Position numbers and translations under genes: made by a program. Under the pieces are notes generated by a model that worked only from the letters and a program-made list of their open reading frames with translations, had not been told where the DNA came from and did not search any database. DNA of 64,000 bases from Pseudomonadales bacterium (GTDB taxonomy: Bacteria > Pseudomonadota > Gammaproteobacteria > Pseudomonadales > JAHRWD01): NCBI GenBank assembly GCA_029210125.1, contig JARGPR010000001.1, forward strand, positions 186,001 to 250,000, read 5' to 3'. Shown here piece after piece: positions 1 to 64,000 of the stretch (positions within the stretch are counted from its first letter, which is position 1; every line of letters starts with the position of its first letter).

Positions 1-405
1 CTTTGGTATCAATATTCGAGAGCATCTGGGGTTATCTGTGACTGGGAAGAAGCAGAAAGGGGCTTTGGTAAAGCGTACGAACTGGATAGAAAAATTGGCG
101 GGTCTACTTATGTTACCCTCTATGAATTAGGGCAAATGAACCTCGATAGAGGGGGCTATGATAAAGCTGTCGAAATATTTAAACGTACTTATATAGAAAT
201 GGAGAATGTAAACGTTAGGAGGAAATACCCTATTCGTTATAGTACTTTCTTAATCAGTTATGCTGATGCATTAGAGCAGGCGAATAAAAATAGTGAGGCA
301 AATAAATATCGTGATACCGCTACGGTTATTCTTAAAGAAAACTCAGGGGGTGATAAATTAAATAGGAGGACGCCTTATGGAAGTCAATGTAAACGCACAA
401 AATAG
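1..405 (+). CDS. TPR-repeat protein, 3' end only (5' cut by window)
   Basis: An open frame runs from base 1 to a TAG at 403-405, so only the last 134 residues are visible. The sequence has the helix-turn-helix rhythm of tetratricopeptide repeats: WEEAERGFGKAYELDRKIG is followed by LYELGQMNLDRGGYDKAVEIF and then ISYADALEQANKNSEANKYRD. TPR domains normally bind other proteins, and nothing visible here shows the partner or any catalytic domain. The last roughly 15 residues are polar and unlike TPR. The end overlaps by 29 bases a possible start with a strong Shine-Dalgarno (364-369, ATG 377), so this gene was probably followed by another in an operon. The upstream part is outside the window. Confidence 0.7.
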   Translation, partial: LWYQYSRASGVICDWEEAERGFGKAYELDRKIGGSTYVTLYELGQMNLDRGGYDKAVEIFKRTYIEMENVNVRRKYPIRYSTFLISYADALEQANKNSEANKYRDTATVILKENSGGDKLNRRTPYGSQCKRTK

Positions 406-628
406 CATCCAGAAAAAATGGGGTCACAAAAAATGGGGTCAGGTCTTTCCATGCCACATTTGCCATGCCCGCGTACCCTTGGCTTTTCCGAAAATCGGGG
501 TCAGGTCTTTCCGTGCCGCATTTGCCATCCTAACACCCTTTGCCTTTTCCGGTTTCTATCCAGTGTGGAGAGAGTCAAAAAAAAGGGTTAGTAGCCTTTG
601 TATACGCTTGATCTGTGACCGATTTTAA
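377..628 (+). pseudogene. SD-led start running into RAYT repeats (probable truncated gene)
   Basis: AGGAGG at 364-369 sits 7 bases before ATG 377, an excellent initiation signal inside the tail of the TPR gene. Only about 15 residues (MEVNVNAQNSIQKKW) come before the frame enters the 61-bp repeats at 430-551, and the rest is translated repeat and non-coding sequence. I read this as the start of a downstream operon gene that was cut off when repeat DNA arrived. It could also be a fortuitous ORF. Confidence 0.3.
430..551 (+). repeat. Two tandem 61-bp RAYT/REP-like repeat units
   Basis: Units 430-490 and 491-551 are direct repeats. Both begin AAAAT(C)GGGGTCAGGTCTTTCC, continue TGCC(A/G)CATTTGCCAT and end CTTTTCCG, with a few substitutions and one indel. 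The core GGTCTTTCC(A/G)TGCCACAT also occurs at 1151-1187 and 1871-1910, and in inverted orientation at 2755-2776 next to the RAYT transposase. They are therefore copies of that element's terminal repeat. Confidence 0.8.
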
Positions 629-851
629 CCACGTTGATTATCAGGGTTTGATCTCGAATTTCATAAACAATGCGATAAAGACCTTGCCGGACTCGATATA
701 ATTCTCGTGCTGATAATTTTGTACAGCCATCCCCACGCGGATCTTCAGAGATTAAGTCGATTTTTTTCAATATGCGTTGAACATCTTGATTGGGGATTGT
801 GCGAAGGTCTTTTGCGACGGACTTTTTGAACGTGACACTATATTTTGCCAT
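588..851 (-). CDS. RelE/ParE-family toxin of type II TA pair
   Basis: This is an 87-residue protein with the whole RelE-type layout: a short N-terminal strand (YSVTFKKSVAKDLRTIP), two helices, then KLSARELYRVRQGLYRIVYEI and a final strand ending VVKIGHRSSVYKGY. The YRVRxGxYRIVYEI core and C-terminal GHR..VY are hallmarks of the RelE family, whose members cleave mRNA at the ribosome; ParE relatives poison gyrase. Length is normal. The start codon (849-851) lies inside the end of the antitoxin gene with a 14-base overlap, the usual translational coupling of TA operons. Substrate cannot be decided from sequence. It lies between copies of the RAYT-associated repeat, consistent with a mobile accessory patch. 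Confidence 0.88.
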   Translation of the reverse strand: MAKYSVTFKKSVAKDLRTIPNQDVQRILKKIDLISEDPRGDGCTKLSARELYRVRQGLYRIVYEIRDQTLIINVVKIGHRSSVYKGY

Positions 852-1071
852 GTTTTTTTAAATCCTTAAGCAACGCCTCATAGCTAATTTCTTTTTCATC
901 GGCTCTATCAGAGATTGCTGATAAGTCATCTTCATCTTCGCTCATTAGCAATCGAACCGCTTCATCCACAAGTTCTGATAAAGAGAGGTGTGAAGAGGCG
1001 GCTTTCATTTTTAGGGCTTGATGGATTGACGGTTCGAAATAGACGGTAGACCGTTTGGATAGGCTGCTCAT
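838..1071 (-). CDS. Ribbon-helix-helix antitoxin (partner of RelE-type toxin)
   Basis: This is a 77-residue acidic protein. Residues 1-45 fit a CopG-type ribbon-helix-helix fold: the strand RSTVYFEPSIHQALKMKAA followed by SLSELVDEAVRLLM. The C-terminal half, rich in Asp and Glu and ending YEALLKDLKKHGKI, would wrap the toxin. In this family the antitoxin dimer binds its own promoter and represses the operon. It is the first gene of the pair, and its TAG at 838-840 lies within the toxin start region. The AT-rich stretch around 1075-1140 would hold the promoter and operator. Confidence 0.85.
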   Translation of the reverse strand: MSSLSKRSTVYFEPSIHQALKMKAASSHLSLSELVDEAVRLLMSEDEDDLSAISDRADEKEISYEALLKDLKKHGKI

Positions 1072-1150
1072 GATCTTGCTCCGTGCGGTTGTAATTGTAC
1101 GACACGATAGCGTTGTAACGCTATAACGTCAATCTAAAAAGGCAAACGGA

Positions 1151-1187
1151 AATGGGGAGCGGGTCTTTCAATGCCACATTAGCTACG
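1151..1187 (+). repeat. Solo RAYT-associated repeat copy
   Basis: AATGGGGAGCGGGTCTTTCA followed by ATGCCACATTAGCTACG matches the core of the 430-551 repeats and of the left flank of the RAYT element at 1871-1910. It separates the two toxin-antitoxin pairs. Confidence 0.7.
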
Positions 1188-1272
1188 AGAAAATGGAGTT
1201 AAGTGCAACGGTAGTTGGCGGGAAGAAGAGTGAGTTTGAGCTGTAGGTCGATGCTTCCATAACTAAGTGCTT

Positions 1273-1569
1273 TTAATTGGCGGTTGGCCACTGCTGAGCA
1301 TCATGGAGAACACGTAGTATTTCAATGCTGTTGGTGCTGACATTCTCTCGATAGATCACGATAAACGGTATACCATTGATCACTAACTCGCGCGTATTTT
1401 TCAGTCTGCCCTGGCGTCTGGCTCTGGGGTGATCAGGTAAGATCAGATGAACGCTATTGATGATATTCATCACCACATTGATAGCAACGATGGGGCTATT
1501 TTGCTGGGTAATATGAGCTTCGATTTTCTCTAAATCGATACTAGCGAGATCAGTCCATCTGAGCTGCAC
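1273..1569 (-). CDS. ParE/RelE-superfamily toxin
   Basis: This is a 98-residue toxin if it starts at GTG 1567-1569. I prefer that start because GGGAGG lies 5-6 bases upstream and because ParE proteins begin with a motif like VQLRWTDLASIDLEKIEAHI. An ATG at 1600-1602 would add 11 residues without a good ribosome site. The middle HPRARRQGRLKNTRELVING and the end IPFIVIYRENVSTNSIEILRV match ParE, whose members usually inhibit DNA gyrase. It overlaps the upstream RHH antitoxin gene by 20 bases. The pair lies between RAYT-type repeats at 1151 and 1871. Confidence 0.85.
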   Translation of the reverse strand: MQLRWTDLASIDLEKIEAHITQQNSPIVAINVVMNIINSVHLILPDHPRARRQGRLKNTRELVINGIPFIVIYRENVSTNSIEILRVLHDAQQWPTAN

Positions 1570-1798
1570 CCTTGGCCTCCCATTTTGTTTTAAGATCTGC
1601 ATGGTCGATCAAGCGGCCTTCATCGGTGGCTTTCACGCCTTTTTCTACTTCATGGATAAACCATTCTTCACGCGCTACATATTGTTTGATGGCTTCAGCC
1701 ATAAGCCATGCGCGAGGCCTATCCATCGCTTCGGCCATTTGGCCTACACGCGCTAATGTTTCGTCATCCAGTCTCACTGAGGTAGCCTTTAAAGGCAT
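1550..1798 (-). CDS. CopG/ParD-like RHH antitoxin
   Basis: This 82-residue protein starts at ATG 1796-1798 (MPLKATSVRLDDETLARV), which is preceded by CGGAGAA. The frame stays open further upstream to 1924, but that part crosses the RAYT flank and is not protein-like. Residues 5-50 are a standard ribbon-helix-helix: the strand TSVRLDDETLARVGQMAEAM, then RPRAWLMAEAIKQYVAREE. The tail (VKATDEGRLIDHADLKTKW) is the usual toxin-binding segment. In this family it neutralises ParE and autoregulates the operon. The promoter must lie between 1799 and the RAYT left flank. Confidence 0.87.
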   Translation of the reverse strand: MPLKATSVRLDDETLARVGQMAEAMDRPRAWLMAEAIKQYVAREEWFIHEVEKGVKATDEGRLIDHADLKTKWEAKGAAQMD

Positions 1799-1870
1799 AG
1801 CGATTCTCCGAGGTTCTATTGGAACCTCGACTATAGCTGATCTATCGGTCACTGTCCTTCTCTGATTATG

Positions 1871-2776
1871 AAAATAGGGGATAGGTCTTTCCGTGTCACA
1901 TGAGCTATGGTAGTTTTTCCCCATGGCCAGACCTCTGAGATTAGAATATGCCGGTGCGATCTACCACGTCACCTCTCGGGGTGATCGACGTGAAGCCATT
2001 TACGATGATGACCATGATCGCGGGGAATGGCTTGAAACCCTGAGTGGTGTTTGCGCTCGCTACCATTGGCGTGTGCACGCCTATTGCCTGATGGATAATC
2101 ACTATCATCTGGTGGTTGAAACCCCCGAAGGCAATCTATCCAAAGGGATGCGCCAGCTTAATGGCGTATACACCCAATACTACAACCGTCGCCATCACCA
2201 TACCGGCCACCTCTTTCAGGGCCGATACAAAGCCATACTGGTCGATAAAGAAGCCTACCTGCTTGAGCTCACCCGCTACGTAGTACTCAACCCCATCCGA
2301 GCCAAGATGATTAAAAACATGAACGACTGGCCCTGGAGCAGCTACCCGGCAATGGTCGGAGATACTGAGCCACAGGACTGGCTCGAAACCGACTGGTTAT
2401 TAAGTCAATTCGGGAAGCAGCGAAAACGAGCCAGAGCGAAATACATCAACTTTGTTCGTGAAGGCATCGGACTGCCTTCGATTTGGGAGGACCTGCAAAA
2501 GCAGATATTTTTAGGTAGCGAAGCATTTATCCAGCAACACCTAAAAGCGATCGAAGAAAAAGAAAGTCTGGATGATATTCCTGCACTACAAAAACGAGTG
2601 TTGGCGAAACCGATCGCACACTACCAAGATAAATTCCCTGATAGCCGTGAAGCGATTCAGCAGGCATTTTTGACTGGAGCTTACACACTGAAAGAAATTG
2701 GTGATCATTTTGGAAAACACTATTCGACGATTAGTAGAATCGTTAATCGGTCGGACTGATGTGGCATGGAAAGAGC
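1871..2776 (+). mobile_element. RAYT unit: transposase with inverted terminal repeats
   Basis: The transposase gene (1923-2759) is bracketed by inverted copies of one motif. On the left, AGGTCTTTCCGTGTCACAT lies within 1884-1902. On the right, the reverse complement of 2757-2775 reads CTCTTTCCATGCCACATCA. This is the expected layout of a REP-associated tyrosine transposase flanked by its repeat substrates. There is no target duplication or large IS body, as is usual for these domesticated IS200/IS605 relatives. Confidence 0.75.
1923..2759 (+). CDS. REP-associated tyrosine transposase (Y1_Tnp family)
   Basis: This 278-residue protein begins MARPLRLEYAGAIYHVTSRG, typical of the RAYT/TnpA-REP branch of the IS200/IS605 (HUH) superfamily. 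The HUH metal site is seen in CLMDNHYHLVVETP, and the catalytic tyrosine is probably in YTQYYNRRHHHTGHLFQGRY. The conserved YVVLNPIRAKM follows. The C-terminal 90 residues add a helix-turn-helix (AYTLKEIGDHFGKHYSTISR) resembling DnaA-type DNA-binding domains found in many RAYTs. These enzymes cut and join single-stranded REP hairpins. The reading frame is intact. The flanking inverted repeats and the repeat copies at 430-551, 1151 and 23601 are its likely substrates or products. Confidence 0.92.
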   Translation: MARPLRLEYAGAIYHVTSRGDRREAIYDDDHDRGEWLETLSGVCARYHWRVHAYCLMDNHYHLVVETPEGNLSKGMRQLNGVYTQYYNRRHHHTGHLFQGRYKAILVDKEAYLLELTRYVVLNPIRAKMIKNMNDWPWSSYPAMVGDTEPQDWLETDWLLSQFGKQRKRARAKYINFVREGIGLPSIWEDLQKQIFLGSEAFIQQHLKAIEEKESLDDIPALQKRVLAKPIAHYQDKFPDSREAIQQAFLTGAYTLKEIGDHFGKHYSTISRIVNRSD

Positions 2777-3106
2777 TTATTTTTTCGTTTTCCTGCACCT
2801 TTTTTTGTTCCCCTTCCCCCTTTTTTTTTGTGGTAATGTGAAAGGGTAAGGAGATGGATAGGTGGGTGTTCTTTTATTGCTTTGTTTGCTTCTGTATAGA
2901 ATATGGGAGCGTACATAGGTGATCACCATTCTAGCCTCGAGTGGGTTAGAATATATAACGGTGATCTGATCTATTTTTTGATTAGACTTTGTGTTGAGTG
3001 ATCATCAATGCAGTGACACTTTATTTACGCTATCTTCCTCGCTAGAATGAGAAGAGTTGTGGTGGGTATGGTTCAGTGTTGTTTGTATATTTGTTGAAGG
3101 GAAAGA
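2777..3106. other. Non-coding gap after the RAYT unit
   Basis: No convincing gene is visible. The gap holds T-rich tracts (about 2800-2830) and a perfect 10-bp palindrome GGTGATCACC at 2918-2927. It must also contain the promoter for the secreted protein at 3107, which has a ribosome site (AAGGGAAAG) just before its ATG. Confidence 0.5.
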
Positions 3107-3448
3107 ATGAAACGGAAGTTTATAATGTACCTTTTGTTGGTAACGTCGACCGGGTCTCAGGCTGCGGGCCAGTGGTATACCGGCTCAATAAACCGCATCT
3201 GGCCTCACAATGGAGATGGTGGGTTTATTGTCACTTTTAAGCCCACAGCAGCGGGCTTATCAAGCCTGGACGACTGCAAGCACAAATATGCATATTTTTA
3301 TGCAGGAAGCATTCAACCAGAAATGCTGAAAAATTCTTTTTCATTAGCCCTGTCGGCATTCCACATGGGAAGCTTGGTAGGAATCGTTATTGATAAAGAT
3401 CAAAATGGTGAATATTGCCATGCCATGAGTGTTGATGTTCGAAAATAG
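3107..3448 (+). CDS. Small secreted protein of unknown function (paralogue 1)
   Basis: This 113-residue protein has a signal peptide at about residues 1-19 (KRKFIMYLLLVTSTGSQA, cleavage near AAGQ). The mature part of roughly 93 residues starts WYTGSINRIWPHNGDGGFIV and has two cysteines, one in DDCKHKYAYF and one near the end in NGEYCHAM, that could form a disulphide. The pattern of G-x-I, an aromatic/hydrophobic strand, a Cys after about 40 residues, a helix with LALSA and a final strand with Cys is shared with the protein at 3545-3853, so the two look paralogous. I do not recognise a named family. A small beta-rich export domain such as an OB-fold is possible. The ribosome site GAAGGGAAAG supports the start. 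Confidence 0.7.
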   Translation: MKRKFIMYLLLVTSTGSQAAGQWYTGSINRIWPHNGDGGFIVTFKPTAAGLSSLDDCKHKYAYFYAGSIQPEMLKNSFSLALSAFHMGSLVGIVIDKDQNGEYCHAMSVDVRK

Positions 3449-3544
3449 AAACTTGCGAGGGGGTATCAGTCGTTAATCGTTTTGAATCCGCGTCTTTGTC
3501 CTTTTGCTATGTTTATATCATAAAATCTGTATCAAGGAACTATT

Positions 3545-3853
3545 ATGAAAAAAATAGCTTGTTTTATCTTCGCTATTCTTATTCCGCTTAGTGTGATGGG
3601 TGCGCCACAATACCAAGGAAAAATAAAAGGTTTTTACCTTAATTCTAGCGGGACATACTTGGTCAAGTTTGATACCCCTACTCCTGAGTGTCCGAACAGT
3701 TGGCCTTTTAGATATCACAATAGTTCTGAATCCGCAACGGGTTGGACTAGTATGTTGTTAACTGCCAGAACCATGAATAAAACTATTAGGGTTGGCTACT
3801 CACCGGATTCGAGCGGGAGCTGTAGCGTCGCTTATTTTTATTTTATGGACTGA
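3545..3853 (+). CDS. Small secreted protein of unknown function (paralogue 2)
   Basis: This 102-residue protein has a clear signal peptide (MKKIACFIFAILIPLSVMGA, cleavage before PQYQG). The mature part is about 83 residues: YQGKIKGFYLNSSGTYLVKF, then PECPNSW, a helix with MLLTARTMNKTIRVGY and a last strand SCSVAYFYFMD. Spacing of the two cysteines and the alternating strand/helix pattern parallel the neighbour at 3107-3448, although identity is low. The ATG follows AAGGAACTATT, a good ribosome site. No catalytic motif is visible. The pair may have arisen by an old duplication and both are probably periplasmic or secreted. An inverted repeat just after the stop (about 3852-3900) is weak. Confidence 0.7.
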   Translation: MKKIACFIFAILIPLSVMGAPQYQGKIKGFYLNSSGTYLVKFDTPTPECPNSWPFRYHNSSESATGWTSMLLTARTMNKTIRVGYSPDSSGSCSVAYFYFMD

Positions 3854-4095
3854 GCCCAAATACAACGTTTTTCGGTGGTATATACAGTATGTGGGTTCTG
3901 AGATTTTCCCTTTGTTCTAGGGCTTCTTGGCCTTTACGTACTTTGTCGAGTACATAATCTCTTCCATGTCGACATTTTTCCGGTTTGGTTGATCGTATCT
4001 AAAGCATCTTGTTGAGCCGCTCGAATGTTATTGCTGGGGCACGCACCCAAACTTCGGCAAACAGATGGGTGCGATTCCTGTCACCACAGTGTTCA

Positions 4096-5145
4096 TCAAG
4101 CAAACTTTAGAATTGTACGACCGGCGATCTCGCCTTTGATCAGTGCATCACATGCCTCGTTAATCTGATCGAGGTAATAGCAGGCAGTAACCAGCGCGTC
4201 GAGATCTAGATCGCCATCCTGATACCATTGCAGGTATTTTGGAAAATCCAGTTCTGGACAACAGGTGCCGCCAATGTTGCGGAATAATCTGCGTTCGAAC
4301 ATTAGAAACTGGTTAGGGTCGAGTTAGATTGTTCCAGCTGGAATTCCCACGAAGCAGGCGGTGCCACCAGAGTTGCCCCCCAAATCGGCCAATACGCGCC
4401 GCGGGTATAATCTGCTCCATTGTTTTATCCACATCGATACAGTCGAATGCAAAATCGACTCCGCTAATAGGCATTCCGCCAATGCACATGCCTTTCTGTT
4501 TTACGGTTAGTTTATGAATCTGTTCGATGGGATCGACCTTTCCAGCATTAATGCCATGGGTTGCCCAGAACTTTTCGGCACACTCGAGTTTTTCATCTGA
4601 TAGATCCACTGTGATAATAGGATAAGCGTCGCTGACCTTAGCCGCACCAATCGTTGATAAACCCACGCCACCGACGCCAAATACAGCTACGCTTTCTCCC
4701 TTAGAAACTTTGGTTGTATTCTGCACGGCACCTGCACCCGTCATGATGGCGCAGCCAATAATTGAGGTCACGTCAGTACGGATCTCTTTCGGTACTTTTA
4801 CGACATGCTGCTCATCCGCAATCGTGTTGTCGGCCCAGGTAAAGACGTTGCGGGTAGCCAATGGAGATCCATCGGCCATCGTCATTGAAAAAGGTATCTG
4901 CGCTCGCTGCGCATTGAAGGCGTTGCGCGGTATCCAGGTAATCATCACGTAGTCACCTTAACTCACGTGGGTTACCTCGCTGCCAGTTTGTAGCACCACT
5001 CCGGTGGATTCATGGTCCAGCAACTCGCGCTCGGATCGCTCAGCCGGCGGTGCGTGTATGCGGTGCAGCTGGCTGTGGCAGATGCCGCTGGGAAATTGTT
5101 TGATCAATACCTAGTTAGTACCACTACTTGCGCTTTAGTTCCCAT
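4096..5145 (-). pseudogene. Decayed zinc-dependent alcohol dehydrogenase
   Basis: Three minus-strand pieces belong to one medium-chain Zn-alcohol dehydrogenase broken by frameshifts and stops. The start is ATG 5143-5145 (MGTKAQVVVLTRY then stop), preceded by GGAGGAGAT. A fragment with ELLDHESTGVVLQTGSEVTHV precedes a frame at 4948-4313 with the NAD-binding core VAVFGVGGVGLSTIGAAK and a C-terminal piece at 4302-4096 with LDALVTACYYLDQINEACDA. The catalytic Cys/His-zinc region expected after about residue 35 is missing, so a deletion has occurred as well as frameshifts. Total span is slightly shorter than an intact gene. An 8-bp hairpin lies just downstream (CGCACCCA 4042-4049 with TGGGTGCG 4066-4073). 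Loss of function is certain unless the assembly is wrong. Confidence 0.85.
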
Positions 5146-5517
5146 ATCTCCTCCTTCATTGGCTCATTTGGGCTGGATTCAATCGATAACAATGCTCATC
5201 ATGTCTCGCAGAGCGTGTTCAACATTGTAGATGCTAAAAACGAGTACTGATAGTAAGATCCAAAAAGATCGGCGTGATTTATTGGTTGAGAACGAATAGA
5301 TTCCGAATATGTGAACCTAACCTTTTTATCAAGAATAAATTCTAGTTTGACTCCGAGTAATTATAATAATTGGGATCAAGTTTCGTCTGAATTTTGAACG
5401 CTCGCATTTTACCTAATCCTGCGGTTAACCGTCTTTTGTAGACCGCATCTGCACATGTGCACCACCTGAAGGCTTGAGCGTTGTATACTTTGGGGTTAAT
5501 AATGGAATTGAACACAG
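5146..5517. promoter_or_regulatory. Upstream region of the T2SS operon with a 12-bp palindrome
   Basis: No gene is seen in this gap. A TATACT at 5484-5489 is a plausible -10 for the gsp operon, with no good -35 at the right distance. Instead a perfect 12-bp palindrome TGCACATGTGCA occupies 5450-5461, just upstream of where the -35 would lie. This suggests regulator-dependent transcription, but no specific regulator is implied. Confidence 0.4.
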
Positions 5518-6270
5518 ATGATGGTTAACGTGAAAAAAAAGGGGGTTTTATTGGGAGTTTCGGCAGTGCTGGCCTTTGCTGTTGGACTGCTGGTTAACTT
5601 TCCAGCCACTGTTGTATACGACAAGCTCAAGCTCGGACTTCCAACTCAAGTTGCTCAAGCACTCGTTAATATCGACGGTTCTATCTGGAACGGGCATGCA
5701 ATGCTTCGCGAAGGTACTCTTAACAGTGAAGTCGATTGGGAAGTGAGCCCCGCCGATCTGATTTCTGGTGGGCCTGGCCTGAGGTTGCACTTATATGAGG
5801 CTGACCACGATTTGGAGGTTACGTTAAGCCCAAGTGGTAAAAGCAGTGGCCGGATTCAGTTATCCGGGACCGTTCATAGTGCGTTAATTAACCGTCAGTT
5901 GGGTCCATATGGGATTCGGGTGAACAACGATGTTCAGCTGAATGGCATAGAAGTCGCGCTGCATAACAACCATTTTTCCGAGGGTAATGGAACGGTAACC
6001 TGGAAAGGCGGAACCGTAAGCTATAATTCTCCCGGTACTAAAAATATTCAGATGCCTCTGTTGCAGGGGGTGTTATCCACAAAGGCGGGTGCCTTGGTGA
6101 TGAGTATCTCTGAGGCGGGCGGTAGTGCCCCCATAAGTACGATAACTTTTAAGGCGGATGGATGGTTGGGAGCTGAAGTGAAGCCGAGAATGGCAGAGTT
6201 GATTTTACTGCCTAAACAGCGCGTGAATCGTGCTGGAAATGTGCTGGAAGTTAAACGAAAGGTGTTTTGA
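5518..6270 (+). CDS. gspN: Type II secretion system protein N
   Basis: This 250-residue protein has one N-terminal membrane segment (about residues 8-28, GVLLGVSAVLAFAVGLLVNF) and a periplasmic body. The motif PATVVYDKLKLGLP and the later VDIDGSIWNGHA-like stretch (IDGSIWNGHAML) are typical of GspN. GspN is an accessory inner-membrane T2SS component of unsettled role that is missing from many systems. Here it is the first gene, whereas in Klebsiella-type operons it follows gspM. A 111-base gap before gspC contains an inverted repeat, GTCTAA 6302-6307 with TTAGAC 6313-6318, so gspC may also have its own promoter. Confidence 0.88.
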   Translation: MMVNVKKKGVLLGVSAVLAFAVGLLVNFPATVVYDKLKLGLPTQVAQALVNIDGSIWNGHAMLREGTLNSEVDWEVSPADLISGGPGLRLHLYEADHDLEVTLSPSGKSSGRIQLSGTVHSALINRQLGPYGIRVNNDVQLNGIEVALHNNHFSEGNGTVTWKGGTVSYNSPGTKNIQMPLLQGVLSTKAGALVMSISEAGGSAPISTITFKADGWLGAEVKPRMAELILLPKQRVNRAGNVLEVKRKVF

Positions 6271-6381
6271 GCAATCCCAGGTTCGATCAAAAACGGGTTT
6301 AGTCTAAATACGTTAGACGCCCATATGTGGCTTATTTGAATTTATGTATAAAAAAATCGTTAGAGATAACCCAGTAGCCTG

Positions 6382-7242
6382 ATGCTGACAAAAAGAAACC
6401 TACTGTTGTTGGGGCTTTGGCTATTGCTGGTTGTAGTCGCTTACTTTTTGGGCGTGTTATTTTGGAACTGGTATGAACCCACCGCCGCCCCCGAAAAAGC
6501 ACAACGTGTTTTTCATCCGATGGATGCTAAGCGAACCAATTCGGCATCTAACAGAACCATCGTACAACAACCCTCAGAAATCAATACGATATTGGCTGCA
6601 AACCTGTTTGGAAATGACAAGTTAGTTACTAAGTCAGCGCAAAACAAACAAATAATAGAAGCACCAGAAACTCGGTTGAAATTTCAATTGCAGGGAATAT
6701 TTGTCAGTTCCAATGCAACACAAACGCGAGCGCTTATTGCCGAAAAAGGAAAACCCGCACACTCTTATAAAAAAGAGGATCAGCTGCCTGGCAACGTAAT
6801 ATTGGACGATATTCTTGAAGATCGAGTGCTGTTGCGTAGAGCTGGGCGGTTAGAAAGTCTTAGTTTCCCAAAAGAACGTGATGATAACCGTTCGAGAAAT
6901 ACTCAAAAGATGCTGACTTACCATAAAAAAAATAGCGCGACAGATGTCGTAAGCAGCCAAAAACAGGCGTATTACGAAAATCCGGTGAACTCCTTTGGTA
7001 GGTACGGGTTGAGTATGGATGATGAACAAGATGGTCTGCGACTCGATGGTGGTGCCAATAGCCATTTGCTCGAACGAGCAGGCCTAAAAAAAGGTGATCT
7101 AATTCGATCTGTCAATGGAAAAACTCTGAGTGATTTCAAGGCTGATCAAAATCTCGTCGAAAGCGTGGTTGCCAGCGGTGAATTAACCGTAGAAATAGAG
7201 CGCGCCGGTCAACCAATTATCCTGTCGCTACCGATTCCATAG
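6382..7242 (+). CDS. gspC: Type II secretion system protein C
   Basis: This 286-residue protein has one membrane anchor near residues 6-28 (LLLLGLWLLLVVVAYFLGVL), then a linker and the homology region with ETRLKFQLQGIFVSS, which in this family contacts the secretin N0 domain. A C-terminal PDZ domain spans about residues 205-285 (YGLSMDDEQDGLRLDGG, LLERAGLKKGDLIRSVNGK). GspC links the inner-membrane platform to GspD and takes part in substrate choice. Its stop is 2 bases before the ATG at 7245. The ribosome site is weak. Length and domain order are normal. Confidence 0.93.
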   Translation: MLTKRNLLLLGLWLLLVVVAYFLGVLFWNWYEPTAAPEKAQRVFHPMDAKRTNSASNRTIVQQPSEINTILAANLFGNDKLVTKSAQNKQIIEAPETRLKFQLQGIFVSSNATQTRALIAEKGKPAHSYKKEDQLPGNVILDDILEDRVLLRRAGRLESLSFPKERDDNRSRNTQKMLTYHKKNSATDVVSSQKQAYYENPVNSFGRYGLSMDDEQDGLRLDGGANSHLLERAGLKKGDLIRSVNGKTLSDFKADQNLVESVVASGELTVEIERAGQPIILSLPIP

Positions 7243-7244
7243 AT

Positions 7245-9236
7245 ATGAAACCAACGCAATTGATACGGGCGACGAGTGTTGCTTTTGACCTGTTTTTAAA
7301 AGGCTTTTTTATGATTCAGCGACTTACGAGTCAAACATTCACACGCTACTTTCGGCAAATGAGTATTATCATTTTTTGTCTATGGGGGGGGCGTTTCGCA
7401 ACTGCGGAATCGGTTACGCTAAATTTGGTCGATGCGGAAATTCGGACTGTCATTACGACCATTAGCGAAGCCACCGGCAAGAATTTTCTGGTGGATCCCC
7501 GGGTAAAGGGGAAAGTTACCGTTATCTCAGGAATTCCGCTTGATAAAGATGCACTTTACGATGTGTTTCTGTCGATTTTAGAGGTGCATGGTTTCGCTGC
7601 AATTGAGAACGATGGCATTGTAAAAATTATTCCCCAGAATATGGCCAAACAAGCCTCAATTCCTACAGGGGATGAGTCAAAAGGTTATCGCGGCGCCCAA
7701 AAAGTCACTAAAGTTCTCCGCCTCAAACATGTGTCAGCTGCCAAACTGATTCCGGTGTTAAGACCTCTGGTGCCTAAAGAGGGGCATATGGCAGCCTATA
7801 TTCCGGCCAATGCGTTAATCATTTCTGATTCCGCTGCAAATATAACCCGGCTAGGACGTATCATCGCATCCATTGATCAACCTACCAATAGCAGTATTGA
7901 AGTGGTGGAGCTTAAAAAAGCCAGCGCTGCTAAGGTGGTGCAGATGTTAAAAACTCTACAATCGACAAAGGCCAAAGGTACAGATTCTGTCATTGCAGTG
8001 GCGGATGAGAGGACCAATAGTGTTCTGTTGTCCGGTGATACCTCAAGCCGAGTATTAATGCGCTCGATTATTCAGCAGCTTGATGCCCCGGTCGATTCCA
8101 AATCCTTTGATCATGTTGTGTATTTGAATCACGCGATTGCCAAAGATTTGGCGCCATTATTGAATAAAACGGTTAATGCTAAAAGCAAAATGAGCAGCGC
8201 CCAAAAAGGCATCGCTACTGATCCTGCCAATATCCAAGCGGACGAAGCGACCAATTCGTTGGTGATTTCTGCCGGTCAGCAACAGTACAAATCCATATTA
8301 TCGATTATCGAAAAACTTGATGTGCGAAGAGCACAGGTAATGGTTGAGGCTATCATTGTTGACCTTGATGCGAGTAAGGCCAAAGAACTGGGTGTTCAAA
8401 TGGCAGGTATCGGATCAGAGGGTGATGTGTCCGGTGGTATTGTTAGTCAATCCTCCAATACCGGCAGTAACATTGGCGGTGTTATTTCCAGCGTTGTGAG
8501 TGATCAGATACCGGTTTTCGGAGACGGGCTTACATTTTTAGGCGGAACACAAAATTTTGCGTTGATGTTTAAGGCGCTGGAGTCCGATGCGGATACTAAT
8601 ATCCTCTCGACACCCTCACTGCTGACATTGGATAACAACGAAGCCGAGATTGTTGTGGGTAAAAACGTTCCCTTTGTGACCGGCTCATATACGGGTTCGA
8701 GTAATACTACCAGTAACCCTTTCCAGACAATTGAACGAAAGGATGTTGGATTAACGCTGAGAATAAAGCCACATATTAATGAAGGCGATGTCGTTCACCT
8801 TGAGATCAGCCAGGAGGTTTCGAGCATCAGCCCATCGACCGAAGGGGCCTCGGATCTAGTGACCAATAAACGCTCGATCAAAACTACTGTACTGATCAAT
8901 AACGGCGAGATTATTTCCCTTGGTGGGTTGATCGATGATCAGGTGACTGAATCTGAAAAAGCAGTACCCTATTTGAGCCGTATACCTTTTTTGGGGCGAT
9001 TGTTCAGAAGCAATACTACTGAAGTGACCAAACGAATGCTGATGGTATTTTTGCGCCCAAGTATTATTAGGAATGATGATGATAGTCGCGCTGTGACAAG
9101 CGCCAATTATGAAAAAATCCGCAACCGGCAGATTGAGGTCAAGGAAGCTGACCCTAAAAAAGATGCACGCTACCAGTACCCTGTTTTGCCTGAACTTAAA
9201 TACCAACTGATCACACCGGATTCGGCGGCGCAATGA
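7245..9236 (+). CDS. gspD: Type II secretion secretin
   Basis: This is the outer-membrane channel of the T2SS. The first in-frame ATG (7245) gives 663 residues, but the signal peptide looks cleaner from a later Met (residue 23 or 39, MSIIIFCLWGGRFATAE), so the start is uncertain. The N0 domain begins VTLNLVDAEIRTVITTISEA, followed by N1-N3 repeats (VTKVLRLKHVSAAKLIPVLR, SSIEVVELKKASAAKVVQML, FDHVVYLNHAIAKDLAPLL). The secretin domain has VMVEAIIVDL, ILSTPSLLTLDNNEAEI and GGLIDDQVTESEKAVPYLSR. The end is followed directly by gspE with a 4-base ATGA overlap, so the two are translationally coupled. Confidence 0.96.
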   Translation: MKPTQLIRATSVAFDLFLKGFFMIQRLTSQTFTRYFRQMSIIIFCLWGGRFATAESVTLNLVDAEIRTVITTISEATGKNFLVDPRVKGKVTVISGIPLDKDALYDVFLSILEVHGFAAIENDGIVKIIPQNMAKQASIPTGDESKGYRGAQKVTKVLRLKHVSAAKLIPVLRPLVPKEGHMAAYIPANALIISDSAANITRLGRIIASIDQPTNSSIEVVELKKASAAKVVQMLKTLQSTKAKGTDSVIAVADERTNSVLLSGDTSSRVLMRSIIQQLDAPVDSKSFDHVVYLNHAIAKDLAPLLNKTVNAKSKMSSAQKGIATDPANIQADEATNSLVISAGQQQYKSILSIIEKLDVRRAQVMVEAIIVDLDASKAKELGVQMAGIGSEGDVSGGIVSQSSNTGSNIGGVISSVVSDQIPVFGDGLTFLGGTQNFALMFKALESDADTNILSTPSLLTLDNNEAEIVVGKNVPFVTGSYTGSSNTTSNPFQTIERKDVGLTLRIKPHINEGDVVHLEISQEVSSISPSTEGASDLVTNKRSIKTTVLINNGEIISLGGLIDDQVTESEKAVPYLSRIPFLGRLFRSNTTEVTKRMLMVFLRPSIIRNDDDSRAVTSANYEKIRNRQIEVKEADPKKDARYQYPVLPELKYQLITPDSAAQ

Positions 9237-10711
9237 ATCGTCGAGCCGATATCCCCTTTGCTTTCTCAAAACGCAACGGCGTTTTGGTGATCGCAGAGGA
9301 GGAGCAATATGCAGAGGTCATTCAATCGGATAGCTCTGACCCAACTTCGTTGATCGAACTGCGCCGTTTTATGGGTGTGCCGCTTCGGGTAGAAAAAGTT
9401 GATTCGGCGAGATTTAACGCCCAACTACAGCAGCAGTATGAGGGTGGCTCCTCTGCAGTAATGGAAGAGATGGACGGCCTGTCCGCCGATACCCAGCATT
9501 TTGAAGACCTTAGCGAGTTAATCCCCGAACCCGAAGATTTAATGGAAAGCGACGACGACGCTCCCATCATTCGCCTGATCAACGCTATTCTCAGTGAAGC
9601 GATTCGTCTGGGTGCATCGGATATTCATATCGAACCCTTCGAAAGCCGTATGCGTGTACGGTTTCGTATCGACGGTATGTTACGTGAGGTATTGGCCCCC
9701 AAAAAAGCCCTAACCTCGCCGGTAGTTTCCCGTATAAAAGTAATGGCGAAACTAGATATTGCTGAAAAAAGATTACCCCAGGATGGCCGCATCTCCCTGC
9801 GGCTGGCAGGTCGGGCTGTGGATGTTCGGGTATCTACACTGCCCAGCGGTCACGGCGAGCGGGTTGTGTTGCGATTGCTCGAAAAAGAAAATGGCCGACT
9901 TGATCTTGAGACCCTTGGCTTAAGCGAGCGTGATCGAAAACGTCTCGATACTATTGTCCATCGTCCCCATGGGATTTTTCTGGTCACCGGTCCAACCGGG
10001 TCAGGTAAAACCACCACGCTCTACTCTGCGCTTTCTATTTTGAATCAATCCGACCGCAGCATCATGACGGTTGAAGATCCGGTAGAATATTTTATTGATG
10101 GGGTAAGCCAGACGGCTGTAAATACTAAAATAGAGATGAACTTTGCCCGTGGCCTGCGCGCTATTCTACGGCAGGACCCCGATATTGTGATGGTTGGAGA
10201 GATCCGAGACATAGAAACCGCAGAAGTTGCAGTGCAGGCGAGTTTGACCGGCCATCTGGTTTTGTCGACCCTGCATACCAATACCGCCGTAGGTGCAGTA
10301 ACGCGGTTGCGCGATATGGGCGTGGAGCCATTTTTGCTTGCATCCAGCCTACTTGGAGTGTTGGCTCAACGGTTGGTGAGAAAGCTTTGCTGCCATTGCC
10401 GTGAACCCTATCAGGCTGACCATGCCAGTTGCGAATTACTCGAAGTGGATCCAGCCAACCCACCCACGCTCTATCATGCAGGGGGCTGTGAGCATTGCTA
10501 TCAAACCGGCTTTTCAGGCCGGATAGGTGTTTTTGAACTGATTGAAGTAGATAACGCGATGCGTGAAGCGATTCACGATGGTAGCGGAGAAATTGAGCTT
10601 GAAAGAATCGCCCGTCAGCAGACTCAGAGCATCCGAAGCTCGGGAGTCGCATCGGTATTGTCGGGGGATACTACCCTGGACGAAGTGGTTCGGGTAACCA
10701 GGGAAAGCTGA
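9233..10711 (+). CDS. gspE: Type II secretion ATPase
   Basis: This 492-residue cytoplasmic hexameric ATPase drives pseudopilus assembly. The N1E-type region is followed by the N2 domain (ASDIHIEPFESRMRVRFRID). Walker A is GPTGSGKTT at about residues 253-261, the Asp box is near SIMTVEDPVEYF, Walker B is RQDPDIVMVGEIRD and the His box is GHLVLSTLHTN. A zinc-binding domain has two Cys-x2-Cys pairs, in KLCCHCREPY and GGCEHCYQTG, as expected for GspE. The start overlaps gspD by four bases. The reading frame is intact and of normal length. Confidence 0.97.
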   Translation: MNRRADIPFAFSKRNGVLVIAEEEQYAEVIQSDSSDPTSLIELRRFMGVPLRVEKVDSARFNAQLQQQYEGGSSAVMEEMDGLSADTQHFEDLSELIPEPEDLMESDDDAPIIRLINAILSEAIRLGASDIHIEPFESRMRVRFRIDGMLREVLAPKKALTSPVVSRIKVMAKLDIAEKRLPQDGRISLRLAGRAVDVRVSTLPSGHGERVVLRLLEKENGRLDLETLGLSERDRKRLDTIVHRPHGIFLVTGPTGSGKTTTLYSALSILNQSDRSIMTVEDPVEYFIDGVSQTAVNTKIEMNFARGLRAILRQDPDIVMVGEIRDIETAEVAVQASLTGHLVLSTLHTNTAVGAVTRLRDMGVEPFLLASSLLGVLAQRLVRKLCCHCREPYQADHASCELLEVDPANPPTLYHAGGCEHCYQTGFSGRIGVFELIEVDNAMREAIHDGSGEIELERIARQQTQSIRSSGVASVLSGDTTLDEVVRVTRES

Positions 10712-10715
10712 GTCG

Positions 10716-12005
10716 GTGGCCGCATATCATTACGTAGCGCTAGATGCCTCGGGGCGTGAGAAAAAAGGCGTCGAACAGGGTGATACCGCCCGTCAGGTTC
10801 GCCAGTTGCTAAGGGGTAAAGGCTGGACTCCTCTCGAAGTTCACGAAGTGCTGGAAAAACGCCGTCGTGCTAAAACTAGCTCAAAAAATAATTCAGATAG
10901 CAGCAACCATTCCGCTGCACAAGTTGACGACGCTAAACAGCAAGTCAAACCGAAATCACTTTTTAACCCCTCCATCAGCATCAAAGACCTGGCTCTGGTG
11001 ACGCGACAACTTGCGACCTTAACGCGCGCGGCTTTACCCCTTGATGAAGCGCTTAACACGGTGGCAAGTCAGACCAGCAAAGATCGAGTAAAACGGGTGA
11101 TGACCAGCGTGCGGGCGCAGGTCGTTGAAGGCCAAAGCCTGGCCCATGCGATGTCTAATTTCCCTAAGGTTTTTAAGCAGGATTATGTTGCCACGGTGCG
11201 GGCAGGGGAGCAGTCCGGAGACCTGGCCGGCGTGCTGGATCGATTAGCGGACTACACCGAAAACGGTCAAAAAATTCGCCAAACCGTTTCTAACGCCATG
11301 TTATATCCGGTCATCCTTTGCACCGTTGCGATATTGGTCGTGGTGATGATGCTGACCTATGTTGTACCGCAGGTTATTGAGGTGTTTGAAGGTATTGATC
11401 AAGAGCTGCCATTGTTGACCCGAACCTTGATTGCTGCAAGTGATTTTCTGCAGGCCTACGGTTTTCTGCTATTGATATTGCTGGTGATGTTAGGTGTGGT
11501 TATTGGATGGTTTTTAAAGAAACCTGGCCCAAAATTGCGCTGGCATAAATTGCTGTTGAGGATACCGTTAATTGGCCAGTGGTTAAAAATCAGCAACTGT
11601 GCGGTGTTTTGTCGTACTCAGGCCACGCTGCTGGCCAGCGGCGTGCCCATGCTTGAAGCGTTACGAATTAGCTCGGAGGTGCTTTCTAATATTCCAATGC
11701 GATCCAGTATGGAAGAGGCTTCCAAGCGTATTCGTGAAGGAGCTAGTCTTTCCTACGCGCTCACTAAAACCGGCTATTTTCCACCCATGACACTACATCT
11801 AATCGCCAGTGGTGAGGCCAGCGGTGCGCTTGGGGAGATGCTGTTTAAAGCCGCGGAAAATCAGGAGCGTGATCTTGAAAGTTGGATTGGTACTTTCTTG
11901 GCAATTCTAGAACCAGTACTGATTCTATTGATGGGCGGCCTGGTGATGATTATCGTATTGGCGATTATGATGCCCATTTTTGAATTGAATCAGATGGTGG
12001 GTTAG
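10716..12005 (+). CDS. gspF: Type II secretion inner-membrane platform protein F
   Basis: This 429-residue polytopic protein starts at GTG 10716-10718, five bases after gspE, giving MAAYHYVALDASGREKKGV, the normal GspF N-terminus. Two copies of the T2SSF cytoplasmic domain are seen: LALVTRQLATLTRAALPLDE with SGDLAGVLDRLADYTE, and AVFCRTQATLLASGVPML with ASGALGEMLFKAAE. Each is followed by hydrophobic segments (AMLYPVILCTVAILVVVMML, and the C-terminal PVLILLMGGLVMIIVLAIMM). A charged serine- and asparagine-rich linker at about residues 48-85 is slightly long. GspF anchors GspE under the assembling pseudopilus. Confidence 0.96.
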   Translation: MAAYHYVALDASGREKKGVEQGDTARQVRQLLRGKGWTPLEVHEVLEKRRRAKTSSKNNSDSSNHSAAQVDDAKQQVKPKSLFNPSISIKDLALVTRQLATLTRAALPLDEALNTVASQTSKDRVKRVMTSVRAQVVEGQSLAHAMSNFPKVFKQDYVATVRAGEQSGDLAGVLDRLADYTENGQKIRQTVSNAMLYPVILCTVAILVVVMMLTYVVPQVIEVFEGIDQELPLLTRTLIAASDFLQAYGFLLLILLVMLGVVIGWFLKKPGPKLRWHKLLLRIPLIGQWLKISNCAVFCRTQATLLASGVPMLEALRISSEVLSNIPMRSSMEEASKRIREGASLSYALTKTGYFPPMTLHLIASGEASGALGEMLFKAAENQERDLESWIGTFLAILEPVLILLMGGLVMIIVLAIMMPIFELNQMVG

Positions 12006-12054
12006 CCGCAGACTTTACCCGCTAAACTAAATAAATCCACAAGAGAAATTAAGC

Positions 12055-12489
12055 ATGCAAAGCACAGTCAGCCGCCAGCGCGGTTTTACATTGATCGAAA
12101 TTATGGTTGTGGTCGTGATCCTCGGTATTTTGGCATCAGTGGTAGTGCCACGAATTATGGATAGGCCGGATACCGCACGAATCACCAAGGCGCGACTGGA
12201 TATTCAGGCGCTGGAAAGCGTGCTCAATCAATACCGGCTTGATAACTTTGTATACCCGAGTACCGAACAAGGCCTTGAAGCATTGGTAGAGAAACCATCA
12301 GGCGACCCTGAACCCGCCAACTGGAACAAAAGTGGCTATATCAAAAGCTTACCAAAGGACCCCTGGAACCGCCCTTATCTTTATCTTAGCCCTGGTGAAA
12401 AAGGTGAATTTGATCTGTATAGCTTAGGTGCAGATGGCCAATCTGGTGGTGAAGATGCCAACGCTGATATTGGCAACTGGGCTCCTTGA
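12055..12489 (+). CDS. gspG: Major pseudopilin G
   Basis: This 144-residue protein has a type IV prepilin leader of 10 residues and the cleavage site RQRG^FTLIE, with Glu at +5 of the mature protein. The hydrophobic helix IMVVVVILGILASVVVPRIM follows. The C-terminal domain carries the GspG signatures LDNFVYPSTEQGLEALV and LPKDPWNRPYLYLSPGE, and the calcium loop SLGADGQSGGEDANADIGNW. It is the main subunit of the T2SS pseudopilus. The prepilin peptidase that would process it is not in this window. The ATG follows AAGAGAAATTAAGC. Confidence 0.97.
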   Translation: MQSTVSRQRGFTLIEIMVVVVILGILASVVVPRIMDRPDTARITKARLDIQALESVLNQYRLDNFVYPSTEQGLEALVEKPSGDPEPANWNKSGYIKSLPKDPWNRPYLYLSPGEKGEFDLYSLGADGQSGGEDANADIGNWAP

Positions 12490-12527
12490 TGCTGCAAATT
12501 ATTTGCAGTTAATTTGAAATAGCTTCC

Positions 12528-13046
12528 GTGCGACACCATCACCATAAAACAGCAGGGTTTACCCTGATCGAATTGTTGGTGGTTCTGGTCATCATGGGGG
12601 TGATGATCTCGCTGGTTACCCTCAGTATCGGCATTCAAAACCGTGAGCGTGAAACCCATCAATTTGCCCTGCGGCTGATCAGTTTGATGCGCCTTGCATC
12701 GGATGAAGCGGTGTTAAACGGCAAATTCATTGGCTGGCAAATAGATCAGCAGCAGTACCGGTTTATGCAACGGCAGGACGACAAATGGATAACAGTTGAG
12801 GATGACCGATTGCTCAAAGCCAATCCAATCCCCAGCTGGATTCATTCGGAGTTTGAAGTCGAGGGCCGCGCCGTCGAGCAACTGCAATCCCCGGAGCAAC
12901 CGCAATTACTGTTTTTGCCCAGCGGCGAAATTACCAGCTTTAGGTTAGAGTTATTTGATGGGTTAGATCAAGAAGCGGTTCATTTCAGATTGCAAAATCG
13001 ATACGCGGACCTCGCTCTAACCCGAATAGAACCTGGCGAGCAGTGA
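12528..13046 (+). CDS. gspH: Minor pseudopilin H
   Basis: This 172-residue minor pseudopilin starts at GTG 12528. The leader MRHHHHKTAG is cut before FTLIELLVVLVIMGVMISLV. The family features SLMRLASDEAVLNGKFIGW and the aromatic-rich RFMQRQDDKWITVED match GspH. In the pseudopilus tip complex of H-I-J-K it joins the tip to the GspG shaft. A run of four histidines in the leader is unusual but harmless. The 38-base gap after gspG has no terminator. Confidence 0.92.
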   Translation: MRHHHHKTAGFTLIELLVVLVIMGVMISLVTLSIGIQNRERETHQFALRLISLMRLASDEAVLNGKFIGWQIDQQQYRFMQRQDDKWITVEDDRLLKANPIPSWIHSEFEVEGRAVEQLQSPEQPQLLFLPSGEITSFRLELFDGLDQEAVHFRLQNRYADLALTRIEPGEQ

Positions 13047-13050
13047 TCAA

Positions 13051-13479
13051 ATGATGAACCCCAGATCATGCAACAGATTACGCAGCGGATCACTTCACCG
13101 ATCAAATATTTCAGATCGACGGCGCAGCCATGGCTTCACCCTGATAGAGATTCTGGTAGCGCTGGCAGTAGCAGGTATAGCACTTACTGCAATTCTTAAA
13201 GCGGTGGATGCGCAGCTCGTCAGCGCACAAATAATGGAAGAAAAAACCGTTGCTCACTGGGTGGCGCAAAACGTAGCCACGGAAATTCGCTTATTACCCC
13301 AATGGCCTTCCATAGGTTCAAAGCAGGGCGAAACCGAAATGCTGCAACAACAGTGGAGCTGGCAAGCATTGACCAGTGGTACTCCAGACCCCAACCTGCG
13401 TCGGGTCGATATTAAGATTCTCAACCCGTCAGAAACCCAGCGCGGCGGTATCACCATTTTCCTGGGGAAAAACCGTTGA
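13051..13479 (+). CDS. gspI: Minor pseudopilin I
   Basis: This 142-residue minor pseudopilin has a long, basic leader of about 28 residues before the peptidase site RRSHG^FTLIEILVALAVAGIAL. The GspI signatures are LKAVDAQLVSAQIMEEKTVA and HWVAQNVATEIRL. It nucleates the pseudopilus tip with GspJ and GspK. The leader is longer than the usual 6-10 residues. No later Met exists before the cleavage site, so the length appears real unless a GTG or TTG is used. The stop overlaps the gspJ start as TGATG. Confidence 0.92.
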   Translation: MMNPRSCNRLRSGSLHRSNISDRRRSHGFTLIEILVALAVAGIALTAILKAVDAQLVSAQIMEEKTVAHWVAQNVATEIRLLPQWPSIGSKQGETEMLQQQWSWQALTSGTPDPNLRRVDIKILNPSETQRGGITIFLGKNR

Positions 13480-14123
13480 TGGGGAGTCGCCAACCGTCAC
13501 TGTGCTCAATGCGCCAGCGGTCGTTAGGGCGCATTCAGCTGAACGGGTTTACGCTGGTCGAGTTGCTGATCGCAATCGTATTATTTTCGATTGTTTCAAT
13601 CGGTAGTTATCAGGTGTTGAGCTCGGTGATCAGTAGTCACCGAAAACTCAGTAGTCACAACGAAAAATTTGAGGGTCTCAGGCGTGCGGCAAACATGCTC
13701 ACACGAGACCTTCAACAGGTTCAACCGCGCACCGTAACCAATGCCTACGGTGATCAGGAAAATGCGTTGATTCTGGAAAGCTCAGATCTGTCGCGGCTTG
13801 TGCTGAGCTCCGGTGGGTGGGATAACCCTTTAATGGCGGCCAGAGGTACTGTAGGCCGTATCGAATTCTTTGTTGAGGACGAGGTACTGATAAAACGGCT
13901 TTGGCTGGTGCTGGATGCGTTAGATCAGGAAAGTCATTTTGATATGCCGTTGGTCAAGGGAGTGTCCGAGTTTCAAATACGTGCGCTAAATCCTGAGCAA
14001 CGCTGGCTAAGTTTTTGGCCTATGGAGGATATGCCAGCAACTGAGCTGCCGCGGGCATTGGAGGTTGAACTGGTTGTTGCGGAATTAGGAACTATTAAAC
14101 GAGTGCTGGAGCTACTTCCGTGA
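13479..14123 (+). CDS. gspJ: Minor pseudopilin J
   Basis: This 214-residue protein starts at ATG 13479, which overlaps the gspI stop by one base. A 23-residue leader ends IQLNG^FTLVELLIAIVLFSIVSI. Downstream motifs RRAANMLTRDLQQVQPR and ILESSDLSRLVLSSGGWDNP are characteristic of GspJ. It is part of the tip complex. It ends with a 4-base GTGA overlap into gspK, which implies coupled translation. Confidence 0.93.
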   Translation: MGSRQPSLCSMRQRSLGRIQLNGFTLVELLIAIVLFSIVSIGSYQVLSSVISSHRKLSSHNEKFEGLRRAANMLTRDLQQVQPRTVTNAYGDQENALILESSDLSRLVLSSGGWDNPLMAARGTVGRIEFFVEDEVLIKRLWLVLDALDQESHFDMPLVKGVSEFQIRALNPEQRWLSFWPMEDMPATELPRALEVELVVAELGTIKRVLELLP

Positions 14124-15130
14124 ACACGGCGCATCCTGACCGAGTAAACAAACAGGGCGGAGTTGCACTGATTACGGTATTGCTGATCGTCGCAATATGC
14201 TCGCTGCTGGCTACACAGCTGATCAGCCAGCAGCATATCCAGTTCCGTCGGACCCTCAATCAGCTTCAGGGTGACCGTGCATTCCATTACGTGCTCAGTG
14301 CCGAAGAATGGGGACGTGAAATTTTGATTCGTGATGCCAACGAAAATCAACAGGACAATTATAATGATGACTGGGCTGCGGTATTGCCACCGATGGAAGT
14401 CGATGGTGGCATGATGCTGTTGGCAGCACAGGAGATGCACGGGCGCTTTAATATCAACAATTTGGTCATTAATGGTGTAGTAGATAACAAGCAGGTCGAA
14501 ATTTTCCAGAGGCTGCTTGAAAACCTGGAGCTTGAACCAAATCTGGTCTGGCCGTTGGTTGATTGGCTCGATTCAAATGAGGAGGTCGTTGGGCCCTTTG
14601 GCGCGGAACATGACAGTTATAGTGAGCTAACGCCGCCTTATCGTCCTGCAAATCAGGCGATGATTAATCCCGATGAGCTTGCCGCAGTGCAAGGGTATAC
14701 GCCTATTATCCTGGCAGCATTAGTGGACCACGTGGTCGCGTTGCCGGTTTTGAATGCCGGAACACCCACCGCAACATTGTTCAATGTGAATTTTATAACC
14801 GAGCCGCTGTTACGCTCTTTATCGGCGAAAATGGCCAGTGCGTCTGTTGAAGAGGTATTGCAGGAGGCGATTGACGATGGCTTTAACTCGATTAACGATT
14901 TTTTGAATGCGATCGACGATGCCAACCCTGAAATCACTGGGTTAAGCAGCAGTATCGATAGAACACTTTTGAGTGTGCAAAGCGAATATTTTCTATTGGA
15001 ATATCAAGGCGATTTTGAGCCTGTTGTTCTCAAGAGCCATAGCATCATGCACCGAGATTCCGATGCCAACGTGCGCATCATCAATCGGGCACAAGGGGAA
15101 TACTATAGTGTCACAACAGCTATTTATTGA
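14120..15130 (+). CDS. gspK: Minor pseudopilin K
   Basis: This 336-residue protein starts at GTG 14120. The leader ends NKQGG^VALITVLLIVAICSLL. As in other GspK proteins, position +5 is not Glu, which fits its place at the very tip. The large alpha domain includes GDRAFHYVLSAEEWGREIL, LVDWLDSNEEVVGPFGAEHD and NPDELAAVQGYTPII. GspK is the cap of the pseudopilus. Its last codons overlap the gspL start at 15108. Confidence 0.95.
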   Translation: MNTAHPDRVNKQGGVALITVLLIVAICSLLATQLISQQHIQFRRTLNQLQGDRAFHYVLSAEEWGREILIRDANENQQDNYNDDWAAVLPPMEVDGGMMLLAAQEMHGRFNINNLVINGVVDNKQVEIFQRLLENLELEPNLVWPLVDWLDSNEEVVGPFGAEHDSYSELTPPYRPANQAMINPDELAAVQGYTPIILAALVDHVVALPVLNAGTPTATLFNVNFITEPLLRSLSAKMASASVEEVLQEAIDDGFNSINDFLNAIDDANPEITGLSSSIDRTLLSVQSEYFLLEYQGDFEPVVLKSHSIMHRDSDANVRIINRAQGEYYSVTTAIY

Positions 15131-16337
15131 CGGCTCTGGTCATCCGGGCGACCCGATTGATTGGGCGGTAAGAAGTGAATTAAATACGATTTTCCATACC
15201 GGGCAACTATCGGATATTTCCGTAGAGGAGGGCACCTCGGTTGTGCTGGTATTTTCAGGTTTAGACGTATTATTGCTCAGCGCGCCTATGCCAACCCGAA
15301 ATCAGCAGAAAATCCGTCAGGCATTGCCTTATCTTTTTGAAGAACAGCTAATTGAAGATACTGAAACCTTGCACTTTGCTATGGGACCACTGAAGTCTGA
15401 TAGGTTGCAGGTAGCGGTGATCGCAAAGGAGCGTCTGCAGGAGTGGATAGATGCGCTGACAGCAGTGGGCATTCAACTCGACAGTGCTGTAACGGATATT
15501 CAGCTATTAACGCCCAAAGTTGCTGGATGGACCGTCTGGTGTAATGAATATAGCGCATTAGTTCGCACCGAAGAGGGCGCTGGTTTTGCCTGTGATCGGG
15601 AACAACTGGTTGAACTACTCGCCGCATTACCCAGATCAGGTGATCATTCGGAACCTGTAGACTCGGTACATATCCACCACGAAGGAGAGCTAGACCTGTT
15701 TCCCTTCACCAGCAACCTGGCAGATATGACGATAACCGAAGAGGTGATTGAACCATCTGGGACATCACGGTTCCAGTTCTTACTTGAGCAGTTCACTGAA
15801 CAAAAACACTACAAGCCGATTGAGCTACTTCAGGCCCAGTATGCCCCGGAAAAACCGTCGCGGATTTCCACAAAATTAGCAGCTATCGCCTGCTCCGTAA
15901 CACTGCTGTTGGTTGTGGGTTATTCGTCACTGCTGTGGTATCAGAACAGCCGCTTCGAAACCCAACACCGGGCACTTCAGCAACAGATAACCAGTTTATA
16001 CCGGTCGACGTTTCCAAATGAAAAACGGGTGATCGATGCAAAGGTACAGATGCAAGGTCACCTGCGAAAACTAGCGGCTCAGGATACGGGTGGGGGTGGA
16101 CTGTTTGGTCTAATGGCGTCCGTTGCACAGGTAACGGATAAAAATAGCCAAATTGAGTTTAAACAACTGAGGTTTCAAAAAAACAGTCTAGAGCTTAAAT
16201 TTGAAGCGGGTAGCCTGCAGGTGGTCGAACAATTCAGAGATCGAATACATACGAAAGGGCTCACTACAAAAATTCTTAGCGCCAATAAGGATACCGGTCG
16301 TGTTAAGGCAAGGTTAAAAATAGAGGCGGCTTCATGA
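15108..16337 (+). CDS. gspL: Type II secretion platform protein L
   Basis: This 409-residue protein starts at GTG 15108-15110, preceded by GGGGAA. The start is chosen because the protein then begins SQQLFIDGSG and overlaps gspK by 23 bases; the frame is open further upstream, but that is the shadow of gspK. A cytoplasmic actin-like domain (about residues 1-250) contains QKIRQALPYLFEEQLIED, the GspL signature. A single membrane segment (LAAIACSVTLLLVVGYSSLL) and a periplasmic ferredoxin-like domain follow. GspL recruits the ATPase GspE and pairs with GspM. It ends with a 4-base ATGA overlap with gspM. Confidence 0.93.
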   Translation: MSQQLFIDGSGHPGDPIDWAVRSELNTIFHTGQLSDISVEEGTSVVLVFSGLDVLLLSAPMPTRNQQKIRQALPYLFEEQLIEDTETLHFAMGPLKSDRLQVAVIAKERLQEWIDALTAVGIQLDSAVTDIQLLTPKVAGWTVWCNEYSALVRTEEGAGFACDREQLVELLAALPRSGDHSEPVDSVHIHHEGELDLFPFTSNLADMTITEEVIEPSGTSRFQFLLEQFTEQKHYKPIELLQAQYAPEKPSRISTKLAAIACSVTLLLVVGYSSLLWYQNSRFETQHRALQQQITSLYRSTFPNEKRVIDAKVQMQGHLRKLAAQDTGGGGLFGLMASVAQVTDKNSQIEFKQLRFQKNSLELKFEAGSLQVVEQFRDRIHTKGLTTKILSANKDTGRVKARLKIEAAS

Positions 16338-16810
16338 AAAACTGGTTTCTGAGCCTGGGCGAGCGGGATAGGAAAATTGTAGTGGCATTAGGTTTGATTG
16401 TCTCATTTGTGATGCTCTACGCATTTCTGTGGATGCCGTTACTCAAAGAGAATGCCCAGCTAGAGCAACGAGTTCAGAGTTCCCAATCAGATCTTGAATG
16501 GATGCAGCAGGCAACCCAAAAGATAAAAACTTCAGGGCCGCTGTCCAAATCGAAAGCTGAACGCAAATTATCGTCCGGTTCTTTTCTTACCTTGATAGAA
16601 AAAACCGCCGCAACCGCCAATATTAAACTAGAAAAAATAGTACCGAAAAAAGATAAACAGGTTGAAATACGTTTGAAGAGTGTTTCGTTCAATCAAGTCA
16701 TCAGTTGGATAGAGCTGCTAACAAGAAAGCATGGCGTAGTGGCTAGCAAGTTTTCAGCAGAGAAGGTAAGCATAGGAAAGGTTAATCTGGTTGTACTGCT
16801 TGAAGGATGA
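16334..16810 (+). CDS. gspM: Type II secretion platform protein M
   Basis: This 158-residue protein has a short cytoplasmic stub (MKNWFLSLGERDRKI), one membrane helix (VVALGLIVSFVMLYAFLW) and a periplasmic coiled-coil plus ferredoxin-like domain (VSFNQVISWIELLTRKHGVV). This is the standard GspM architecture. It binds GspL and GspC in the inner-membrane platform. It is the last T2SS gene; no gspO or gspS follows, so prepilin peptidase and pilotin must be encoded elsewhere. No clear terminator is seen in the 137-base gap before the permease gene. Confidence 0.92.
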   Translation: MKNWFLSLGERDRKIVVALGLIVSFVMLYAFLWMPLLKENAQLEQRVQSSQSDLEWMQQATQKIKTSGPLSKSKAERKLSSGSFLTLIEKTAATANIKLEKIVPKKDKQVEIRLKSVSFNQVISWIELLTRKHGVVASKFSAEKVSIGKVNLVVLLEG

Positions 16811-16947
16811 TGGCTTCACGGACAATCTGTGTTTCCTTGTTTGTTTGATAAACGAGATAGCATGACGCTGCTCAGAAGTAGCCCTGCTTCAGACAGGTTA
16901 CCTGACGTTAATCAAATAATGCTCCGCTGAAAATTAACGGAACAAAA

Positions 16948-18285
16948 GTGATTATTTACAGTAACCATAAAAACAACTCCCCCCACAGAAAACGCGATAA
17001 AAGCCTTGGTCTACCAGAGCTGATCGCTATCGCGCTCGGTGGAATGGTAGGCGGTGGAATCTTTACTGTTCTTGGTTTATCTGTTGCGATGATCGGAGTT
17101 TTTACCCCGGTTGCAATAATGATCGGTGGTTTTATTGCACTAATGGCTGCGTATTCCTATATAAAACTGGGTGTGTACTACAAGGATGAAGGCGCTACCT
17201 ATTCGTTTTATAAAAAAATATTTCCTGATTCACCCTTTGCCGCATCACTGATTGGTTGGTGGGTGATATTCGGCTACATAAGCACCATGGCCCTCTATGC
17301 GTATACCTTTGCCTCCTATGCAATCAGCGGTTTTTCATTTGGTGAGATCGAGTGGGCGCGAAAATTGGTGGCGGGTGGTGTGATTCTTCTCTTCACGTTG
17401 ATCAATTTGTGGAGTGTAAAGGGTATGGGAAAGATCGAAGATTTGATGGTCTATAGCAAGCTTATTATTCTTGTTGTGATCTCTTTTGTGCTGATCAATA
17501 ACAGTCAAACTACCCTGCCAGTAATGCTGCAGGGCAACGAAGATGTGAGTATGTTATCTATTTTATTGGTGGCATCGATAACCTTTGTAGCCTACGAAGG
17601 TTTCCAGTTAGTGATCAATGCTGTGAATGAAATGGAACAACCGGAAAAGAATATTCCAAAGGCGATCTATAGTTCGATTTTCCTGGCGGTGTTGATTTAT
17701 GTGGTGATCGCGATTGGAGCAATATTAGCAATCCCGTTAGATGATATTGTGCAAAACAAGGAATATGCCCTGGCCGCTGGAGCTGAAAATGTACTGGGCC
17801 ACTGGGGTTCAGATCTTGTCATCATGGGTGCATTGTTGGCTACCAGTAGCGCAATCAGCGGTACGGTATTTGGTGCCTCAAGGCAGATGGCTATTATTGC
17901 GCGGGATGGATATTTTCCGGCGATTATAGGCCGTAAAATTAATCGTATTCCCGTCTTTGCAATTGTCAGTATGTCGCTAATGGCGTTCTGTCTGGTTCTT
18001 TTGGGCAGCCTGGAACTCATTCTTGAATTTGGCAGTGTTACGTTTTTATTGGTATCCCTGTTGATGGCCTACGCCAATTTTAAGGTTCGTCATTTGACTC
18101 AATCGTCACCGTTTATCACCATAGTGTCATTTATTGGTCTTTTACTGGGCACGATTTTAATTATGTATTACGAGTTTATTCATCAGCCTGAACAGATGTT
18201 GTTTATCGCAGGGTTATACCTGTTGCTTACGTTGGGGGCATGGGGTTACTCGTGGAGCAAAACTCATCATCTGGGTAACCATTAA
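16948..18285 (+). CDS. APC-superfamily amino acid permease
   Basis: This 445-residue protein has about 12 membrane segments. The first is LPELIAIALGGMVGGGIFTV, with the GG(M)xGGGIF substrate-binding loop of the APC family. Other family marks are VAYEGFQLVINAVNEMEQPE in TM6 with the following loop, and SSAISGTVFGASRQMAIIAR in TM8. The start is GTG 16948. It should move amino acids or related amines by proton symport or exchange; the substrate cannot be told from the sequence. The gene stands alone and converges with pldA. Confidence 0.9.
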   Translation: MIIYSNHKNNSPHRKRDKSLGLPELIAIALGGMVGGGIFTVLGLSVAMIGVFTPVAIMIGGFIALMAAYSYIKLGVYYKDEGATYSFYKKIFPDSPFAASLIGWWVIFGYISTMALYAYTFASYAISGFSFGEIEWARKLVAGGVILLFTLINLWSVKGMGKIEDLMVYSKLIILVVISFVLINNSQTTLPVMLQGNEDVSMLSILLVASITFVAYEGFQLVINAVNEMEQPEKNIPKAIYSSIFLAVLIYVVIAIGAILAIPLDDIVQNKEYALAAGAENVLGHWGSDLVIMGALLATSSAISGTVFGASRQMAIIARDGYFPAIIGRKINRIPVFAIVSMSLMAFCLVLLGSLELILEFGSVTFLLVSLLMAYANFKVRHLTQSSPFITIVSFIGLLLGTILIMYYEFIHQPEQMLFIAGLYLLLTLGAWGYSWSKTHHLGNH

Positions 18286-18320
18286 ATCCAAAATATTGCC
18301 GGTCTGAATAACGTTTAGAT

Positions 18321-19508
18321 TTAAAACCAGTCGGTGAGTAACAGGCCGATGCTTAGTCGGCTCTGCCGCATATCATAGTCGATCAGGCTTTCGCCATATC
18401 CGTAAAAATACTGGATATAAGGTTTGATGGGTAGGAAGTTGACAGTATGGCTCCAGTTAATTTGAATGCCACCACGAAATGAATCCTTCATGCTGTTGTG
18501 AATCGATACTGTGTAGGTATTGAGATTATTTTTCCAATACAGATTAACCTCGCCTCGTCCCGCGTACTCTTTGATATTTGGATTATCGTCATTGGTTGAT
18601 TCTTTGAATCGGTGCCAGACTCGTGGTACTAACGCGACATTTTGGTCAATATCAAAATAACCTGACAGGATTATCCGATTCCAGCTTCTTGAAAGCGGAT
18701 CGCTGCGGCCATTTGATTGATGATTAAGGCTTACTGCCAGCATCCGGCTGGTTAGCCCAAAAAATGAGACGGATATCGGCCAACTGAATAGAAACTCTGG
18801 TTCATAATTACTTTCGCGAAATGGCGACGAGGCTTTTTCATTATACGCTTGCCAATAAGAAACCTGAGTGTATGCAAACCAGATATCTGCCTGTGTACCT
18901 AAAACATCCGGCCAAATTTTTGTTTTGAAACTGATCTGAAATTTGAGTTCGAAATGCTGAACCTGTTCGCCGGAAGAGATCAAACCAAATACATTCTGAT
19001 TTTGCTCCTTTGAATAGGAGATTGGCATCACATAGGTTGGTTTATAAGGCGTGATTACGAATGGTCCACGATCCGCCTGCGATGATATTTGCCAGCTTTG
19101 TACCAAAAAGGAAGGGGGTGGTTTTAGCTCAACCTCTTCGCGGGGTTTTTCTACTATATCGTTGGAGGAGGAAATTTTTGTAGAGGCCGTGTCAAAGCAC
19201 TCAAGTCGTTGTGTGTATTGCTCAAGTAACCTACAGTTGTAAATAGCATTAGTTACCAGCCTGTCGTCGTTGGCCATGGCGTTATTTTCTAATGATGCGT
19301 CTAAATTGGTTATCAGGTCATCGTAGCATTGCAGGCGACTCAGATTATCGATTGAAGATAAACATGCGCGCAGCGATTTGGATACCAGGTTTTCGTCGGG
19401 TTGGGCCTGGAGAGGCGAGGAAGTCAATATGGTTACCAGTAGGAAGAGTAATCCTGAAGCCCACAGGTAGTATGGATGTTGAAACGGTCTCATATTCAAT
19501 TGTGGCAC
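18321..19508 (-). CDS. pldA: Outer-membrane phospholipase A
   Basis: This 395-residue protein has a signal peptide (LLFLLVTILTSSPLQAQ) followed by an extra N-terminal region of about 100 residues with two Cys pairs (SLRACLSSIDNLSRLQCYDD and AIYNCRLLEQYTQRLECFD). The 12-stranded OMPLA barrel comes next. The catalytic His-Ser-Asn signature is complete: LNHQSNGRSDPLSRSWNR. In this family a calcium-dependent dimer hydrolyses phospholipids in the outer leaflet. The repeated Cys-containing helices before the barrel are an addition relative to E. coli PldA. The start is either GTG 19508 or ATG 19493 (MRPFQHPYYLW). Confidence 0.92.
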   Translation of the reverse strand: MPQLNMRPFQHPYYLWASGLLFLLVTILTSSPLQAQPDENLVSKSLRACLSSIDNLSRLQCYDDLITNLDASLENNAMANDDRLVTNAIYNCRLLEQYTQRLECFDTASTKISSSNDIVEKPREEVELKPPPSFLVQSWQISSQADRGPFVITPYKPTYVMPISYSKEQNQNVFGLISSGEQVQHFELKFQISFKTKIWPDVLGTQADIWFAYTQVSYWQAYNEKASSPFRESNYEPEFLFSWPISVSFFGLTSRMLAVSLNHQSNGRSDPLSRSWNRIILSGYFDIDQNVALVPRVWHRFKESTNDDNPNIKEYAGRGEVNLYWKNNLNTYTVSIHNSMKDSFRGGIQINWSHTVNFLPIKPYIQYFYGYGESLIDYDMRQSRLSIGLLLTDWF

Positions 19509-19554
19509 AGGCTAAAGTCCAGGGTGGATGAATAGTGTGCCCATCTTACTCACT

Positions 19555-20496
19555 TTAATTCGGAAAAACCTCCCTTGCTGCCCAGCGTGAAAATTCTTCT
19601 CGGGTACAGCTATCACAGGAGTTAAATCCCTGCCCTTCAACTACGCGGTAAATCACCATATCCTTTTGTGGGTCGCTGGATTTTGATTCATCGATGATAC
19701 GCCGCACCGACCACTGAGGGCCATGCTTACCGTTGGTATAGAAATGATCGAACTCAATTTCCTGTTTGGTAAGCTGCTGCAGGTTGGCGTGTTGCAGTGA
19801 TAGCTGGATGACACGTTGTAAGTCATCAAGGGTTACATCCATCACTAAATCCATATCTGCCAGCGCTTGTTTGATCGTATCTTTATCAACGACGTGTTCG
19901 CTACCACCCTCATCATATAGCTGGGGTTGACCATCGGTGAAACGCATCATTGCAGCCGCCGGGTACCGTCGCCAGGGGAAGAAGGCATTAAACACAATAG
20001 CAATGATAAATATGATCATTACATTGAGTAATATTGGCGTCAGCACGTAGGCATAACCCAGGTCGTGAATGGCTGGGCCACCTACGACTGCAACCAGAGC
20101 GGTAGCTCCGCCAGGGGGATGGATACATCCGAGTATATGCATGACGCCTATCGACAGACCAACTGCCAGGCCTGATGCAAGATAGATATCAGGGACCAGT
20201 TGATAGCAGGCCACCCCAACCAGCGCTGACACCAGACTGCCGCCAATCAATGGCCAGGGCTGGCTTAGTTTGCCGTGCGGAATGGCGAAAACCAGCACTG
20301 CGGAAGCCCCCATTGCAGGTACGATCAATGCGGCTCCAGTGGCTCCAGTAACTTGAAAGCTAATATGCGCGATCAGGATTATGCCGATTGTTCCCCCTAA
20401 GGTAGCCACCATTTTCTCTGCTGAACTCACGTTTCCTGGCTCAATGGCCATAAAACGCTGGGTGCGTTTCAATATGCTGGCTATCATTTTTCGCAT
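19555..20496 (-). CDS. HPP-family membrane transporter (nitrite/nitrate type)
   Basis: This 313-residue protein starts at ATG 20494-20496 (MRKMIASILKRTQ), preceded by AAGGAC; the frame is open further upstream to 20655, but that crosses the operators. Four membrane helices carry the HPP signature: IPHGKLSQPWPLIGGSLVSA and HILGCIHPPGGATALVAVVG. A C-terminal cytoplasmic region of about 120 residues follows. HPP proteins include nitrite transporters of chloroplasts and the NrtS nitrate transporter of cyanobacteria. It is divergent from a globin-reductase pair across NsrR-type operators, so control by nitric oxide and a role in moving nitrite or nitrate are likely (inference). Confidence 0.85.
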   Translation of the reverse strand: MRKMIASILKRTQRFMAIEPGNVSSAEKMVATLGGTIGIILIAHISFQVTGATGAALIVPAMGASAVLVFAIPHGKLSQPWPLIGGSLVSALVGVACYQLVPDIYLASGLAVGLSIGVMHILGCIHPPGGATALVAVVGGPAIHDLGYAYVLTPILLNVMIIFIIAIVFNAFFPWRRYPAAAMMRFTDGQPQLYDEGGSEHVVDKDTIKQALADMDLVMDVTLDDLQRVIQLSLQHANLQQLTKQEIEFDHFYTNGKHGPQWSVRRIIDESKSSDPQKDMVIYRVVEGQGFNSCDSCTREEFSRWAAREVFPN

Positions 20497-20574
20497 GGTA
20501 TAGCTGTCCTTATGATTGTTCTGTTTCGCGTTAAGAATATATTCTAAGAAAAGGTTTAATATTATCCAAACAAT

Positions 20575-20597
20575 AAGTTGTATTTTAAATACATCTT
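20575..20597. promoter_or_regulatory. NsrR operator 1 (near-perfect)
   Basis: The site reads AAGTTGTATTT-T-AAATACATCTT. The known NsrR consensus is AAGATGyATTT-N-AAATrCATCTT. The right half matches fully and the left half has one mismatch (21 of 22). It lies between the divergent HPP gene and the globin operon, and nsrR itself is 1.6 kb away. Confidence 0.85.
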
Positions 20598-20616
20598 TTG
20601 TTAGAGTGGCATTACA

Positions 20617-20639
20617 AACATATATATTAAATATATCTT
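20617..20639. promoter_or_regulatory. NsrR operator 2 (weaker)
   Basis: AACATATATAT-T-AAATATATCTT fits the same consensus at about 18 of 22 positions. Its start is 42 bases from that of operator 1, close to four helical turns. It lies just upstream of the globin ribosome site (AGGGAGA, 20642-20648), where a bound repressor would block that promoter. Confidence 0.55.
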
Positions 20640-20655
20640 CTAGGGAGATAAGCAT

Positions 20656-21021
20656 ATGAGTAGCGTATACGATCGCATTGGCGGCGAAGCAGCGGTAGAT
20701 AAAGCGGTTGACATTTTTTACCGTAAAGTACTCGCTGATGATCGCGTTAATGAGTACTTTGATGGTGTTGATATGGATAAGCAGGCCAACAAACAGAAGG
20801 CTTTCTTAACCATGGTATTTGGCGGGCCGAATAACTACACAGGTATGGATATGCGCGAAGGGCATAAGCATCTTGTAGCTCGTGGCCTGAACGATAGTCA
20901 TGTTGATGCAATCATTGAACTGCTTGGCGGCACATTGGCGGATCTGGGTGCAGCCCCGTCAGATATTCAAGAAGTAGCTGATATTGCTAACAGCGTTCGT
21001 GATGACGTGCTGGACCGGTAA
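20656..21021 (+). CDS. Group 1 truncated haemoglobin
   Basis: This 121-residue 2-on-2 globin has the TrHb signature SVYDRIGGEAAVDKAVDIFY with Tyr at B10 (in DIFYRKVL). VFGGPNNYTGMDMREGHKHL carries the proximal His (residue 70, GxxMREGH pattern). The end is typical of group I. Such globins bind O2 and NO, and several turn NO plus O2 into nitrate. The next gene, 6 bases on, encodes a ferredoxin/FAD reductase, the partner a globin without its own reductase domain needs. Expression should be repressed by NsrR through the two upstream operators. Confidence 0.92.
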   Translation: MSSVYDRIGGEAAVDKAVDIFYRKVLADDRVNEYFDGVDMDKQANKQKAFLTMVFGGPNNYTGMDMREGHKHLVARGLNDSHVDAIIELLGGTLADLGAAPSDIQEVADIANSVRDDVLDR

Positions 21022-21027
21022 CCCATC

Positions 21028-22005
21028 ATGACAGTTATCGTTTTCGACGACCAAAAAATCGAGCTTGAGTCTGGGCAGACAGTATTGTCTGCTCTGCTTG
21101 ACCGGGGATACGACATTCCCAACAGTTGTCAGGCTGGTGCATGCCAAACTTGTATGATGCAGGTCGTCGAAGGCGAACTACCTGAAAAATCCCAATCCGG
21201 TTTGAAGGATACCCTGAAAGCCCAAGGCTATTTTCTTGCCTGTAGCTGTGAACCCCAAACACCTTTGAGTATCAAAGTTAGCCAGGCTGCTGATCTACGA
21301 TCTCAAGCAACCGTTGTCGGCCATGATTGTCTTGGCGCCGATGTACTGCGTTTGCGGATTAAACCCACCGGGACATTTGATTTTTATTCAGGTCAATATT
21401 TAACGGTCTGGAAAAGTGAAACCGTAGGTCGAAGTTACTCCATTGCCAGCGTCGCTAAACGTGATGACTATGTTGAATTACATATTCGTCGAATTAAAGA
21501 TGGTGTGGTAAGCAACTGGTTACACGATGAAGTGAAAGTTGGCGATGAACTTCAAATCCAGTCTGCAACCGGCAGCTGTTTTTATATTCCCGGCACGCCG
21601 GAGCAAAATATTTTATTAGCAGGAACCGGCACCGGACTTGCGCCATTATTGGGTATTGCAAGCGATGCGCTGCACCAGGGCCACAGTGGTGATATTCATC
21701 TCATACATGGCGCATTAACGGTTGATGACCTTTATTTACATCAACTGCTAATTGATATGGCCAGTCAGCATTCCAATTTTAACTACTATGCCAGTGTTCT
21801 AAAAGTAGAGCAGGTTCTGCCACCAGTCACTACTGAATCACTTCAAGGTACAGTATTGGCGGTAGCCGATGACCCCGCCGACTGGAAAGTTTATCTATGC
21901 GGTAGCCCCGAGATTGTCGGTCAGCTGAAAAAAGCTATTTTTCTTGCCGGTGCCAGCATGAAAAATATTTATACAGACCCTTTTATTAGCGCGCATTCAA
22001 GCTAG
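21028..22005 (+). CDS. 2Fe-2S ferredoxin / FAD-NAD(P)H reductase (globin reductase partner)
   Basis: This 325-residue fusion has a plant-type 2Fe-2S domain (residues 1-85; ligands Cys34, Cys39, Cys42 and Cys72 in SCQAGACQTCMM and FLACSC). It is followed by an FAD domain with RSYS (135-138) and an NAD(P)H domain with LLAGTGTGLAPLLGI (about 197-210) and KVYLCGSPEIVG. This is the architecture of electron-transfer components of ring-hydroxylating oxygenases. No oxygenase is nearby; the gene follows the truncated haemoglobin by 6 bases under NsrR-type operators. The simplest reading is that it reduces the globin, so the two proteins together mimic flavohaemoglobin. That pairing is inference. Confidence 0.88.
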   Translation: MTVIVFDDQKIELESGQTVLSALLDRGYDIPNSCQAGACQTCMMQVVEGELPEKSQSGLKDTLKAQGYFLACSCEPQTPLSIKVSQAADLRSQATVVGHDCLGADVLRLRIKPTGTFDFYSGQYLTVWKSETVGRSYSIASVAKRDDYVELHIRRIKDGVVSNWLHDEVKVGDELQIQSATGSCFYIPGTPEQNILLAGTGTGLAPLLGIASDALHQGHSGDIHLIHGALTVDDLYLHQLLIDMASQHSNFNYYASVLKVEQVLPPVTTESLQGTVLAVADDPADWKVYLCGSPEIVGQLKKAIFLAGASMKNIYTDPFISAHSS

Positions 22006-22211
22006 CCTGCCTGGGCTCAGATGCTTTGGGTAAGATATATCGCTGATATTGGCTGTGCTGATAGAGGCGTTGTAAAAATAGCTGCCTTGCCATGCATGAT
22101 ATAAATTCAGTAATAAGCTGTTAATATAAACAGCTATTCAGTTCCAGGCACATTGTTGTTGCGGTCGGTGCAGCCGTAGTAACAAAAAGTTAATTAACCT
22201 ACTGGTCCATC

Positions 22212-22688
22212 ATGCAACTAACGCGGTATACCGATTACAGCCTGCGAGTGCTCATATATTTAGCTCTTCAGGAAGAGGGCACGCGGGTTACTGTTTCCGA
22301 AATTTCCGAACATTTTGATATACCTAAAAATCACCTGGTTAAAGTCGTTCATCATCTCGGAAAGCTGGACTATATAAATACCACCCGAGGAAAAAATGGC
22401 GGTATCTGCCTTGCTAAAAAGCCCGAAGAGATGGGTGTCGGTGACATCATCCGAAAGATGGAACATAACCTTAAAATCGTCGACTGTCAGTCCCCCTCCG
22501 CCTGTCCTATTTTGCCGATTTGTTTATTACCCTCCATATTGTCCAGGGCTGGTGATGCATTTTTGAATGTGCTTGATCAATATACGATTGCAGGATTACT
22601 GAGCCAATCAGGTCAGCTCAAATCATTGCTGGGAACAGGCGAGATGTCTGACAAATACCAGCAGATTAAAACCCGAAGTATTGACTGA
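22212..22688 (+). CDS. nsrR: NO-sensing Rrf2-family repressor NsrR
   Basis: This 158-residue protein starts MQLTRYTDYSLRVLIYLALQ, an Rrf2 winged helix. The recognition helix region is IPKNHLVKVVHHLGKLDYI, and TTRGKNGGICLAK forms the wing. Three cysteines (92, 98 and 104, in CQSPSACPILPIC) and Asp8 are the [4Fe-4S] ligand set of NsrR. IscR ligand spacing differs. NO destroys the cluster and releases DNA. It lies about 200 bases after the globin-reductase operon it probably controls and has its own upstream region (22006-22211). Confidence 0.93.
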   Translation: MQLTRYTDYSLRVLIYLALQEEGTRVTVSEISEHFDIPKNHLVKVVHHLGKLDYINTTRGKNGGICLAKKPEEMGVGDIIRKMEHNLKIVDCQSPSACPILPICLLPSILSRAGDAFLNVLDQYTIAGLLSQSGQLKSLLGTGEMSDKYQQIKTRSID

Positions 22689-22826
22689 GCTTGGGGCCAA
22701 GGTAAACAAAATAAAAGGGCAAAACTGATTAAAACGTTGATCCTCTCATTTTTTATTGTGCAGTAACCTCGTTCTTATCCGATCCCCTTCATCGATATGA
22801 GTATCGATGAATTGGCCCTATTTCAT

Positions 22827-23073
22827 TCAGTTTATATTGATTTCTAAGCCTTCTTCCTTACTAAGCTCACCCAATAAAAATAACGAGGATGCTATCACCA
22901 CCAATAAAATGCAGGCTAATACTTTTACCCATTTATATTTATGAAAGCGCATAGGAATAGATGCAATATCTCCCCTAAACGAATTCTTATCCACCATCAC
23001 ACAGAAAACACACAAAAATAAATATAGAAAAAAAAGCCACACCGCTTGTAGCAAACAACAATTGTTGAATCAT
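22827..23073 (-). pseudogene. Small two-helix membrane protein, possible frameshift near start
   Basis: The main frame (22827-23054, TTG start) gives 75 residues: a helix WLFFLYLFLCVFCVM, a charged loop DKNSFRGDIASIPMRFHKYK and a helix VLACILLVVIASSLFLLGEL. The best start signal, AGGAG followed by ATG at 23071-23073, is in another frame, giving MIQQLLFATSGVAFFSIFIF and an early stop. Joining the two frames by one shifted base would give one two-helix protein with a good start. Either it has decayed, it uses the TTG, or there is a sequencing error. The function is not recognised. Confidence 0.4.
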
Positions 23074-23300
23074 TCCAAAGCTCCTTGAAGCACTAATTAC
23101 AAGTAAACTTTCTAAAAAAATGAGTTGAGCCTTTCCATTCCGTCGATTCGACTGGTTAAAGATTCTACTGCTCGTTGAATAGTGTTTTCAATAGTGGCCA
23201 TCAATCATCTTTCAGATGAAAAATGGCGAGCTATTTGATGAGAAATTCGTTTGAATGCATAGGCGCTATCTGCCTCACTTTTTCTTTATCTGGCAACAAA

Positions 23301-23477
23301 TTACCAGATATAAGTTATAGAAAGAACTATAAGTGACAACCCACCTACTAGCATTGGAGTTTTCAATTGAGTATAAATCCGGTCACTTTTTACCGGATCC
23401 TTATTCAATGGTATTTTTTTAAAATATATTAGTAAAAGAACAACACTACTTAAAAATATAAATACAAAAGTAGTCAT
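23301..23477 (-). CDS. 58-residue two-helix membrane protein, unknown function
   Basis: ATG 23475-23477 (or GTG 23478-23480) opens a frame to TAA at 23301-23303. The protein starts MTTFVFIFLSSVVLLLIYF, has a charged loop KKIPLNKDPVKSDRIYTQLK, then a second helix TPMLVGGLSLIVLSITYIW. Helix, basic loop and helix are the same plan as in the small protein at 22827-23073. No ribosome site of quality is seen (GGGGCGG is close). It may be a real small membrane protein or chance hydrophobic ORF in AT-rich DNA. Confidence 0.4.
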   Translation of the reverse strand: MTTFVFIFLSSVVLLLIYFKKIPLNKDPVKSDRIYTQLKTPMLVGGLSLIVLSITYIW

Positions 23478-23599
23478 CACCGCCGCCCCTATCTTGCTTT
23501 GTTGAGTTATCTATCGTATTGGCAACATCTAAAGTATGCAAACCATCTAAATTGGAAAAAATGGGGGTGCAAAAAGACAGCGCAATAAAACAGGGCCGG

Positions 23600-23630
23600 G
23601 TGTTTCGATGCCAAATCAGTCCGACCGATT
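23600..23630 (+). repeat. Solo copy of the RAYT element right end
   Basis: GTGTTTCGATGCCAAATCAG followed by TCCGACCGATT equals the reverse complement of 2745-2775 at 27 of 31 positions. It includes the last transposase codons, which shows that it derives from a related full element rather than being a plain REP. Confidence 0.7.
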
Positions 23631-23637
23631 TACCATT

Positions 23638-23676
23638 TTGCTGATTGCTGATTGCTGATTGCTGATTGTTGATTAG
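23638..23676 (+). repeat. Heptamer tandem repeat (GCTGATT)n
   Basis: TTGCTGATTGCTGATT repeats about four to five times with a last degenerate unit (GTTGATT). Heptamer arrays are prone to slippage. It is not in a gene. Confidence 0.7.
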
Positions 23677-23823
23677 TATTTTCCGTATTGATCACTGTAA
23701 CAGTACCTTGAGCCCACCAGATTACTCCTGACCTATACGACCATCAAAGCATTGACATCGAATAGATGATGCAGTCTGATGTCTGGAGAATAAAAATAAT
23801 AATTCCCTGGGAGGATGTACACA

Positions 23824-24945
23824 ATGCATACAGAATTGGCCAAAAAATTAGGTATCGAATACCCCATTTTTGCGTTTACTCACTGCCGTGATGTGGTGGC
23901 AGCGGTCACCAACGCTGGTGGTATAGGTGTGCTTGGTGCAACTGGCTTTAACGCCGAGCAGCTTGAAGTAGAACTCAACTGGATTGATGAGCGAGTAGGG
24001 GGCAAGCCCTATGGCGTTGATGTCATTATACCCACTAACTACGAAGGTAAAGGCGAGCAGGACCCGGATAAACTGCTTGCCATCATTAAAGCTGCGATTC
24101 CCCAGGGTCATCGTGATTTTGTTCAGCAGCTCTGTGAACAACATGGTTTACCCCACTTAGCGACCGATAAACCGGTTGAAGAGCGCCTAAGCATGACGGA
24201 CGCAACCTCAACACCGCTGGTTGATGTCGCGCTCACCCATGATAACTGCAAGTTGATTGCAAATGCGTTAGGTACGCCACCGGAACATGTCATTAAACAG
24301 GTTCAGGATTCCGGGCGTATGATCGGTGCGCTTTGTGGTAGTGCAAAACACGCGCGCTATCATGTGGAAGCAGGGCTGGATTTTATCGTTGCGATGGGTG
24401 GTGAAGGCGGCGGACACTGCGGCGAGGTGAGCAGTATCGTACTGTGGCCGGAAGTGGTCAAAATTGCCGGAGATATTCCAGTCATTGCAGCGGGTGGTGT
24501 GGGTAGTGGACAGCAGTTGGCTGCGGCATTGGCACTGGGTTGTGAAGGAACCTGGAGCGGATCAATCTGGCTAACGGTTGCTGAAGCGGCAACCTCGGAT
24601 GCGCAGAAGGAGCGCATGTTTAGTGCCACATCGAGCGATACCGTTCGCTCGAAGAGTTTTACCGGTAAACATGTTCGAATGCTTAAAAACAAATGGACCG
24701 ATGCCTGGGAAGCGGAAAACAATCCCGACCCATTGGGAGCGCCGATGCAGGGCATGTTAACCAGCGATGCAACCCGGCGGATGCGTGAATACCCGGCTAA
24801 ATCCCAGGATCTGTTCTTCAGCCCGGTAGGCCAAATCGTGGGTACCATGAACGAAACTATCGGTGCCCGTGAGAAGGTGATGGAGATGGTTCACGGTTAT
24901 CTCGACAGCACCGAACGGCTCACAAGCCTGTTGCCTGACGATTAA
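23824..24945 (+). CDS. Nitronate monooxygenase (2-nitropropane dioxygenase family)
   Basis: This 373-residue FMN enzyme starts at ATG 23824 (MHTELAKKLGIEYPIF). The earlier ATG at 23815 touches the ribosome site GGGAGG, so I prefer the second. Family motifs are NAGGIGVLGATG near the N-terminus, DFIVAMGGEGGGHCGEVSS for phosphate/FMN binding and the putative catalytic His, and VIAAGGVGSGQQLAAALALG. The family oxidises alkyl nitronates or acts as related FMN reductases/oxygenases; the real substrate is open. An insertion (residues about 60-140) is typical of the longer subgroup. A strong terminator follows at 24971. It lies 1.1 kb from the NO module, but no operator is seen. Confidence 0.88.
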   Translation: MHTELAKKLGIEYPIFAFTHCRDVVAAVTNAGGIGVLGATGFNAEQLEVELNWIDERVGGKPYGVDVIIPTNYEGKGEQDPDKLLAIIKAAIPQGHRDFVQQLCEQHGLPHLATDKPVEERLSMTDATSTPLVDVALTHDNCKLIANALGTPPEHVIKQVQDSGRMIGALCGSAKHARYHVEAGLDFIVAMGGEGGGHCGEVSSIVLWPEVVKIAGDIPVIAAGGVGSGQQLAAALALGCEGTWSGSIWLTVAEAATSDAQKERMFSATSSDTVRSKSFTGKHVRMLKNKWTDAWEAENNPDPLGAPMQGMLTSDATRRMREYPAKSQDLFFSPVGQIVGTMNETIGAREKVMEMVHGYLDSTERLTSLLPDD

Positions 24946-24970
24946 TCGATAGCACTAAACCGTTGTAGAC

Positions 24971-25019
24971 AACGGCCCTGTATACGCTGATTTTTTGCGA
25001 TACTGGGCCGTTTTCTGTT
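24971..25019 (+). terminator. Rho-independent terminator after nitronate monooxygenase
   Basis: AACGGCCC-t-GTAT pairs with ATAC-t-GGGCCGTT across a 16-base loop and is followed by TTTTCTGTTT. Confidence 0.8.
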
Positions 25020-25117
25020 TATAGGTATCCGCGTTCGTTGAGTGCCTGCATCAGTTCCCTCCGTTTTATCCTTTGTCTCTAATGGTTCTTTGAGGGCTTT
25101 GCTGATGACTATGAGCA

Positions 25118-25143
25118 GTTACAATTTGTTACAACTTGTCACC
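25118..25143. promoter_or_regulatory. 10-bp direct repeats upstream of the Spy/CpxP-like gene
   Basis: GTTACAATTT-GTTACAACTT-GTCACC: two exact and one imperfect repeat with a 10-base period. The reverse strand reads GTAAC-N5-GTAAC, near the CpxR box GTAAA-N5-GTAAA. It lies about 90-115 bases before the ATG at 25232, so it is a good candidate site for the response regulator encoded at 25842. Confidence 0.5.
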
Positions 25144-25231
25144 CTTCTGAAAAGTTATATTGCCTGTGCGGCGCTACTATTATCTCCGGTAACTACTTTT
25201 TTCAAATGGTTTTCACTACTGGAGATTGAAC

Positions 25232-25729
25232 ATGAAGAAAACAAAGAAAATACTCGTTGGTTCATTGATTGTAATCACGTTAGGAGCCGTTGGGGCATTA
25301 ACTGCTAGCGGATATGGACATGGCTGGGGCGGAGATCGTGGTCACATGGCTGTCATGATGGCAGAACGGATGATGAGCCACGCCACCAAAGAGTTAGATC
25401 TAACAGAAACGCAGCAAGCAAACCTGCAGGCATTGCAGCAAAAGGTTTTATCCTTGCGCACCGAGGCCCGCATGGGTAAACAGGAAACCAGACAGGAGCT
25501 GATGCAACAGCTTTTGCAGCCGACTCTGGATCAGGAGCATATGATGATGATGGTCAGAGACCGATTACAGCTGGCAGAACAAAAAGCACCGGAAGTGATC
25601 GCGGCCCTGGCGGTCTTTTCAGATAGCCTTACAGCGGAGCAAAAAAACAAAATAAAGGAGAAAATAGAAAAACACAAAAGGCATGATCGACGCGAGCGCT
25701 ATCATGGCGATTATCCTAGACATGACTAG
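25232..25729 (+). CDS. Spy/CpxP-family periplasmic protein
   Basis: This 165-residue protein starts at ATG 25232 (a TTG two codons earlier is less likely; GGAGA precedes it). The signal peptide is about MKKTKKILVGSLIVITLGAV. The mature part is His/Met-rich at the start (GYGHGWGGDRGHMAVMMAER) and then helical, with LDLTETQQANLQALQQKVL and LTAEQKNKIKEKIE, two LTxxQ motifs as in Spy and CpxP. The C-terminus is very basic and His-rich. Such proteins act as periplasmic chaperones or as inhibitors of the sensor kinase. The downstream response regulator and kinase make a feedback loop likely. Confidence 0.85.
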   Translation: MKKTKKILVGSLIVITLGAVGALTASGYGHGWGGDRGHMAVMMAERMMSHATKELDLTETQQANLQALQQKVLSLRTEARMGKQETRQELMQQLLQPTLDQEHMMMMVRDRLQLAEQKAPEVIAALAVFSDSLTAEQKNKIKEKIEKHKRHDRRERYHGDYPRHD

Positions 25730-25743
25730 CATTTTGTAGCTGC

Positions 25744-25793
25744 ATATACCCTGATCTAAATGTTCTATTAACAGGATTTAGATCGGGGTATAT
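25744..25793. terminator. Long hairpin between spy-like gene and response regulator
   Basis: ATATACCCTGATCTAAAT (25744-25761) pairs with ATTTAGATCGGGGTATAT (25776-25793): 18 bp with a single G-U and a 14-base loop, then TTGATTTTAAG. It probably ends or attenuates the transcript before the two-component genes. Confidence 0.65.
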
Positions 25794-25841
25794 TTGATTT
25801 TAAGAATCGAGCTTGCAACCTGTTAATCACCGGATGAATAG

Positions 25842-26534
25842 ATGACTAAAATCCTGCTAATAGATGATGACGAACAATTGGGCCCGCCGTTGGCGACCTA
25901 TTTTGAACGCTATGATCTGCAGTTAGAGCAGGTAACCCACCCTGAGCAAGGCCTTGATGCGATTCAACATAATGATTACCAGTTGGTAATTCTCGATATC
26001 ATGTTGCCGGATATGGATGGTTTTGAAGTCTGTCGAGAACTACGAAAAACCAGTGATATTCCTGTTGTGATGTTAACCGCTCGTGGAGAAGTGATGGACC
26101 GCGTGATCGGTTTGGAATTGGGCGCGGATGATTACCTTCCAAAACCCTTTGAGCCGCGGGAATTAGTCGCCCGAATCCAGACAATCCTCAAACGCACCAA
26201 GCCACAAATCAATGGAGATTCCGCAGATGAACCCCTGAGTTATGGGCCCTTATCCATTGATTTACAATATCGTCAGGTTAAGGTTGATGGCAAACTTTTG
26301 GAATTAAGCGGCCGTGAATTTCAGCTATTGGTTATGCTTGCTCGAGAGCCGGGCCGTAACTACAGTCGTGATCAAATTGTCAGTGAGTTACGCGGGATTG
26401 ATGCGGAACTGTTTTCACGTTCTGTGGATATTCTGGTTAGTCGGTTACGAAACAAATTGAAACCGCTGGATTGCATCAAAACAAACTGGGGGGCAGGGTA
26501 CTGTTTTATTGAGCCGACTAACTTCTCAGGTTAA
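25842..26534 (+). CDS. OmpR-family response regulator (CpxR/RstA-like)
   Basis: This 230-residue protein has a receiver domain (ILLIDDDEQLG; phospho-acceptor Asp52 in LVILDIMLPDMDG; Lys in DDYLPKPFEPREL) followed by a winged-helix domain: LELSGREFQLLVMLAREPG, and the recognition helix in FSRSVDILVSRLRNKL. The SVDxxVSRLRxKL motif is typical of the CpxR/RstA group. It should bind tandem direct repeats, and a fitting set lies upstream of the Spy-like gene at 25118. The sensor kinase follows after 29 bases. Confidence 0.92.
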   Translation: MTKILLIDDDEQLGPPLATYFERYDLQLEQVTHPEQGLDAIQHNDYQLVILDIMLPDMDGFEVCRELRKTSDIPVVMLTARGEVMDRVIGLELGADDYLPKPFEPRELVARIQTILKRTKPQINGDSADEPLSYGPLSIDLQYRQVKVDGKLLELSGREFQLLVMLAREPGRNYSRDQIVSELRGIDAELFSRSVDILVSRLRNKLKPLDCIKTNWGAGYCFIEPTNFSG

Positions 26535-26563
26535 TCCCTCAGACTATTTCCTCAAAAAGAGCA

Positions 26564-27880
26564 GTGACTATTTATAAAAGTACCATGAAAAAATTGATCA
26601 AGAATATTCGATACTCGCTGATTTCGAGATTGATATTGCTGCTTTTGGTCACCACGGTTGCACTGCTTGTAGTGGTAAGAATCAGTACCCTGGCGATCAT
26701 GAACAATCAGTTCAAGAACAATATTCTGCCTCATATTTTTGAGTACCAGCGTTATATCGAGCGCGAAATTGGTTCGCCTCCAAATATTAAAAGAGCAAAA
26801 GCAATCGCCCTTCGGACCGGCGCGACGATTCATATTCGTGGCGCGAGCATCAATTGGTCATCGGACAGCAGACCTTTTCATCCATACGACATTGAGTTTA
26901 AAGAGCACCATGATGATGAAGATGAGTTAAAACACGGAGAATCGGATCACGTCAGATACCTGATGTCGGACCGGGGTGACCATAAAATATATATTGGGTT
27001 TGCTCGCCGGCCCGAGCGTCATGGCGAAGGGTTGATCGCTCTATGTCTGATCATCGGTATTGTGTATCTTTGTTACCGGGGTATTAGATCTCTGTTTAGG
27101 CCGATTGAAACCATTCGGCTGGGCGTGCAGAAAATGGGTGAGGGTGAGCTTGATCACCGAATCGAAATAAAACGAAAAGATGAACTTGGCGAGCTGGCCG
27201 CCACGGTGAATACCATGGCTGAGGATATTGAAGGTATGCTCAATTCCAAACGCGAAATGTTGCTGGCAATTAGTCATGAGTTGCGCTCGCCCCTGACCCG
27301 TAGTCGCGTATCGGCCGAGTTGATTGATGACGACACGATCAGAAAAAACCTCAGCAGTGATATGAAGGAGATGGAGCAGCTGATCACTGAGCTATTAGAA
27401 AGCGAAAAACTTAACCAGCGCCATGCACAACTTAATCGTAGCCCGGTTGTGGTTAATAAACTCATTGAGACGTTGTTGACGGAAACCTTTTCCCACGATG
27501 AAATTCAAACGGATCTTCGTGCCGAATCCGTTGAAATGGAGCTCGATGAGCCACGGATACGGTTGCTGGTAAAGAATCTGCTGACCAATGCAGTCCGTCA
27601 CAATAGGCCTGAACAGGGCAATATCGTGATATCAACCGTTTCCCAGCAGGACTCCATTCAGATCACTGTCTCGGATTGTGGTATCGGCATTGAGCCCGAG
27701 CACCTGCCCCATATCACCGAACCCTTTTATAGACCCGACCCATCGCGTCAGCGCAAAACCGGGGGTTACGGGCTGGGTTTGTATCTGTGTCGAATGATCA
27801 CTGAAGCCCACGGTGGGGTCTTGAAAATTGAGAGTGAAGTAGGGCAAGGTACCCGAGTTCAGGTTAGCCTAACTACTTAA
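26564..27880 (+). CDS. Sensor histidine kinase (CpxA-like)
   Basis: This 438-residue protein starts at GTG 26564, or 7 codons later at ATG 26585. Two membrane helices (about 20-45 and 156-172) enclose a short periplasmic domain of roughly 110 residues with a His/Asp/Glu-rich patch (EFKEHHDDEDELKHGESDH), suggestive of metal or cation sensing (inference). HAMP follows, then the phospho-acceptor His238 in LLAISHELRSPLTRSR. The ATP-binding domain has NLLTNAVRHN (N box), VSDCGIGIEPEHL (G1) and GGYGLGLYLCRMI (G2). It acts on the preceding regulator. Confidence 0.92.
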   Translation: MTIYKSTMKKLIKNIRYSLISRLILLLLVTTVALLVVVRISTLAIMNNQFKNNILPHIFEYQRYIEREIGSPPNIKRAKAIALRTGATIHIRGASINWSSDSRPFHPYDIEFKEHHDDEDELKHGESDHVRYLMSDRGDHKIYIGFARRPERHGEGLIALCLIIGIVYLCYRGIRSLFRPIETIRLGVQKMGEGELDHRIEIKRKDELGELAATVNTMAEDIEGMLNSKREMLLAISHELRSPLTRSRVSAELIDDDTIRKNLSSDMKEMEQLITELLESEKLNQRHAQLNRSPVVVNKLIETLLTETFSHDEIQTDLRAESVEMELDEPRIRLLVKNLLTNAVRHNRPEQGNIVISTVSQQDSIQITVSDCGIGIEPEHLPHITEPFYRPDPSRQRKTGGYGLGLYLCRMITEAHGGVLKIESEVGQGTRVQVSLTT

Positions 27881-27984
27881 TCTGTGCCCTTAAAACCGTT
27901 GAACCATTGCATCTGCTGAATTAGGCTTGGTTGCACGAAATTATATCCCAGCCACTTTTTGCGTAGCAGCGCAGGATTCTGCAA

Positions 27985-28344
27985 ATGAGCATGCACGAAA
28001 AAATCGATTACGTTGAGTTTCCCGCCAAAGACCTGGCCGCTGCCAAACAATTCTTTAATACCGTGTTCGGATGGTCCTTTGAGGATTATGGCTCCGAATA
28101 TATCGCTTTTTCCAATCAAGGCCTTGATGGTGGATTTTTTCTATCCGATAAGGTCTCATCTGCCGAAAACGGAAGTGCTCTTATCGTTTTCTATAGCGAC
28201 AACCTGGAACAAACTCAAGCAAAAATAGAGCAGGCTGGTGGAAGCATTCTGAAACCTGTTTATGACTTCCCCGGTGGTCGCCGCTTTCATTTTAGCGATC
28301 CAAATGGGAATGAATACGCAGTCTGGTCTAATCCAAATAATTGA
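27985..28344 (+). CDS. VOC-superfamily (glyoxalase/bleomycin-resistance-like) protein
   Basis: This 119-residue single VOC domain starts IDYVEFPAKDLAAAKQFFNT, then VFGWSFEDYGSEYIAFSNQG, and ends RRFHFSDPNGNEYAVWSNP. The paired beta-alpha-beta-beta-beta units and the final FxDPxGNExAVW are hallmarks of the family. A metal site can be formed by residues of a dimer, but the usual N-terminal His is replaced by Glu (YVEFP). Substrate is unknown. It is followed after 39 bases by a hypothetical gene on the same strand. Confidence 0.85.
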   Translation: MSMHEKIDYVEFPAKDLAAAKQFFNTVFGWSFEDYGSEYIAFSNQGLDGGFFLSDKVSSAENGSALIVFYSDNLEQTQAKIEQAGGSILKPVYDFPGGRRFHFSDPNGNEYAVWSNPNN

Positions 28345-28383
28345 ATTTAATCTCTCACTTTTAAAAAAGGTATATCACTACAT

Positions 28384-28731
28384 ATGAAGTTTACAGAAGA
28401 AAATGCCGAAGCTCTTGGTCAACCTATTCTCGATAGCGTGCTCAAGGCTCACGCAGAATCTGATTACCAGCTACTCACTAAATTTTTTTCAAAGGATCTG
28501 AAAGGGGTTTTAACAGAGGAAACATTTCGGGAAGCTATACAGAATGAATTATCAACCTACGGTAAAGTCAGTTCAACGACTTACCTTGGCCACCTCAATC
28601 GGAAAGGTGAGCTGCAACTACTCTGGAAAGTAAGTTACGTAAAAGGCAAAGAAGATATTTTGTGGGAACTTTATTTGGGTGAAGCTGAGAACAGTGATGG
28701 GTTAGAGGTGTTGGGCCTTTGGTTTGGCTAA
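28384..28731 (+). CDS. Hypothetical protein, NTF2-like fold possible
   Basis: This 115-residue soluble protein has no signal peptide and no cysteine. An N-terminal helix (ILDSVLKAHAESDYQLLTKFFSKDL) leads into strands STTYLGHLNRKGELQLLWKV and a final VLGLWFG. Cone-shaped NTF2-like proteins show this order, with a helix carrying FFS and late strands with W. I do not recognise a named family. It shares direction and spacing with the VOC gene (39 bases) and the epimerase (96 bases), so it may be co-transcribed with them. Confidence 0.6.
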   Translation: MKFTEENAEALGQPILDSVLKAHAESDYQLLTKFFSKDLKGVLTEETFREAIQNELSTYGKVSSTTYLGHLNRKGELQLLWKVSYVKGKEDILWELYLGEAENSDGLEVLGLWFG

Positions 28732-28827
28732 TGTAACCGTTTAGTATCTAACTTGATTTAGCCGTAACAAAATAATGTGCGCTTTTGTACATGCTCTCCA
28801 AACTAAAAAAATAGAGAGAATCTGACC

Positions 28828-29802
28828 GTGAAAATATTTATTACCGGAGCATCAGGCTTTGTTGGTGGTGCTGCTTTAAAACGGCTCAGTCCACAACATC
28901 AAGTTACCGCTATGTCCCGTTCCGAGCAAAGCGATAAAAAAATCCTCGCCATCGGCGGAACCCCGGTGCGCTGCCAGCTTGGCAGTGTTGAGGTAGCAAA
29001 CCTTGAAGGTTGCGATCTGGTAATTCATAGCGCTGCATATATTGGCCCTTGGGGTCCACGACAGCATTACTGGAAAACCAACGTAGAGGGCACCGCGCAG
29101 TTACTGGGCGTGGCGAAACAAGCTGGCGTAAAACGCTTTATCCACATAGGTACTGAGGCCGGTTGTTTTCATGGGCAGCCGATGAAAGGGATCGACGAAA
29201 CCTATCCACTGAGCACCAAATCCCCCTATTACTATTCACAAACCAAAGCCGATGCAGAGCGTAGGGTGATAGCCGCAAACGATGTTGCGAACGGTTTTGA
29301 GACGATTAGTCTGCGTCCTCGTTTTATTTGGGGGCCAGGTGATCAGAGTATTTTGCCCGGAATAATCCAGGCCGTTAAGGCAGATAATTTTATGTGGATA
29401 GGTGGCGGTGAAGCCCTGACCGCCAGCACCTATATTGATAATTTGACCGATGCGATTGAGCTAGCGCTAGAAAAAGGTAACGGTGGTGAAGCCTATTTTA
29501 TTGTTGATGAACAGAGTCATTCCTTCCGTGAATTGCTTTCCGGCATGCTGGCTACTCAAAATCTGACCGTACCGGATAAATCAATACCGAGCTGGCTTGT
29601 TCGCTGCATGGCTTTTGTTGCGGAAACGATCTGGAAAACATTTGGCCTTAAAAGTGATCCGCCCGTAACCTGTTTCGCGGCAGCTTTAATGTCCGTGGAA
29701 TGTACGATTGATAGCGACAAAGCCCAGCAGCAGCTGGGTTATAAACCCGCAGTGAGTATGGAGCAAGGGTTTGAAGCGTTGCGCCAATTGCGTAAAAGCT
29801 AG
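28828..29802 (+). CDS. NAD-dependent epimerase/dehydratase (3-beta-HSD-like extended SDR)
   Basis: This 324-residue extended short-chain dehydrogenase/reductase starts at GTG 28828, with AGAGAGAA upstream. The Rossmann motif is ITGASGFVGGAALKRL, and NAD-binding continues in VIHSAAYIGPWG. The catalytic YxxxK is in SPYYYSQTKADAERRV, followed by LRPRFIWGPGDQSILPG. The whole resembles the group that includes 3-beta-hydroxysteroid dehydrogenases and OleD-type oxidoreductases. Substrate is unknown. A small near-palindrome AGCCCTTTTAAAGGCT follows at the stop (29801-29816) and precedes the convergent nhaA. Confidence 0.87.
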   Translation: MKIFITGASGFVGGAALKRLSPQHQVTAMSRSEQSDKKILAIGGTPVRCQLGSVEVANLEGCDLVIHSAAYIGPWGPRQHYWKTNVEGTAQLLGVAKQAGVKRFIHIGTEAGCFHGQPMKGIDETYPLSTKSPYYYSQTKADAERRVIAANDVANGFETISLRPRFIWGPGDQSILPGIIQAVKADNFMWIGGGEALTASTYIDNLTDAIELALEKGNGGEAYFIVDEQSHSFRELLSGMLATQNLTVPDKSIPSWLVRCMAFVAETIWKTFGLKSDPPVTCFAAALMSVECTIDSDKAQQQLGYKPAVSMEQGFEALRQLRKS

Positions 29803-29838
29803 CCCTTTTAAAGGCTGAACTTGGCTAACCGCCCGCGG

Positions 29839-31209
29839 TTACTCTGGCTGTTTGTAATCAGCTGTATTGGCAGTTAAATAGAGCCAGATAAAGCCAGTAA
29901 GCCCAGCGATAATAGATGCCAATAGAATTCCGGTTTTGGCGATCAGTAATTCCTGGGCATATTGGGCAAAACCTAGCTCAGCGATAAAGATCGACATCGT
30001 AAAACCGATACCCCCCATTAGCCCTACACCAACTATGTGTTTGAAGTTCATGTCGCTGGGCAGTTTGGTTAACCCGAGTTTTACTGCAATCCAGCAAAAA
30101 CCTGCGATACCAAATAATTTTCCGCCTACTAAACCCGCAGTAATACCCAATGATACCGGATGGGTGATGACGCTGCCAAACGAGGCCCAGTCGATGGGAA
30201 TTCCGGCGTTGGCGAGGGAAAATATTGGGATAACAAGGTAGGCAGAGGGCAGGTGCATTTTGTGTTCCAGAACTTGAGCCGGTGCCTGTACTCGCTGCAC
30301 ACCTTCGCCCAAAGCCTGAATACGTGTACGCAACAGGCCATTGGTGAGAACACTGGTGTCATCTTTGTAGGAATCTTTGATTTTATCCACGATATTATTT
30401 GCCTGGGACAGGAATCGTTTGGGGTCATATTTTGGCTGCATTGGAATGGTGAATGCCAGTAATATGCCGGCTATTGTGGCATGTATTCCGCTGTTTAAGG
30501 TGGCTACCCAAAGTACCGTGCCGAGTAAAATGTAGGGTAATGGCCGACGTATACCACCTAGGTTCATCGCAAACAGTAATAGTAAAATCACCGCTGCGGT
30601 AATCAGTGGAACCATGTTGATGGTGTCTGTGTAGAACAGCGCGATGACCAGTACAGCACCGAGATCGTCAACAATGGCAAGGGCTACCAGAAATGTCAGT
30701 AAGCTTTTGGGAACGCGATTTCCCAGCAGTGCCAGAGCACCCAGTGCAAAGGCGATATCTGTTGCCATGGGTATACCCCAACCATCACGGGTGTGGCCAT
30801 CGGGGTTAATACCCATGTAAATAACAACAGGTACAATCATACCGCCCAGCGCTGCAGTAATTGGCAAGATTGCTTGTCTTGGATCGGCTAATTCACCCAC
30901 CAGAATTTCTCGTTTGAGCTCAAGGCCTATCACGAAAAAAAACATAGCCATCAAACCGTCGTTGATCCAGTGATGCAACGACATCGACAGTTCGAAGCCG
31001 GGTACCCCTATCGTAAAGTACGTTTTCAGTATGTGGTGATAGGGTTCACTCCAGTGACTGTTGGCAATGTACAGCGCGATTGCGCCGCAAAGCATGAGTA
31101 GAACTCCACTTGTGGTCTGGCGATGGATAAACTCATCCAGTGGCGATAGCACCGCATCAAAGGCTTTTTCCCAGGGGGCGATATATTCTTTTCCGGATGG
31201 TTTTTTCAT
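29839..31209 (-). CDS. nhaA: Na+/H+ antiporter NhaA
   Basis: This 456-residue inner-membrane antiporter is longer than E. coli NhaA (388 residues) because of an extended loop with KYDPKRFLSQANNIVDKIKD and a longer N-terminus. The key aspartate pair is in ALAIVDDLGAVLVIALFY. Other family signatures are GLMAMFFFVIGLELKREIL, MATDIAFALGALALLG and GGIGFTMSIFIAELGF. It exports Na+ against protons, in keeping with a saline habitat. It follows a DUF411 lipoprotein gene by 12 bases on the minus strand, so the two are one operon. Confidence 0.95.
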   Translation of the reverse strand: MKKPSGKEYIAPWEKAFDAVLSPLDEFIHRQTTSGVLLMLCGAIALYIANSHWSEPYHHILKTYFTIGVPGFELSMSLHHWINDGLMAMFFFVIGLELKREILVGELADPRQAILPITAALGGMIVPVVIYMGINPDGHTRDGWGIPMATDIAFALGALALLGNRVPKSLLTFLVALAIVDDLGAVLVIALFYTDTINMVPLITAAVILLLLFAMNLGGIRRPLPYILLGTVLWVATLNSGIHATIAGILLAFTIPMQPKYDPKRFLSQANNIVDKIKDSYKDDTSVLTNGLLRTRIQALGEGVQRVQAPAQVLEHKMHLPSAYLVIPIFSLANAGIPIDWASFGSVITHPVSLGITAGLVGGKLFGIAGFCWIAVKLGLTKLPSDMNFKHIVGVGLMGGIGFTMSIFIAELGFAQYAQELLIAKTGILLASIIAGLTGFIWLYLTANTADYKQPE

Positions 31210-31221
31210 TAGAATTCTCGA

Positions 31222-31773
31222 TCAATATTGCTGAGAAGGGTTGGTTATGTCCGCATAGAGTTCTGAGCTTCCATCGGATTTAAGCAACAATACTTGGTAT
31301 GGCTCAAAACGGTTGTTCATTTCCATTCCAGGGCTGCCTGCAGGCATATCGGGAACCGCTAATCCGATAGCATCTTTCGGCACTAAAGCCATAAATTGCT
31401 GAATATAACGTGCTGGCACATGCCCTTCAAAAATGTAACCCTGTGCACTAACCGCTGTGTGGCAGGAGCGATATTGTGGTGCGATACCGAGGTCATTTTT
31501 GACCTGGTTTAGATTACTAGGGTGATGGGTTTCAAATGCAAATCCACGTTGTTCAACATGCTCTGCCCATTCAACACAGCAACCACAGGTTGGGCTTTTG
31601 TAGATATCCATTGGGATATCCGCACTGGAAGATACTGTGGCGAGTTTGATCAGATCTGCGTTAGATTTTGATGCCGGTTGCGTCGTGGCTGATTCGCCAG
31701 GTTGTTCGCTGCAGGCAACCAAAAATATAAACGATAAACATGTTGCGATACGAAAGAATTCTTTAGCGCTCAA
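31222..31773 (-). CDS. DUF411 lipoprotein, probable metal-binding
   Basis: This 183-residue protein has a lipoprotein signal peptide (SFIFLVACSEQPG, lipobox Cys near residue 21). The DUF411 domain has YKSPTCGCCVEWAEHVEQRG, then RSCHTAVSAQGYIFEGHVP. The CGCC and CH motifs suggest binding of copper or another soft metal; family members often lie in copper or arsenic clusters. Here the neighbour is nhaA (12 bases downstream), which gives no metal context. The role is unknown. Confidence 0.85.
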   Translation of the reverse strand: MSAKEFFRIATCLSFIFLVACSEQPGESATTQPASKSNADLIKLATVSSSADIPMDIYKSPTCGCCVEWAEHVEQRGFAFETHHPSNLNQVKNDLGIAPQYRSCHTAVSAQGYIFEGHVPARYIQQFMALVPKDAIGLAVPDMPAGSPGMEMNNRFEPYQVLLLKSDGSSELYADITNPSQQY

Positions 31774-31962
31774 CTGAGCCTCCTGGATGGCGAGAGTAGA
31801 ACGGGGTCAATTTCGGTTGGCTGACTGTATCGAACCTAAGGGTCGATGAATAGCGTTAATTGGTTTATTTTCCACAGCCATAAAGCGGTCGCACTTGGGG
31901 TGTTAATTCGGCATCATTGTTTGCCAACCGAACTATAAAAAGTACAACAGGATTTATAGATT

Positions 31963-33261
31963 ATGAACAGAGGTTTTTCAACTGGTTTTAAGGGTATTTT
32001 GCCAGTGTTATGTTTGATGTTGGGTTTGCTTGGTGCGAACCAGGTCAAAGCGGATAGCGCAGAGCTGGACAAATTGCTACAACTAGTAAATCGGCGTTTG
32101 CAAGTGATGGACGATGTGGCGATATACAAATTTGCTCACGGTATTCCAATCGAAAATAAAAAACGCGAAAAAGTCGTATTGGCCAGCGCTATTGCAAACG
32201 CAGCTCAACACCAGCTTAAACCCGCATCGGTTGAAGCGTTTTTCCGTTTGCAGATACAGCTGGCCAAACAAGTGCAGAAGGGCTGGATTGATCAGTGGAG
32301 AGCAGAAGGTAAAAATCCCAAAGGAATAACAACCGATATTCCCGATCTTAAAACCGATATTCGCCCAAAGCTGATCAACCTTGGCGAGCAAATTGTTCGG
32401 CAGTTTCCCCTGGCGTTAGCTGCGCTGCACGATCCGGCACAGCGGGCTAGAAACCGTCATAAAATTGAGCAGGCAATCAGTAGCCCATTTATCTCCACTG
32501 TAATGAAGCACAAGCTGCTGGATGCTATGGCGATGATACAAGTCGAGGCAGCGCATCAACAAAACCAACTACGGTCAATCTTGCAAACTGGTATTTTGCG
32601 GGTCGGCACAACCGGGGATTACAAACCCTTTAGTTATAGAGAACCTGACAATCAGTTTGCAGGTATAGATATTGAGATGGCAAAGGATCTGGCCGACAGC
32701 CTTGGGGTAAAATTACAACTGGTTAAAACATCCTGGCCAACCCTGATGGCGGACCTGGCGGCGGGTCGATTCGATGTCGGCATGAGTGGCATCAGTCGAT
32801 CTTTAAAGCGCAGACGCAGCGCCTTTTTTTCAAACCAATATGCGATTGGGGGTAAAACTTCAATCGGTCGCTGTGATGAAGTAAATCAACTGGATAGTCT
32901 TAAAGAGATTGACCGACCAGGTGTGCGCGTCATTGTGAACCCTGGGGGTACCAATCAGAAATTTGTGCGTGCCAATATCAAAAAAGCACAGGTGATTGTT
33001 TACCCGGATAACACCACTATCTTCGAGCAGATACGCGATGGCCATGCGGACATTATGATCACCGATGATATTGAGGTAAAACTACAGCAACGACTGCATC
33101 CAAAACTTTGCGCAACTATGCCTGATACCTTGCTGACCTACACAGAAAAAGGTTATTTACTGCCACAGGATATTGCTCTGAAAGAGTATCTTGATGGTTG
33201 GTTACAGCAGGTAAAACATAACGGAAAGCTGGAATTGGCCTTTGCCCGTTACCTGCAATAG
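31963..33261 (+). CDS. Periplasmic chorismate mutase (AroQ-gamma) / cyclohexadienyl dehydratase (PheC) fusion
   Basis: This 432-residue protein has a signal peptide (VLCLMLGLLGANQVKADS). Residues about 33-190 match secreted AroQ-gamma chorismate mutase: LLQLVNRRLQVMDDVAIYKF, then PIENKKREKVVLASA, and a helix with FFRLQIQLAKQVQKGW. Residues about 197-432 match PheC, a solute-binding-protein-like enzyme: RVGTTGDYKPFSYR, FAGIDIEMAKDLADSLG, GRFDVGMSGIS, NPGGTNQKFVR and YLLPQDIALKEYL. One protein would turn chorismate to prephenate and then to phenylpyruvate (or arogenate to phenylalanine) in the periplasm. No transporter or transaminase is adjacent. Confidence 0.88.
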   Translation: MNRGFSTGFKGILPVLCLMLGLLGANQVKADSAELDKLLQLVNRRLQVMDDVAIYKFAHGIPIENKKREKVVLASAIANAAQHQLKPASVEAFFRLQIQLAKQVQKGWIDQWRAEGKNPKGITTDIPDLKTDIRPKLINLGEQIVRQFPLALAALHDPAQRARNRHKIEQAISSPFISTVMKHKLLDAMAMIQVEAAHQQNQLRSILQTGILRVGTTGDYKPFSYREPDNQFAGIDIEMAKDLADSLGVKLQLVKTSWPTLMADLAAGRFDVGMSGISRSLKRRRSAFFSNQYAIGGKTSIGRCDEVNQLDSLKEIDRPGVRVIVNPGGTNQKFVRANIKKAQVIVYPDNTTIFEQIRDGHADIMITDDIEVKLQQRLHPKLCATMPDTLLTYTEKGYLLPQDIALKEYLDGWLQQVKHNGKLELAFARYLQ

Positions 33262-33379
33262 CTCAGCAAATCGATCAAATTAAATTTGGAGCTGATTGCG
33301 ATCTGCCGGGCTTGCACTCAGTTTGGGCGTGCACTTTATTCCTGTACACTGAGAATTACCCAATAAAGGAGACCTACCG

Positions 33380-33613
33380 ATGCCTTACAATTCAGAGCTG
33401 CTTGAAGAGCTTAATATACTGGCCCAGTTCAATCTTGATACTACCCAGGAAGGGGTAAAAGTACACAGTTCTGCTAGCGATGCTGTAACTGCGGCCGCGC
33501 AGCGGCTATTCGAAAAGGGGATTACTACTCAGGTCGACGGTGGCTACCTGACCGAGTTAGGCCGCACTGCTGCAGAACATACACAGCATTTATTGTTGAT
33601 CATGAAAGCCTGA
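33380..33613 (+). CDS. TIGR02647 family protein
   Basis: This 77-residue protein starts YNSELLEELNILAQFNLDTT, QEGVKVHSSASDAVTAAAQRLF, and ends QVDGGYLTELGRTAAEHTQH. It fits the small TIGR02647 family seen in Pseudomonas and relatives, whose function is unknown. The last part resembles a winged-helix-like element (DGGYLTxLG), so nucleic-acid binding is possible but not shown. The ATG follows AAAGGAGACC. A strong terminator follows. Confidence 0.85.
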   Translation: MPYNSELLEELNILAQFNLDTTQEGVKVHSSASDAVTAAAQRLFEKGITTQVDGGYLTELGRTAAEHTQHLLLIMKA

Positions 33614-33644
33614 TTTTAGACAGTAATAATAGTAATAGAGAAAA

Positions 33645-33696
33645 GAGGCGCAGGAAGAGTCAGACGACGATTACTTTTCTTGCGCCTTCATTTTTT
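33645..33696 (+). terminator. Terminator after the TIGR02647 gene, overlapping yajD end
   Basis: GAGGCGCAGGAAGAG (33645-33659) pairs with CTTTTCTTGCGCCTT (33674-33688): 15 bp with three G-U pairs and a 14-base loop, followed by ATTTTTT. The right arm encodes the last codons of yajD on the other strand. Confidence 0.75.
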
Positions 33697-34054
33697 CCTT
33701 CAGATCAGCAAAGGGGTTATGGGTAGCCGGTTCAACCGCCGAACCTGGGCTATTGCCATATTGAACAAAGTTCACATACTTGCTGTGTTCTTCGTCATGG
33801 CAATAGATGCACAATAACTCCCAGTTGCTGCCATCGACAGGATTATTGTCATGGTTGTGATCGACGTGATGAACCGTTAATTCACGAACATTGGCATGAC
33901 CAAACTCACGGCTGCAACGTCCGCAAATCCACGGGTAGAGTTTTAATGCCTGCTCCCGGTAACCCTTTTCCCGCCTGGCAATGTAGGCTCGTTGCTCCGC
34001 TAAAACCTGATCTACTTTACTGGAAGCGCGCTTCTGGTCAGTAGTTTTGCTCAT
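33671..34054 (-). CDS. yajD: YajD-family HNH nuclease
   Basis: This 127-residue protein is basic at the N-terminus, then has two zinc Cys pairs (CGRCSREFGH and CIYCHDEEH) around the HNH core (LTVHHVDHNHDNNPVDGSNW). This is the YajD layout. HNH nucleases cut DNA using a single metal; YajD's biological role is not established. It stands alone, 53 bases downstream of the dienelactone hydrolase stop on the same strand. Its 3' end forms half of the terminator of the convergent gene. Confidence 0.9.
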   Translation of the reverse strand: MSKTTDQKRASSKVDQVLAEQRAYIARREKGYREQALKLYPWICGRCSREFGHANVRELTVHHVDHNHDNNPVDGSNWELLCIYCHDEEHSKYVNFVQYGNSPGSAVEPATHNPFADLKEKMKAQEK

Positions 34055-34107
34055 CGATTAAGCCCTGTTCGCAAAGTGTCTGCCTAGGTTTGGGGTGTTA
34101 AAGAGCC

Positions 34108-34827
34108 TTATTCGAAAACCTCTTCGAGGAAATTCAATAAACTTGCCCAGGATCTGCGGTCCGCAATCGGGCTATAAACCATGCCCATTTCCGGACTTGC
34201 GGCGGATGGTTTGGTAAAGGCGTGCGCGGTATTTCCGTAGGCATGAATTTGCCAGTCGGCACCGGCATGCGTGAGTTCCTCCTGCAGCGCGATCACGCTG
34301 TCGGTGGGTACCATTGGGTCGTCGTTGCCGTGCAGACACAGTACCTTGGCTGTGATTTTATTGCCGTCGGTATTTCCCGGGGCGTTAAACAATCCGTGGA
34401 AACTGATGGCTGCAAGAATATCCTGATTGGTTCTTGCCAGGTCGAGCGAGCACAGGCCGCCAAAGCAATAGCCCATACTGGCGATTTTGCTGGCATCTGT
34501 TTCCGGTTGTTGGCTGGCGGTGGCTAATGCTGCGGCCATACGTTGTTGCAAAACCGCTCGGTCATCCATGAAAGGTTGCATGAGTGCTGCATTTTCTTCT
34601 GGGTCATCCCCTCCTTTACCCTTGCCGTACATATCCAGTGAGAAGGTGGTATAACCATAACCAGCTAATTTTTCCGCCCGTTGGTCCTCAAAATCACTAC
34701 GGCCTGCCCAGGTGTGCCCAATGATCACGCAGGGTCGCGGGCCCTGTAGTGCATCATCGTAGGCAAGATAACCTTCAAGCAGGGTATCGCCGTCGTAGTA
34801 TTCTACTAATCGATGTTGAACTGTCAT
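34108..34827 (-). CDS. Dienelactone hydrolase family protein
   Basis: This 239-residue alpha/beta hydrolase has a cysteine nucleophile in ASMGYCFGGLCSLDLAR (G-x-C-x-G-G), an acid in HGNDDPMVP and a catalytic His in GNTAHAFTKPSA. The cysteine instead of serine is typical of the family. The N-terminal YYDGDTLLEGYLAY and RPCVIIGHTWAGRSDFEDQR also fit. Substrate is unknown; no ring-cleavage genes are nearby, so a general carboxymethylenebutenolidase-like or esterase role is likely. Its upstream region diverges from the copper-chaperone genes. Confidence 0.88.
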   Translation of the reverse strand: MTVQHRLVEYYDGDTLLEGYLAYDDALQGPRPCVIIGHTWAGRSDFEDQRAEKLAGYGYTTFSLDMYGKGKGGDDPEENAALMQPFMDDRAVLQQRMAAALATASQQPETDASKIASMGYCFGGLCSLDLARTNQDILAAISFHGLFNAPGNTDGNKITAKVLCLHGNDDPMVPTDSVIALQEELTHAGADWQIHAYGNTAHAFTKPSAASPEMGMVYSPIADRRSWASLLNFLEEVFE

Positions 34828-35135
34828 TTTGTGATAACTCCGTTTGTTCGTTGTCAGGCATAGCCTGCCTGAAATAAAAATAAATCAATTTGCATGGGTT
34901 CGGCCATTCAAACATGTTTCAACGTGTATGTTGAGAAAATATTCAGGTGTGGTGTAAGCAGTGTAAGTTAAGAGGTAACAGCTAGATTCAATATGTATGA
35001 TTTTGAAGCAATGAATAGTTTTGGCTATGTTAAAATATTGAACCTTAGCGCATCATCACCGCTAAACATTAAGAAAATATGAGTGCGGGTTTAGCCCGTT
35101 TTTAACTGCTAGCGAAATCTAAATTCAGTGTGACC
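34828..35135. other. Divergent intergenic region with a possible terminator
   Basis: No protein gene is seen. It holds the promoters of the dienelactone hydrolase and PCuAC genes. A short hairpin GCGGG-TTTAG-CCCGT with TTTTT after it (about 35086-35103, plus strand) could end a small transcript or attenuate the PCuAC gene. Confidence 0.4.
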
Positions 35136-35558
35136 ATGAAATTTCGACGATCTATTGTTTGCCTCTTTTTATTATCTATCCCGTGTCTGGTGTTCGGGGA
35201 GGTAATTGTAAAATCTCCCTGGATTGCGGCACCTCCACCCGGTAGTCGCGCACTAGCGGCATACATGCAAATACACAACGAAAATGAGCATGACCATATC
35301 CTCACCTCAGTTAGATCGATTCAGTTTGAAGATATCCAGATTCATCGTTCAGAGATGAAAGATGGAATGATGACAATGGAGCAGATGCCATCTATAGAAA
35401 TTCCAGCGCGAGGAATGGTGGAACTTTCATCCCGGGGTTTGCATATGATGCTAATGAAGCCGGTGCGGTACTTTAAAGCTGGCGATACCATTGAGCTTGA
35501 TTTGATATTTGAAGATGGGGCTGTACAAAAAATCAGTGTTCCAGTTAAGAAAAGGTAA
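35136..35558 (+). CDS. Periplasmic copper chaperone PCuAC
   Basis: This 140-residue protein starts at ATG 35136 (GTG 35130 is less likely). The signal peptide is VCLFLLSIPCLVFGE. The Cu(I) site H(M)x10Mx21HxM is seen as IQIHRSEMKDGMMTMEQM and SSRGLHMMLMKPV. PCuAC receives copper and hands it to the CuA/CuB sites of cytochrome oxidase, often with SCO1. The SCO1 gene follows 10 bases later, which supports that role. The oxidase genes are not in the window. Confidence 0.9.
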   Translation: MKFRRSIVCLFLLSIPCLVFGEVIVKSPWIAAPPPGSRALAAYMQIHNENEHDHILTSVRSIQFEDIQIHRSEMKDGMMTMEQMPSIEIPARGMVELSSRGLHMMLMKPVRYFKAGDTIELDLIFEDGAVQKISVPVKKR

Positions 35559-35568
35559 TGCAAGGAAG

Positions 35569-36210
35569 ATGACAGATCAAAATAAAAAGATAGGTCTATT
35601 GATTTACCCCGTGGCTATGATTCTGTTTGGAGCCCTGGGATACGGAGCCTTCATGCTGCAATCGGGTGGTGAGCCCACATTGGCTGAGCTGGAGCAGGGT
35701 GTTGTGCTGGATCCACCCCGTAGCATTAAGTGGAATAAACTGGTTGCCCAAGATCACAGCACTTTCACGCCGCGTGAGCTGCAGGGAAAATGGTCCTATC
35801 TTTATATGGGTTATCGGTCATGCCCCGATGCATGCCCCGTTGCTATGGCGGTACTTGGCAGGGTTTCACAAAAGCTGATTGAATTGGAGCTGCCTGCAGA
35901 ACAGCAACCACAGTTTTTGTTTATGTCTGTGGACCCAGGGCGTGACACCCCCGAGTTATTAGCGGAGTACGTTGCTTTTTTTGGAGATCAGTTTATCGGC
36001 ATTACCGGTGAGCACGAGCAACTACGGGCTATATCGTTGCAGTTAGGTGCGATCTATTATGTACCGGAGGATCCAGAAACCGATGATTACGAAGTGGGTC
36101 ACAGTGATAGTATTTTTCTAATGAACCCTGAAGGTCAGTTGCGAGTGATCTCTAGACCGCCCCATGATCCGGATATGATCGTGCGCAACCATCTCAAGTT
36201 ATTCGATTGA
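35569..36210 (+). CDS. SCO1/SenC copper-insertion protein
   Basis: This 213-residue protein starts at ATG 35569 (preceded by AAGGAAG; the frame is open upstream within the previous gene). One N-terminal membrane anchor (IGLLIYPVAMILFGALGYGA) is followed by a thioredoxin-like domain. The Cu-binding Cys-x3-Cys is in SCPDACPVAMAV, and the distal His is in EVGHSDSIFLMNPEG. FMSVDPGRDTPELLAEYV is a SCO signature. It helps to assemble the CuA centre of cytochrome c oxidase, together with the PCuAC protein just upstream. Confidence 0.93.
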   Translation: MTDQNKKIGLLIYPVAMILFGALGYGAFMLQSGGEPTLAELEQGVVLDPPRSIKWNKLVAQDHSTFTPRELQGKWSYLYMGYRSCPDACPVAMAVLGRVSQKLIELELPAEQQPQFLFMSVDPGRDTPELLAEYVAFFGDQFIGITGEHEQLRAISLQLGAIYYVPEDPETDDYEVGHSDSIFLMNPEGQLRVISRPPHDPDMIVRNHLKLFD

Positions 36211-36597
36211 TATTCGGCTATGTGGTTTGATTGAATATCCGGATCGACCTTAATTTCCCCAAGTCGTCATGGCCCCTCTATGACCTGCCTTTCAATCGAT
36301 ATTTCCATTTATAGGTTAATCCGCATATTCGTCAGATTCGCCTAACCTTCGATCCTACAAATTAAAGACATAGAGTCGTCGTTACGTTGCAGGTTAAGTT
36401 GCCCTTTATCTGTGCATACTTAATTTGATAGGATGCGCCCGCGCGGCGAGAAAGGGATATGTTGTCGATGAATTTAACCTGAAATTGCGGGTTTTGGCGG
36501 ACGGAATCAAAGGGCACACGGGCAAGTACAGAGGTACCGCCCACCCATTCAAAACCGTTAAGTAGCAGACTTGCTGGTATACCGAACAGGATTCAAC
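36211..36597. other. Gap before pit; possible gene remnant on the minus strand
   Basis: A minus-strand frame (36362-36544 and upstream) reads GFEWVGGTSVLARVPFDSV and onward for about 65 residues, but has no ribosome site and no family I know. It may be the decayed tail of a gene. Otherwise the gap holds the promoter of the phosphate transporter. Confidence 0.35.
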
Positions 36598-38154
36598 ATG
36601 GCATCACGAAACAACGATAGTATAAAAGCTACTCTGCCAGCGCGTTGGGAGCTACTGCGTACCGGTGTAGCTTTACTGTTTATTCTGGGTATCGTTTTTT
36701 ACGTTGAAGGCGTGCTAAATGGCAGTTATCTACTAGTTATTGCTGCGATGATTGGTGGCTATATGGCCATCAACATTGGTGCGAACGATGTTGCAAATAA
36801 CGTTGGGCCAGCGGTTGGCTCAGGCGCATTAACGATGATGGGCGCCATTATTATCGCGGTCATCTTTGAAGCTGGGGGCGCCATCATTGCTGGTGGCGAA
36901 GTGGTTGGGACGATTAAAAAGGGCATTATCAATCCGGAGTTGATTGGTGATACGGATACCTTTGTATGGCTGATGATTTCAGCTTTGTTGTCCGGGGCTA
37001 TCTGGCTAAATGTAGCCACAGCACTGGGTGCACCGGTCTCCACAACCCACTCAATTGTAGGTGGTGTATTGGGTGCCGGTATCGCTGCGGGTGGTTTTGC
37101 TATTGCGGACTGGTCCCAGATGGGTGCTATCGCTGCGAGTTGGGTCATTTCACCATTGCTTGGCGGTGGCATCGCCGCAGCTTTCCTCTATTTGATAAAG
37201 CAGACAATTACCTATGAGGTCGATAAATTGGGCGCAGCCCGGCGAATGGTGCCACTGTTGGTTGCGTTCATGGCCTGGAGCTTTTCCACTTATCTGGTTC
37301 TGAAAGGGCTCAAAAAATTATGGAAAGTCGATTTTGGTGGCGCTCTATTGATAGGGTTGGTCGTTGCGGTGATCGTATACCTCATAGTACGGCCTATTAT
37401 CGCCAAAGCGACTCAAACGATGCGCAATGATGTGGACGGGGTAAACCAACTGTTTACCATACCGCTGATTTTTGCGGCGGGACTGCTCAGTTTTGCCCAT
37501 GGCGCGAATGATGTGGCCAACGCGATTGGACCATTGGCTGCAATTAACGATGCGCTGACGAGCGGTGGTATTGTTGCTAAGGCTGCTATTCCGCTATGGG
37601 TAATGATCATTGGCGCCAGTGGTATTGCATTTGGGCTTGCTTTATATGGCCCCAAATTGGTACGCACGGTGGGAAGCGAAATTACCGATCTTGATCAGAG
37701 CCGGGCTTTTTGTATTGCGATGTCCGCAGCGATTACGGTCATCATCGCCAGCCAGATGGCGCTGCCGGTATCATCCACCCATATCGCCGTGGGTGCGGTT
37801 TTTGGTGTTGGTTTTCTGCGTGAACATGTCAAAGCCACCTACGCCAAAGCGATCCATGAAATTGAACTTCACCATCAGGGCGCAGACCGCGAAGAGGTCG
37901 CTGCGTTCCTAGAAAATTTTCAACTCGCAACGTTAAGCGGGCGACGAAAAATCATACAGGAACTAAAAGAGGGTTCCAGCCCAACTAAACTTGCTGAGAT
38001 CGAGCGCCAACAGTTGAATGTGAACTATCGTGAACATCTGGTTAAGCGCTCAGCCTTAACTAAAATAGCTGCCGCCTGGGTTATTACTGTACCTGCATCC
38101 GGCATACTCGCAGCGGTGATTTTTTACACGATTCGGGCTTTGACAGCTTCCTGA
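36598..38154 (+). CDS. PiT-family inorganic phosphate transporter
   Basis: This 518-residue protein starts at ATG 36598 (ACAGGA upstream; the frame is open nine codons further). It carries two PiT signature repeats, INIGANDVANNVGPAVGSGA and SFAHGANDVANAIGPLAAI, and the paired motifs GAPVSTTHSIVGGVLGAG and ALPVSSTHIAVGAVFGVG. A large hydrophilic region (about residues 415-485) is inserted before the last helix. PiT carriers take up metal-phosphate or phosphate with H+ or Na+. No phoU-like gene is next to it. Confidence 0.93.
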   Translation: MASRNNDSIKATLPARWELLRTGVALLFILGIVFYVEGVLNGSYLLVIAAMIGGYMAINIGANDVANNVGPAVGSGALTMMGAIIIAVIFEAGGAIIAGGEVVGTIKKGIINPELIGDTDTFVWLMISALLSGAIWLNVATALGAPVSTTHSIVGGVLGAGIAAGGFAIADWSQMGAIAASWVISPLLGGGIAAAFLYLIKQTITYEVDKLGAARRMVPLLVAFMAWSFSTYLVLKGLKKLWKVDFGGALLIGLVVAVIVYLIVRPIIAKATQTMRNDVDGVNQLFTIPLIFAAGLLSFAHGANDVANAIGPLAAINDALTSGGIVAKAAIPLWVMIIGASGIAFGLALYGPKLVRTVGSEITDLDQSRAFCIAMSAAITVIIASQMALPVSSTHIAVGAVFGVGFLREHVKATYAKAIHEIELHHQGADREEVAAFLENFQLATLSGRRKIIQELKEGSSPTKLAEIERQQLNVNYREHLVKRSALTKIAAAWVITVPASGILAAVIFYTIRALTAS

Positions 38155-38159
38155 GCGAA

Positions 38160-38369
38160 TTAGGTTAGGGAGCTATCTGGATAAAACTCTCGTACACACT
38201 GCTCGCAAATACAGGATTCATTTTGCAGTTCGTCAGGCACCTGCTCCAGCAGTTCATCTGAAAACTCAATATCATCCGCCATGCACCAGCAAGGGGATTG
38301 ATCATTCTCTAACCCACAATTGTTGTGTTGATTGCACAGTGGGCAGTTGGTTTTATACGTTTCATTCAT
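38160..38369 (-). CDS. Cysteine-rich CWC family protein
   Basis: This 69-residue protein has nine cysteines: CPLCNQHNNCG, then SPCWCMADDIEFS (the CWC motif), and a last cluster ESCICEQCVREF. It matches the small Cys-rich CWC family of unknown function, probably a zinc-binding protein. It is the gene after the 3-hydroxyisobutyryl-CoA hydrolase-like gene on the minus strand (50-base gap) and converges with pit. Confidence 0.85.
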   Translation of the reverse strand: MNETYKTNCPLCNQHNNCGLENDQSPCWCMADDIEFSDELLEQVPDELQNESCICEQCVREFYPDSSLT

Positions 38370-38419
38370 ATTGCGATCGTCTGGTTATAGTATTACTTGG
38401 TGGTAGTGTTCAAAGAGTC

Positions 38420-39529
38420 TTAAAGAGTTTTGAAGGTGCGGAAGTGCTCGTTGACCCATTCATTCGGAACATCCGCAATACTGTTATGCTGCCAGCGCGG
38501 GTGTTTATCTTTATCCACTAATAATGCCCTGACTCCTTCGCGGAAATCCGGATGTGCGACACATTGCATCGCCATAGTGAGCTCCATTTCGAATATCTCC
38601 GGGAGTGTTTTCCCCTTACTTCTGCGTAATTGCTGGAATACCAGGTGCGCCGTGGTCGGGCAGCCAACATTCAAATTATTTATCGCATGGCTCCACCAAT
38701 CATCTTCGTTATTATCAGCCTGCCCTAAATTTGAATTCAAGAGATTATCTGCAATTTGAGTGAGATCGCACCCATCAGTAAGTATCTGTATCTGGTGTTG
38801 GTGGCGTTCAAGGTTACCCATTGGCAACGTAGCGCTGATGTCATGGTTTTCACATATTGCTGTCACGACTCTATAGTTTTCCTCAGAATCGGTACTCCAG
38901 GGGCCTGCAATGAGATGGGCTAACACTTGGGTTTTACTTTCGTTCGCAAGGATATGGTTTGCCAATTTTGTATGAAGCCCATCTTTTCCCTTTATATGTG
39001 CACCGGTTAGCCCGACAAACAATCCACAACCTTCAGGCATACGGTTTAAAAACCAGCTGCCACCCACATCGGGAAAAAGCCCGATACCGATTTCAGGCAT
39101 CGCTAGTATGGATGCTGGTGTCGTGATGCGGTGACTGGCTCCCACCATTAAACCGACACCTCCTCCCATCACAATCCCGTGCCCCCAGACTATGATCGGT
39201 TTTTTGTAGTCGTGGATGAGCTGGTCCAATTGATACTCTTCACTAAAAAAATCCAGCGCCAGTGGATTAGGTACGATTGCTTGTTCAGCAACCATGCTGT
39301 CGTAAAGGTGGCGAATATTTCCGCCGGAACACAAACCACGTTCAGAGGAGGAATCGATAAACACCGCCACTATATTTTCATTTTCCTGCCATTTTAAAAG
39401 CTGGGGGTAGAGCGCCCGAATCATCTCCAGACTGAGCGCATTGATAGTTCTGGGATCATCTAAGGTCACCCTTGCAATGCATTTACCCTGGCTGACATGA
39501 ATTTCATCAAAAACGATTGTGCTGGTCAT
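38420..39529 (-). CDS. Enoyl-CoA hydratase/isomerase family, 3-hydroxyisobutyryl-CoA hydrolase-like
   Basis: This 369-residue protein starts at ATG 39527-39529 (MTSTIVFDEIHVSQGK). The frame is open further upstream, but that part is not protein-like. Crotonase motifs are LDDPRTINALSLEMIRALYP, GLCSGGNIRHLY (oxyanion hole) and WGHGIVMGGGVGLMVGASHR. MPEIGIGLFPDVGGSWFLNR and the extra C-terminal domain of about 120 residues mark the HIBYL-CoA hydrolase group, which acts in valine breakdown. No other valine-pathway genes are adjacent, so the assignment rests on sequence alone. Confidence 0.87.
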   Translation of the reverse strand: MTSTIVFDEIHVSQGKCIARVTLDDPRTINALSLEMIRALYPQLLKWQENENIVAVFIDSSSERGLCSGGNIRHLYDSMVAEQAIVPNPLALDFFSEEYQLDQLIHDYKKPIIVWGHGIVMGGGVGLMVGASHRITTPASILAMPEIGIGLFPDVGGSWFLNRMPEGCGLFVGLTGAHIKGKDGLHTKLANHILANESKTQVLAHLIAGPWSTDSEENYRVVTAICENHDISATLPMGNLERHQHQIQILTDGCDLTQIADNLLNSNLGQADNNEDDWWSHAINNLNVGCPTTAHLVFQQLRRSKGKTLPEIFEMELTMAMQCVAHPDFREGVRALLVDKDKHPRWQHNSIADVPNEWVNEHFRTFKTL

Positions 39530-39729
39530 GGTTATGATTCCGGTTTTGAAAAGGTGGTGTGTGAATTTTATGTTGGGCGAGGTCATAGGTATATACGCCA
39601 TCACGAACCTATTCAGGAAAATACACAAGTTATCGTTTGATGAATAGCAATGAAAGGTTGTGGGCGACTCGAACCGGTAAGGCATTTACAATAGAAAATT
39701 AAATTTGTGCGAATCACCCCTGGATCTAA

Positions 39730-40998
39730 ATGTTTAAATTTATTCACGCCGCCGATATTCATCTCGATAGCCCCTTGAGCGGGCTGGAGCGCTACGAAGG
39801 CGCTCCTGTTGACGAGATTCGTAGTGCGACCCGTCGAGCCTTCGATAATTTGATTGAATTTGCTATAAACGAACAGGTAGCCTTCGTGCTGATTGCGGGT
39901 GACCTCTACGACGGCGACTGGAAGGACTACAACACCGGCCTGTATTTTGTAGAGCGAATGGCACGGTTGGCGAATGCCGGAATACGCACCTATATCATCG
40001 CCGGCAATCATGATGCCGCCAGTCAGATTACCAAACACCTTCCGTTGCCTGATAAGGTAAGCCTGTTTGATACCAGAAAACCACAAACCGAAGTTTTGGA
40101 TGACCTTGGCGTAGCCATTATAGGTCAGGGGTTTGCGACCCGAGCCGTAGAGGCCGATATTTCCCTTAACTATCCACAGGGTGATGCGCAGTTACTCAAT
40201 ATTGGTTTATTGCATACATGCCTCGATGGCAAACCCGGTCATGCCCCCTATGCACCCTGTAGCATTGATGGATTGCGCTCAAAGGGGTATCAATACTGGG
40301 CGCTTGGCCATGTTCACCAACGTGAAGTCGTGAGCCAGGAGCCCTGGATTGTATTCCCGGGCAATATTCAAGGGCGACATATCCGCGAAACCGGTGCCAA
40401 GGGTTGCACACTGGTGAGCGTTGAAAACGGCGAGATCTGCGCGGTTGAACACCGCGACCTTGATGTCATGCGATGGTCGCTGTGCAAACTGGATATCAGT
40501 GGTTGCGGAACTACAGATCAACTATATGACCTGGTTCGAGAAACCCTGGAAAACGAGCTAACTGCAGCCGATGGCCGAGTCGTCGCAGCGCGTCTGGTGC
40601 TGCAGGGTGCCAGTAGGCTTCATGCAGCACTGCAGGACAATCCCGAGCGCTGGATTCAGGAGTTTCGTGCTATCGCAACAGGATTGCAGAGCGCTGGCCT
40701 TTGGCTTGAAAAAGTGAGCATCGATACTCGATCGTTGATCTCCGCAGAGGATCAGCTCGCGGGTGATGATGCCCTCAGCGGTTTGCTACAGAGTATTCAG
40801 CGTATCGAGCTGGATGAGGATGCGCTCACTGAACTTGCTCTGGAAATCGCCCCACTTCGTTCTAAATTACCCGCTGAAATACTCAGTCAGGATGACCCAG
40901 CGAATCAACAGGGCGTTATCAATGCCCTTGAGGATATCAAGCAGCTACTAGCAACCCGACTGCTCGCGACGGAACCATCGGGGAGCAGTGAACAGTGA
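39730..40998 (+). CDS. yhaO: SbcD/YhaO-like metallophosphoesterase (DNA repair exonuclease)
   Basis: This 422-residue protein has the five metallophosphoesterase motifs: FIHAADIHLD, IAGDLYDGDW, IIAGNHDAAS, LLHTCLD and YWALGHVHQRE. The C-terminal 150 residues are a capping and interaction domain. It resembles YhaO of Bacillus and other SbcD/Mre11 relatives. It overlaps the next gene (a YhaN-like Rad50/SMC ATPase) by 4 bases (GTGA), so they form a complex-like pair. A role in nucleolytic DNA end processing is inferred from the family. Confidence 0.88.
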   Translation: MFKFIHAADIHLDSPLSGLERYEGAPVDEIRSATRRAFDNLIEFAINEQVAFVLIAGDLYDGDWKDYNTGLYFVERMARLANAGIRTYIIAGNHDAASQITKHLPLPDKVSLFDTRKPQTEVLDDLGVAIIGQGFATRAVEADISLNYPQGDAQLLNIGLLHTCLDGKPGHAPYAPCSIDGLRSKGYQYWALGHVHQREVVSQEPWIVFPGNIQGRHIRETGAKGCTLVSVENGEICAVEHRDLDVMRWSLCKLDISGCGTTDQLYDLVRETLENELTAADGRVVAARLVLQGASRLHAALQDNPERWIQEFRAIATGLQSAGLWLEKVSIDTRSLISAEDQLAGDDALSGLLQSIQRIELDEDALTELALEIAPLRSKLPAEILSQDDPANQQGVINALEDIKQLLATRLLATEPSGSSEQ

Positions 40999-43900
40999 AA
41001 ATTGAAAAATTAATGTTGGCGGCCTTTGGGCCGTTTACCGACCGGGTTCTGGAATTTAGTCAGCCTGGTTTACATATTGTTTACGGGCCAAACGAAGCGG
41101 GAAAAAGTTCATCACTGCGTGCCCTGAAAGCATTGCTTTATGGTATTGATAACCGCAGTCGCGATAATTTTATACACACAAATACCAAACTACGGATTGG
41201 CGGTACAGTGCGAAACAGCAGCGGCGATGCACTGGAGTTCTATCGCCGCAAAGGCAATAAAAATACGCTGTTATCTGCGGACCAGCAAAAACTTGATGAT
41301 CAGGCACTGACACCATTTTTACACGGCGTAAGTGGCCAACTTTTTGAAACACTGTTTGCCATCGATCACCGGGCATTAGTACAGGGTGGTCAGCAAATAT
41401 TGGAGCAACAGGGTGAAGTCGGTCAGGCGCTTTTTTCAGCAGCCCTGGGCAGCCATGCGTTACGTTCAGTGTTAGGTGAGCTAGATGTTGAAGCAAGAGG
41501 ACTATTTTTGAGCTCTGCTTCCAATCCGAAAATAAATGCCAATATCAAAATATTTAAAGAGTTAAAGAGAGAGATTAAAGAAAGCTCTCTTTCATCCAGT
41601 AAGTGGGAACAATCGCGTCAAACCTTAAAAAACACTTCGGATAAACTGTCCGAAGCTCAGGAGGCACTGCGGAATAACCGTAGTGAATTAAATCGCCTTA
41701 AACGTGTACAACGGGTACTGCCAAAACTCGCGCGTCGCAAGGGTTTACTGCAACAGTTGGAGGAGATGAAGGGTACCGTCGAACTCAGGCCAGACTTCGG
41801 CCAAAGATATCAGCAAGCAGTCCATGACCTGAAGTCCGCGCAAGGGGTGCTTGCCAAACAATCGCCACGTCTCGAGGAACTTAAAGCACAGTTGGATAAT
41901 TTTTCGGTTTCGCAAAACCTGCTGGATCGCGCTGACTCTATAACTGATCTGTATTCAGGTTTGGGAACGTACCGGCAGGCATTACAAGACCGCCCTGAAC
42001 TGGTGGCTAACCGTCAATATTTGCTAACGGAGTGTGCCTCTCTGTTAAGAGAGATACGTCCCGACCTGAAGTGGGAGCAAATAGAAATATTGCGACCATT
42101 GTTGCTGCAACGGCAAAATATAATCGAACTGGGTAGTCAGAATTCATTGCTGACCTCCCGTGTAAAAGAACTTAAGCAAAAGCAGCTCGAAACATCTCAT
42201 AAACTGGAGGCTGTTGAGCGCGAACAGCAACAATTGCCTTTGCCACGAAGTTCCTCAGCACTAAGCCGTGCCATTGCAGCAGCAAGGAAACTAGGTGGAC
42301 TCGATGCCGTTATTCAATCAACGCAAACAGAGTTATTGATACTGCAGAAAGCCTGTGATGATGAACTTAGCCGACTGACGTTGTGGGCGGGTGAGTTACA
42401 GGATGTCTCCTGGTTAGCTATCCCTACTCGAGAAAATATCAGCCATTTTGAGCAACGTTATGACCAATTTGAGCAACAGCTGAGTCGGAATGTCGAAGTG
42501 CAAGACAAAACCGAGCATGAAATTGTAGCAACACAAAAACAGCTCGATGAGATCCAGCGAACCGGTGATATACCTACCGAGGCTGATCTGATTTCTGCCA
42601 GAGAAAAGAGAAATCAATTTTGGCAAAGACTACGTCAACAATGGATCGATGGTGAGAATGTTTATTCCCAAAATTTGGAATTGGATAAATGTTCTTTTGA
42701 AGACTACGAGAAATGGGTAAGGGTAGCGGACGATTTATCCGATCGCCTGCGCCGTGAGTCGGACCGGGTATCCGCTATTGCAAATTTGAAGGCTCGTGAA
42801 AAATCAGCGTTGGAGCAGCAACTGAAATTGGTCGAGCAACAGGAAAGCCTTCAAGATATAAAAATAGAGATTGACGAAGAGTGGCACGCACTCTGGTCCA
42901 CTTGCGGATTGAAGCCAGAAACACCCCGTGAAATGCGTGGATGGCTAGAGCGCTTCGAAGCGCTTCGAATTCAGGTTAGTAGGCTGACGACATTGACTCA
43001 GGAGTTGAGTCAATCCAAACAGGTTCGTATGGAACATATGACACTACTCAGTAAATTACTTTTTGATGGATGTGATGTACCACAAGATACACAGCTGAAA
43101 GCTCAACCCCTAGAGTCAATGCTTGTTGATTGTGAGGCTGCCGTACAGGAATGGGATAAAACTGAGCAAAAAAGAAATTTACTGGATCAGGAATCAGGGA
43201 GCATTAAACATGAGTTGGCGCTATTAGAATCCAGTTGCCAGTTAGCTAATTCGGAGCGAGAGAATTGGCAGCAATCATGGGATGACTTACTAAACACATT
43301 TGGTCTAAAGCATCAGATGACACCGGCAGATTTGAATGAATTTATTGAACAGCTACGGATTTTGTTCGATAGGAAAAAAGAGATAGATGGTTTAAATACC
43401 CGGATTGAAGTACTTGATCGAAGTATTGAATCCTTTAGCGAAAAGGCCGAGTCACTACGTAGCCAGCTTGAACCTGATATGCCGATGCGAGATGCGGATC
43501 AAACGGCTAATGATTTGTACCGGTTGTTAACTAAAAACCGCTCGATCAAAACCCAACGCGAACATGCCGAGCAACAGTTTCAGCAAGCGAGTGAAGAAGT
43601 TGAAGCCTCATTTGCAATTATTAATGAAATGAATGGAGTTCTAAGTGAACTGTGCAAAGAAGCTAAATGTTCCAGTCACGAAGAGTTAGATCAAGCGCAA
43701 CGGCTAGCTTCGGATTATCAGGCAATTAAATCAAATATCGAACAAAATCTCGCTGAGCTTATAGAGGCGGGTGAGGGTGCCGATCTTGAGCAATTGCAAC
43801 AGGAGATAAACGAAGTGAACCCCGATCAGTTAGCGAGTAACATCGAACTATTGGTGGGCACCATTGATCAGGAACTTGAACCACAGGCTGCCGAATTGGC

Positions 43901-44489
43901 TCAATTAAAGGGTAGGGAAGAAAAATCACTGGAGCTGATGAGTGGTGGAGTTCGCGCGGCTGAGCTGGCAGAGCAGGCCCAGGCGGTGCTGGCGAGCATT
44001 CGTTCCGATGCTGAACATTACATTCGGGTGAAACTCGCGGCCAAGGTATTGCGTGATGAGATTGAATCCTACCGAAAACAAAATCAGGGACCGCTTATTA
44101 AACGAGCCAGCGAGCATTTTTCTGCGTTAACTCAGGGTTCCTTTGAATCCTTAATGACGGACTTTAACGATAAGGATGAACCGGTGTTAGAAGGTGTTCG
44201 CACCGGTGGAAGCAGGGTGTTGGTTGAGGGTATGAGCACCGGTAGCCGTGACCAACTTTATCTTGCTTTGCGTTTGGCATCGTTGGAAAAATATATGGAA
44301 AATGCTGAACCCATGCCGTTTATTGTTGACGATATTCTGGTGGACTTTGATGATAAGCGTTCAGAAGCCGCACTCAATACACTCTCTGCTTTTGCAGATA
44401 AAACCCAGGTGATTTTATTTACTCATCACTCGCGGGTAGTTGACCAGGCGTTGGGTTTGGCGCATCCGGCTCAGATACATGAGCTGTAA
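40995..44489 (+). CDS. yhaN: YhaN-like SMC/Rad50-type ATPase
   Basis: This 1164-residue protein starts at GTG 40995. The N-terminal ABC half has Walker A GPNEAGKSS (residues 31-39) and LRALKALLYGI, typical of YhaN. A long coiled-coil (about residues 180-1020, rich in Leu, Gln and Glu) follows. The C-terminal half has the signature EGMSTGSRDQLYLALRLASL and Walker B PFIVDDILVDFDD. No Rad50-style zinc hook (CxxC) is seen in the coil. It should work with the SbcD-like nuclease just upstream on DNA ends or protein-blocked DNA (inference). Confidence 0.9.
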   Translation: MKIEKLMLAAFGPFTDRVLEFSQPGLHIVYGPNEAGKSSSLRALKALLYGIDNRSRDNFIHTNTKLRIGGTVRNSSGDALEFYRRKGNKNTLLSADQQKLDDQALTPFLHGVSGQLFETLFAIDHRALVQGGQQILEQQGEVGQALFSAALGSHALRSVLGELDVEARGLFLSSASNPKINANIKIFKELKREIKESSLSSSKWEQSRQTLKNTSDKLSEAQEALRNNRSELNRLKRVQRVLPKLARRKGLLQQLEEMKGTVELRPDFGQRYQQAVHDLKSAQGVLAKQSPRLEELKAQLDNFSVSQNLLDRADSITDLYSGLGTYRQALQDRPELVANRQYLLTECASLLREIRPDLKWEQIEILRPLLLQRQNIIELGSQNSLLTSRVKELKQKQLETSHKLEAVEREQQQLPLPRSSSALSRAIAAARKLGGLDAVIQSTQTELLILQKACDDELSRLTLWAGELQDVSWLAIPTRENISHFEQRYDQFEQQLSRNVEVQDKTEHEIVATQKQLDEIQRTGDIPTEADLISAREKRNQFWQRLRQQWIDGENVYSQNLELDKCSFEDYEKWVRVADDLSDRLRRESDRVSAIANLKAREKSALEQQLKLVEQQESLQDIKIEIDEEWHALWSTCGLKPETPREMRGWLERFEALRIQVSRLTTLTQELSQSKQVRMEHMTLLSKLLFDGCDVPQDTQLKAQPLESMLVDCEAAVQEWDKTEQKRNLLDQESGSIKHELALLESSCQLANSERENWQQSWDDLLNTFGLKHQMTPADLNEFIEQLRILFDRKKEIDGLNTRIEVLDRSIESFSEKAESLRSQLEPDMPMRDADQTANDLYRLLTKNRSIKTQREHAEQQFQQASEEVEASFAIINEMNGVLSELCKEAKCSSHEELDQAQRLASDYQAIKSNIEQNLAELIEAGEGADLEQLQQEINEVNPDQLASNIELLVGTIDQELEPQAAELAQLKGREEKSLELMSGGVRAAELAEQAQAVLASIRSDAEHYIRVKLAAKVLRDEIESYRKQNQGPLIKRASEHFSALTQGSFESLMTDFNDKDEPVLEGVRTGGSRVLVEGMSTGSRDQLYLALRLASLEKYMENAEPMPFIVDDILVDFDDKRSEAALNTLSAFADKTQVILFTHHSRVVDQALGLAHPAQIHEL

Positions 44490-44644
44490 TGAATGACTCT
44501 ATTTCTAAGTCGTTTTTGCAGCAACATGAGGGCGTTTACACCCCTGCACCGGTCTATTGCACCTGATCTTTGGTATCAATAGTAGTGAACGGTGCTTTAC
44601 CTGATTCCGTTGAAAATGGTTCAGAACACGGTATTAGGGTGATC

Positions 44645-47047
44645 TCAAGGTACCAGTGTTAGTGTGCTCTCCAAATTATCCTGAATCTGTTTTGGGGAAA
44701 TATAATGATGCCGGAACTTGCCTTTCGCAAAATCCTCAGCCTGATCTTTGTAGTGAGGGTCCGTAAATAATCCCGATTGACCGGTGGGATTAATACCCCA
44801 GCTATTCTCAATATCACCGAAATCGATGATGCGGCGGGTTGATGGGCCCATTACTATTTTAAGATTATCACCTTCTTTTTTGAACGCCAGGTTATTGATA
44901 GCCTCTTCACCGGCCTCGTTACTGAGAGGTCCTACGTTAAACAGTTTTGCTAGTGCTGGAATGGCACCTAATGGATGTTCATGAATCAACTGGGTGTCCT
45001 GCCCCCAATTCCAGTGGGTTAAATCGTTACCGAATCGGCTGGACAAAAACGCGATGGTTTGATGCCAGGCTTCAATAATAATTTGATCCTGGGTTTCGAC
45101 TTTTTCGGAGTTGATGTTATCCCACCAAACGGAGTTTTTATTGTTTAGAATGCGCCAGATTGAACGGTCGATCAGAAATCCGAATTGAAAATTGGGGTAA
45201 AGTTCTTCTCCTATCTCATCAGCCATGGCGAGTTCCATGAATTTGATTCTAAAACGGTTGTATATTGTCGCGCCGATCTCATTTGACGAATGATTGCCGC
45301 GCCATTGTTTAAAATAAGATAGGGCAGCCTGTTCCTGTTCGCTTAATTCAGATTCACTATCTTCTAAAACGGGAATAGCCATGTTTTGAAATAGTATGGC
45401 TGTTGGCGTTACGTTATCCATTAAGATGGATTTCATATCTTCGGGGGTGAATTTTTGCTTTTTCGAAAGTAACTCGAGAATACGTTGGGGGCGATCGGTT
45501 GGTGCGTAATAGCCTGGAATTAATCCATCACCCATATCAGCGGGCTGATTATTGGCGCTATATATCAGCCCTGATTCGGGATTGACCTGTTGAGGGTTGT
45601 GGGAAAAATCGTAGCTTCCCAGTTGGTCATCTTTTCCCGATGCACCGTCGAGTATCAGCTTTGAGTTCACGTGTTTTGGCCGTATCGGTAATTTGGCGGC
45701 GGCCCACCATGCGATATCACCCTGTGAATTGGCGTACATGATGTTGAGTCCGGGTGCATGGATCATCTCAGCGGCAGCACGGGCTTTTTCAAGGCTATGA
45801 GCGTTACCCAGACCGTAAAATCCCTCCATCATTCGATTACCGGTATCAAGAAATGCCCACCACATGGCGATGGGTCGTTTGAATTGATCAAGTCCATGTT
45901 TTGACCCTTTGATATCATCAAACACTTGGTTAACCACCGGGCCGTGGCGAGTAGCGAGTAGCTTAAGCTCCACGTCGGCAGCGTCTTTTACCCGGATGAT
46001 TTCGGTCTGTTGCTCGAAATCTTGCCAGTGATCTATCGCCCAATATTGATCAGGATTATCCGGATTTATTTTTTCTGCGTAGAGATCCAGATCGTCATTT
46101 TCAAACATGGTGAGTCCCCATGCATGGTGTGAACTCATACCCAGTAAGGGTAAAGGCAATAGCCCCATAAAGTGACCATATAGGTCGGTGGTATTAGAGG
46201 TTAGTTGAGCTTCATACCAAACCGATGGCTGTGCGTAGCCGATGTGTGGGTCATTCACCAACATCGCGTGACCGGATACGCTGCGTTTCGGTGAAACCAG
46301 CCAGCCATTGCTGCCGTGAAATAATCCGTAAGGCTGGAGCTGCGAAATGATCTGTTTGACGCCTTTCGAAAGCTGTACCGCAAGCCGTGGATCAACCGGG
46401 ATTTGCTCAAAACCAGGGGTGTAAAAAATGCCCAAATCCTTCATGTAGTCAGGGCCGAGCTTCTGGGAAAGTTGATGGGTTAGCGAATCGTCCTGTAAGC
46501 CCTGGGCGAAGGAAAATGAAGTAAAACCAGCAATAGAGGCGATATCAACCAGACTGTATTGGTGCTTTGGAATGCCGATCAGATCAAACTCGATTGGACT
46601 CGGGCCGTTTTCTACAAACTGATTTACTCCAGCAATATAGTGCTGCAGAATTTTTAGCACACGAGGATCAGCGCGTTTTTGTGTGGCTTCCAGCCACTGT
46701 ACAGCAAAACGCTCTAACCCAAGGGTTCTATATAATTTATCTACACCGACTAGTTCTTCACCTAAAATTTCCGCCAGTTTACCCTGGGATAAACGGCGAA
46801 TAAGTTCCATCTGAAACAGTCTGTCCTGGGCATGTACGTAACCAAATGCCAGGTAAAGGTCATGATCATCGCTGGCTGTGATGTGAGGAATGCCATAGTG
46901 ATCGTAGGAGACTGTGACGGGTTTGTGTAACCCCGGGAGTGTTAACTCCCCGTCTCGAACGGGTTTTTTTGATGTCAGATACAGATAGCCAATTACAAAA
47001 ACAATGAACAGTAGAGTTAGCAGTGCCAGCAGGATTCTTTTTGTCAT
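44645..47047 (-). CDS. Penicillin acylase family (Ntn hydrolase), probably periplasmic
   Basis: This 800-residue precursor has a membrane/signal segment near the N-terminus (LLALLTLLFIVFVIGYLYL). The alpha chain is followed by the autocleavage site HGSNGWLVSP, with Ser246 as the new N-terminal nucleophile of the beta chain. Other family marks are YDHYGIPHITASDDHDLYLA and SGHAMLVNDPHIGYAQPS. Members include penicillin acylases, cephalosporin acylases and AHL (quorum-signal) acylases; substrate cannot be told here. It is the last of four minus-strand genes (DUF2470, DTW, hypothetical). Confidence 0.92.
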   Translation of the reverse strand: MTKRILLALLTLLFIVFVIGYLYLTSKKPVRDGELTLPGLHKPVTVSYDHYGIPHITASDDHDLYLAFGYVHAQDRLFQMELIRRLSQGKLAEILGEELVGVDKLYRTLGLERFAVQWLEATQKRADPRVLKILQHYIAGVNQFVENGPSPIEFDLIGIPKHQYSLVDIASIAGFTSFSFAQGLQDDSLTHQLSQKLGPDYMKDLGIFYTPGFEQIPVDPRLAVQLSKGVKQIISQLQPYGLFHGSNGWLVSPKRSVSGHAMLVNDPHIGYAQPSVWYEAQLTSNTTDLYGHFMGLLPLPLLGMSSHHAWGLTMFENDDLDLYAEKINPDNPDQYWAIDHWQDFEQQTEIIRVKDAADVELKLLATRHGPVVNQVFDDIKGSKHGLDQFKRPIAMWWAFLDTGNRMMEGFYGLGNAHSLEKARAAAEMIHAPGLNIMYANSQGDIAWWAAAKLPIRPKHVNSKLILDGASGKDDQLGSYDFSHNPQQVNPESGLIYSANNQPADMGDGLIPGYYAPTDRPQRILELLSKKQKFTPEDMKSILMDNVTPTAILFQNMAIPVLEDSESELSEQEQAALSYFKQWRGNHSSNEIGATIYNRFRIKFMELAMADEIGEELYPNFQFGFLIDRSIWRILNNKNSVWWDNINSEKVETQDQIIIEAWHQTIAFLSSRFGNDLTHWNWGQDTQLIHEHPLGAIPALAKLFNVGPLSNEAGEEAINNLAFKKEGDNLKIVMGPSTRRIIDFGDIENSWGINPTGQSGLFTDPHYKDQAEDFAKGKFRHHYISPKQIQDNLESTLTLVP

Positions 47048-47121
47048 TGTTATTAGCCTGGGATCAGTTTCTAATTTTTATTTTGGTTCCGGTGTGTGGC
47101 CGTTATGCATAGAGATGACTA

Positions 47122-47433
47122 TTAATCGATATCTTCAGTAAAAGGCTTTCCAGTAAGCGTTATTTCGATTTTTTTCTTGTAGGTGTGAATGGCGATTTTG
47201 CCCTTTTCTATTTCATTAATACTCACAATATCATCGATGTATTCATCGTCAGGCTGGCTTTGTTCGTTGGTTTCCGAGTAGCTGATTATTTCTGGGAAAA
47301 CAATACGAAGGTCAGGCTGTTTGGTATCGGGATCATCGATACATTCGATAAACAGCATGCGTACGTCGATGTCGTATACAAGGTTGTAAATATAGGGTGC
47401 GTAGTCGCCCAGTAGTTTTCCGGTTAAGCTCAT
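47122..47433 (-). CDS. Hypothetical protein downstream of the DTW gene
   Basis: This is a 103-residue acidic protein with no signal peptide: SLTGKLLGDYAPYIYNLVYD, then VRMLFIECIDDPDTKQPDLR and a C-terminal strand region EITLTGKPF. I do not recognise a family. It starts inside the stop of the DTW gene (4-base ATGA overlap at 47430-47433), so it is translated with it and is very likely real. It could serve the same tRNA-modification context, but there is no direct evidence. Confidence 0.7.
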   Translation of the reverse strand: MSLTGKLLGDYAPYIYNLVYDIDVRMLFIECIDDPDTKQPDLRIVFPEIISYSETNEQSQPDDEYIDDIVSINEIEKGKIAIHTYKKKIEITLTGKPFTEDID

Positions 47434-48041
47434 TTTTTCTCCACTTTTATATAATTTTGTTCGAATAATTCAGGGTCTATATGTTCGATCTGTTTGTTGA
47501 TCATCCAGTCCATTGTATTTAGTAGCGGCTGGTATTTGTTTTGATCATTTTCCAGTTCTGACAATATTTCTACGATTGCCTCCAACGTTGAAAGGCTTGT
47601 TGTGCTGGGCACCTTGCGTATTGTATAACTCGATGGTTTGCTGGGTTGTATGCAAACCCGTTGCAGCTGCTCCAGCTGAGGTGATTCATGTAGCATTCGA
47701 CGGCTTTTGCGCCAGCTGGCATCTAGTAATAACAGCGTGCGAGGATTTTGGTTATTAAGAGCGTCAAGCCCTTCTGCATGTTCGCCCGGATAGATCAATA
47801 CCGGATTTTCTTTTTTCAGCCATTGCTCAAAGGTGCTGCCGGGGTCAATCGGTTGGTATAGGTAGGTTTCGCAGTTTTTCAGGCTTAACTGGGCAATTTT
47901 TGCGGTGCCGATTGCATGCTTTTTTTCGTTGGCGTGTTGCAGTATTCGTATTGGCCAGAGGTTGTCTACATGCTGGATGTGCGGGCACAGACAGACTGAA
48001 AGCGCACGTTGGCAGGTTTGACAGGTTGGCCGCTTGCTCAT
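47430..48041 (-). CDS. DTW-domain protein (tRNA acp3U aminocarboxypropyltransferase family)
   Basis: This 203-residue protein has an N-terminal zinc-finger-like Cys cluster (RPTCQTCQRALSVCLCPHI) and ILQHANEKKHAIGTAKIAQL, a DTW-family hallmark. The eponymous motif appears as LLLLDASWRKSRRML, that is DASW rather than DxTW. SSYTIRKVPSTTSLSTLEA follows. The E. coli homologue (TapT) puts acp3U on tRNA. It sits between DUF2470 and a hypothetical gene; the downstream ATGA overlap indicates coupling. Confidence 0.88.
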   Translation of the reverse strand: MSKRPTCQTCQRALSVCLCPHIQHVDNLWPIRILQHANEKKHAIGTAKIAQLSLKNCETYLYQPIDPGSTFEQWLKKENPVLIYPGEHAEGLDALNNQNPRTLLLLDASWRKSRRMLHESPQLEQLQRVCIQPSKPSSYTIRKVPSTTSLSTLEAIVEILSELENDQNKYQPLLNTMDWMINKQIEHIDPELFEQNYIKVEKK

Positions 48042-48050
48042 GGCGTTGTG

Positions 48051-48332
48051 TTATTCACCGATTTTATCGAGGTTTTCCCGCGCAACATTAGCCAATCGCG
48101 CCGCCTCCATGGCTATTTCGCGAGGGGTATTGCAGGGCTGTTGAAATTCCAGGTAATGGGTTTTTTGATCAGTCTGAATATGGAACCCACATGAGTTGAA
48201 ATCCACAAGTTTGGCGGATGTGGGTTCCTCACTAAAAAAGTGGCGGATCATGTCCATCATGTGTTCGACATGATCGTCGTTCATATGGTTGATAATGCGG
48301 TCGCGGTGTTGCTCCCATGCGGCTTCTGACAT
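48051..48332 (-). CDS. DUF2470 domain protein
   Basis: This 93-residue protein has HRDRIINHMNDDHVEHMMDM at the start, the DUF2470 core (often the C-terminal part of heme-utilisation HugZ-like proteins), then VDFNSCGFHIQTD and EAARLANVARENLDKIGE. Here the domain stands alone. It is 9 bases before the DTW gene in the same operon. Heme or flavin binding is possible from relatives but not shown. Confidence 0.8.
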   Translation of the reverse strand: MSEAAWEQHRDRIINHMNDDHVEHMMDMIRHFFSEEPTSAKLVDFNSCGFHIQTDQKTHYLEFQQPCNTPREIAMEAARLANVARENLDKIGE

Positions 48333-48650
48333 CTTCTGGCTCCTTGTGTTTGGGTGGCTGCAGCCGTGTTTATATAGTTAAACACGTGGTGAACCGGCCT
48401 AACGTAGACTGGCAGTATATCAACCATGCGAACAGAGGTTGATGTCGATCAATAATTTTTTTTCCGATTTGGGTATCTACTGACAGCAGTGCTTGCCATG
48501 CTAGGCATCAAACGTATAGTCTTACGGGTTATAAAAATATAAGAACGTTATTCTTAAGCGATACACCTAATCAGTGATGATTTGAAAGTCTCGATTCGAC
48601 GCACTTGATCACTATCCATACTACATACCAAGTAAAGGAGTACCCAGACA
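48333..48650. promoter_or_regulatory. Promoter region of atuA-like operon with an inverted repeat
   Basis: No gene is seen. TAAGAA-CGTTA-TTCTTA (48540-48556) is a 6-bp inverted repeat with a 5-base spacer in AT-rich DNA, about 95 bases before ATG 48651. It could be an operator of a TetR-type or similar regulator; none is encoded here. Confidence 0.35.
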
Positions 48651-50429
48651 ATGGCAACTCAAGATCGCGAAAAACTAATTGTAGCTAACTGTAGTGGCTT
48701 TTATGGCGACAAAATCGCTGCAGCTAAAGAGCTTGTAGATGGAGGCCCCATTGATGTGTTAACCGGCGATTATCTTGCCGAACTGACTATGGTGATTTTG
48801 TATCGCCAAATGTTGAAAGACCCCAAACGGGGTTTTGTTAACACCATTATCACCCAGATGGAACAGATCATGGGTTCATGCATGGATAAGGGCATCAAGG
48901 TGGTGACCAATGCCGGAGGCTTGAACCCAAAGGGTTGTGCCGAAGCAATGCATGAAGTCGCAACCAAATTGGGCCTGAGTCCAAAGATCGCCTATATCGA
49001 AGGTGACGATATGATCCCCCGGTTGGCCGGCCTGCAGGAGCAGGGCGAACAGTTTATTAATATGGATAAGGGCATGCCCCTGAGTGAGGCACCATTCCCA
49101 GCCGCCACAGCTAATGCGTACCTGGGTTGCTGGGGTATTGTCGATGCGATGAATCAGGGTGCTGACATTGTGATCGCGCCTCGGGTAACCGATGCGGCGG
49201 TTGTGATGGCTCCACCAGCATGGAAATATGGCTGGAAACGTGATGACTACGATCAGCTGGCGGGTTCATTAGCTGCTGGTCACATTATTGAGTGTGGCTG
49301 CCAGGCTACAGGTGGTAACTACTCCTTCTTTAAGGAAGTGCCTAGCTTCGTAAATGTAGGCTACCCAATGGCAGAAATTCATGAGGATGGTTCATTCGTA
49401 GTCACCAAACATCCCGGTACCGGTGGCCTGGTATCCGTGGGTACGGTAACCGCGCAGATGATGTATGAGATACGTAAACCTGAATACCTCAACCCGGACG
49501 TTATTGGCCACTTTGATACTATGAAAGTGGAGCAGGTAGGTGATGATCGTGTTCTTGTAAGTAATGTAAAAGGTTCGACTCCAACCGATACCCATAAAGT
49601 ATGTATCAACGTTGCGGGCGGTGCAAAAAACAGCATGACGATTGCTGTTCATGGCCTTGATGCCGAAGCTAAAGCAGAAACTTTCACCGATGCCTTTTTT
49701 GAAATGGCGGGTGGTAAAGATCAGTTTGAAAAAATAACTACGCAGTTTATCCCCACAGGTAAAGAGAACCCACCGACTAACGAAGAGAACTTTTCTCTCT
49801 ACCGAATCAATATGGTAGCGAAGGATGCCAGTATCTGTGGCCCACACCTGGGTAAAAAGATGATCGAGATGGGGCTGGCGAATGTGCCGGGCTTTTCAGT
49901 GATGAGTCCTATTGGTAAAGGGCAGGCGTTCATTCGGTACTGGCCTGCATTGGTTGACAGTAAATATATTACTGAAACCGTGATAATGGATGGCAATGAG
50001 ACGGTTATCAAACCAACCAACCAACTAGGCTTACCCAAAGTTAGTGTTGATCGGGTCAAAGCAGATTTGGTACCTGTACCTGGCGGACCTACTGAAAAAA
50101 CAGCGTTGGGTCGAGTGTATGCGGCACGCTCTGGTGATAAGGGCGGGTCAGCGAACGTTGGGATCTGGGGAACCACTCCAGAAGCCTATTCATTTTTGCA
50201 GTCATTCCTGACGGTTGAAAAGTTCAAAGAACTGCTACCGGATTTGGCTGAATTTGAAGTAGAGCGTTATGAGTTTGCCAACCTGCTGGGCCTGAACTTT
50301 TATGTTCACGGTATTCTTCAGGATGGCGTTTCCTCATCAACCCGAATGGATCCCCAGGCTAAAACACTGGGTGAGTACCTACGCGCCAAAGTAGTGGATA
50401 TACCTGTATCGATTAAACGCGTCTGTTAA
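48651..50429 (+). CDS. atuA: AtuA-family (DUF1446) protein of acyclic terpene/acyl-CoA catabolism
   Basis: This 592-residue protein starts at ATG 48651 after AAAGGAG. The DUF1446 core includes VANCSGFYGDKIAAAKELVD, DVLTGDYLAELTMVIL, VTNAGGLNPKGCAEAM and LGCWGIVDAMNQGADIVIAP. A C-terminal domain of about 100 residues (GRVYAARSGDKGGSANVGIW) is the AtuA-type extension. In Pseudomonas, atuA is needed for growth on citronellol and geraniol, but its reaction is not known. The hydratase and carboxylase genes follow on the same strand. Confidence 0.88.
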   Translation: MATQDREKLIVANCSGFYGDKIAAAKELVDGGPIDVLTGDYLAELTMVILYRQMLKDPKRGFVNTIITQMEQIMGSCMDKGIKVVTNAGGLNPKGCAEAMHEVATKLGLSPKIAYIEGDDMIPRLAGLQEQGEQFINMDKGMPLSEAPFPAATANAYLGCWGIVDAMNQGADIVIAPRVTDAAVVMAPPAWKYGWKRDDYDQLAGSLAAGHIIECGCQATGGNYSFFKEVPSFVNVGYPMAEIHEDGSFVVTKHPGTGGLVSVGTVTAQMMYEIRKPEYLNPDVIGHFDTMKVEQVGDDRVLVSNVKGSTPTDTHKVCINVAGGAKNSMTIAVHGLDAEAKAETFTDAFFEMAGGKDQFEKITTQFIPTGKENPPTNEENFSLYRINMVAKDASICGPHLGKKMIEMGLANVPGFSVMSPIGKGQAFIRYWPALVDSKYITETVIMDGNETVIKPTNQLGLPKVSVDRVKADLVPVPGGPTEKTALGRVYAARSGDKGGSANVGIWGTTPEAYSFLQSFLTVEKFKELLPDLAEFEVERYEFANLLGLNFYVHGILQDGVSSSTRMDPQAKTLGEYLRAKVVDIPVSIKRVC

Positions 50430-50444
50430 TTCGTGATTTAAGAT

Positions 50445-50491
50445 ACCTCTACCTTTGTCCAGAAATTGGTCTAAGGTAGAGGTTTTTTTTT
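50445..50491 (+). terminator. Terminator or attenuator after the atuA-like gene
   Basis: ACCTCTACCTT pairs with AAGGTAGAGGT (50473-50483) and is followed by eight to nine T residues. It separates atuA from the next same-strand genes, so only part of the transcripts may continue. Confidence 0.85.
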
Positions 50492-50536
50492 GAGATTTAA
50501 GACTAAAAAATTTAACAAATAAAAGAGGGAATAATC

Positions 50537-51343
50537 GTGGAAACATATTCACTAGAGGGGCTGGTTTTTGAATGTGTGATTGTTGAAATGGCGAACAACG
50601 TCATGACGATTACGCTGAATAGACCCGAAAAGAAAAATTCTATCAGCCCGACCCTGGGTAAAGAACTAGCCTACGCAATACGTGCAGCGGGACAAGACCC
50701 GGAAGTTCGAGTGGTTGTATTGGCCGCTAAAGGTGATATTTTTTGCGCCGGTGGTGATCTCGGCGCAATGCGAGACGGAGCACCCGAGAGCACAAGCACT
50801 GTCCCAGAAATCAATGATGGCAAGGAACTCAGCACACTGTTGCGGGATATTTGTAAGCCTGTGATCGTGAAGGCGCAGGGTCCGGTGTTGGCCGGCGGAT
50901 TGCTGATGACCTGTAATGCCACCCATGTAGTGGCGGCTGATCATATCTATTTCAGCGCTCCTGAAATTAAACGTGCGCTATGGCCATTTATGGTTATGGC
51001 GGGTTTGTTCCGCGTAATGCCGCGTCGTCAGGGTCTCGATTTTGCTATGCGCGGGTTCCGCATTGATGCTCAAAAAGCACTTGAACTTGGTCTGGCTACC
51101 GATGTGGTTCCAGCCGATCAGCTTAATCAGCGGGTTGATGAGCTGGCATCTGAAATTGCCAGTTATTCCCCAGCAACCATCAAACTAGGTCTGGAAGCAT
51201 TTTATCATCAGGAGAATATGGAATTTGATGACGCGATTCCCTACCTGAAAGGAATGTTGGAAAAAACCAAACAAACAGAAGATGTTAAAGAGGGCATTAC
51301 CGCATTTTTTGAAAAACGAGAGCCGGTTTGGAAAGGCCGGTAG
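50537..51343 (+). CDS. Enoyl-CoA hydratase (AtuE-like, isohexenylglutaconyl-CoA hydratase type)
   Basis: This 268-residue crotonase-fold protein starts at GTG 50537 after AGAGGGA. VMTITLNRPEKKNSISPTLG and AKGDIFCAGGDLGAM (oxyanion hole) are followed by KPVIVKAQGPVLAGGLLMTC and FSAPEIKRALWPFMVMAG. Glu and Ala replace some classical catalytic residues around the second motif, as is common in this family. Between the atuA-like gene and acyl-CoA carboxylase genes, hydration of a branched glutaconyl-CoA is a reasonable guess. Confidence 0.85.
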   Translation: METYSLEGLVFECVIVEMANNVMTITLNRPEKKNSISPTLGKELAYAIRAAGQDPEVRVVVLAAKGDIFCAGGDLGAMRDGAPESTSTVPEINDGKELSTLLRDICKPVIVKAQGPVLAGGLLMTCNATHVVAADHIYFSAPEIKRALWPFMVMAGLFRVMPRRQGLDFAMRGFRIDAQKALELGLATDVVPADQLNQRVDELASEIASYSPATIKLGLEAFYHQENMEFDDAIPYLKGMLEKTKQTEDVKEGITAFFEKREPVWKGR

Positions 51344-51408
51344 CGCGATTCTACTATCCGCTTTAAGACAAGAACTTGAATAGTGTAAAAAATAAATAGG
51401 GAAATACC

Positions 51409-53022
51409 ATGCCTGTTATTGAAACCAAGATCGACACCAATAGCCCAAGCTATGCTGAAAACGTCGAGTTTATGGAAGGACAGATTGAAGCCTTTCGTTC
51501 CATCGAACAAAAGATGATTGATACGGCTAATAAAGCCATACCAAAGTTTCGTGAGCGGGGTCAGTTGATGCCCCGTGAACGGGTTAATCTTATGCTGGAC
51601 CCTGGTTCACCATTTCTGGAGATCGGCACACTGGCTGGATACCAAATGGACCCGGAGGACAAAGATGGTGGCGGTGGCGGTAACATCATCGGCATCGGTT
51701 ATGTGAGTGGTATACGTTGTATCGTGAATGCCAGTAACTCTGCTTATAAAGGCGGAACCGGTGGCCCCGCAACCGGCAAAAAAAGTTTCCGTATGCAGGA
51801 GATTGCTGCGGTCAACAAACTGCCAGTCGTCACTATGGGTGAAAGTGGAGGAGCACGTCTAACCCAGGCAGCTGAAGGATTTGTAGACGGTGGTAGAACT
51901 TTCTACAACCAGTCCGTAATGTCGGCAATGGGTATTCCGCAGATCACCGTAGTGCATGGTAATGCGACCGCGGGTGGTGCTTATCAGCCAGGCCTTTCTG
52001 ATTATATGGTGATGATTAAAGGTCAATCGAAAATGTTCTTGGCGGGCCCACCACTATTAAAAGCTGCGACCGGCGAAGTGGCTACCGATGAAGAGCTGGG
52101 TGGTGCAGAGATGCATACCCAAGTTTCCGGTTGTGCTGAATACCTTGCTGAAGATGACCGTGATGGTATTCGTTATGCGCGTGAAATCATGGCACAAATC
52201 CCATGGAATGAAACCGGGCCGGGCACACCGAATTATAACTATGATGAACCTGTCTATGATATGGAATCGATCCTCGGTGTGGTTCCGAAGGACGCCCGTC
52301 ACCCCTATGACGTTAAGGAAATTATTGCGCGTATCGCCGATGGGTCGCGTTTCCTTGAGTTCAAAAATGAGTGGGATGCCCATACGGTCTGTGGTCACCT
52401 GAGCATTCACGGCCACAAGGTCGGTTTGATCGGCAATAACGGCCCGATTACCCATTACGGCTCTGCTAAAGCGGCCCAGTTCATTCAGCTTTGTGATCAG
52501 TCCCAGACTCCGATTTTGTTCTTCCACAACACCACCGGCTTTAACGTTGGTACCGAATATGAGCAAAACGGCATCATCAAACATGGCTCAAAAATGCTGC
52601 AGGCGGTTGCGAACTGTCGTGTGCCCAAGCTTACCATTATCGTCGGAGCCTCCTATGGCGCCGGTAACTACGCCATGTGTGGTCGGGGCCTGGATCCAAG
52701 ATTTGTATTTGCTTGGCCGGTGGCACGAACCGCAGTGATGGGTGGTACCCAGGCTGGCATGGTGATGCGTATTATCAGCGAAGCGAAGGCGGCCCGGCTC
52801 GGTATAGAACCCGATGAAGCCAAGATCGCAATGATCGAAAAAGCCACTAAGGATGCGCTTGATGCGGGTTCCGAGACAGTTTTTGGATCAGCCCGATTGT
52901 GGGATGACGGCATTATTGATCCGCGTGAAACCCGTAAAGTTTTAGGTATGTGCCTGGATGTATGCTGGGATGCGGATCGCCGTGAACTACAACCAAATAC
53001 ATTTGGTGTAGGGCGTATGTAG
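51409..53022 (+). CDS. Acyl-CoA carboxylase beta subunit (geranyl-CoA/methylcrotonyl-CoA type)
   Basis: This 537-residue carboxyltransferase has RGQLMPRERVNLMLDPGSPF, VTMGESGGARLTQAAEGFVD, GNATAGGAYQPGLSDY and IIVGASYGAGNYAMCGRGLD. The oxyanion-forming Gly pairs (ESGGAR and GASYGAGNY) are intact. It transfers CO2 from biotin to a branched acyl-CoA, like AtuC or MccB. The alpha subunit gene follows after 107 bases. Neighbouring AtuA- and AtuE-like genes favour geranyl-CoA, but methylcrotonyl-CoA is not excluded. Confidence 0.9.
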   Translation: MPVIETKIDTNSPSYAENVEFMEGQIEAFRSIEQKMIDTANKAIPKFRERGQLMPRERVNLMLDPGSPFLEIGTLAGYQMDPEDKDGGGGGNIIGIGYVSGIRCIVNASNSAYKGGTGGPATGKKSFRMQEIAAVNKLPVVTMGESGGARLTQAAEGFVDGGRTFYNQSVMSAMGIPQITVVHGNATAGGAYQPGLSDYMVMIKGQSKMFLAGPPLLKAATGEVATDEELGGAEMHTQVSGCAEYLAEDDRDGIRYAREIMAQIPWNETGPGTPNYNYDEPVYDMESILGVVPKDARHPYDVKEIIARIADGSRFLEFKNEWDAHTVCGHLSIHGHKVGLIGNNGPITHYGSAKAAQFIQLCDQSQTPILFFHNTTGFNVGTEYEQNGIIKHGSKMLQAVANCRVPKLTIIVGASYGAGNYAMCGRGLDPRFVFAWPVARTAVMGGTQAGMVMRIISEAKAARLGIEPDEAKIAMIEKATKDALDAGSETVFGSARLWDDGIIDPRETRKVLGMCLDVCWDADRRELQPNTFGVGRM

Positions 53023-53129
53023 CCATATTCATTTGAGATAAAAAACTGCCTGGAGACCCATAAAAATGGCGCGGCAGAAGGGCGCAAATAAAAGCGCGAA
53101 ACGGAATTAACAGCATTCGGAGTTATCTG

Positions 53130-55115
53130 ATGTTCTCAAAAATACTTATCGCCAACCGTGGTGAAATTGCGGTTCGAGTTATTCAAACTGCCAAGAAATT
53201 AGGCTACCGAACCGTAGCGGTATACAGCGAAGCTGACGCCGGTGCGCGTCATGTACTTGAAGCCGATCAATCGGTTTGTATCGGTCCGGCACCGGTAGGG
53301 CAGTCCTATTTGGTAATCGATAAAATTATCGAAGCCTGCAAACTTTCAGGAGCCGATGCGGTGCATCCTGGCTACGGTTTTCTATCTGAAAATACCGATT
53401 TTGTAGCAGCCTGTGAAAAAGAAAATATTACTTTTATCGGACCGCCAGCAGCAGCGGTTGAGCTGATGGGCAGTAAACGGCTATCAAAAATTGCGATGCA
53501 GGAAGCGGGTGTACCCACTATTCCTGGCTATGAAGGCGCAGATCAGTCGGACGAAGTTTTGATTGCCGAAGCTAAAAAGATTGGCTTTCCTGTGATGGTA
53601 AAAGCGTCCGCCGGTGGCGGTGGGCGTGGTATGCGCCTGGTGTTTGAAGAATCTGAATTGGCAACACAAATTGTGTCAGCACGCACCGAAGCGGAAAACT
53701 CCTTCGGCAGCGGCGAACTGATTATAGAAAAAGCAGTGATTGAACCTCATCACGTTGAGATTCAGGTATTTGCCGATAAACATGGCAACTGTGTTCATTT
53801 AGGTGAACGGGATTGCTCCGTGCAACGCCGTCATCAAAAGGTGGTTGAAGAGAGCCCATCCCCGGTTGTGAACGAAGCACTTCGCGCAAAAATGGGCAGC
53901 ACCGCTGTGGATGCGGCTAAGTCCTGCAACTACGTCGGCGCTGGTACGGTAGAGTTTTTGGTCGATCACAACGGCGACTACTACTTCCTTGAAATGAACA
54001 CACGTTTGCAGGTTGAGCATCCGGTTACCGAAATGGTGACCGGCCTTGATCTGGTTGATTGGCAGATTCGAGTTGCGGCGGGTGAGACACTTCCGCTGGA
54101 GCAAGGTCAGGTCCAATTTAACGGTCACTCGATTGAGGTACGTATCTACGCTGAAGACCCTGCGCAGAATTTTATGCCTCAAACCGGGCCTGTTCTGTAC
54201 TGGAATACTCCGGAGCAGGAAGGTGTGCGTTTTGATCACGGTATTGTGCAGGGCAATGCTATCAGCCCGTTCTACGATCCAATGGTTGCCAAGGTAATCA
54301 GTTACGGCAGCAACCGTGATGATGCTCGTAGACGTTTGATTGCTGCAGTTGAAGATACAAGCTTGCTGGGTGTAAATACCAATAAATCATTCCTGGCGGC
54401 TATTTTGGGTCACCCTGTATTCGCGGCAGGCACTGCCAGTACCGCGTTTATCGAAAAACACTTTGCTGACGATCCATCCCTGTCAGCGGTTGCGCCGGGG
54501 TTATTTGAGCTGGGTTTAGCTGCAATTATTACTTATGTCGAATCGGGTAAAGCGGTATCCCATTCTGATCAATATATGGGATGGCGGACGGCGAACCGCC
54601 AACCATCGCATTACAGTTTTTCGGTGGCGGATGAGAATTACGCAGTTGTACTGACCACGGAAGATCAAAAGCCAAATGGTTTGGTGTATACCGTAACGGT
54701 TGGTGATGACATAGCAGTTTTCAGTGATGTGAGCATTTCTGACAACAGATGCCAATATCAGCTGAATCGGGTCAACAACTCGATTACATTTATCCGAACC
54801 GATGAAGCGGTTTATCTGGATGCGGCCCGTGGCAATATTCGGGTTGCAGATGTGACTTTAGCGCCACCGGCATCTGAGGATGCTGCCGGACAGGGTAAGG
54901 TGATTGCTCCGTTGGACGGAAGTGTGATGACAGTTAACGTCAAGGTAGGCGACAGGGTTGAGAAGGACGATGTAATGGTACTGCTTGATGCAATGAAGAT
55001 GGAGCATCAGCTTCGCTCCGACGTAAATGGTACGGTTACAGCGGTCTCAGTGAAAGGTGGAGATCAGGTTAAGATTCGTCAGCTGCTGGTTGAAGTGCAA
55101 CCAGACGAAGAATAG
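53130..55115 (+). CDS. Acyl-CoA carboxylase alpha subunit (biotin carboxylase + BCCP)
   Basis: This 661-residue protein has a biotin carboxylase domain at residues 1-450: ILIANRGEIAVRVIQTAKKL, the ATP-grasp glycine loop KASAGGGGRGMRLV, HHVEIQVFADKHGN, and EMNTRLQVEHPVTEMVTGLD. A linker domain follows, then a biotinyl domain at the C-terminus with the target lysine (about residue 623) in LLDAMKMEHQLRS. It carries and carboxylates biotin for the beta subunit just upstream. A strong terminator follows. Confidence 0.93.
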   Translation: MFSKILIANRGEIAVRVIQTAKKLGYRTVAVYSEADAGARHVLEADQSVCIGPAPVGQSYLVIDKIIEACKLSGADAVHPGYGFLSENTDFVAACEKENITFIGPPAAAVELMGSKRLSKIAMQEAGVPTIPGYEGADQSDEVLIAEAKKIGFPVMVKASAGGGGRGMRLVFEESELATQIVSARTEAENSFGSGELIIEKAVIEPHHVEIQVFADKHGNCVHLGERDCSVQRRHQKVVEESPSPVVNEALRAKMGSTAVDAAKSCNYVGAGTVEFLVDHNGDYYFLEMNTRLQVEHPVTEMVTGLDLVDWQIRVAAGETLPLEQGQVQFNGHSIEVRIYAEDPAQNFMPQTGPVLYWNTPEQEGVRFDHGIVQGNAISPFYDPMVAKVISYGSNRDDARRRLIAAVEDTSLLGVNTNKSFLAAILGHPVFAAGTASTAFIEKHFADDPSLSAVAPGLFELGLAAIITYVESGKAVSHSDQYMGWRTANRQPSHYSFSVADENYAVVLTTEDQKPNGLVYTVTVGDDIAVFSDVSISDNRCQYQLNRVNNSITFIRTDEAVYLDAARGNIRVADVTLAPPASEDAAGQGKVIAPLDGSVMTVNVKVGDRVEKDDVMVLLDAMKMEHQLRSDVNGTVTAVSVKGGDQVKIRQLLVEVQPDEE

Positions 55116-55133
55116 GTAGAACGATAACTAACA

Positions 55134-55190
55134 TCGCCAGCACTGAGCAACTACATAGCTTGATCAGAGCTGGCGACGATCCTGTTTTTT
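55134..55190 (+). terminator. Terminator after the acyl-CoA carboxylase operon
   Basis: TCGCCAGC-A-CTGA (55134-55146) pairs with TCAG-A-GCTGGCGA (55164-55176) and is followed by a run of six T residues (55185-55190). Confidence 0.8.
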
Positions 55191-55203
55191 AGCAACTAGC
55201 GAG

Positions 55204-57006
55204 TTACAGGTTCCTGTAGAGTGACTCGATACTAGCGCCTTTATCATCGGTCGCGGATGACTGCACCCCAGATGATTTTTTATTTTCCTCTAACACCATG
55301 TAGGTAAACTGGTTAAAAGCATAGCTGGAGCTGATACTTTGCTTTAAGCGGATCTGTGTGGTTTTTGTCTCAAGTATGATTTGTGCCTTGCTGCCTGCCT
55401 GGAATGGGCGGTGATACGTTATTATCGTTGACGGACGACCGGCTTTTTTCGAACCGGGAAGAAGTAAGGCGCGAATCGGCTCTGCTCCAACGTCAGTAAA
55501 ACTGATTGGCTGAATTGCGCAGCAACGTATCATGGATGATAAAAATTCAACGCCGATGTTGAATAATCCCGTTTGTTCCTGTCGAACCCAGCGAACGACA
55601 CCAAGCCCCCAGGGTTTAGTACTGTCGGCTTGTAATCCAATTAGATCACCGGCTTGGATTTTTTCGGTTATTTCAGGATCCCAGCGCAGGCAATATCCGC
55701 CGGCGCTGGCATTGACGGTATCTAATTTAAATACTTTGGTTTTGTTTATGCTGGAGCGTAAAAGCTTATCTTGCTGTTCCTGTTGCTTCGGATCAAATAT
55801 GGTGTCCCAAACATCGGTCTTCTCGACAGTTAAATCACTGCTATAACTCGTACCCGGATCACGTGAGCGTTCCCCTTTATCGAGATAAACCACATTACTG
55901 TGCGTGGTTAAGCTGGCAAAATCCTTGTTTCCTGACGCGAAGTAATGGATTGCAGTTAATCCTGTGCACGCTTGAACGCTGATGTTGGTATCGGCGCGCT
56001 GCAGCTTCCTTTTACCTCGTTGTCCCCACGCATTTGATAGTTTATTCAGTAAATCCGGGCCAAATTGGCTTGGTACCGTAAAATTTGGGTCCACTGCAGT
56101 ATCTTCATTAGCATCTGAGCTATGCACGTAGACGTAGTGCCGCAAGGATTCGACGAGGTTGGTTGTATCCAGAATTCTATAATGATGAAGGTTTCGATTA
56201 TCGGGTATTTGGTGGTATTGCGGAGGCTGGTTTTCTCTGAGATCTATATTAAACGACTGTGCGAGATCTTCTGCGTAGGGGGTTAGATTGACTTTTTTGG
56301 CCCAGGTTGGCAGCACCTCTGCAAGTTGAGAAATTTCTTGTTGTCTGAGCTGTTCGGGCTTACTTGCTTCAGCGAGCAGGGAAACTTTGTACAGCTCGGC
56401 GAGTGTCAAAGATGAAAAGTGCTTGGAGCGAGGGGTTGGCTGAGAGTTCGACAGGTAGTTTAATTGTTCGGCATACAGGTATAGTGCGTTTATCTTTAAC
56501 CAGTACTGATCCGGCATGCTGGAGTATAGCAAGTGGCATCGGAGTTGGATCTGCAGCAGCTCGGCCATACATCGGTATATCGCGGTGGCTGTAAACTGAG
56601 GTGGCTTACGGGTTAGGCCGGTGCGGCTATCCTTGGTATCGGCAATGACGCGCTCGTATGCTGACGCAAGCTCAGATTGCAGAGCCTGGGTTAATTGAGC
56701 CGCATTCATGGCTTTTTGTGTTAGAACCAACGTTTGATTCAGATAATTTCTAGAGAGTACCTCACAAATGTTTCGAACCGGCTCTTTGAGTATTTCTAGT
56801 AGCTGGAAACGATTTTCGGGAGAGGTTTTCAGAGTGTGGACCTCTATGAGTGCAGTGTGCAACAGACTTGAGGTTTTCCTCAGGTTAGTCATCTGCAGTT
56901 CCTCTACCCAAGTGCGCAATGCTTTTGGTTTTGCAGCGCAAAAACTGAGATTAGGGTTGATCGCTCTCCGGCGCTCCATCCTGACATGTTGATTAATATT
57001 GGGCAT
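55204..57006 (-). CDS. Large PilZ-like/cyclic-di-GMP-associated protein of unknown function
   Basis: This 600-residue cytoplasmic protein has no signal peptide. The first 270 residues are helical (TSSLLHTALIEVHTLKTSPE, LTLAELYKVSLLAEASKPEQ). The C-terminal half has strands and the element VNASAGGYCLRWDPEITEKI, then QAGDLIGLQADSTKPWGLGV and RWVRQEQTGLFNIGVEFL, the (N/D)xSxGG-like and GVEFL marks of PilZ domains. The classical RxxxR c-di-GMP motif is not obvious in that part. Similar long proteins occur beside EF-P genes in Pseudomonas-type genomes. A c-di-GMP role is possible, not shown. Confidence 0.7.
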   Translation of the reverse strand: MPNINQHVRMERRRAINPNLSFCAAKPKALRTWVEELQMTNLRKTSSLLHTALIEVHTLKTSPENRFQLLEILKEPVRNICEVLSRNYLNQTLVLTQKAMNAAQLTQALQSELASAYERVIADTKDSRTGLTRKPPQFTATAIYRCMAELLQIQLRCHLLYSSMPDQYWLKINALYLYAEQLNYLSNSQPTPRSKHFSSLTLAELYKVSLLAEASKPEQLRQQEISQLAEVLPTWAKKVNLTPYAEDLAQSFNIDLRENQPPQYHQIPDNRNLHHYRILDTTNLVESLRHYVYVHSSDANEDTAVDPNFTVPSQFGPDLLNKLSNAWGQRGKRKLQRADTNISVQACTGLTAIHYFASGNKDFASLTTHSNVVYLDKGERSRDPGTSYSSDLTVEKTDVWDTIFDPKQQEQQDKLLRSSINKTKVFKLDTVNASAGGYCLRWDPEITEKIQAGDLIGLQADSTKPWGLGVVRWVRQEQTGLFNIGVEFLSSMIRCCAIQPISFTDVGAEPIRALLLPGSKKAGRPSTIITYHRPFQAGSKAQIILETKTTQIRLKQSISSSYAFNQFTYMVLEENKKSSGVQSSATDDKGASIESLYRNL

Positions 57007-57245
57007 TACGAATTATTCCGGTTTCCAGCGTATGATAGAAAATTATAGGACAAAACTGGAGGAATGCATGAGTGACCCGCATATCGGGAGTTCAGTAGGA
57101 ATGGAATTGGGTTAAAGCTATCGCAAAAGGTCCTCTGCCTACTCTGTAGTCATTATGTTTTATTCGGGAAAGTTGCGTTGCTAGGCCATCAAGGCTGCTA
57201 AAATTGTTATGGTAAACAGCCTTATTTAGGCGTGAGATATTGCCG

Positions 57246-58268
57246 CTAAGTAACAACGGGTAGAGGTGTTTTTGACGCAGCACCGGGTCGCTCCCTGACC
57301 AATCGGGGTACCAGGTAACCAGGCAGTACCTTGATTACCGCTGCCATTAAATTACCGGCTTTTTTTTCTGAAGCGTCGAAATGTGCTGCACCTTGTACGG
57401 GATCCAGCAGATGGAGGTAGTAGGGTAGAATGCCACATTCAAAAAGGCGCTGGCTGAGTTGCGCTAATACCGCTGCATCGTCATTCACGCCTTTAAGCAA
57501 AACCGATTGGTTTAAGAGAGTGACCCCAGCGCTCGTTAGCTGTTCCATTGTCGCTTTTACGTTTTCGTCGAGCTCGTTCGCATGATTGCAATGAACTACC
57601 ATAACAATCTTAAGCCTGCTGGGTAGCAGCTCGAGTAGCCCTTCATCAACGCGGTCTGGAATAACGATAGGTAAACGAGTATGAATGCGTAGCGTATGGA
57701 TCTGCGGTAGTTCAGTTATCGCCTGGATCAGCCAACTAAGATAGGAATTGGATAGGGTTAAGGGGTCACCGCCACTCAGAATGACTTCTTGAACGTCGCT
57801 ATTTGACGCCATGTAATCCAGTGCTTGTTGATGCTGATTCCGTTGGAGTCGATTTTCCTGATAGGGGAAATGGCGTCGAAAGCAGTAACGGCAATGGATG
57901 GCGCAGGCAGCTGAAGCCACCAATAAAACACGGCCATGGTATTTGTGAATCAACCCTTGAACCGGTGAGGCGTTTGCCTCTTCAAGAGGATCATCGCTGT
58001 AGCCCGGTGTTGAAATCAATTCCGCGGCCTGTGGAAGCACCTGAAGTAGCAAGGGATCTCTGGGGTCGCCCTTAACAATCCGTGACAGATATGGATCCGG
58101 GGCGATGATCGGGAACTGTTTTTCAAGCTTCATGACACCATCGAAACTATCTTCTGCTAGGTCTAGGAAGGTGCAAAGCTCGGCGAAACTGCGGCGCGCT
58201 CCAGACAGTTGTTGTTGCCACGAATGTTCTGTTCGATCGACAATATTGAGGGTGTTTTGGTGTTTCAT
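57246..58268 (-). CDS. epmB: EF-P beta-lysylation protein EpmB (lysine 2,3-aminomutase-like radical SAM)
   Basis: This 340-residue radical SAM enzyme has the Cys-x3-Cys-x2-Cys cluster site in CAIHCRYCFRRHFPYQEN. Other signatures are YSDDPLEEANASPVQGLIHK, VILSGGDPLTLSN and LKGVNDDAAVLAQLSQRLF. It turns alpha-lysine into (R)-beta-lysine, which EpmA attaches to EF-P. It is shorter than clostridial lysine 2,3-aminomutase and lacks the extra C-terminal part, as expected for EpmB. It diverges from efp (194-base gap). Confidence 0.95.
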   Translation of the reverse strand: MKHQNTLNIVDRTEHSWQQQLSGARRSFAELCTFLDLAEDSFDGVMKLEKQFPIIAPDPYLSRIVKGDPRDPLLLQVLPQAAELISTPGYSDDPLEEANASPVQGLIHKYHGRVLLVASAACAIHCRYCFRRHFPYQENRLQRNQHQQALDYMASNSDVQEVILSGGDPLTLSNSYLSWLIQAITELPQIHTLRIHTRLPIVIPDRVDEGLLELLPSRLKIVMVVHCNHANELDENVKATMEQLTSAGVTLLNQSVLLKGVNDDAAVLAQLSQRLFECGILPYYLHLLDPVQGAAHFDASEKKAGNLMAAVIKVLPGYLVPRLVRERPGAASKTPLPVVT

Positions 58269-58462
58269 GAAAGCTCGCTAGCGAAGGAGAGGTGGTTTAG
58301 CTGATTAACTTGTTTTTAATTGGTCCGGTGTTGGGTGGAAGATATACAAGCATATGCGTGTAGGATGTTATAATCGTCTGGATCACGTACCTCGGAAGGT
58401 TATCTAGCAGCCAGCTGGGAACACAGGCGCGTATTCTAACCGAATTGCAGAAAGGAATATCG

Positions 58463-59035
58463 ATGGCGAACTATTCAACCAATGAATTTAAAAATGGCCT
58501 GAAAGTAATGCTGGAAGGAGACCCATGTTCTATTGTTGTTAATGAACTGGTCAAACCCGGCAAAGGGCAAGCGTTCAACCGGGTTAAGCTTCGTAACCTT
58601 AGAACAGGAAGAGTGTGGGAGCGTACGTTTAAATCCGGTGAAAGCATAGAAGCTGCGGATGTACATGAGCAGGATATGCAATACCTCTATACCGATGGAG
58701 AGCATTGGCACTTTATGGATCCTGAAAGCTATGAGCAGTATGCCGCAGACAAGACGGTTGTAGATGATGCAGCCCAGTGGCTTAAAGATCAGGATACCTG
58801 CGTGGTGACCTTTTGGAACGGTGCGCCTCTTTCGGTAGCTGTAGCCAATTTCGTTGATTTAGAGATTACCCAGACCGACCCGGGGTTGAAAGGTGATACC
58901 GCATCCGGCGGCAGTAAACCAGCAACACTTAGCACTGGAGCTGTAGTTAAAGTACCACTTTTTCTTTGTGAGGGAGAGGTGATTCGAATTGATACCCGTA
59001 CCGGAGAGTATCAGGGCCGATCGAAAGGCGAGTAG
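58463..59035 (+). CDS. efp: Translation elongation factor P
   Basis: This 190-residue protein starts at ATG 58463 after AAAGGA. Domain I carries the modified lysine: [17 protein letters not shown], with Lys34 as the target of beta-lysylation, the same position as in E. coli. The second and third OB domains follow ([20 protein letters not shown], and the C-terminal [20 protein letters not shown]). It helps ribosomes past polyproline stretches. EpmA is 12 bases downstream and EpmB is divergent upstream. Confidence 0.97.
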
Positions 59036-59047
59036 CCCGAACCGAAC

Positions 59048-60064
59048 GTGAGTAGCTCAACATGGCGAGCCAGCGCCAGTATTGATAGTCTGAAAAAATA
59101 TGCTCAAATATTGCAGGATATTAGGGCATATTTTCAGCGACAAGATGTACTGGAAGTATGTGTACCTTGTATAGCATCACGCACCTCGCCAGCCACTCAT
59201 CTTGATAGTATCAAAGTTGAGAACCCCTTGTTTGATCACCCGGCAGATAGCCTGGAAGGCGGCCCTGAACTAACTTTTTTTCTCCAGACATCACCAGAAT
59301 TTTTTATGAAACGACTGCTCTGCGGTGGAAGTGGCCCGATCTATCGAATGGGCTCATCTTTTCGCCGAGGTGAGCTAAGCCGACGTCATAACCCTGAATT
59401 TACGATGCTGGAATGGTATCGACCTGATTGGCATTATCATCAGCTGATGGATGACGTTGAGCGGTTGGTGATCTCGATATTTGGCGACTTGAATATTGAA
59501 CGGATAAGTTACCAGGCGTTATTTTTTGAGTATACGGAATTAGACCCCCATAGCGCGAAGGTCAGCCTATTAGCGCAATTTGCCCAGCAAAAGCTTGGTT
59601 ATCAATCTCCCGAGCCGACAGGTATGCCGGGATCAGAACAGGCTAAAAATGAACTACTGGAGCTAATTTTTTCTGGTTACATCATACCTAAAACTTGTCA
59701 GCGCTCATTGTTTGTATTTGAATTCCCAGCCGGGCAGGCTGAGCTTTCAGAAACCGCTGTCGACAAATTTGGCAATATCGTTGCCCATCGTTTTGAACTG
59801 TACTTAAAAGGCATTGAGCTCGCCAATGGATACCAGGAATTGACCGATGTGGGTGAGCTGCAGCGGCGATTCAATCTATGGAATGAACAACGCAAGCAAT
59901 TGGGTAAAAAGGTCATCGAGCCAGATTCACAATTAATGGCTGCTCAGCAACAGGGACTACCTAGTTGCTCCGGTGTTGCTATGGGGGTTGATCGCCTTGT
60001 TATGTGCCTGTTGGGCAGTGCTCACATCAGTGATGTTTTGGCGTTTCCAATAGATCGTGCTTGA
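59048..60064 (+). CDS. epmA: EF-P-(R)-beta-lysine ligase EpmA
   Basis: This 338-residue protein is a stand-alone class II lysyl-tRNA-synthetase-like catalytic domain without the anticodon-binding part. It starts at GTG 59048. Class II motifs are CVPCIASRTSPATHLDSI, IYRMGSSFRRGELSRRHNPE (motif 2) and CSGVAMGVDRLVMCLLG (motif 3). It activates beta-lysine with ATP and attaches it to Lys34 of EF-P. Coupling to efp (12 bases) gives an operon with both. Confidence 0.95.
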   Translation: MSSSTWRASASIDSLKKYAQILQDIRAYFQRQDVLEVCVPCIASRTSPATHLDSIKVENPLFDHPADSLEGGPELTFFLQTSPEFFMKRLLCGGSGPIYRMGSSFRRGELSRRHNPEFTMLEWYRPDWHYHQLMDDVERLVISIFGDLNIERISYQALFFEYTELDPHSAKVSLLAQFAQQKLGYQSPEPTGMPGSEQAKNELLELIFSGYIIPKTCQRSLFVFEFPAGQAELSETAVDKFGNIVAHRFELYLKGIELANGYQELTDVGELQRRFNLWNEQRKQLGKKVIEPDSQLMAAQQQGLPSCSGVAMGVDRLVMCLLGSAHISDVLAFPIDRA

Positions 60065-60111
60065 GGTATGTGAAGCTATTATTAAGTAAGTGTAGGGCAG
60101 CTGTTGAGCAA

Positions 60112-60570
60112 TTAGGGTATTTGAAAATCGACAAAGATCTCGACACCATCAATCGAGTCGACCGGGTCTTCCTTTTTTTCATCCGTGATGAGTCGACCGC
60201 TTAAGCGAGGTTTGGTGATTCCGGGTTTGTTGGAGAATAGATCGGGAAGAAGGTCGGGAACAATAATTTCCTCTAGTGAAGCCTTCGTAAGCAGGAGTGT
60301 CTCATTAGATGAATCCGTTAAGCTAAGATCCAGCGGTTTCGATGGCTCTTGCCTTTTTAGACCTGGTGTTTCTGGGTCGAGTGCTTTAGCCGTGATGGAT
60401 GCCGGTGGCTCCAGCGGTGGTTGCTTCAGTACAGGCGATTCTGTTTTTTTGGGCTTTTCTGAGTGTTTGACCGGGTTCTTTTCTGTGTCAGAACAGCTAG
60501 TTATTCCTACGATAGTTGTACAAAATATTACGGAGTAAAATAAAATGGTTTGGATATTAACTTTATGCAT
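60112..60570 (-). CDS. Hypothetical lipoprotein, proline/lysine-rich
   Basis: This 152-residue protein has a lipoprotein signal ending IVGITSCSDTEK (lipobox Cys near residue 26). The mature part is low-complexity and charged (KHSEKPKKTESPVLKQPPLE, PPASITAKALDPETPGLK), then a short ordered tail GVEIFVDFQIP. Such Pro/Lys-rich lipoproteins near efp-epmA are seen but have no assigned role. No ordered domain is recognised. Confidence 0.65.
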   Translation of the reverse strand: MHKVNIQTILFYSVIFCTTIVGITSCSDTEKNPVKHSEKPKKTESPVLKQPPLEPPASITAKALDPETPGLKRQEPSKPLDLSLTDSSNETLLLTKASLEEIIVPDLLPDLFSNKPGITKPRLSGRLITDEKKEDPVDSIDGVEIFVDFQIP

Positions 60571-60668
60571 CGGTTTTCTGAATCGGTGTGTAATTTTTTT
60601 GACTAATTTAATAAATTTTCGGAATCAGGTTTTGGACAAACCCTCCCTTTCTTCGATATGAGATAATT

Positions 60669-61442
60669 ATGCTTATAGTGCTATCACCAGCAAAAACCCT
60701 CGACTTTGAATCGCCAATAGAGATTACTGATCATAGCCTCCCTCAGTATGTGGGGGAGGCTGCGGAGCTTATCTATGGGTTGGTGAAACTTGATGCAGAT
60801 CAGATCGCAAATTTAATGAGTATCAGCGATAAACTTGCGGCGTTAAATGTAGATCGATTTCAGCGATGGGATCGGAAATCCCCCCTTGATAATAGTCGGC
60901 AGGCGATACTCGCATTTAAGGGTGATGTGTACTCGGGCCTTGAAGCTCAGACGTTGTCCAAATCTGACTTGAAGTATGCGCAGGATCATCTGCGTATATT
61001 GTCTGGTTTGTATGGAATATTACGCCCCCTTGATTTCATGCAGCCATATCGACTTGAAATGGGTCGTAAATTTGCCAACCAACGAGGCAAAAATTTGTAT
61101 GAGTTTTGGGGGAATATGCTGACTGAGAACTTAAATGAGATTCTTCAATCGGAAAAGGTGCTTATCAATCTAGCTTCAAATGAATATTTTAAGGCGGTAA
61201 AAGCTCAAAATATTGACGGCGAGCTGATAACACCTGTATTTAAAGATTACAAAAGTGGTCAATACAAGGTAATTAGCTTTTTTGCTAAAAAAGCCCGAGG
61301 AGCGATGGCTCGGTACATTATACAAAACCGGATAATGGAGCCAGAGAGTTTAAAGAAATTCGATTGGCAGGGGTACCGGTACGATGATCACCTTTCCACC
61401 CAGCGAGAGCTTGTTTTTTGTCGGAATCAAGAACAGGCTTAA
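60669..61442 (+). CDS. yaaA: Peroxide stress protein YaaA
   Basis: This 257-residue protein starts MLIVLSPAKTLDFESP. Further family marks are LKYAQDHLRILSGLYGILRP, DFMQPYRLEMGRKFAN, VLINLASNEYFKAV and FFAKKARGAMARYIIQN. It matches YaaA/DUF328, which in E. coli binds DNA and lowers free iron under H2O2 stress. Length is as expected. The region before it (60571-60668) holds its promoter, but no OxyR site can be defined by eye. Confidence 0.95.
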   Translation: MLIVLSPAKTLDFESPIEITDHSLPQYVGEAAELIYGLVKLDADQIANLMSISDKLAALNVDRFQRWDRKSPLDNSRQAILAFKGDVYSGLEAQTLSKSDLKYAQDHLRILSGLYGILRPLDFMQPYRLEMGRKFANQRGKNLYEFWGNMLTENLNEILQSEKVLINLASNEYFKAVKAQNIDGELITPVFKDYKSGQYKVISFFAKKARGAMARYIIQNRIMEPESLKKFDWQGYRYDDHLSTQRELVFCRNQEQA

Positions 61443-61467
61443 TGAGCCTACTTCTTAAGTAGTTAAA

Positions 61468-61968
61468 TCAGGCTGTAGCAGCTGGTCGGGTTCTCTCACT
61501 ATATTGATTACTGCGCTTTCCCGTAGGGTTGTAGAGACCCGCTTTATCAGCACCGCCGCGTAGAATTTCAAGCATATTGGCGTTGTTTTGCTGAGTTCTA
61601 TGGGTGACCCGCGCATTCACTTCATTTTTCTTGTGGCACAGCTCAATGGCATCGGTAACGTTATCCCATAACTGAAGAGCAAGATTTTGTTGCTTTTGGG
61701 GTAGCTGTTTAAGGGTTGAGATCAGGCTCTGTTCATCTGCGCTTAGGCCTCTTTCAGTAAACAGTTGAAGGCGGAATCTAACCTGCGCTTCAATTTGGCT
61801 TAGGGCCGACTCCTTAAGCTTTAGGAGCCCCGTTAGTGTCTGGATTTCACGTTGTTCCAGGGCTGAGCGTTCGGCAGACAGTAACTGTTCCAACTGTTGA
61901 AATAGCTGCAGTTCCTGGTGTATACCGTTCATCAATTGCTTAACAAATGCTGGGTCAAGTGAGCTCAT
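61468..61968 (-). CDS. flgN: Flagellar chaperone FlgN
   Basis: This 166-residue helical protein has the FlgN pattern: LFQQLEQLLSAERSALEQRE, then LLKLKESALSQIEAQVRFRL and WDNVTDAIELCHKKNEVNAR. FlgN is the export chaperone for hook-filament junction proteins FlgK and FlgL. It follows flgM after 6 bases on the minus strand. The C-terminus ends in a basic stretch (PTGKRSNQYSERTRPAA). Confidence 0.9.
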   Translation of the reverse strand: MSSLDPAFVKQLMNGIHQELQLFQQLEQLLSAERSALEQREIQTLTGLLKLKESALSQIEAQVRFRLQLFTERGLSADEQSLISTLKQLPQKQQNLALQLWDNVTDAIELCHKKNEVNARVTHRTQQNNANMLEILRGGADKAGLYNPTGKRSNQYSERTRPAATA

Positions 61969-61974
61969 AATATT

Positions 61975-62310
61975 TTATCCCTTATTAGATAGCTGATGTA
62001 TTGACTGTTCTAGCGCGAGCATTTTTTTTGCTGTGGATTCCGCATCAACTTTGTAACTGCCTTCCGCAATGGATTGCTTGATCGCTTCGACGCGCGCAAC
62101 ATCCACTTCCGGAAACTGTTGAACACGCACTTCCAAAGCTTGAATACGTTGCGCGTGACTACTAATGGCGACCTGATCGCTGCCCCCCGTCGTTTTTTCT
62201 GGCGCATCTGAGCTGTGCGGAGTGCTTTTGCTCGTTTGAGTGTTGGTGCTCTGTTGAGTTCCAATACCTGTGCTATTTTTAGTTGAAGGCTTGTTGAATT
62301 CGATAGCCAT
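61975..62310 (-). CDS. flgM: Anti-sigma-28 factor FlgM
   Basis: This 111-residue protein has a disordered Ser/Thr-rich N-terminal half and the helical C-terminal anti-sigma part: VDVARVEAIKQSIAEGSYKV, then DAESTAKKMLALEQSIH. It holds FliA until the hook is complete. AGGA precedes the ATG by about eight bases. It has its own sigma-28 promoter (62360-62386), so its expression follows FliA activity, and flgN is co-transcribed. Confidence 0.92.
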   Translation of the reverse strand: MAIEFNKPSTKNSTGIGTQQSTNTQTSKSTPHSSDAPEKTTGGSDQVAISSHAQRIQALEVRVQQFPEVDVARVEAIKQSIAEGSYKVDAESTAKKMLALEQSIHQLSNKG

Positions 62311-62359
62311 TCACTTAATCCTGGGTTGTTTATCTAAAAAAAAAGGTCTTCACTAGAGC

Positions 62360-62386
62360 TTAGCGGCCGATTTTCGTAAAACTTTA
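62360..62386 (-). promoter_or_regulatory. Sigma-28 (FliA) promoter of flgM
   Basis: On the minus strand TAAAGTTT-N11-GCCGCTAA matches the FliA consensus TAAAGTTT-N11-GCCGATAA with one mismatch and the exact 11-base spacer. It lies 50 bases before the flgM ATG. Confidence 0.88.
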
Positions 62387-62485
62387 GTGTCACAAAACAG
62401 ATACATGATAGTTTTTCGTACTGGATATTACGGCATTGAAACCAGCTCGAAGAGGTTATTTTCATAGTTTTCTGTATGTTGATAT

Positions 62486-63220
62486 TCACATTGGAACCGA
62501 TACTTGGCCGCTTGCAATAATAGTTGCCCTCACAATTTTTTTTGAGCGGCGGTTGCGAACATTTATTTGCTCTCCAATACCACCGCCCGATAGCGCGATC
62601 CCAGGTGATTTAACCGAAATAAGCCCTTTTGATGCCTCAATTAAGACTTCGTCTCCCTTTTTTACGATTTTTGTGATGCCGAGATGGTCCGGCAATACTG
62701 GCATGCCTCCGTTGATGGGTTTGCGTAACGGGCGGCCCAGTACCTGTTTTACCACACTAAAGTAGCCGTATTTGAGATGGTTAATTTCCCAGTCGACTAA
62801 CTGCAATTGCCCTTCTCGCAGTGTTGCACCTCGAGAAACCGATTGTGTCGCAACCACTACAGGTTTGATCACACTGATGCTGACTGGTACGTACAGTGAC
62901 CATCTGTTGTCGCCAGTGCATGTGGCTTTGAGTAGGTAGCGGCCGCCAATTAGCGATCCGCTATGATCCTGGATCATCAGATCATGGTTGGCGCAGTGAG
63001 CCAATTTCAGCCGTGAATCAAGCCGGCCAACTTTAATTTGGATATCACTACTGCCTTTAAACAGCGGATGGTTTGCCATGCTACTGAGTCGTTGACCCAC
63101 GTATTCTTCAACAGCCGACCGTATTTGTAGCGTCGTTTGGTTGGCGTAGACAGCAGGGGACAGACACGTAGCGGCCGCCACTAATACGATGATGAATTGT
63201 TGTGCAAGATAGCTTTTCAT
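62486..63220 (-). CDS. flgA: Flagellar basal body P-ring assembly protein FlgA
   Basis: This 244-residue periplasmic protein has a signal peptide (FIIVLVAAATCLSPAVYA). A SAF domain follows, with KVGRLDSRLKLAHCANHDLM, VVVATQSVSRGATLREGQLQ and LIEASKGLISVKSPGIALSG, plus the C-terminal VRNRRSKKIVRATIIASGQV. FlgA assists FlgI to form the P-ring. The gene is followed by flgM after 175 bases on the same strand and has a sigma-54 promoter upstream. Confidence 0.95.
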   Translation of the reverse strand: MKSYLAQQFIIVLVAAATCLSPAVYANQTTLQIRSAVEEYVGQRLSSMANHPLFKGSSDIQIKVGRLDSRLKLAHCANHDLMIQDHSGSLIGGRYLLKATCTGDNRWSLYVPVSISVIKPVVVATQSVSRGATLREGQLQLVDWEINHLKYGYFSVVKQVLGRPLRKPINGGMPVLPDHLGITKIVKKGDEVLIEASKGLISVKSPGIALSGGGIGEQINVRNRRSKKIVRATIIASGQVSVPM

Positions 63221-63302
63221 CTTCTAAGCTTAAAATATCTTCCGCAGAGCGTTAAAGGGACTGACTAAAAATTGACGCAATAGTTGACTTGATCATAAAT
63301 AA

Positions 63303-63318
63303 AGCAAATATCGTGCCT
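63303..63318 (-). promoter_or_regulatory. Sigma-54 promoter of flgA
   Basis: The minus strand reads AGGCACG-ATAT-TTGCT, that is GG-N10-GC with near-consensus flanks (TGGCACG-N4-TTGCA/T). It lies about 80 bases before the flgA ATG, as is usual for class II flagellar genes controlled by FlrC or FleR. Confidence 0.82.
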
Positions 63319-63415
63319 AATTTAACGACTAATTTTTTCGGTTTAAATGAGTGGTCCCTGAATACAAATTGAAAATGCTATTTAAAGGTGTGGCAAAGCA
63401 AGTGAGAGGTATCAC

Positions 63416-64000
63416 ATGGCCGGCGTGCTAGAAACAGTTAATCAGCGTACCCAGCTGGTTGGAAAAAACCGACTTGAGTTGTTGCTGTTTCGCTTAAACG
63501 GCGAACAAACCTTTGGTATCAATGTATTTAAGGTCAAGGAGGTTTTGCAGTGCCCGTCACTCACCCAGTTGCCTAAAAGTGATCCTGTAGTCAGCGGTGT
63601 TGCGAATATTCGAGGGGCTACCGTTTCAATCGTTGATCTGGCTCTGGCGGTCGGCGGTAAAGGGATATCCGAAACTGAGCGAGACCAGTGTTTTGTCATC
63701 ATTACTGAATACAATCGACTTACCCAAGGCTTTTTAGTTAGAAATGTAGAACGAATCGTCAACATGAACTGGGAAAGTATTCATCCACCACCGTTAGGTG
63801 TGGGCGATGAAAATTACCTGACCGCAGTTACAGAAATTGATGACAAACTAGTGGAAATAATTGATGTTGAAAAGGTCTTGTCTGAAGTAGTGGATCTAGA
63901 ATGTGAGGTAAGCGAAGAATTTGTACCTGATAAAGCCGATGAAGACGATCCAGAAAATGGTCGTCGAGTCATCATTGCCGATGACTCCATGGTGGCAAGA
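63416..64000 (+). CDS. cheV: Chemotaxis protein CheV (3' end beyond window)
   Basis: 195 residues are visible, starting at ATG 63416 after GAGAGG. The CheW-like domain reads LLFRLNGEQTFGINVFKVKE, PKSDPVVSGVANIRGATVSI and GFLVRNVERIVNMNWESIHP. At the right edge a response-regulator domain begins (RRVIIADDSMVAR). CheV couples receptors to CheA and adapts by phosphorylation of its receiver. It is divergent from flgA, so a chemotaxis/flagellar block continues beyond 64000. Confidence 0.95.
   Translation, partial: MAGVLETVNQRTQLVGKNRLELLLFRLNGEQTFGINVFKVKEVLQCPSLTQLPKSDPVVSGVANIRGATVSIVDLALAVGGKGISETERDQCFVIITEYNRLTQGFLVRNVERIVNMNWESIHPPPLGVGDENYLTAVTEIDDKLVEIIDVEKVLSEVVDLECEVSEEFVPDKADEDDPENGRRVIIADDSMVAR

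Follow-up and report, generated by a model that had tools for sequence, protein, structure and literature searches.

What reduces the truncated haemoglobins of bacteria, and why should a membrane protein of the HPP family stand beside such a globin? The native reductase is known for few single-domain globins, which PMC3820574 names as an open gap, and both questions are raised by a locus in the window, namely the whole 64-kb stretch of DNA that was analysed, which belongs to contig 2 of the 3.13-Mb genome of a marine bacterium. Four intact reading frames, an HPP gene, glbN, a reductase gene and an nsrR-type gene, occupy positions 19555-22688 of the window. As in the original prediction, the globin and reductase genes are 6 bases apart (glbN ends at 21021 and the reductase starts at 21028), the HPP gene is divergent from glbN, and the nsrR-type gene comes next. 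It starts 206 bases past the reductase, and all four genes have the stated coordinates. The features of the locus are as follows.

19555..20496, minus strand: HPP-family membrane protein, 313 aa (PF04982, E 1.3e-48; alignment of 13 relatives).
20575..20597, no strand: NsrR-like operator 1, AAGTTGTATTTTAAATACATCTT (21/22 to consensus; the genome's best site).
20617..20639, no strand: NsrR-like operator 2, AACATATATATTAAATATATCTT (18/22; 16 bases upstream of the glbN start codon).
20656..21021, plus strand: glbN, group 1 truncated haemoglobin, 121 aa (PF01152, E 1.2e-17; PDB relatives; pocket residues).
21028..22005, plus strand: 2Fe-2S/FAD/NAD(P)H reductase, 325 aa, predicted electron donor of glbN (Fer2, FAD_binding_6 and NAD_binding_1; linkage; fusions).
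22212..22688, plus strand: nsrR-type Rrf2 repressor, 158 aa (PF02082, E 1.4e-35; Asp8, CX5CX5C; adjoins glbN in many relatives).

The HPP gene very probably starts with the ATG at 20496 and not at 20655, where a listed 366-aa open reading frame begins, since the relatives begin at the MRKM... position and the longer frame would cross both operators. PADLOC gave no match to a defence system. As argued below, the locus is quite probably an NsrR-controlled two-component NO dioxygenase, or "split flavohaemoglobin", accompanied by a co-regulated HPP anion transporter.

The product of glbN is a group 1 truncated haemoglobin by its 2/2 globin fold, His F8, Tyr B10 and group 1 sequence, and its closest solved relatives in the PDB are cyanobacterial GlbN and algal THB1 (E 1e-29 to 5e-26). 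In fact the pocket residues Tyr22 (B10), Gln43 (E7), Lys46 (E10), Gln47 (E11) and His70 (F8) are all invariant in 109 relatives, and Tyr B10 with Gln E11 makes a pocket as in the NO-oxidising group 1 globins. Considering that the lysine at E10 is never replaced among these relatives and that the lysine at the same position of THB1 is the distal haem ligand, as cited in PMC11904497, a lysine coordination of the haem is predicted for the glbN family.

The reductase carries the ferredoxin motif CX4CX2C, the FAD motif RXY[ST] and an NAD domain, and it is a Fer2-FAD-NAD reductase of the BenC/PRK05713-like kind; the CX4CX2C and FAD motifs are present in 73/73 globin-linked reductases. It may be argued that such a protein is a general oxygenase or ferredoxin-type reductase which happens to be a neighbour of glbN, as PRK05713, BenC and MmoC are the named models closest to it, and some reductase relatives with 35-44% identity have no adjoining globin. 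No specific oxygenase-reductase cut-off is passed (134 bits vs 430 for the BenC type), and the gene cluster contains no oxygenase, as had been noticed in the original prediction. A conserved association with an oxygenase elsewhere was also looked for: the neighbours of the unlinked relatives vary, and a Rieske-type oxygenase gene adjoins only the most distant reductase clade (L037 and L038, about 31% identity), so that a role as oxygenase partner was rejected. When the contigs were searched with the reductase as query, only one true relative, L005, was obtained.

On the other side stands the recurrence of the pair, which was followed over about a thousand genomes in all. A search for the globin-reductase pair together with HPP and nsrR had been proposed along with the original prediction, and the linkage is found to recur. 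In a sample of 369 genomes of the class, a close glbN is present in 67; the reductase directly adjoins glbN in 46 of the 54 loci examined, seven of these loci having been picked via the reductase, and the remaining 8/54 are without an adjacent reductase. The pair is also carried by Methylocystis plasmids, and in a sample of the phylum it is found at 27/29 reductase loci outside the class, where glbN is often present twice and nsrR runs divergently. On a tree of 109 sequences the globin-linked reductases group together, the label changing 10 times as compared with 30.7 times in shuffles. The reductase of the window belongs to a clade with good support (97/82) that also holds those of the sibling G001 and of G328, G628 and G420; all of them are globin-linked, and HPP is alongside in 4/5 of the clade. 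Moreover, two reductase homologues from different families are fused to a Bac_globin domain (G489, a 536-aa frame, and G657, a 521-aa frame), and such natural fusions are a direct argument that reductases of this family work for globins. With the linked reductases clustered on the tree, the Rieske-associated ones far outside and two relatives fused to a globin, an incidental neighbourhood of the reductase and glbN is very improbable indeed.

If the two proteins work together, the pair invites comparison with Hmp, the classic NsrR target, an NO dioxygenase in which electrons pass from NAD(P)H through FAD to the haem. The host genome has no Hmp match, and its globin and reductase are two genes. 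Among the 369 class genomes, full-length Hmp is found in 28 and glbN in 67, and the overlap is 0 where 5.1 is expected (p=0.004, phylogeny-uncorrected); ten more matches to the Hmp model spanned the reductase part only and were excluded from the Hmp count. For example in genus g166, Hmp is present in some species and glbN in another. This mutual exclusion together with the pattern in g166 suggests a functional replacement. It bears as well on a different activity that might be assigned to the pair, whose chief role could be the reduction of NO or nitrite under anaerobic or microaerobic conditions, or that of a peroxidase or redox sensor, and not O2-dependent NO dioxygenation. Group 1 globins are capable of several reactions, NsrR operators tell only of induction by NO or Fe-S damage, and a Bradyrhizobium globin is important under O2 limitation (PMC4724949); however, Tyr B10 and Gln E7/E11, which are linked to O2 binding and NO dioxygenation, are the residues held invariant in the 109 relatives, and with the exclusion of Hmp added we consider such activities improbable as the main role. 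We keep NO dioxygenation as the preferred activity of the pair.

Control by NsrR had been predicted from operators between HPP and glbN, and two palindromes are indeed located there, one of them scoring higher than any other site of the 3.1-Mb genome. Both are 23 bases long and are the top two sites in the 64-kb window (21/22 and 18/22 to the established NsrR consensus). A pattern search of the whole genome with at most 2 mismatches hit four places, the two sites of the locus being the best, against 1 for the reversed-pattern control; since the pattern was written after the locus site had been seen, the comparative test is the stronger evidence. In this test, 35/54 glbN loci have an upstream operator scoring at least 16/22, and none of the 1386 control windows has one; this threshold was chosen after the control maximum of 15 was known. 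Where an nsrR was detected, 33/40 genomes have such operators, and where none was detected, 2/11 do (p=1.5e-4); this and the other p-values reported here are too optimistic because the sampled genomes are not phylogenetically independent. The two remaining NsrR-like sites of the genome (C5:91451 and C29:61953) were rejected as targets and are probably chance matches, since they adjoin unrelated genes, namely a periplasmic Lnb/DUF protein for the one and the metH end with a cation ATPase region for the other. Near the genome's NnrS gene no site scoring at least 15 was found, and a scan for Sigma-70 promoters performed no better than shuffles.

The regulator itself has the Rrf2 fold, and when aligned to the solved NsrR 5n07 it shows Asp8 and the CX5CX5C cysteine triplet, the residues expected of NsrR cluster ligands; Asp8 is kept in 39/39 regulator relatives. 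With 136 bits it stays under the curated cut-off of 182 of the NCBIfam NsrR model NF008240, which is nevertheless its best model of all Rrf2 equivalogs, and the sites at its putative targets are palindromic operators of the 11-1-11 form. NsrR is an Fe-S cluster repressor, and damage of the cluster by NO lifts the repression.

The HPP protein is a clear member of its family (PF04982 with 165 bits vs a cut-off of 27.2, and the motif CIHPPGGATAL). The 13 relatives aligned are 39-62% identical; the membrane part is predicted to be mostly helical, the C-terminal domain at about residues 200-313 has no Pfam match, and searches of the PDB by sequence and by fold gave nothing significant for this protein (model pTM 0.50). 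In 12/74 glbN genomes, which belong to 8 families, HPP and glbN are no more than 3 kb apart, against an expectation of about 0.14; G659, which represents a ninth family and a different class, has glbN, reductase, nsrR and HPP all in one direction. In total this makes 13 genomes from 9 families with four layouts, for instance the divergent one (G000, G628, G420), the convergent one with HPP downstream (G328, G495, G368, G629) and the co-directional one (G437, G587, and also G598, G496 and G370 without the reductase). In view of such repeated linkage in 9 families, chance was rejected as the cause of the adjacency. Moreover, HPP occurs in 36/67 glbN genomes vs 89/302 others (p=3e-4), with no enrichment in Hmp genomes, and NsrR-like sites stand upstream of 5/30 HPP genes that do not adjoin glbN, where the background frequency (21 sites over about 1.27 Mb) predicts 0.2. 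Many genomes with glbN and the reductase lack HPP, which is thus a recurrent but optional partner, not a core one; 33/74 glbN genomes have no HPP at all, and in G001, of the same genus as the host, the pair and an operator are present while neither HPP nor nsrR was detected.

What the HPP protein would carry, and in which direction, can be approached from its relatives. HPP proteins of plants and cyanobacteria are linked to nitrite transport by Maeda 2014 (cited in PMC4137279 and PMC7438415), and given this activity elsewhere, transport of nitrite or nitrate by the window's HPP protein, as a means of product transport, is plausible by analogy. The globin and reductase might detoxify NO while HPP takes up nitrite or nitrate for nitrogen assimilation, merely sharing the NsrR control (NO or Fe-S status). 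For this speak the HPP proteins tested in the cited accounts, which are nitrite uptake carriers, the many HPP genes in genomes without glbN (the 89/302 above), and the CBS or other regulatory C-terminal domains borne by several HPPs; against it, nitrite imported during NO stress would tend to become a further source of NO, HPP adjoins glbN in four layouts that include a divergent promoter and one operon, and some distant HPP genes are preceded by NsrR-like sites. On balance an uptake role seems rather unlikely, and clearance of the product by HPP is the reading that we retain. NO dioxygenation gives nitrate, and the documented HPP activity is nitrite transport, which counts against product transport.

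Putting the parts together, NsrR with its Fe-S cluster would repress the shared HPP/glbN promoter region through the two operators, and NO would damage the cluster and so derepress both divergent units, as is to be expected from the operators and the established mechanism of NsrR. GlbN would then bind O2 on its ferrous haem and oxidise NO to nitrate, leaving the haem ferric, and the reductase would pass electrons from NAD(P)H via FAD and 2Fe-2S to re-reduce it; the pairing, the fusions and the pocket residues point to these two steps, with the operon spacing as a further indication for the second. Finally HPP would carry nitrite and/or nitrate through the membrane, export to clear the product being the likelier direction; this step is suggested by the knowledge of its family, the operators and the linkage.

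The locus and its relatives offer a concrete candidate function for HPP membrane proteins of an orphan class. With a candidate reductase that is linked to the globin and backed by fusions, one can now test directly what reduces the truncated haemoglobins of bacteria. Our results also suggest one recurring kit as a possible account of NO handling in many bacteria without Hmp. More specifically, NsrR-controlled group 1 globins with the invariant Lys E10 and their dedicated 2Fe-2S flavoreductases might be a standing replacement of Hmp across much of Pseudomonadota, with HPP as a dedicated carrier for clearing nitrate or nitrite. If true, this would be a complete module to sense, oxidise and export, and it would bring in a transporter family that was not tied to NO defence before, though we hold this wider proposal tentatively and are slightly inclined to doubt it.

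The module is real and well conserved, and its core had been predicted earlier. At the genomic level the reading of NO sensing, NO oxidation and product transport has strong support from the pairing, the operators, the fusions, the exclusion of Hmp and the repeated HPP linkage, yet the claim that the arrangement is not a described system was overstated. In Legionella pneumophila the glbN-lpg2536 operon is the sole predicted NsrR target, for which an Hmp-like NO oxidation was proposed (Rodionov 2005, PMC1274295), and the proposal for the Legionella glbN and ferredoxin reductase under NsrR was repeated in 2012 (Gardner 2012, PMC3820574). That operon shares with ours the cyanoglobin-type globin and the ferredoxin reductase under NsrR as well as the identical Hmp-like proposal, but the descriptions in the cited texts do not mention an HPP transporter, the wide distribution or the fusions. 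Our search of the open-access literature returned no paper joining NsrR with HPP and none for NsrR with truncated hemoglobin. Relative to the literature found, the HPP partner, the breadth, the operator conservation, the fusions, the Hmp exclusion and the invariant Lys E10 appear to be new.

An operon of transporter, globin and flavoprotein is likewise known from Bradyrhizobium, where narK-bjgb-flp-nasC has an experimentally studied role in NO detoxification (PMC4724949); it resembles the present locus in that globin and flavoprotein reductase are distinct proteins, their operon also encoding a nitrate/nitrite transporter, and differs in its globin of the single-domain flavohaemoglobin type, its MFS transporter NarK, its NasST control and the nitrate reductase in the operon. 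The nitrite carriers AtNITR2;1 and its cyanobacterial counterparts, as far as the citing articles describe them, share the TM_HPP domain and the HPP motif with the window's protein, a putative transporter which has an extra C-terminal domain and NsrR operators. Chlamydomonas THB1 (PDB 4xdi) is similarly a group 1 globin with a lysine at E10 and a link to nitrogen metabolism, but it is algal and has other partners, and the lysine ligation of the window's globin is only predicted. As for Hmp, the likeness is in the electron route of an NO dioxygenase, predicted for the window pair, and in the control by NsrR, whereas Hmp is one polypeptide with a 3/3 globin and no 2Fe-2S centre, and the window has separate genes, a 2/2 globin and an added ferredoxin domain.

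Downstream of the nsrR-type gene in the window lies a nitronate monooxygenase/FabK-like gene (23815-24945; PF03060, E 2.4e-38), and in G001, a genome of the same genus, such a gene comes immediately after the pair formed by glbN, the group 1 truncated haemoglobin gene, and its reductase gene. Since the FabK-like gene directly follows the pair there, it is HPP and nsrR that vary at the locus. On the other side, a gene series on the plus strand (5518-16810) that by eye resembles type II secretion (gsp) genes ends just upstream of the glbN/HPP region, and a gene at 1923-2759 (MARPLRLEYAGAIYHVTSRGDRRE...) has, again by eye, the look of a REP-associated transposase of the Y1 type.

The globin itself takes other forms among the homologous loci, in fusions with a Fer2-FAD-NAD reductase as well as with a second glbN domain:

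Fused globin frames at homologous loci
L143, 2668-4257: reductase and truncated globin domain, C-terminal CXXC...CXXC tail
L178, 3553-5076: the same fusion and tail
L095, 5139-5891: tandem glbN domains in a single frame
L051, 1501-2256: the same tandem form
L066, L056 and L065: the same tandem form

The first two are one-piece globin reductases of distinct architecture. The tandem frames are about 270-297 aa long, and HPP adjoins some of them; at other loci two separate glbN genes stand in tandem. Moreover, a 381-aa frame ending in a glbN domain (L104 6814-7950, in G597 C110) carries a membrane segment at its N-terminus as well as a linker rich in Ala and acidic residues, and is possibly a membrane-anchored globin.

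As for HPP, the C-terminus of the window protein (19555-20150, residues about 200-313) is a conserved domain common to many HPP proteins, with the motif YYTNG..G..WSVRQIID ... SCTRxEFAxWA. It has no Pfam match, and neither PDB sequence search nor fold search gave a significant relative. In many HPP proteins this YYTNG-type domain takes the position that tandem CBS domains occupy in others.
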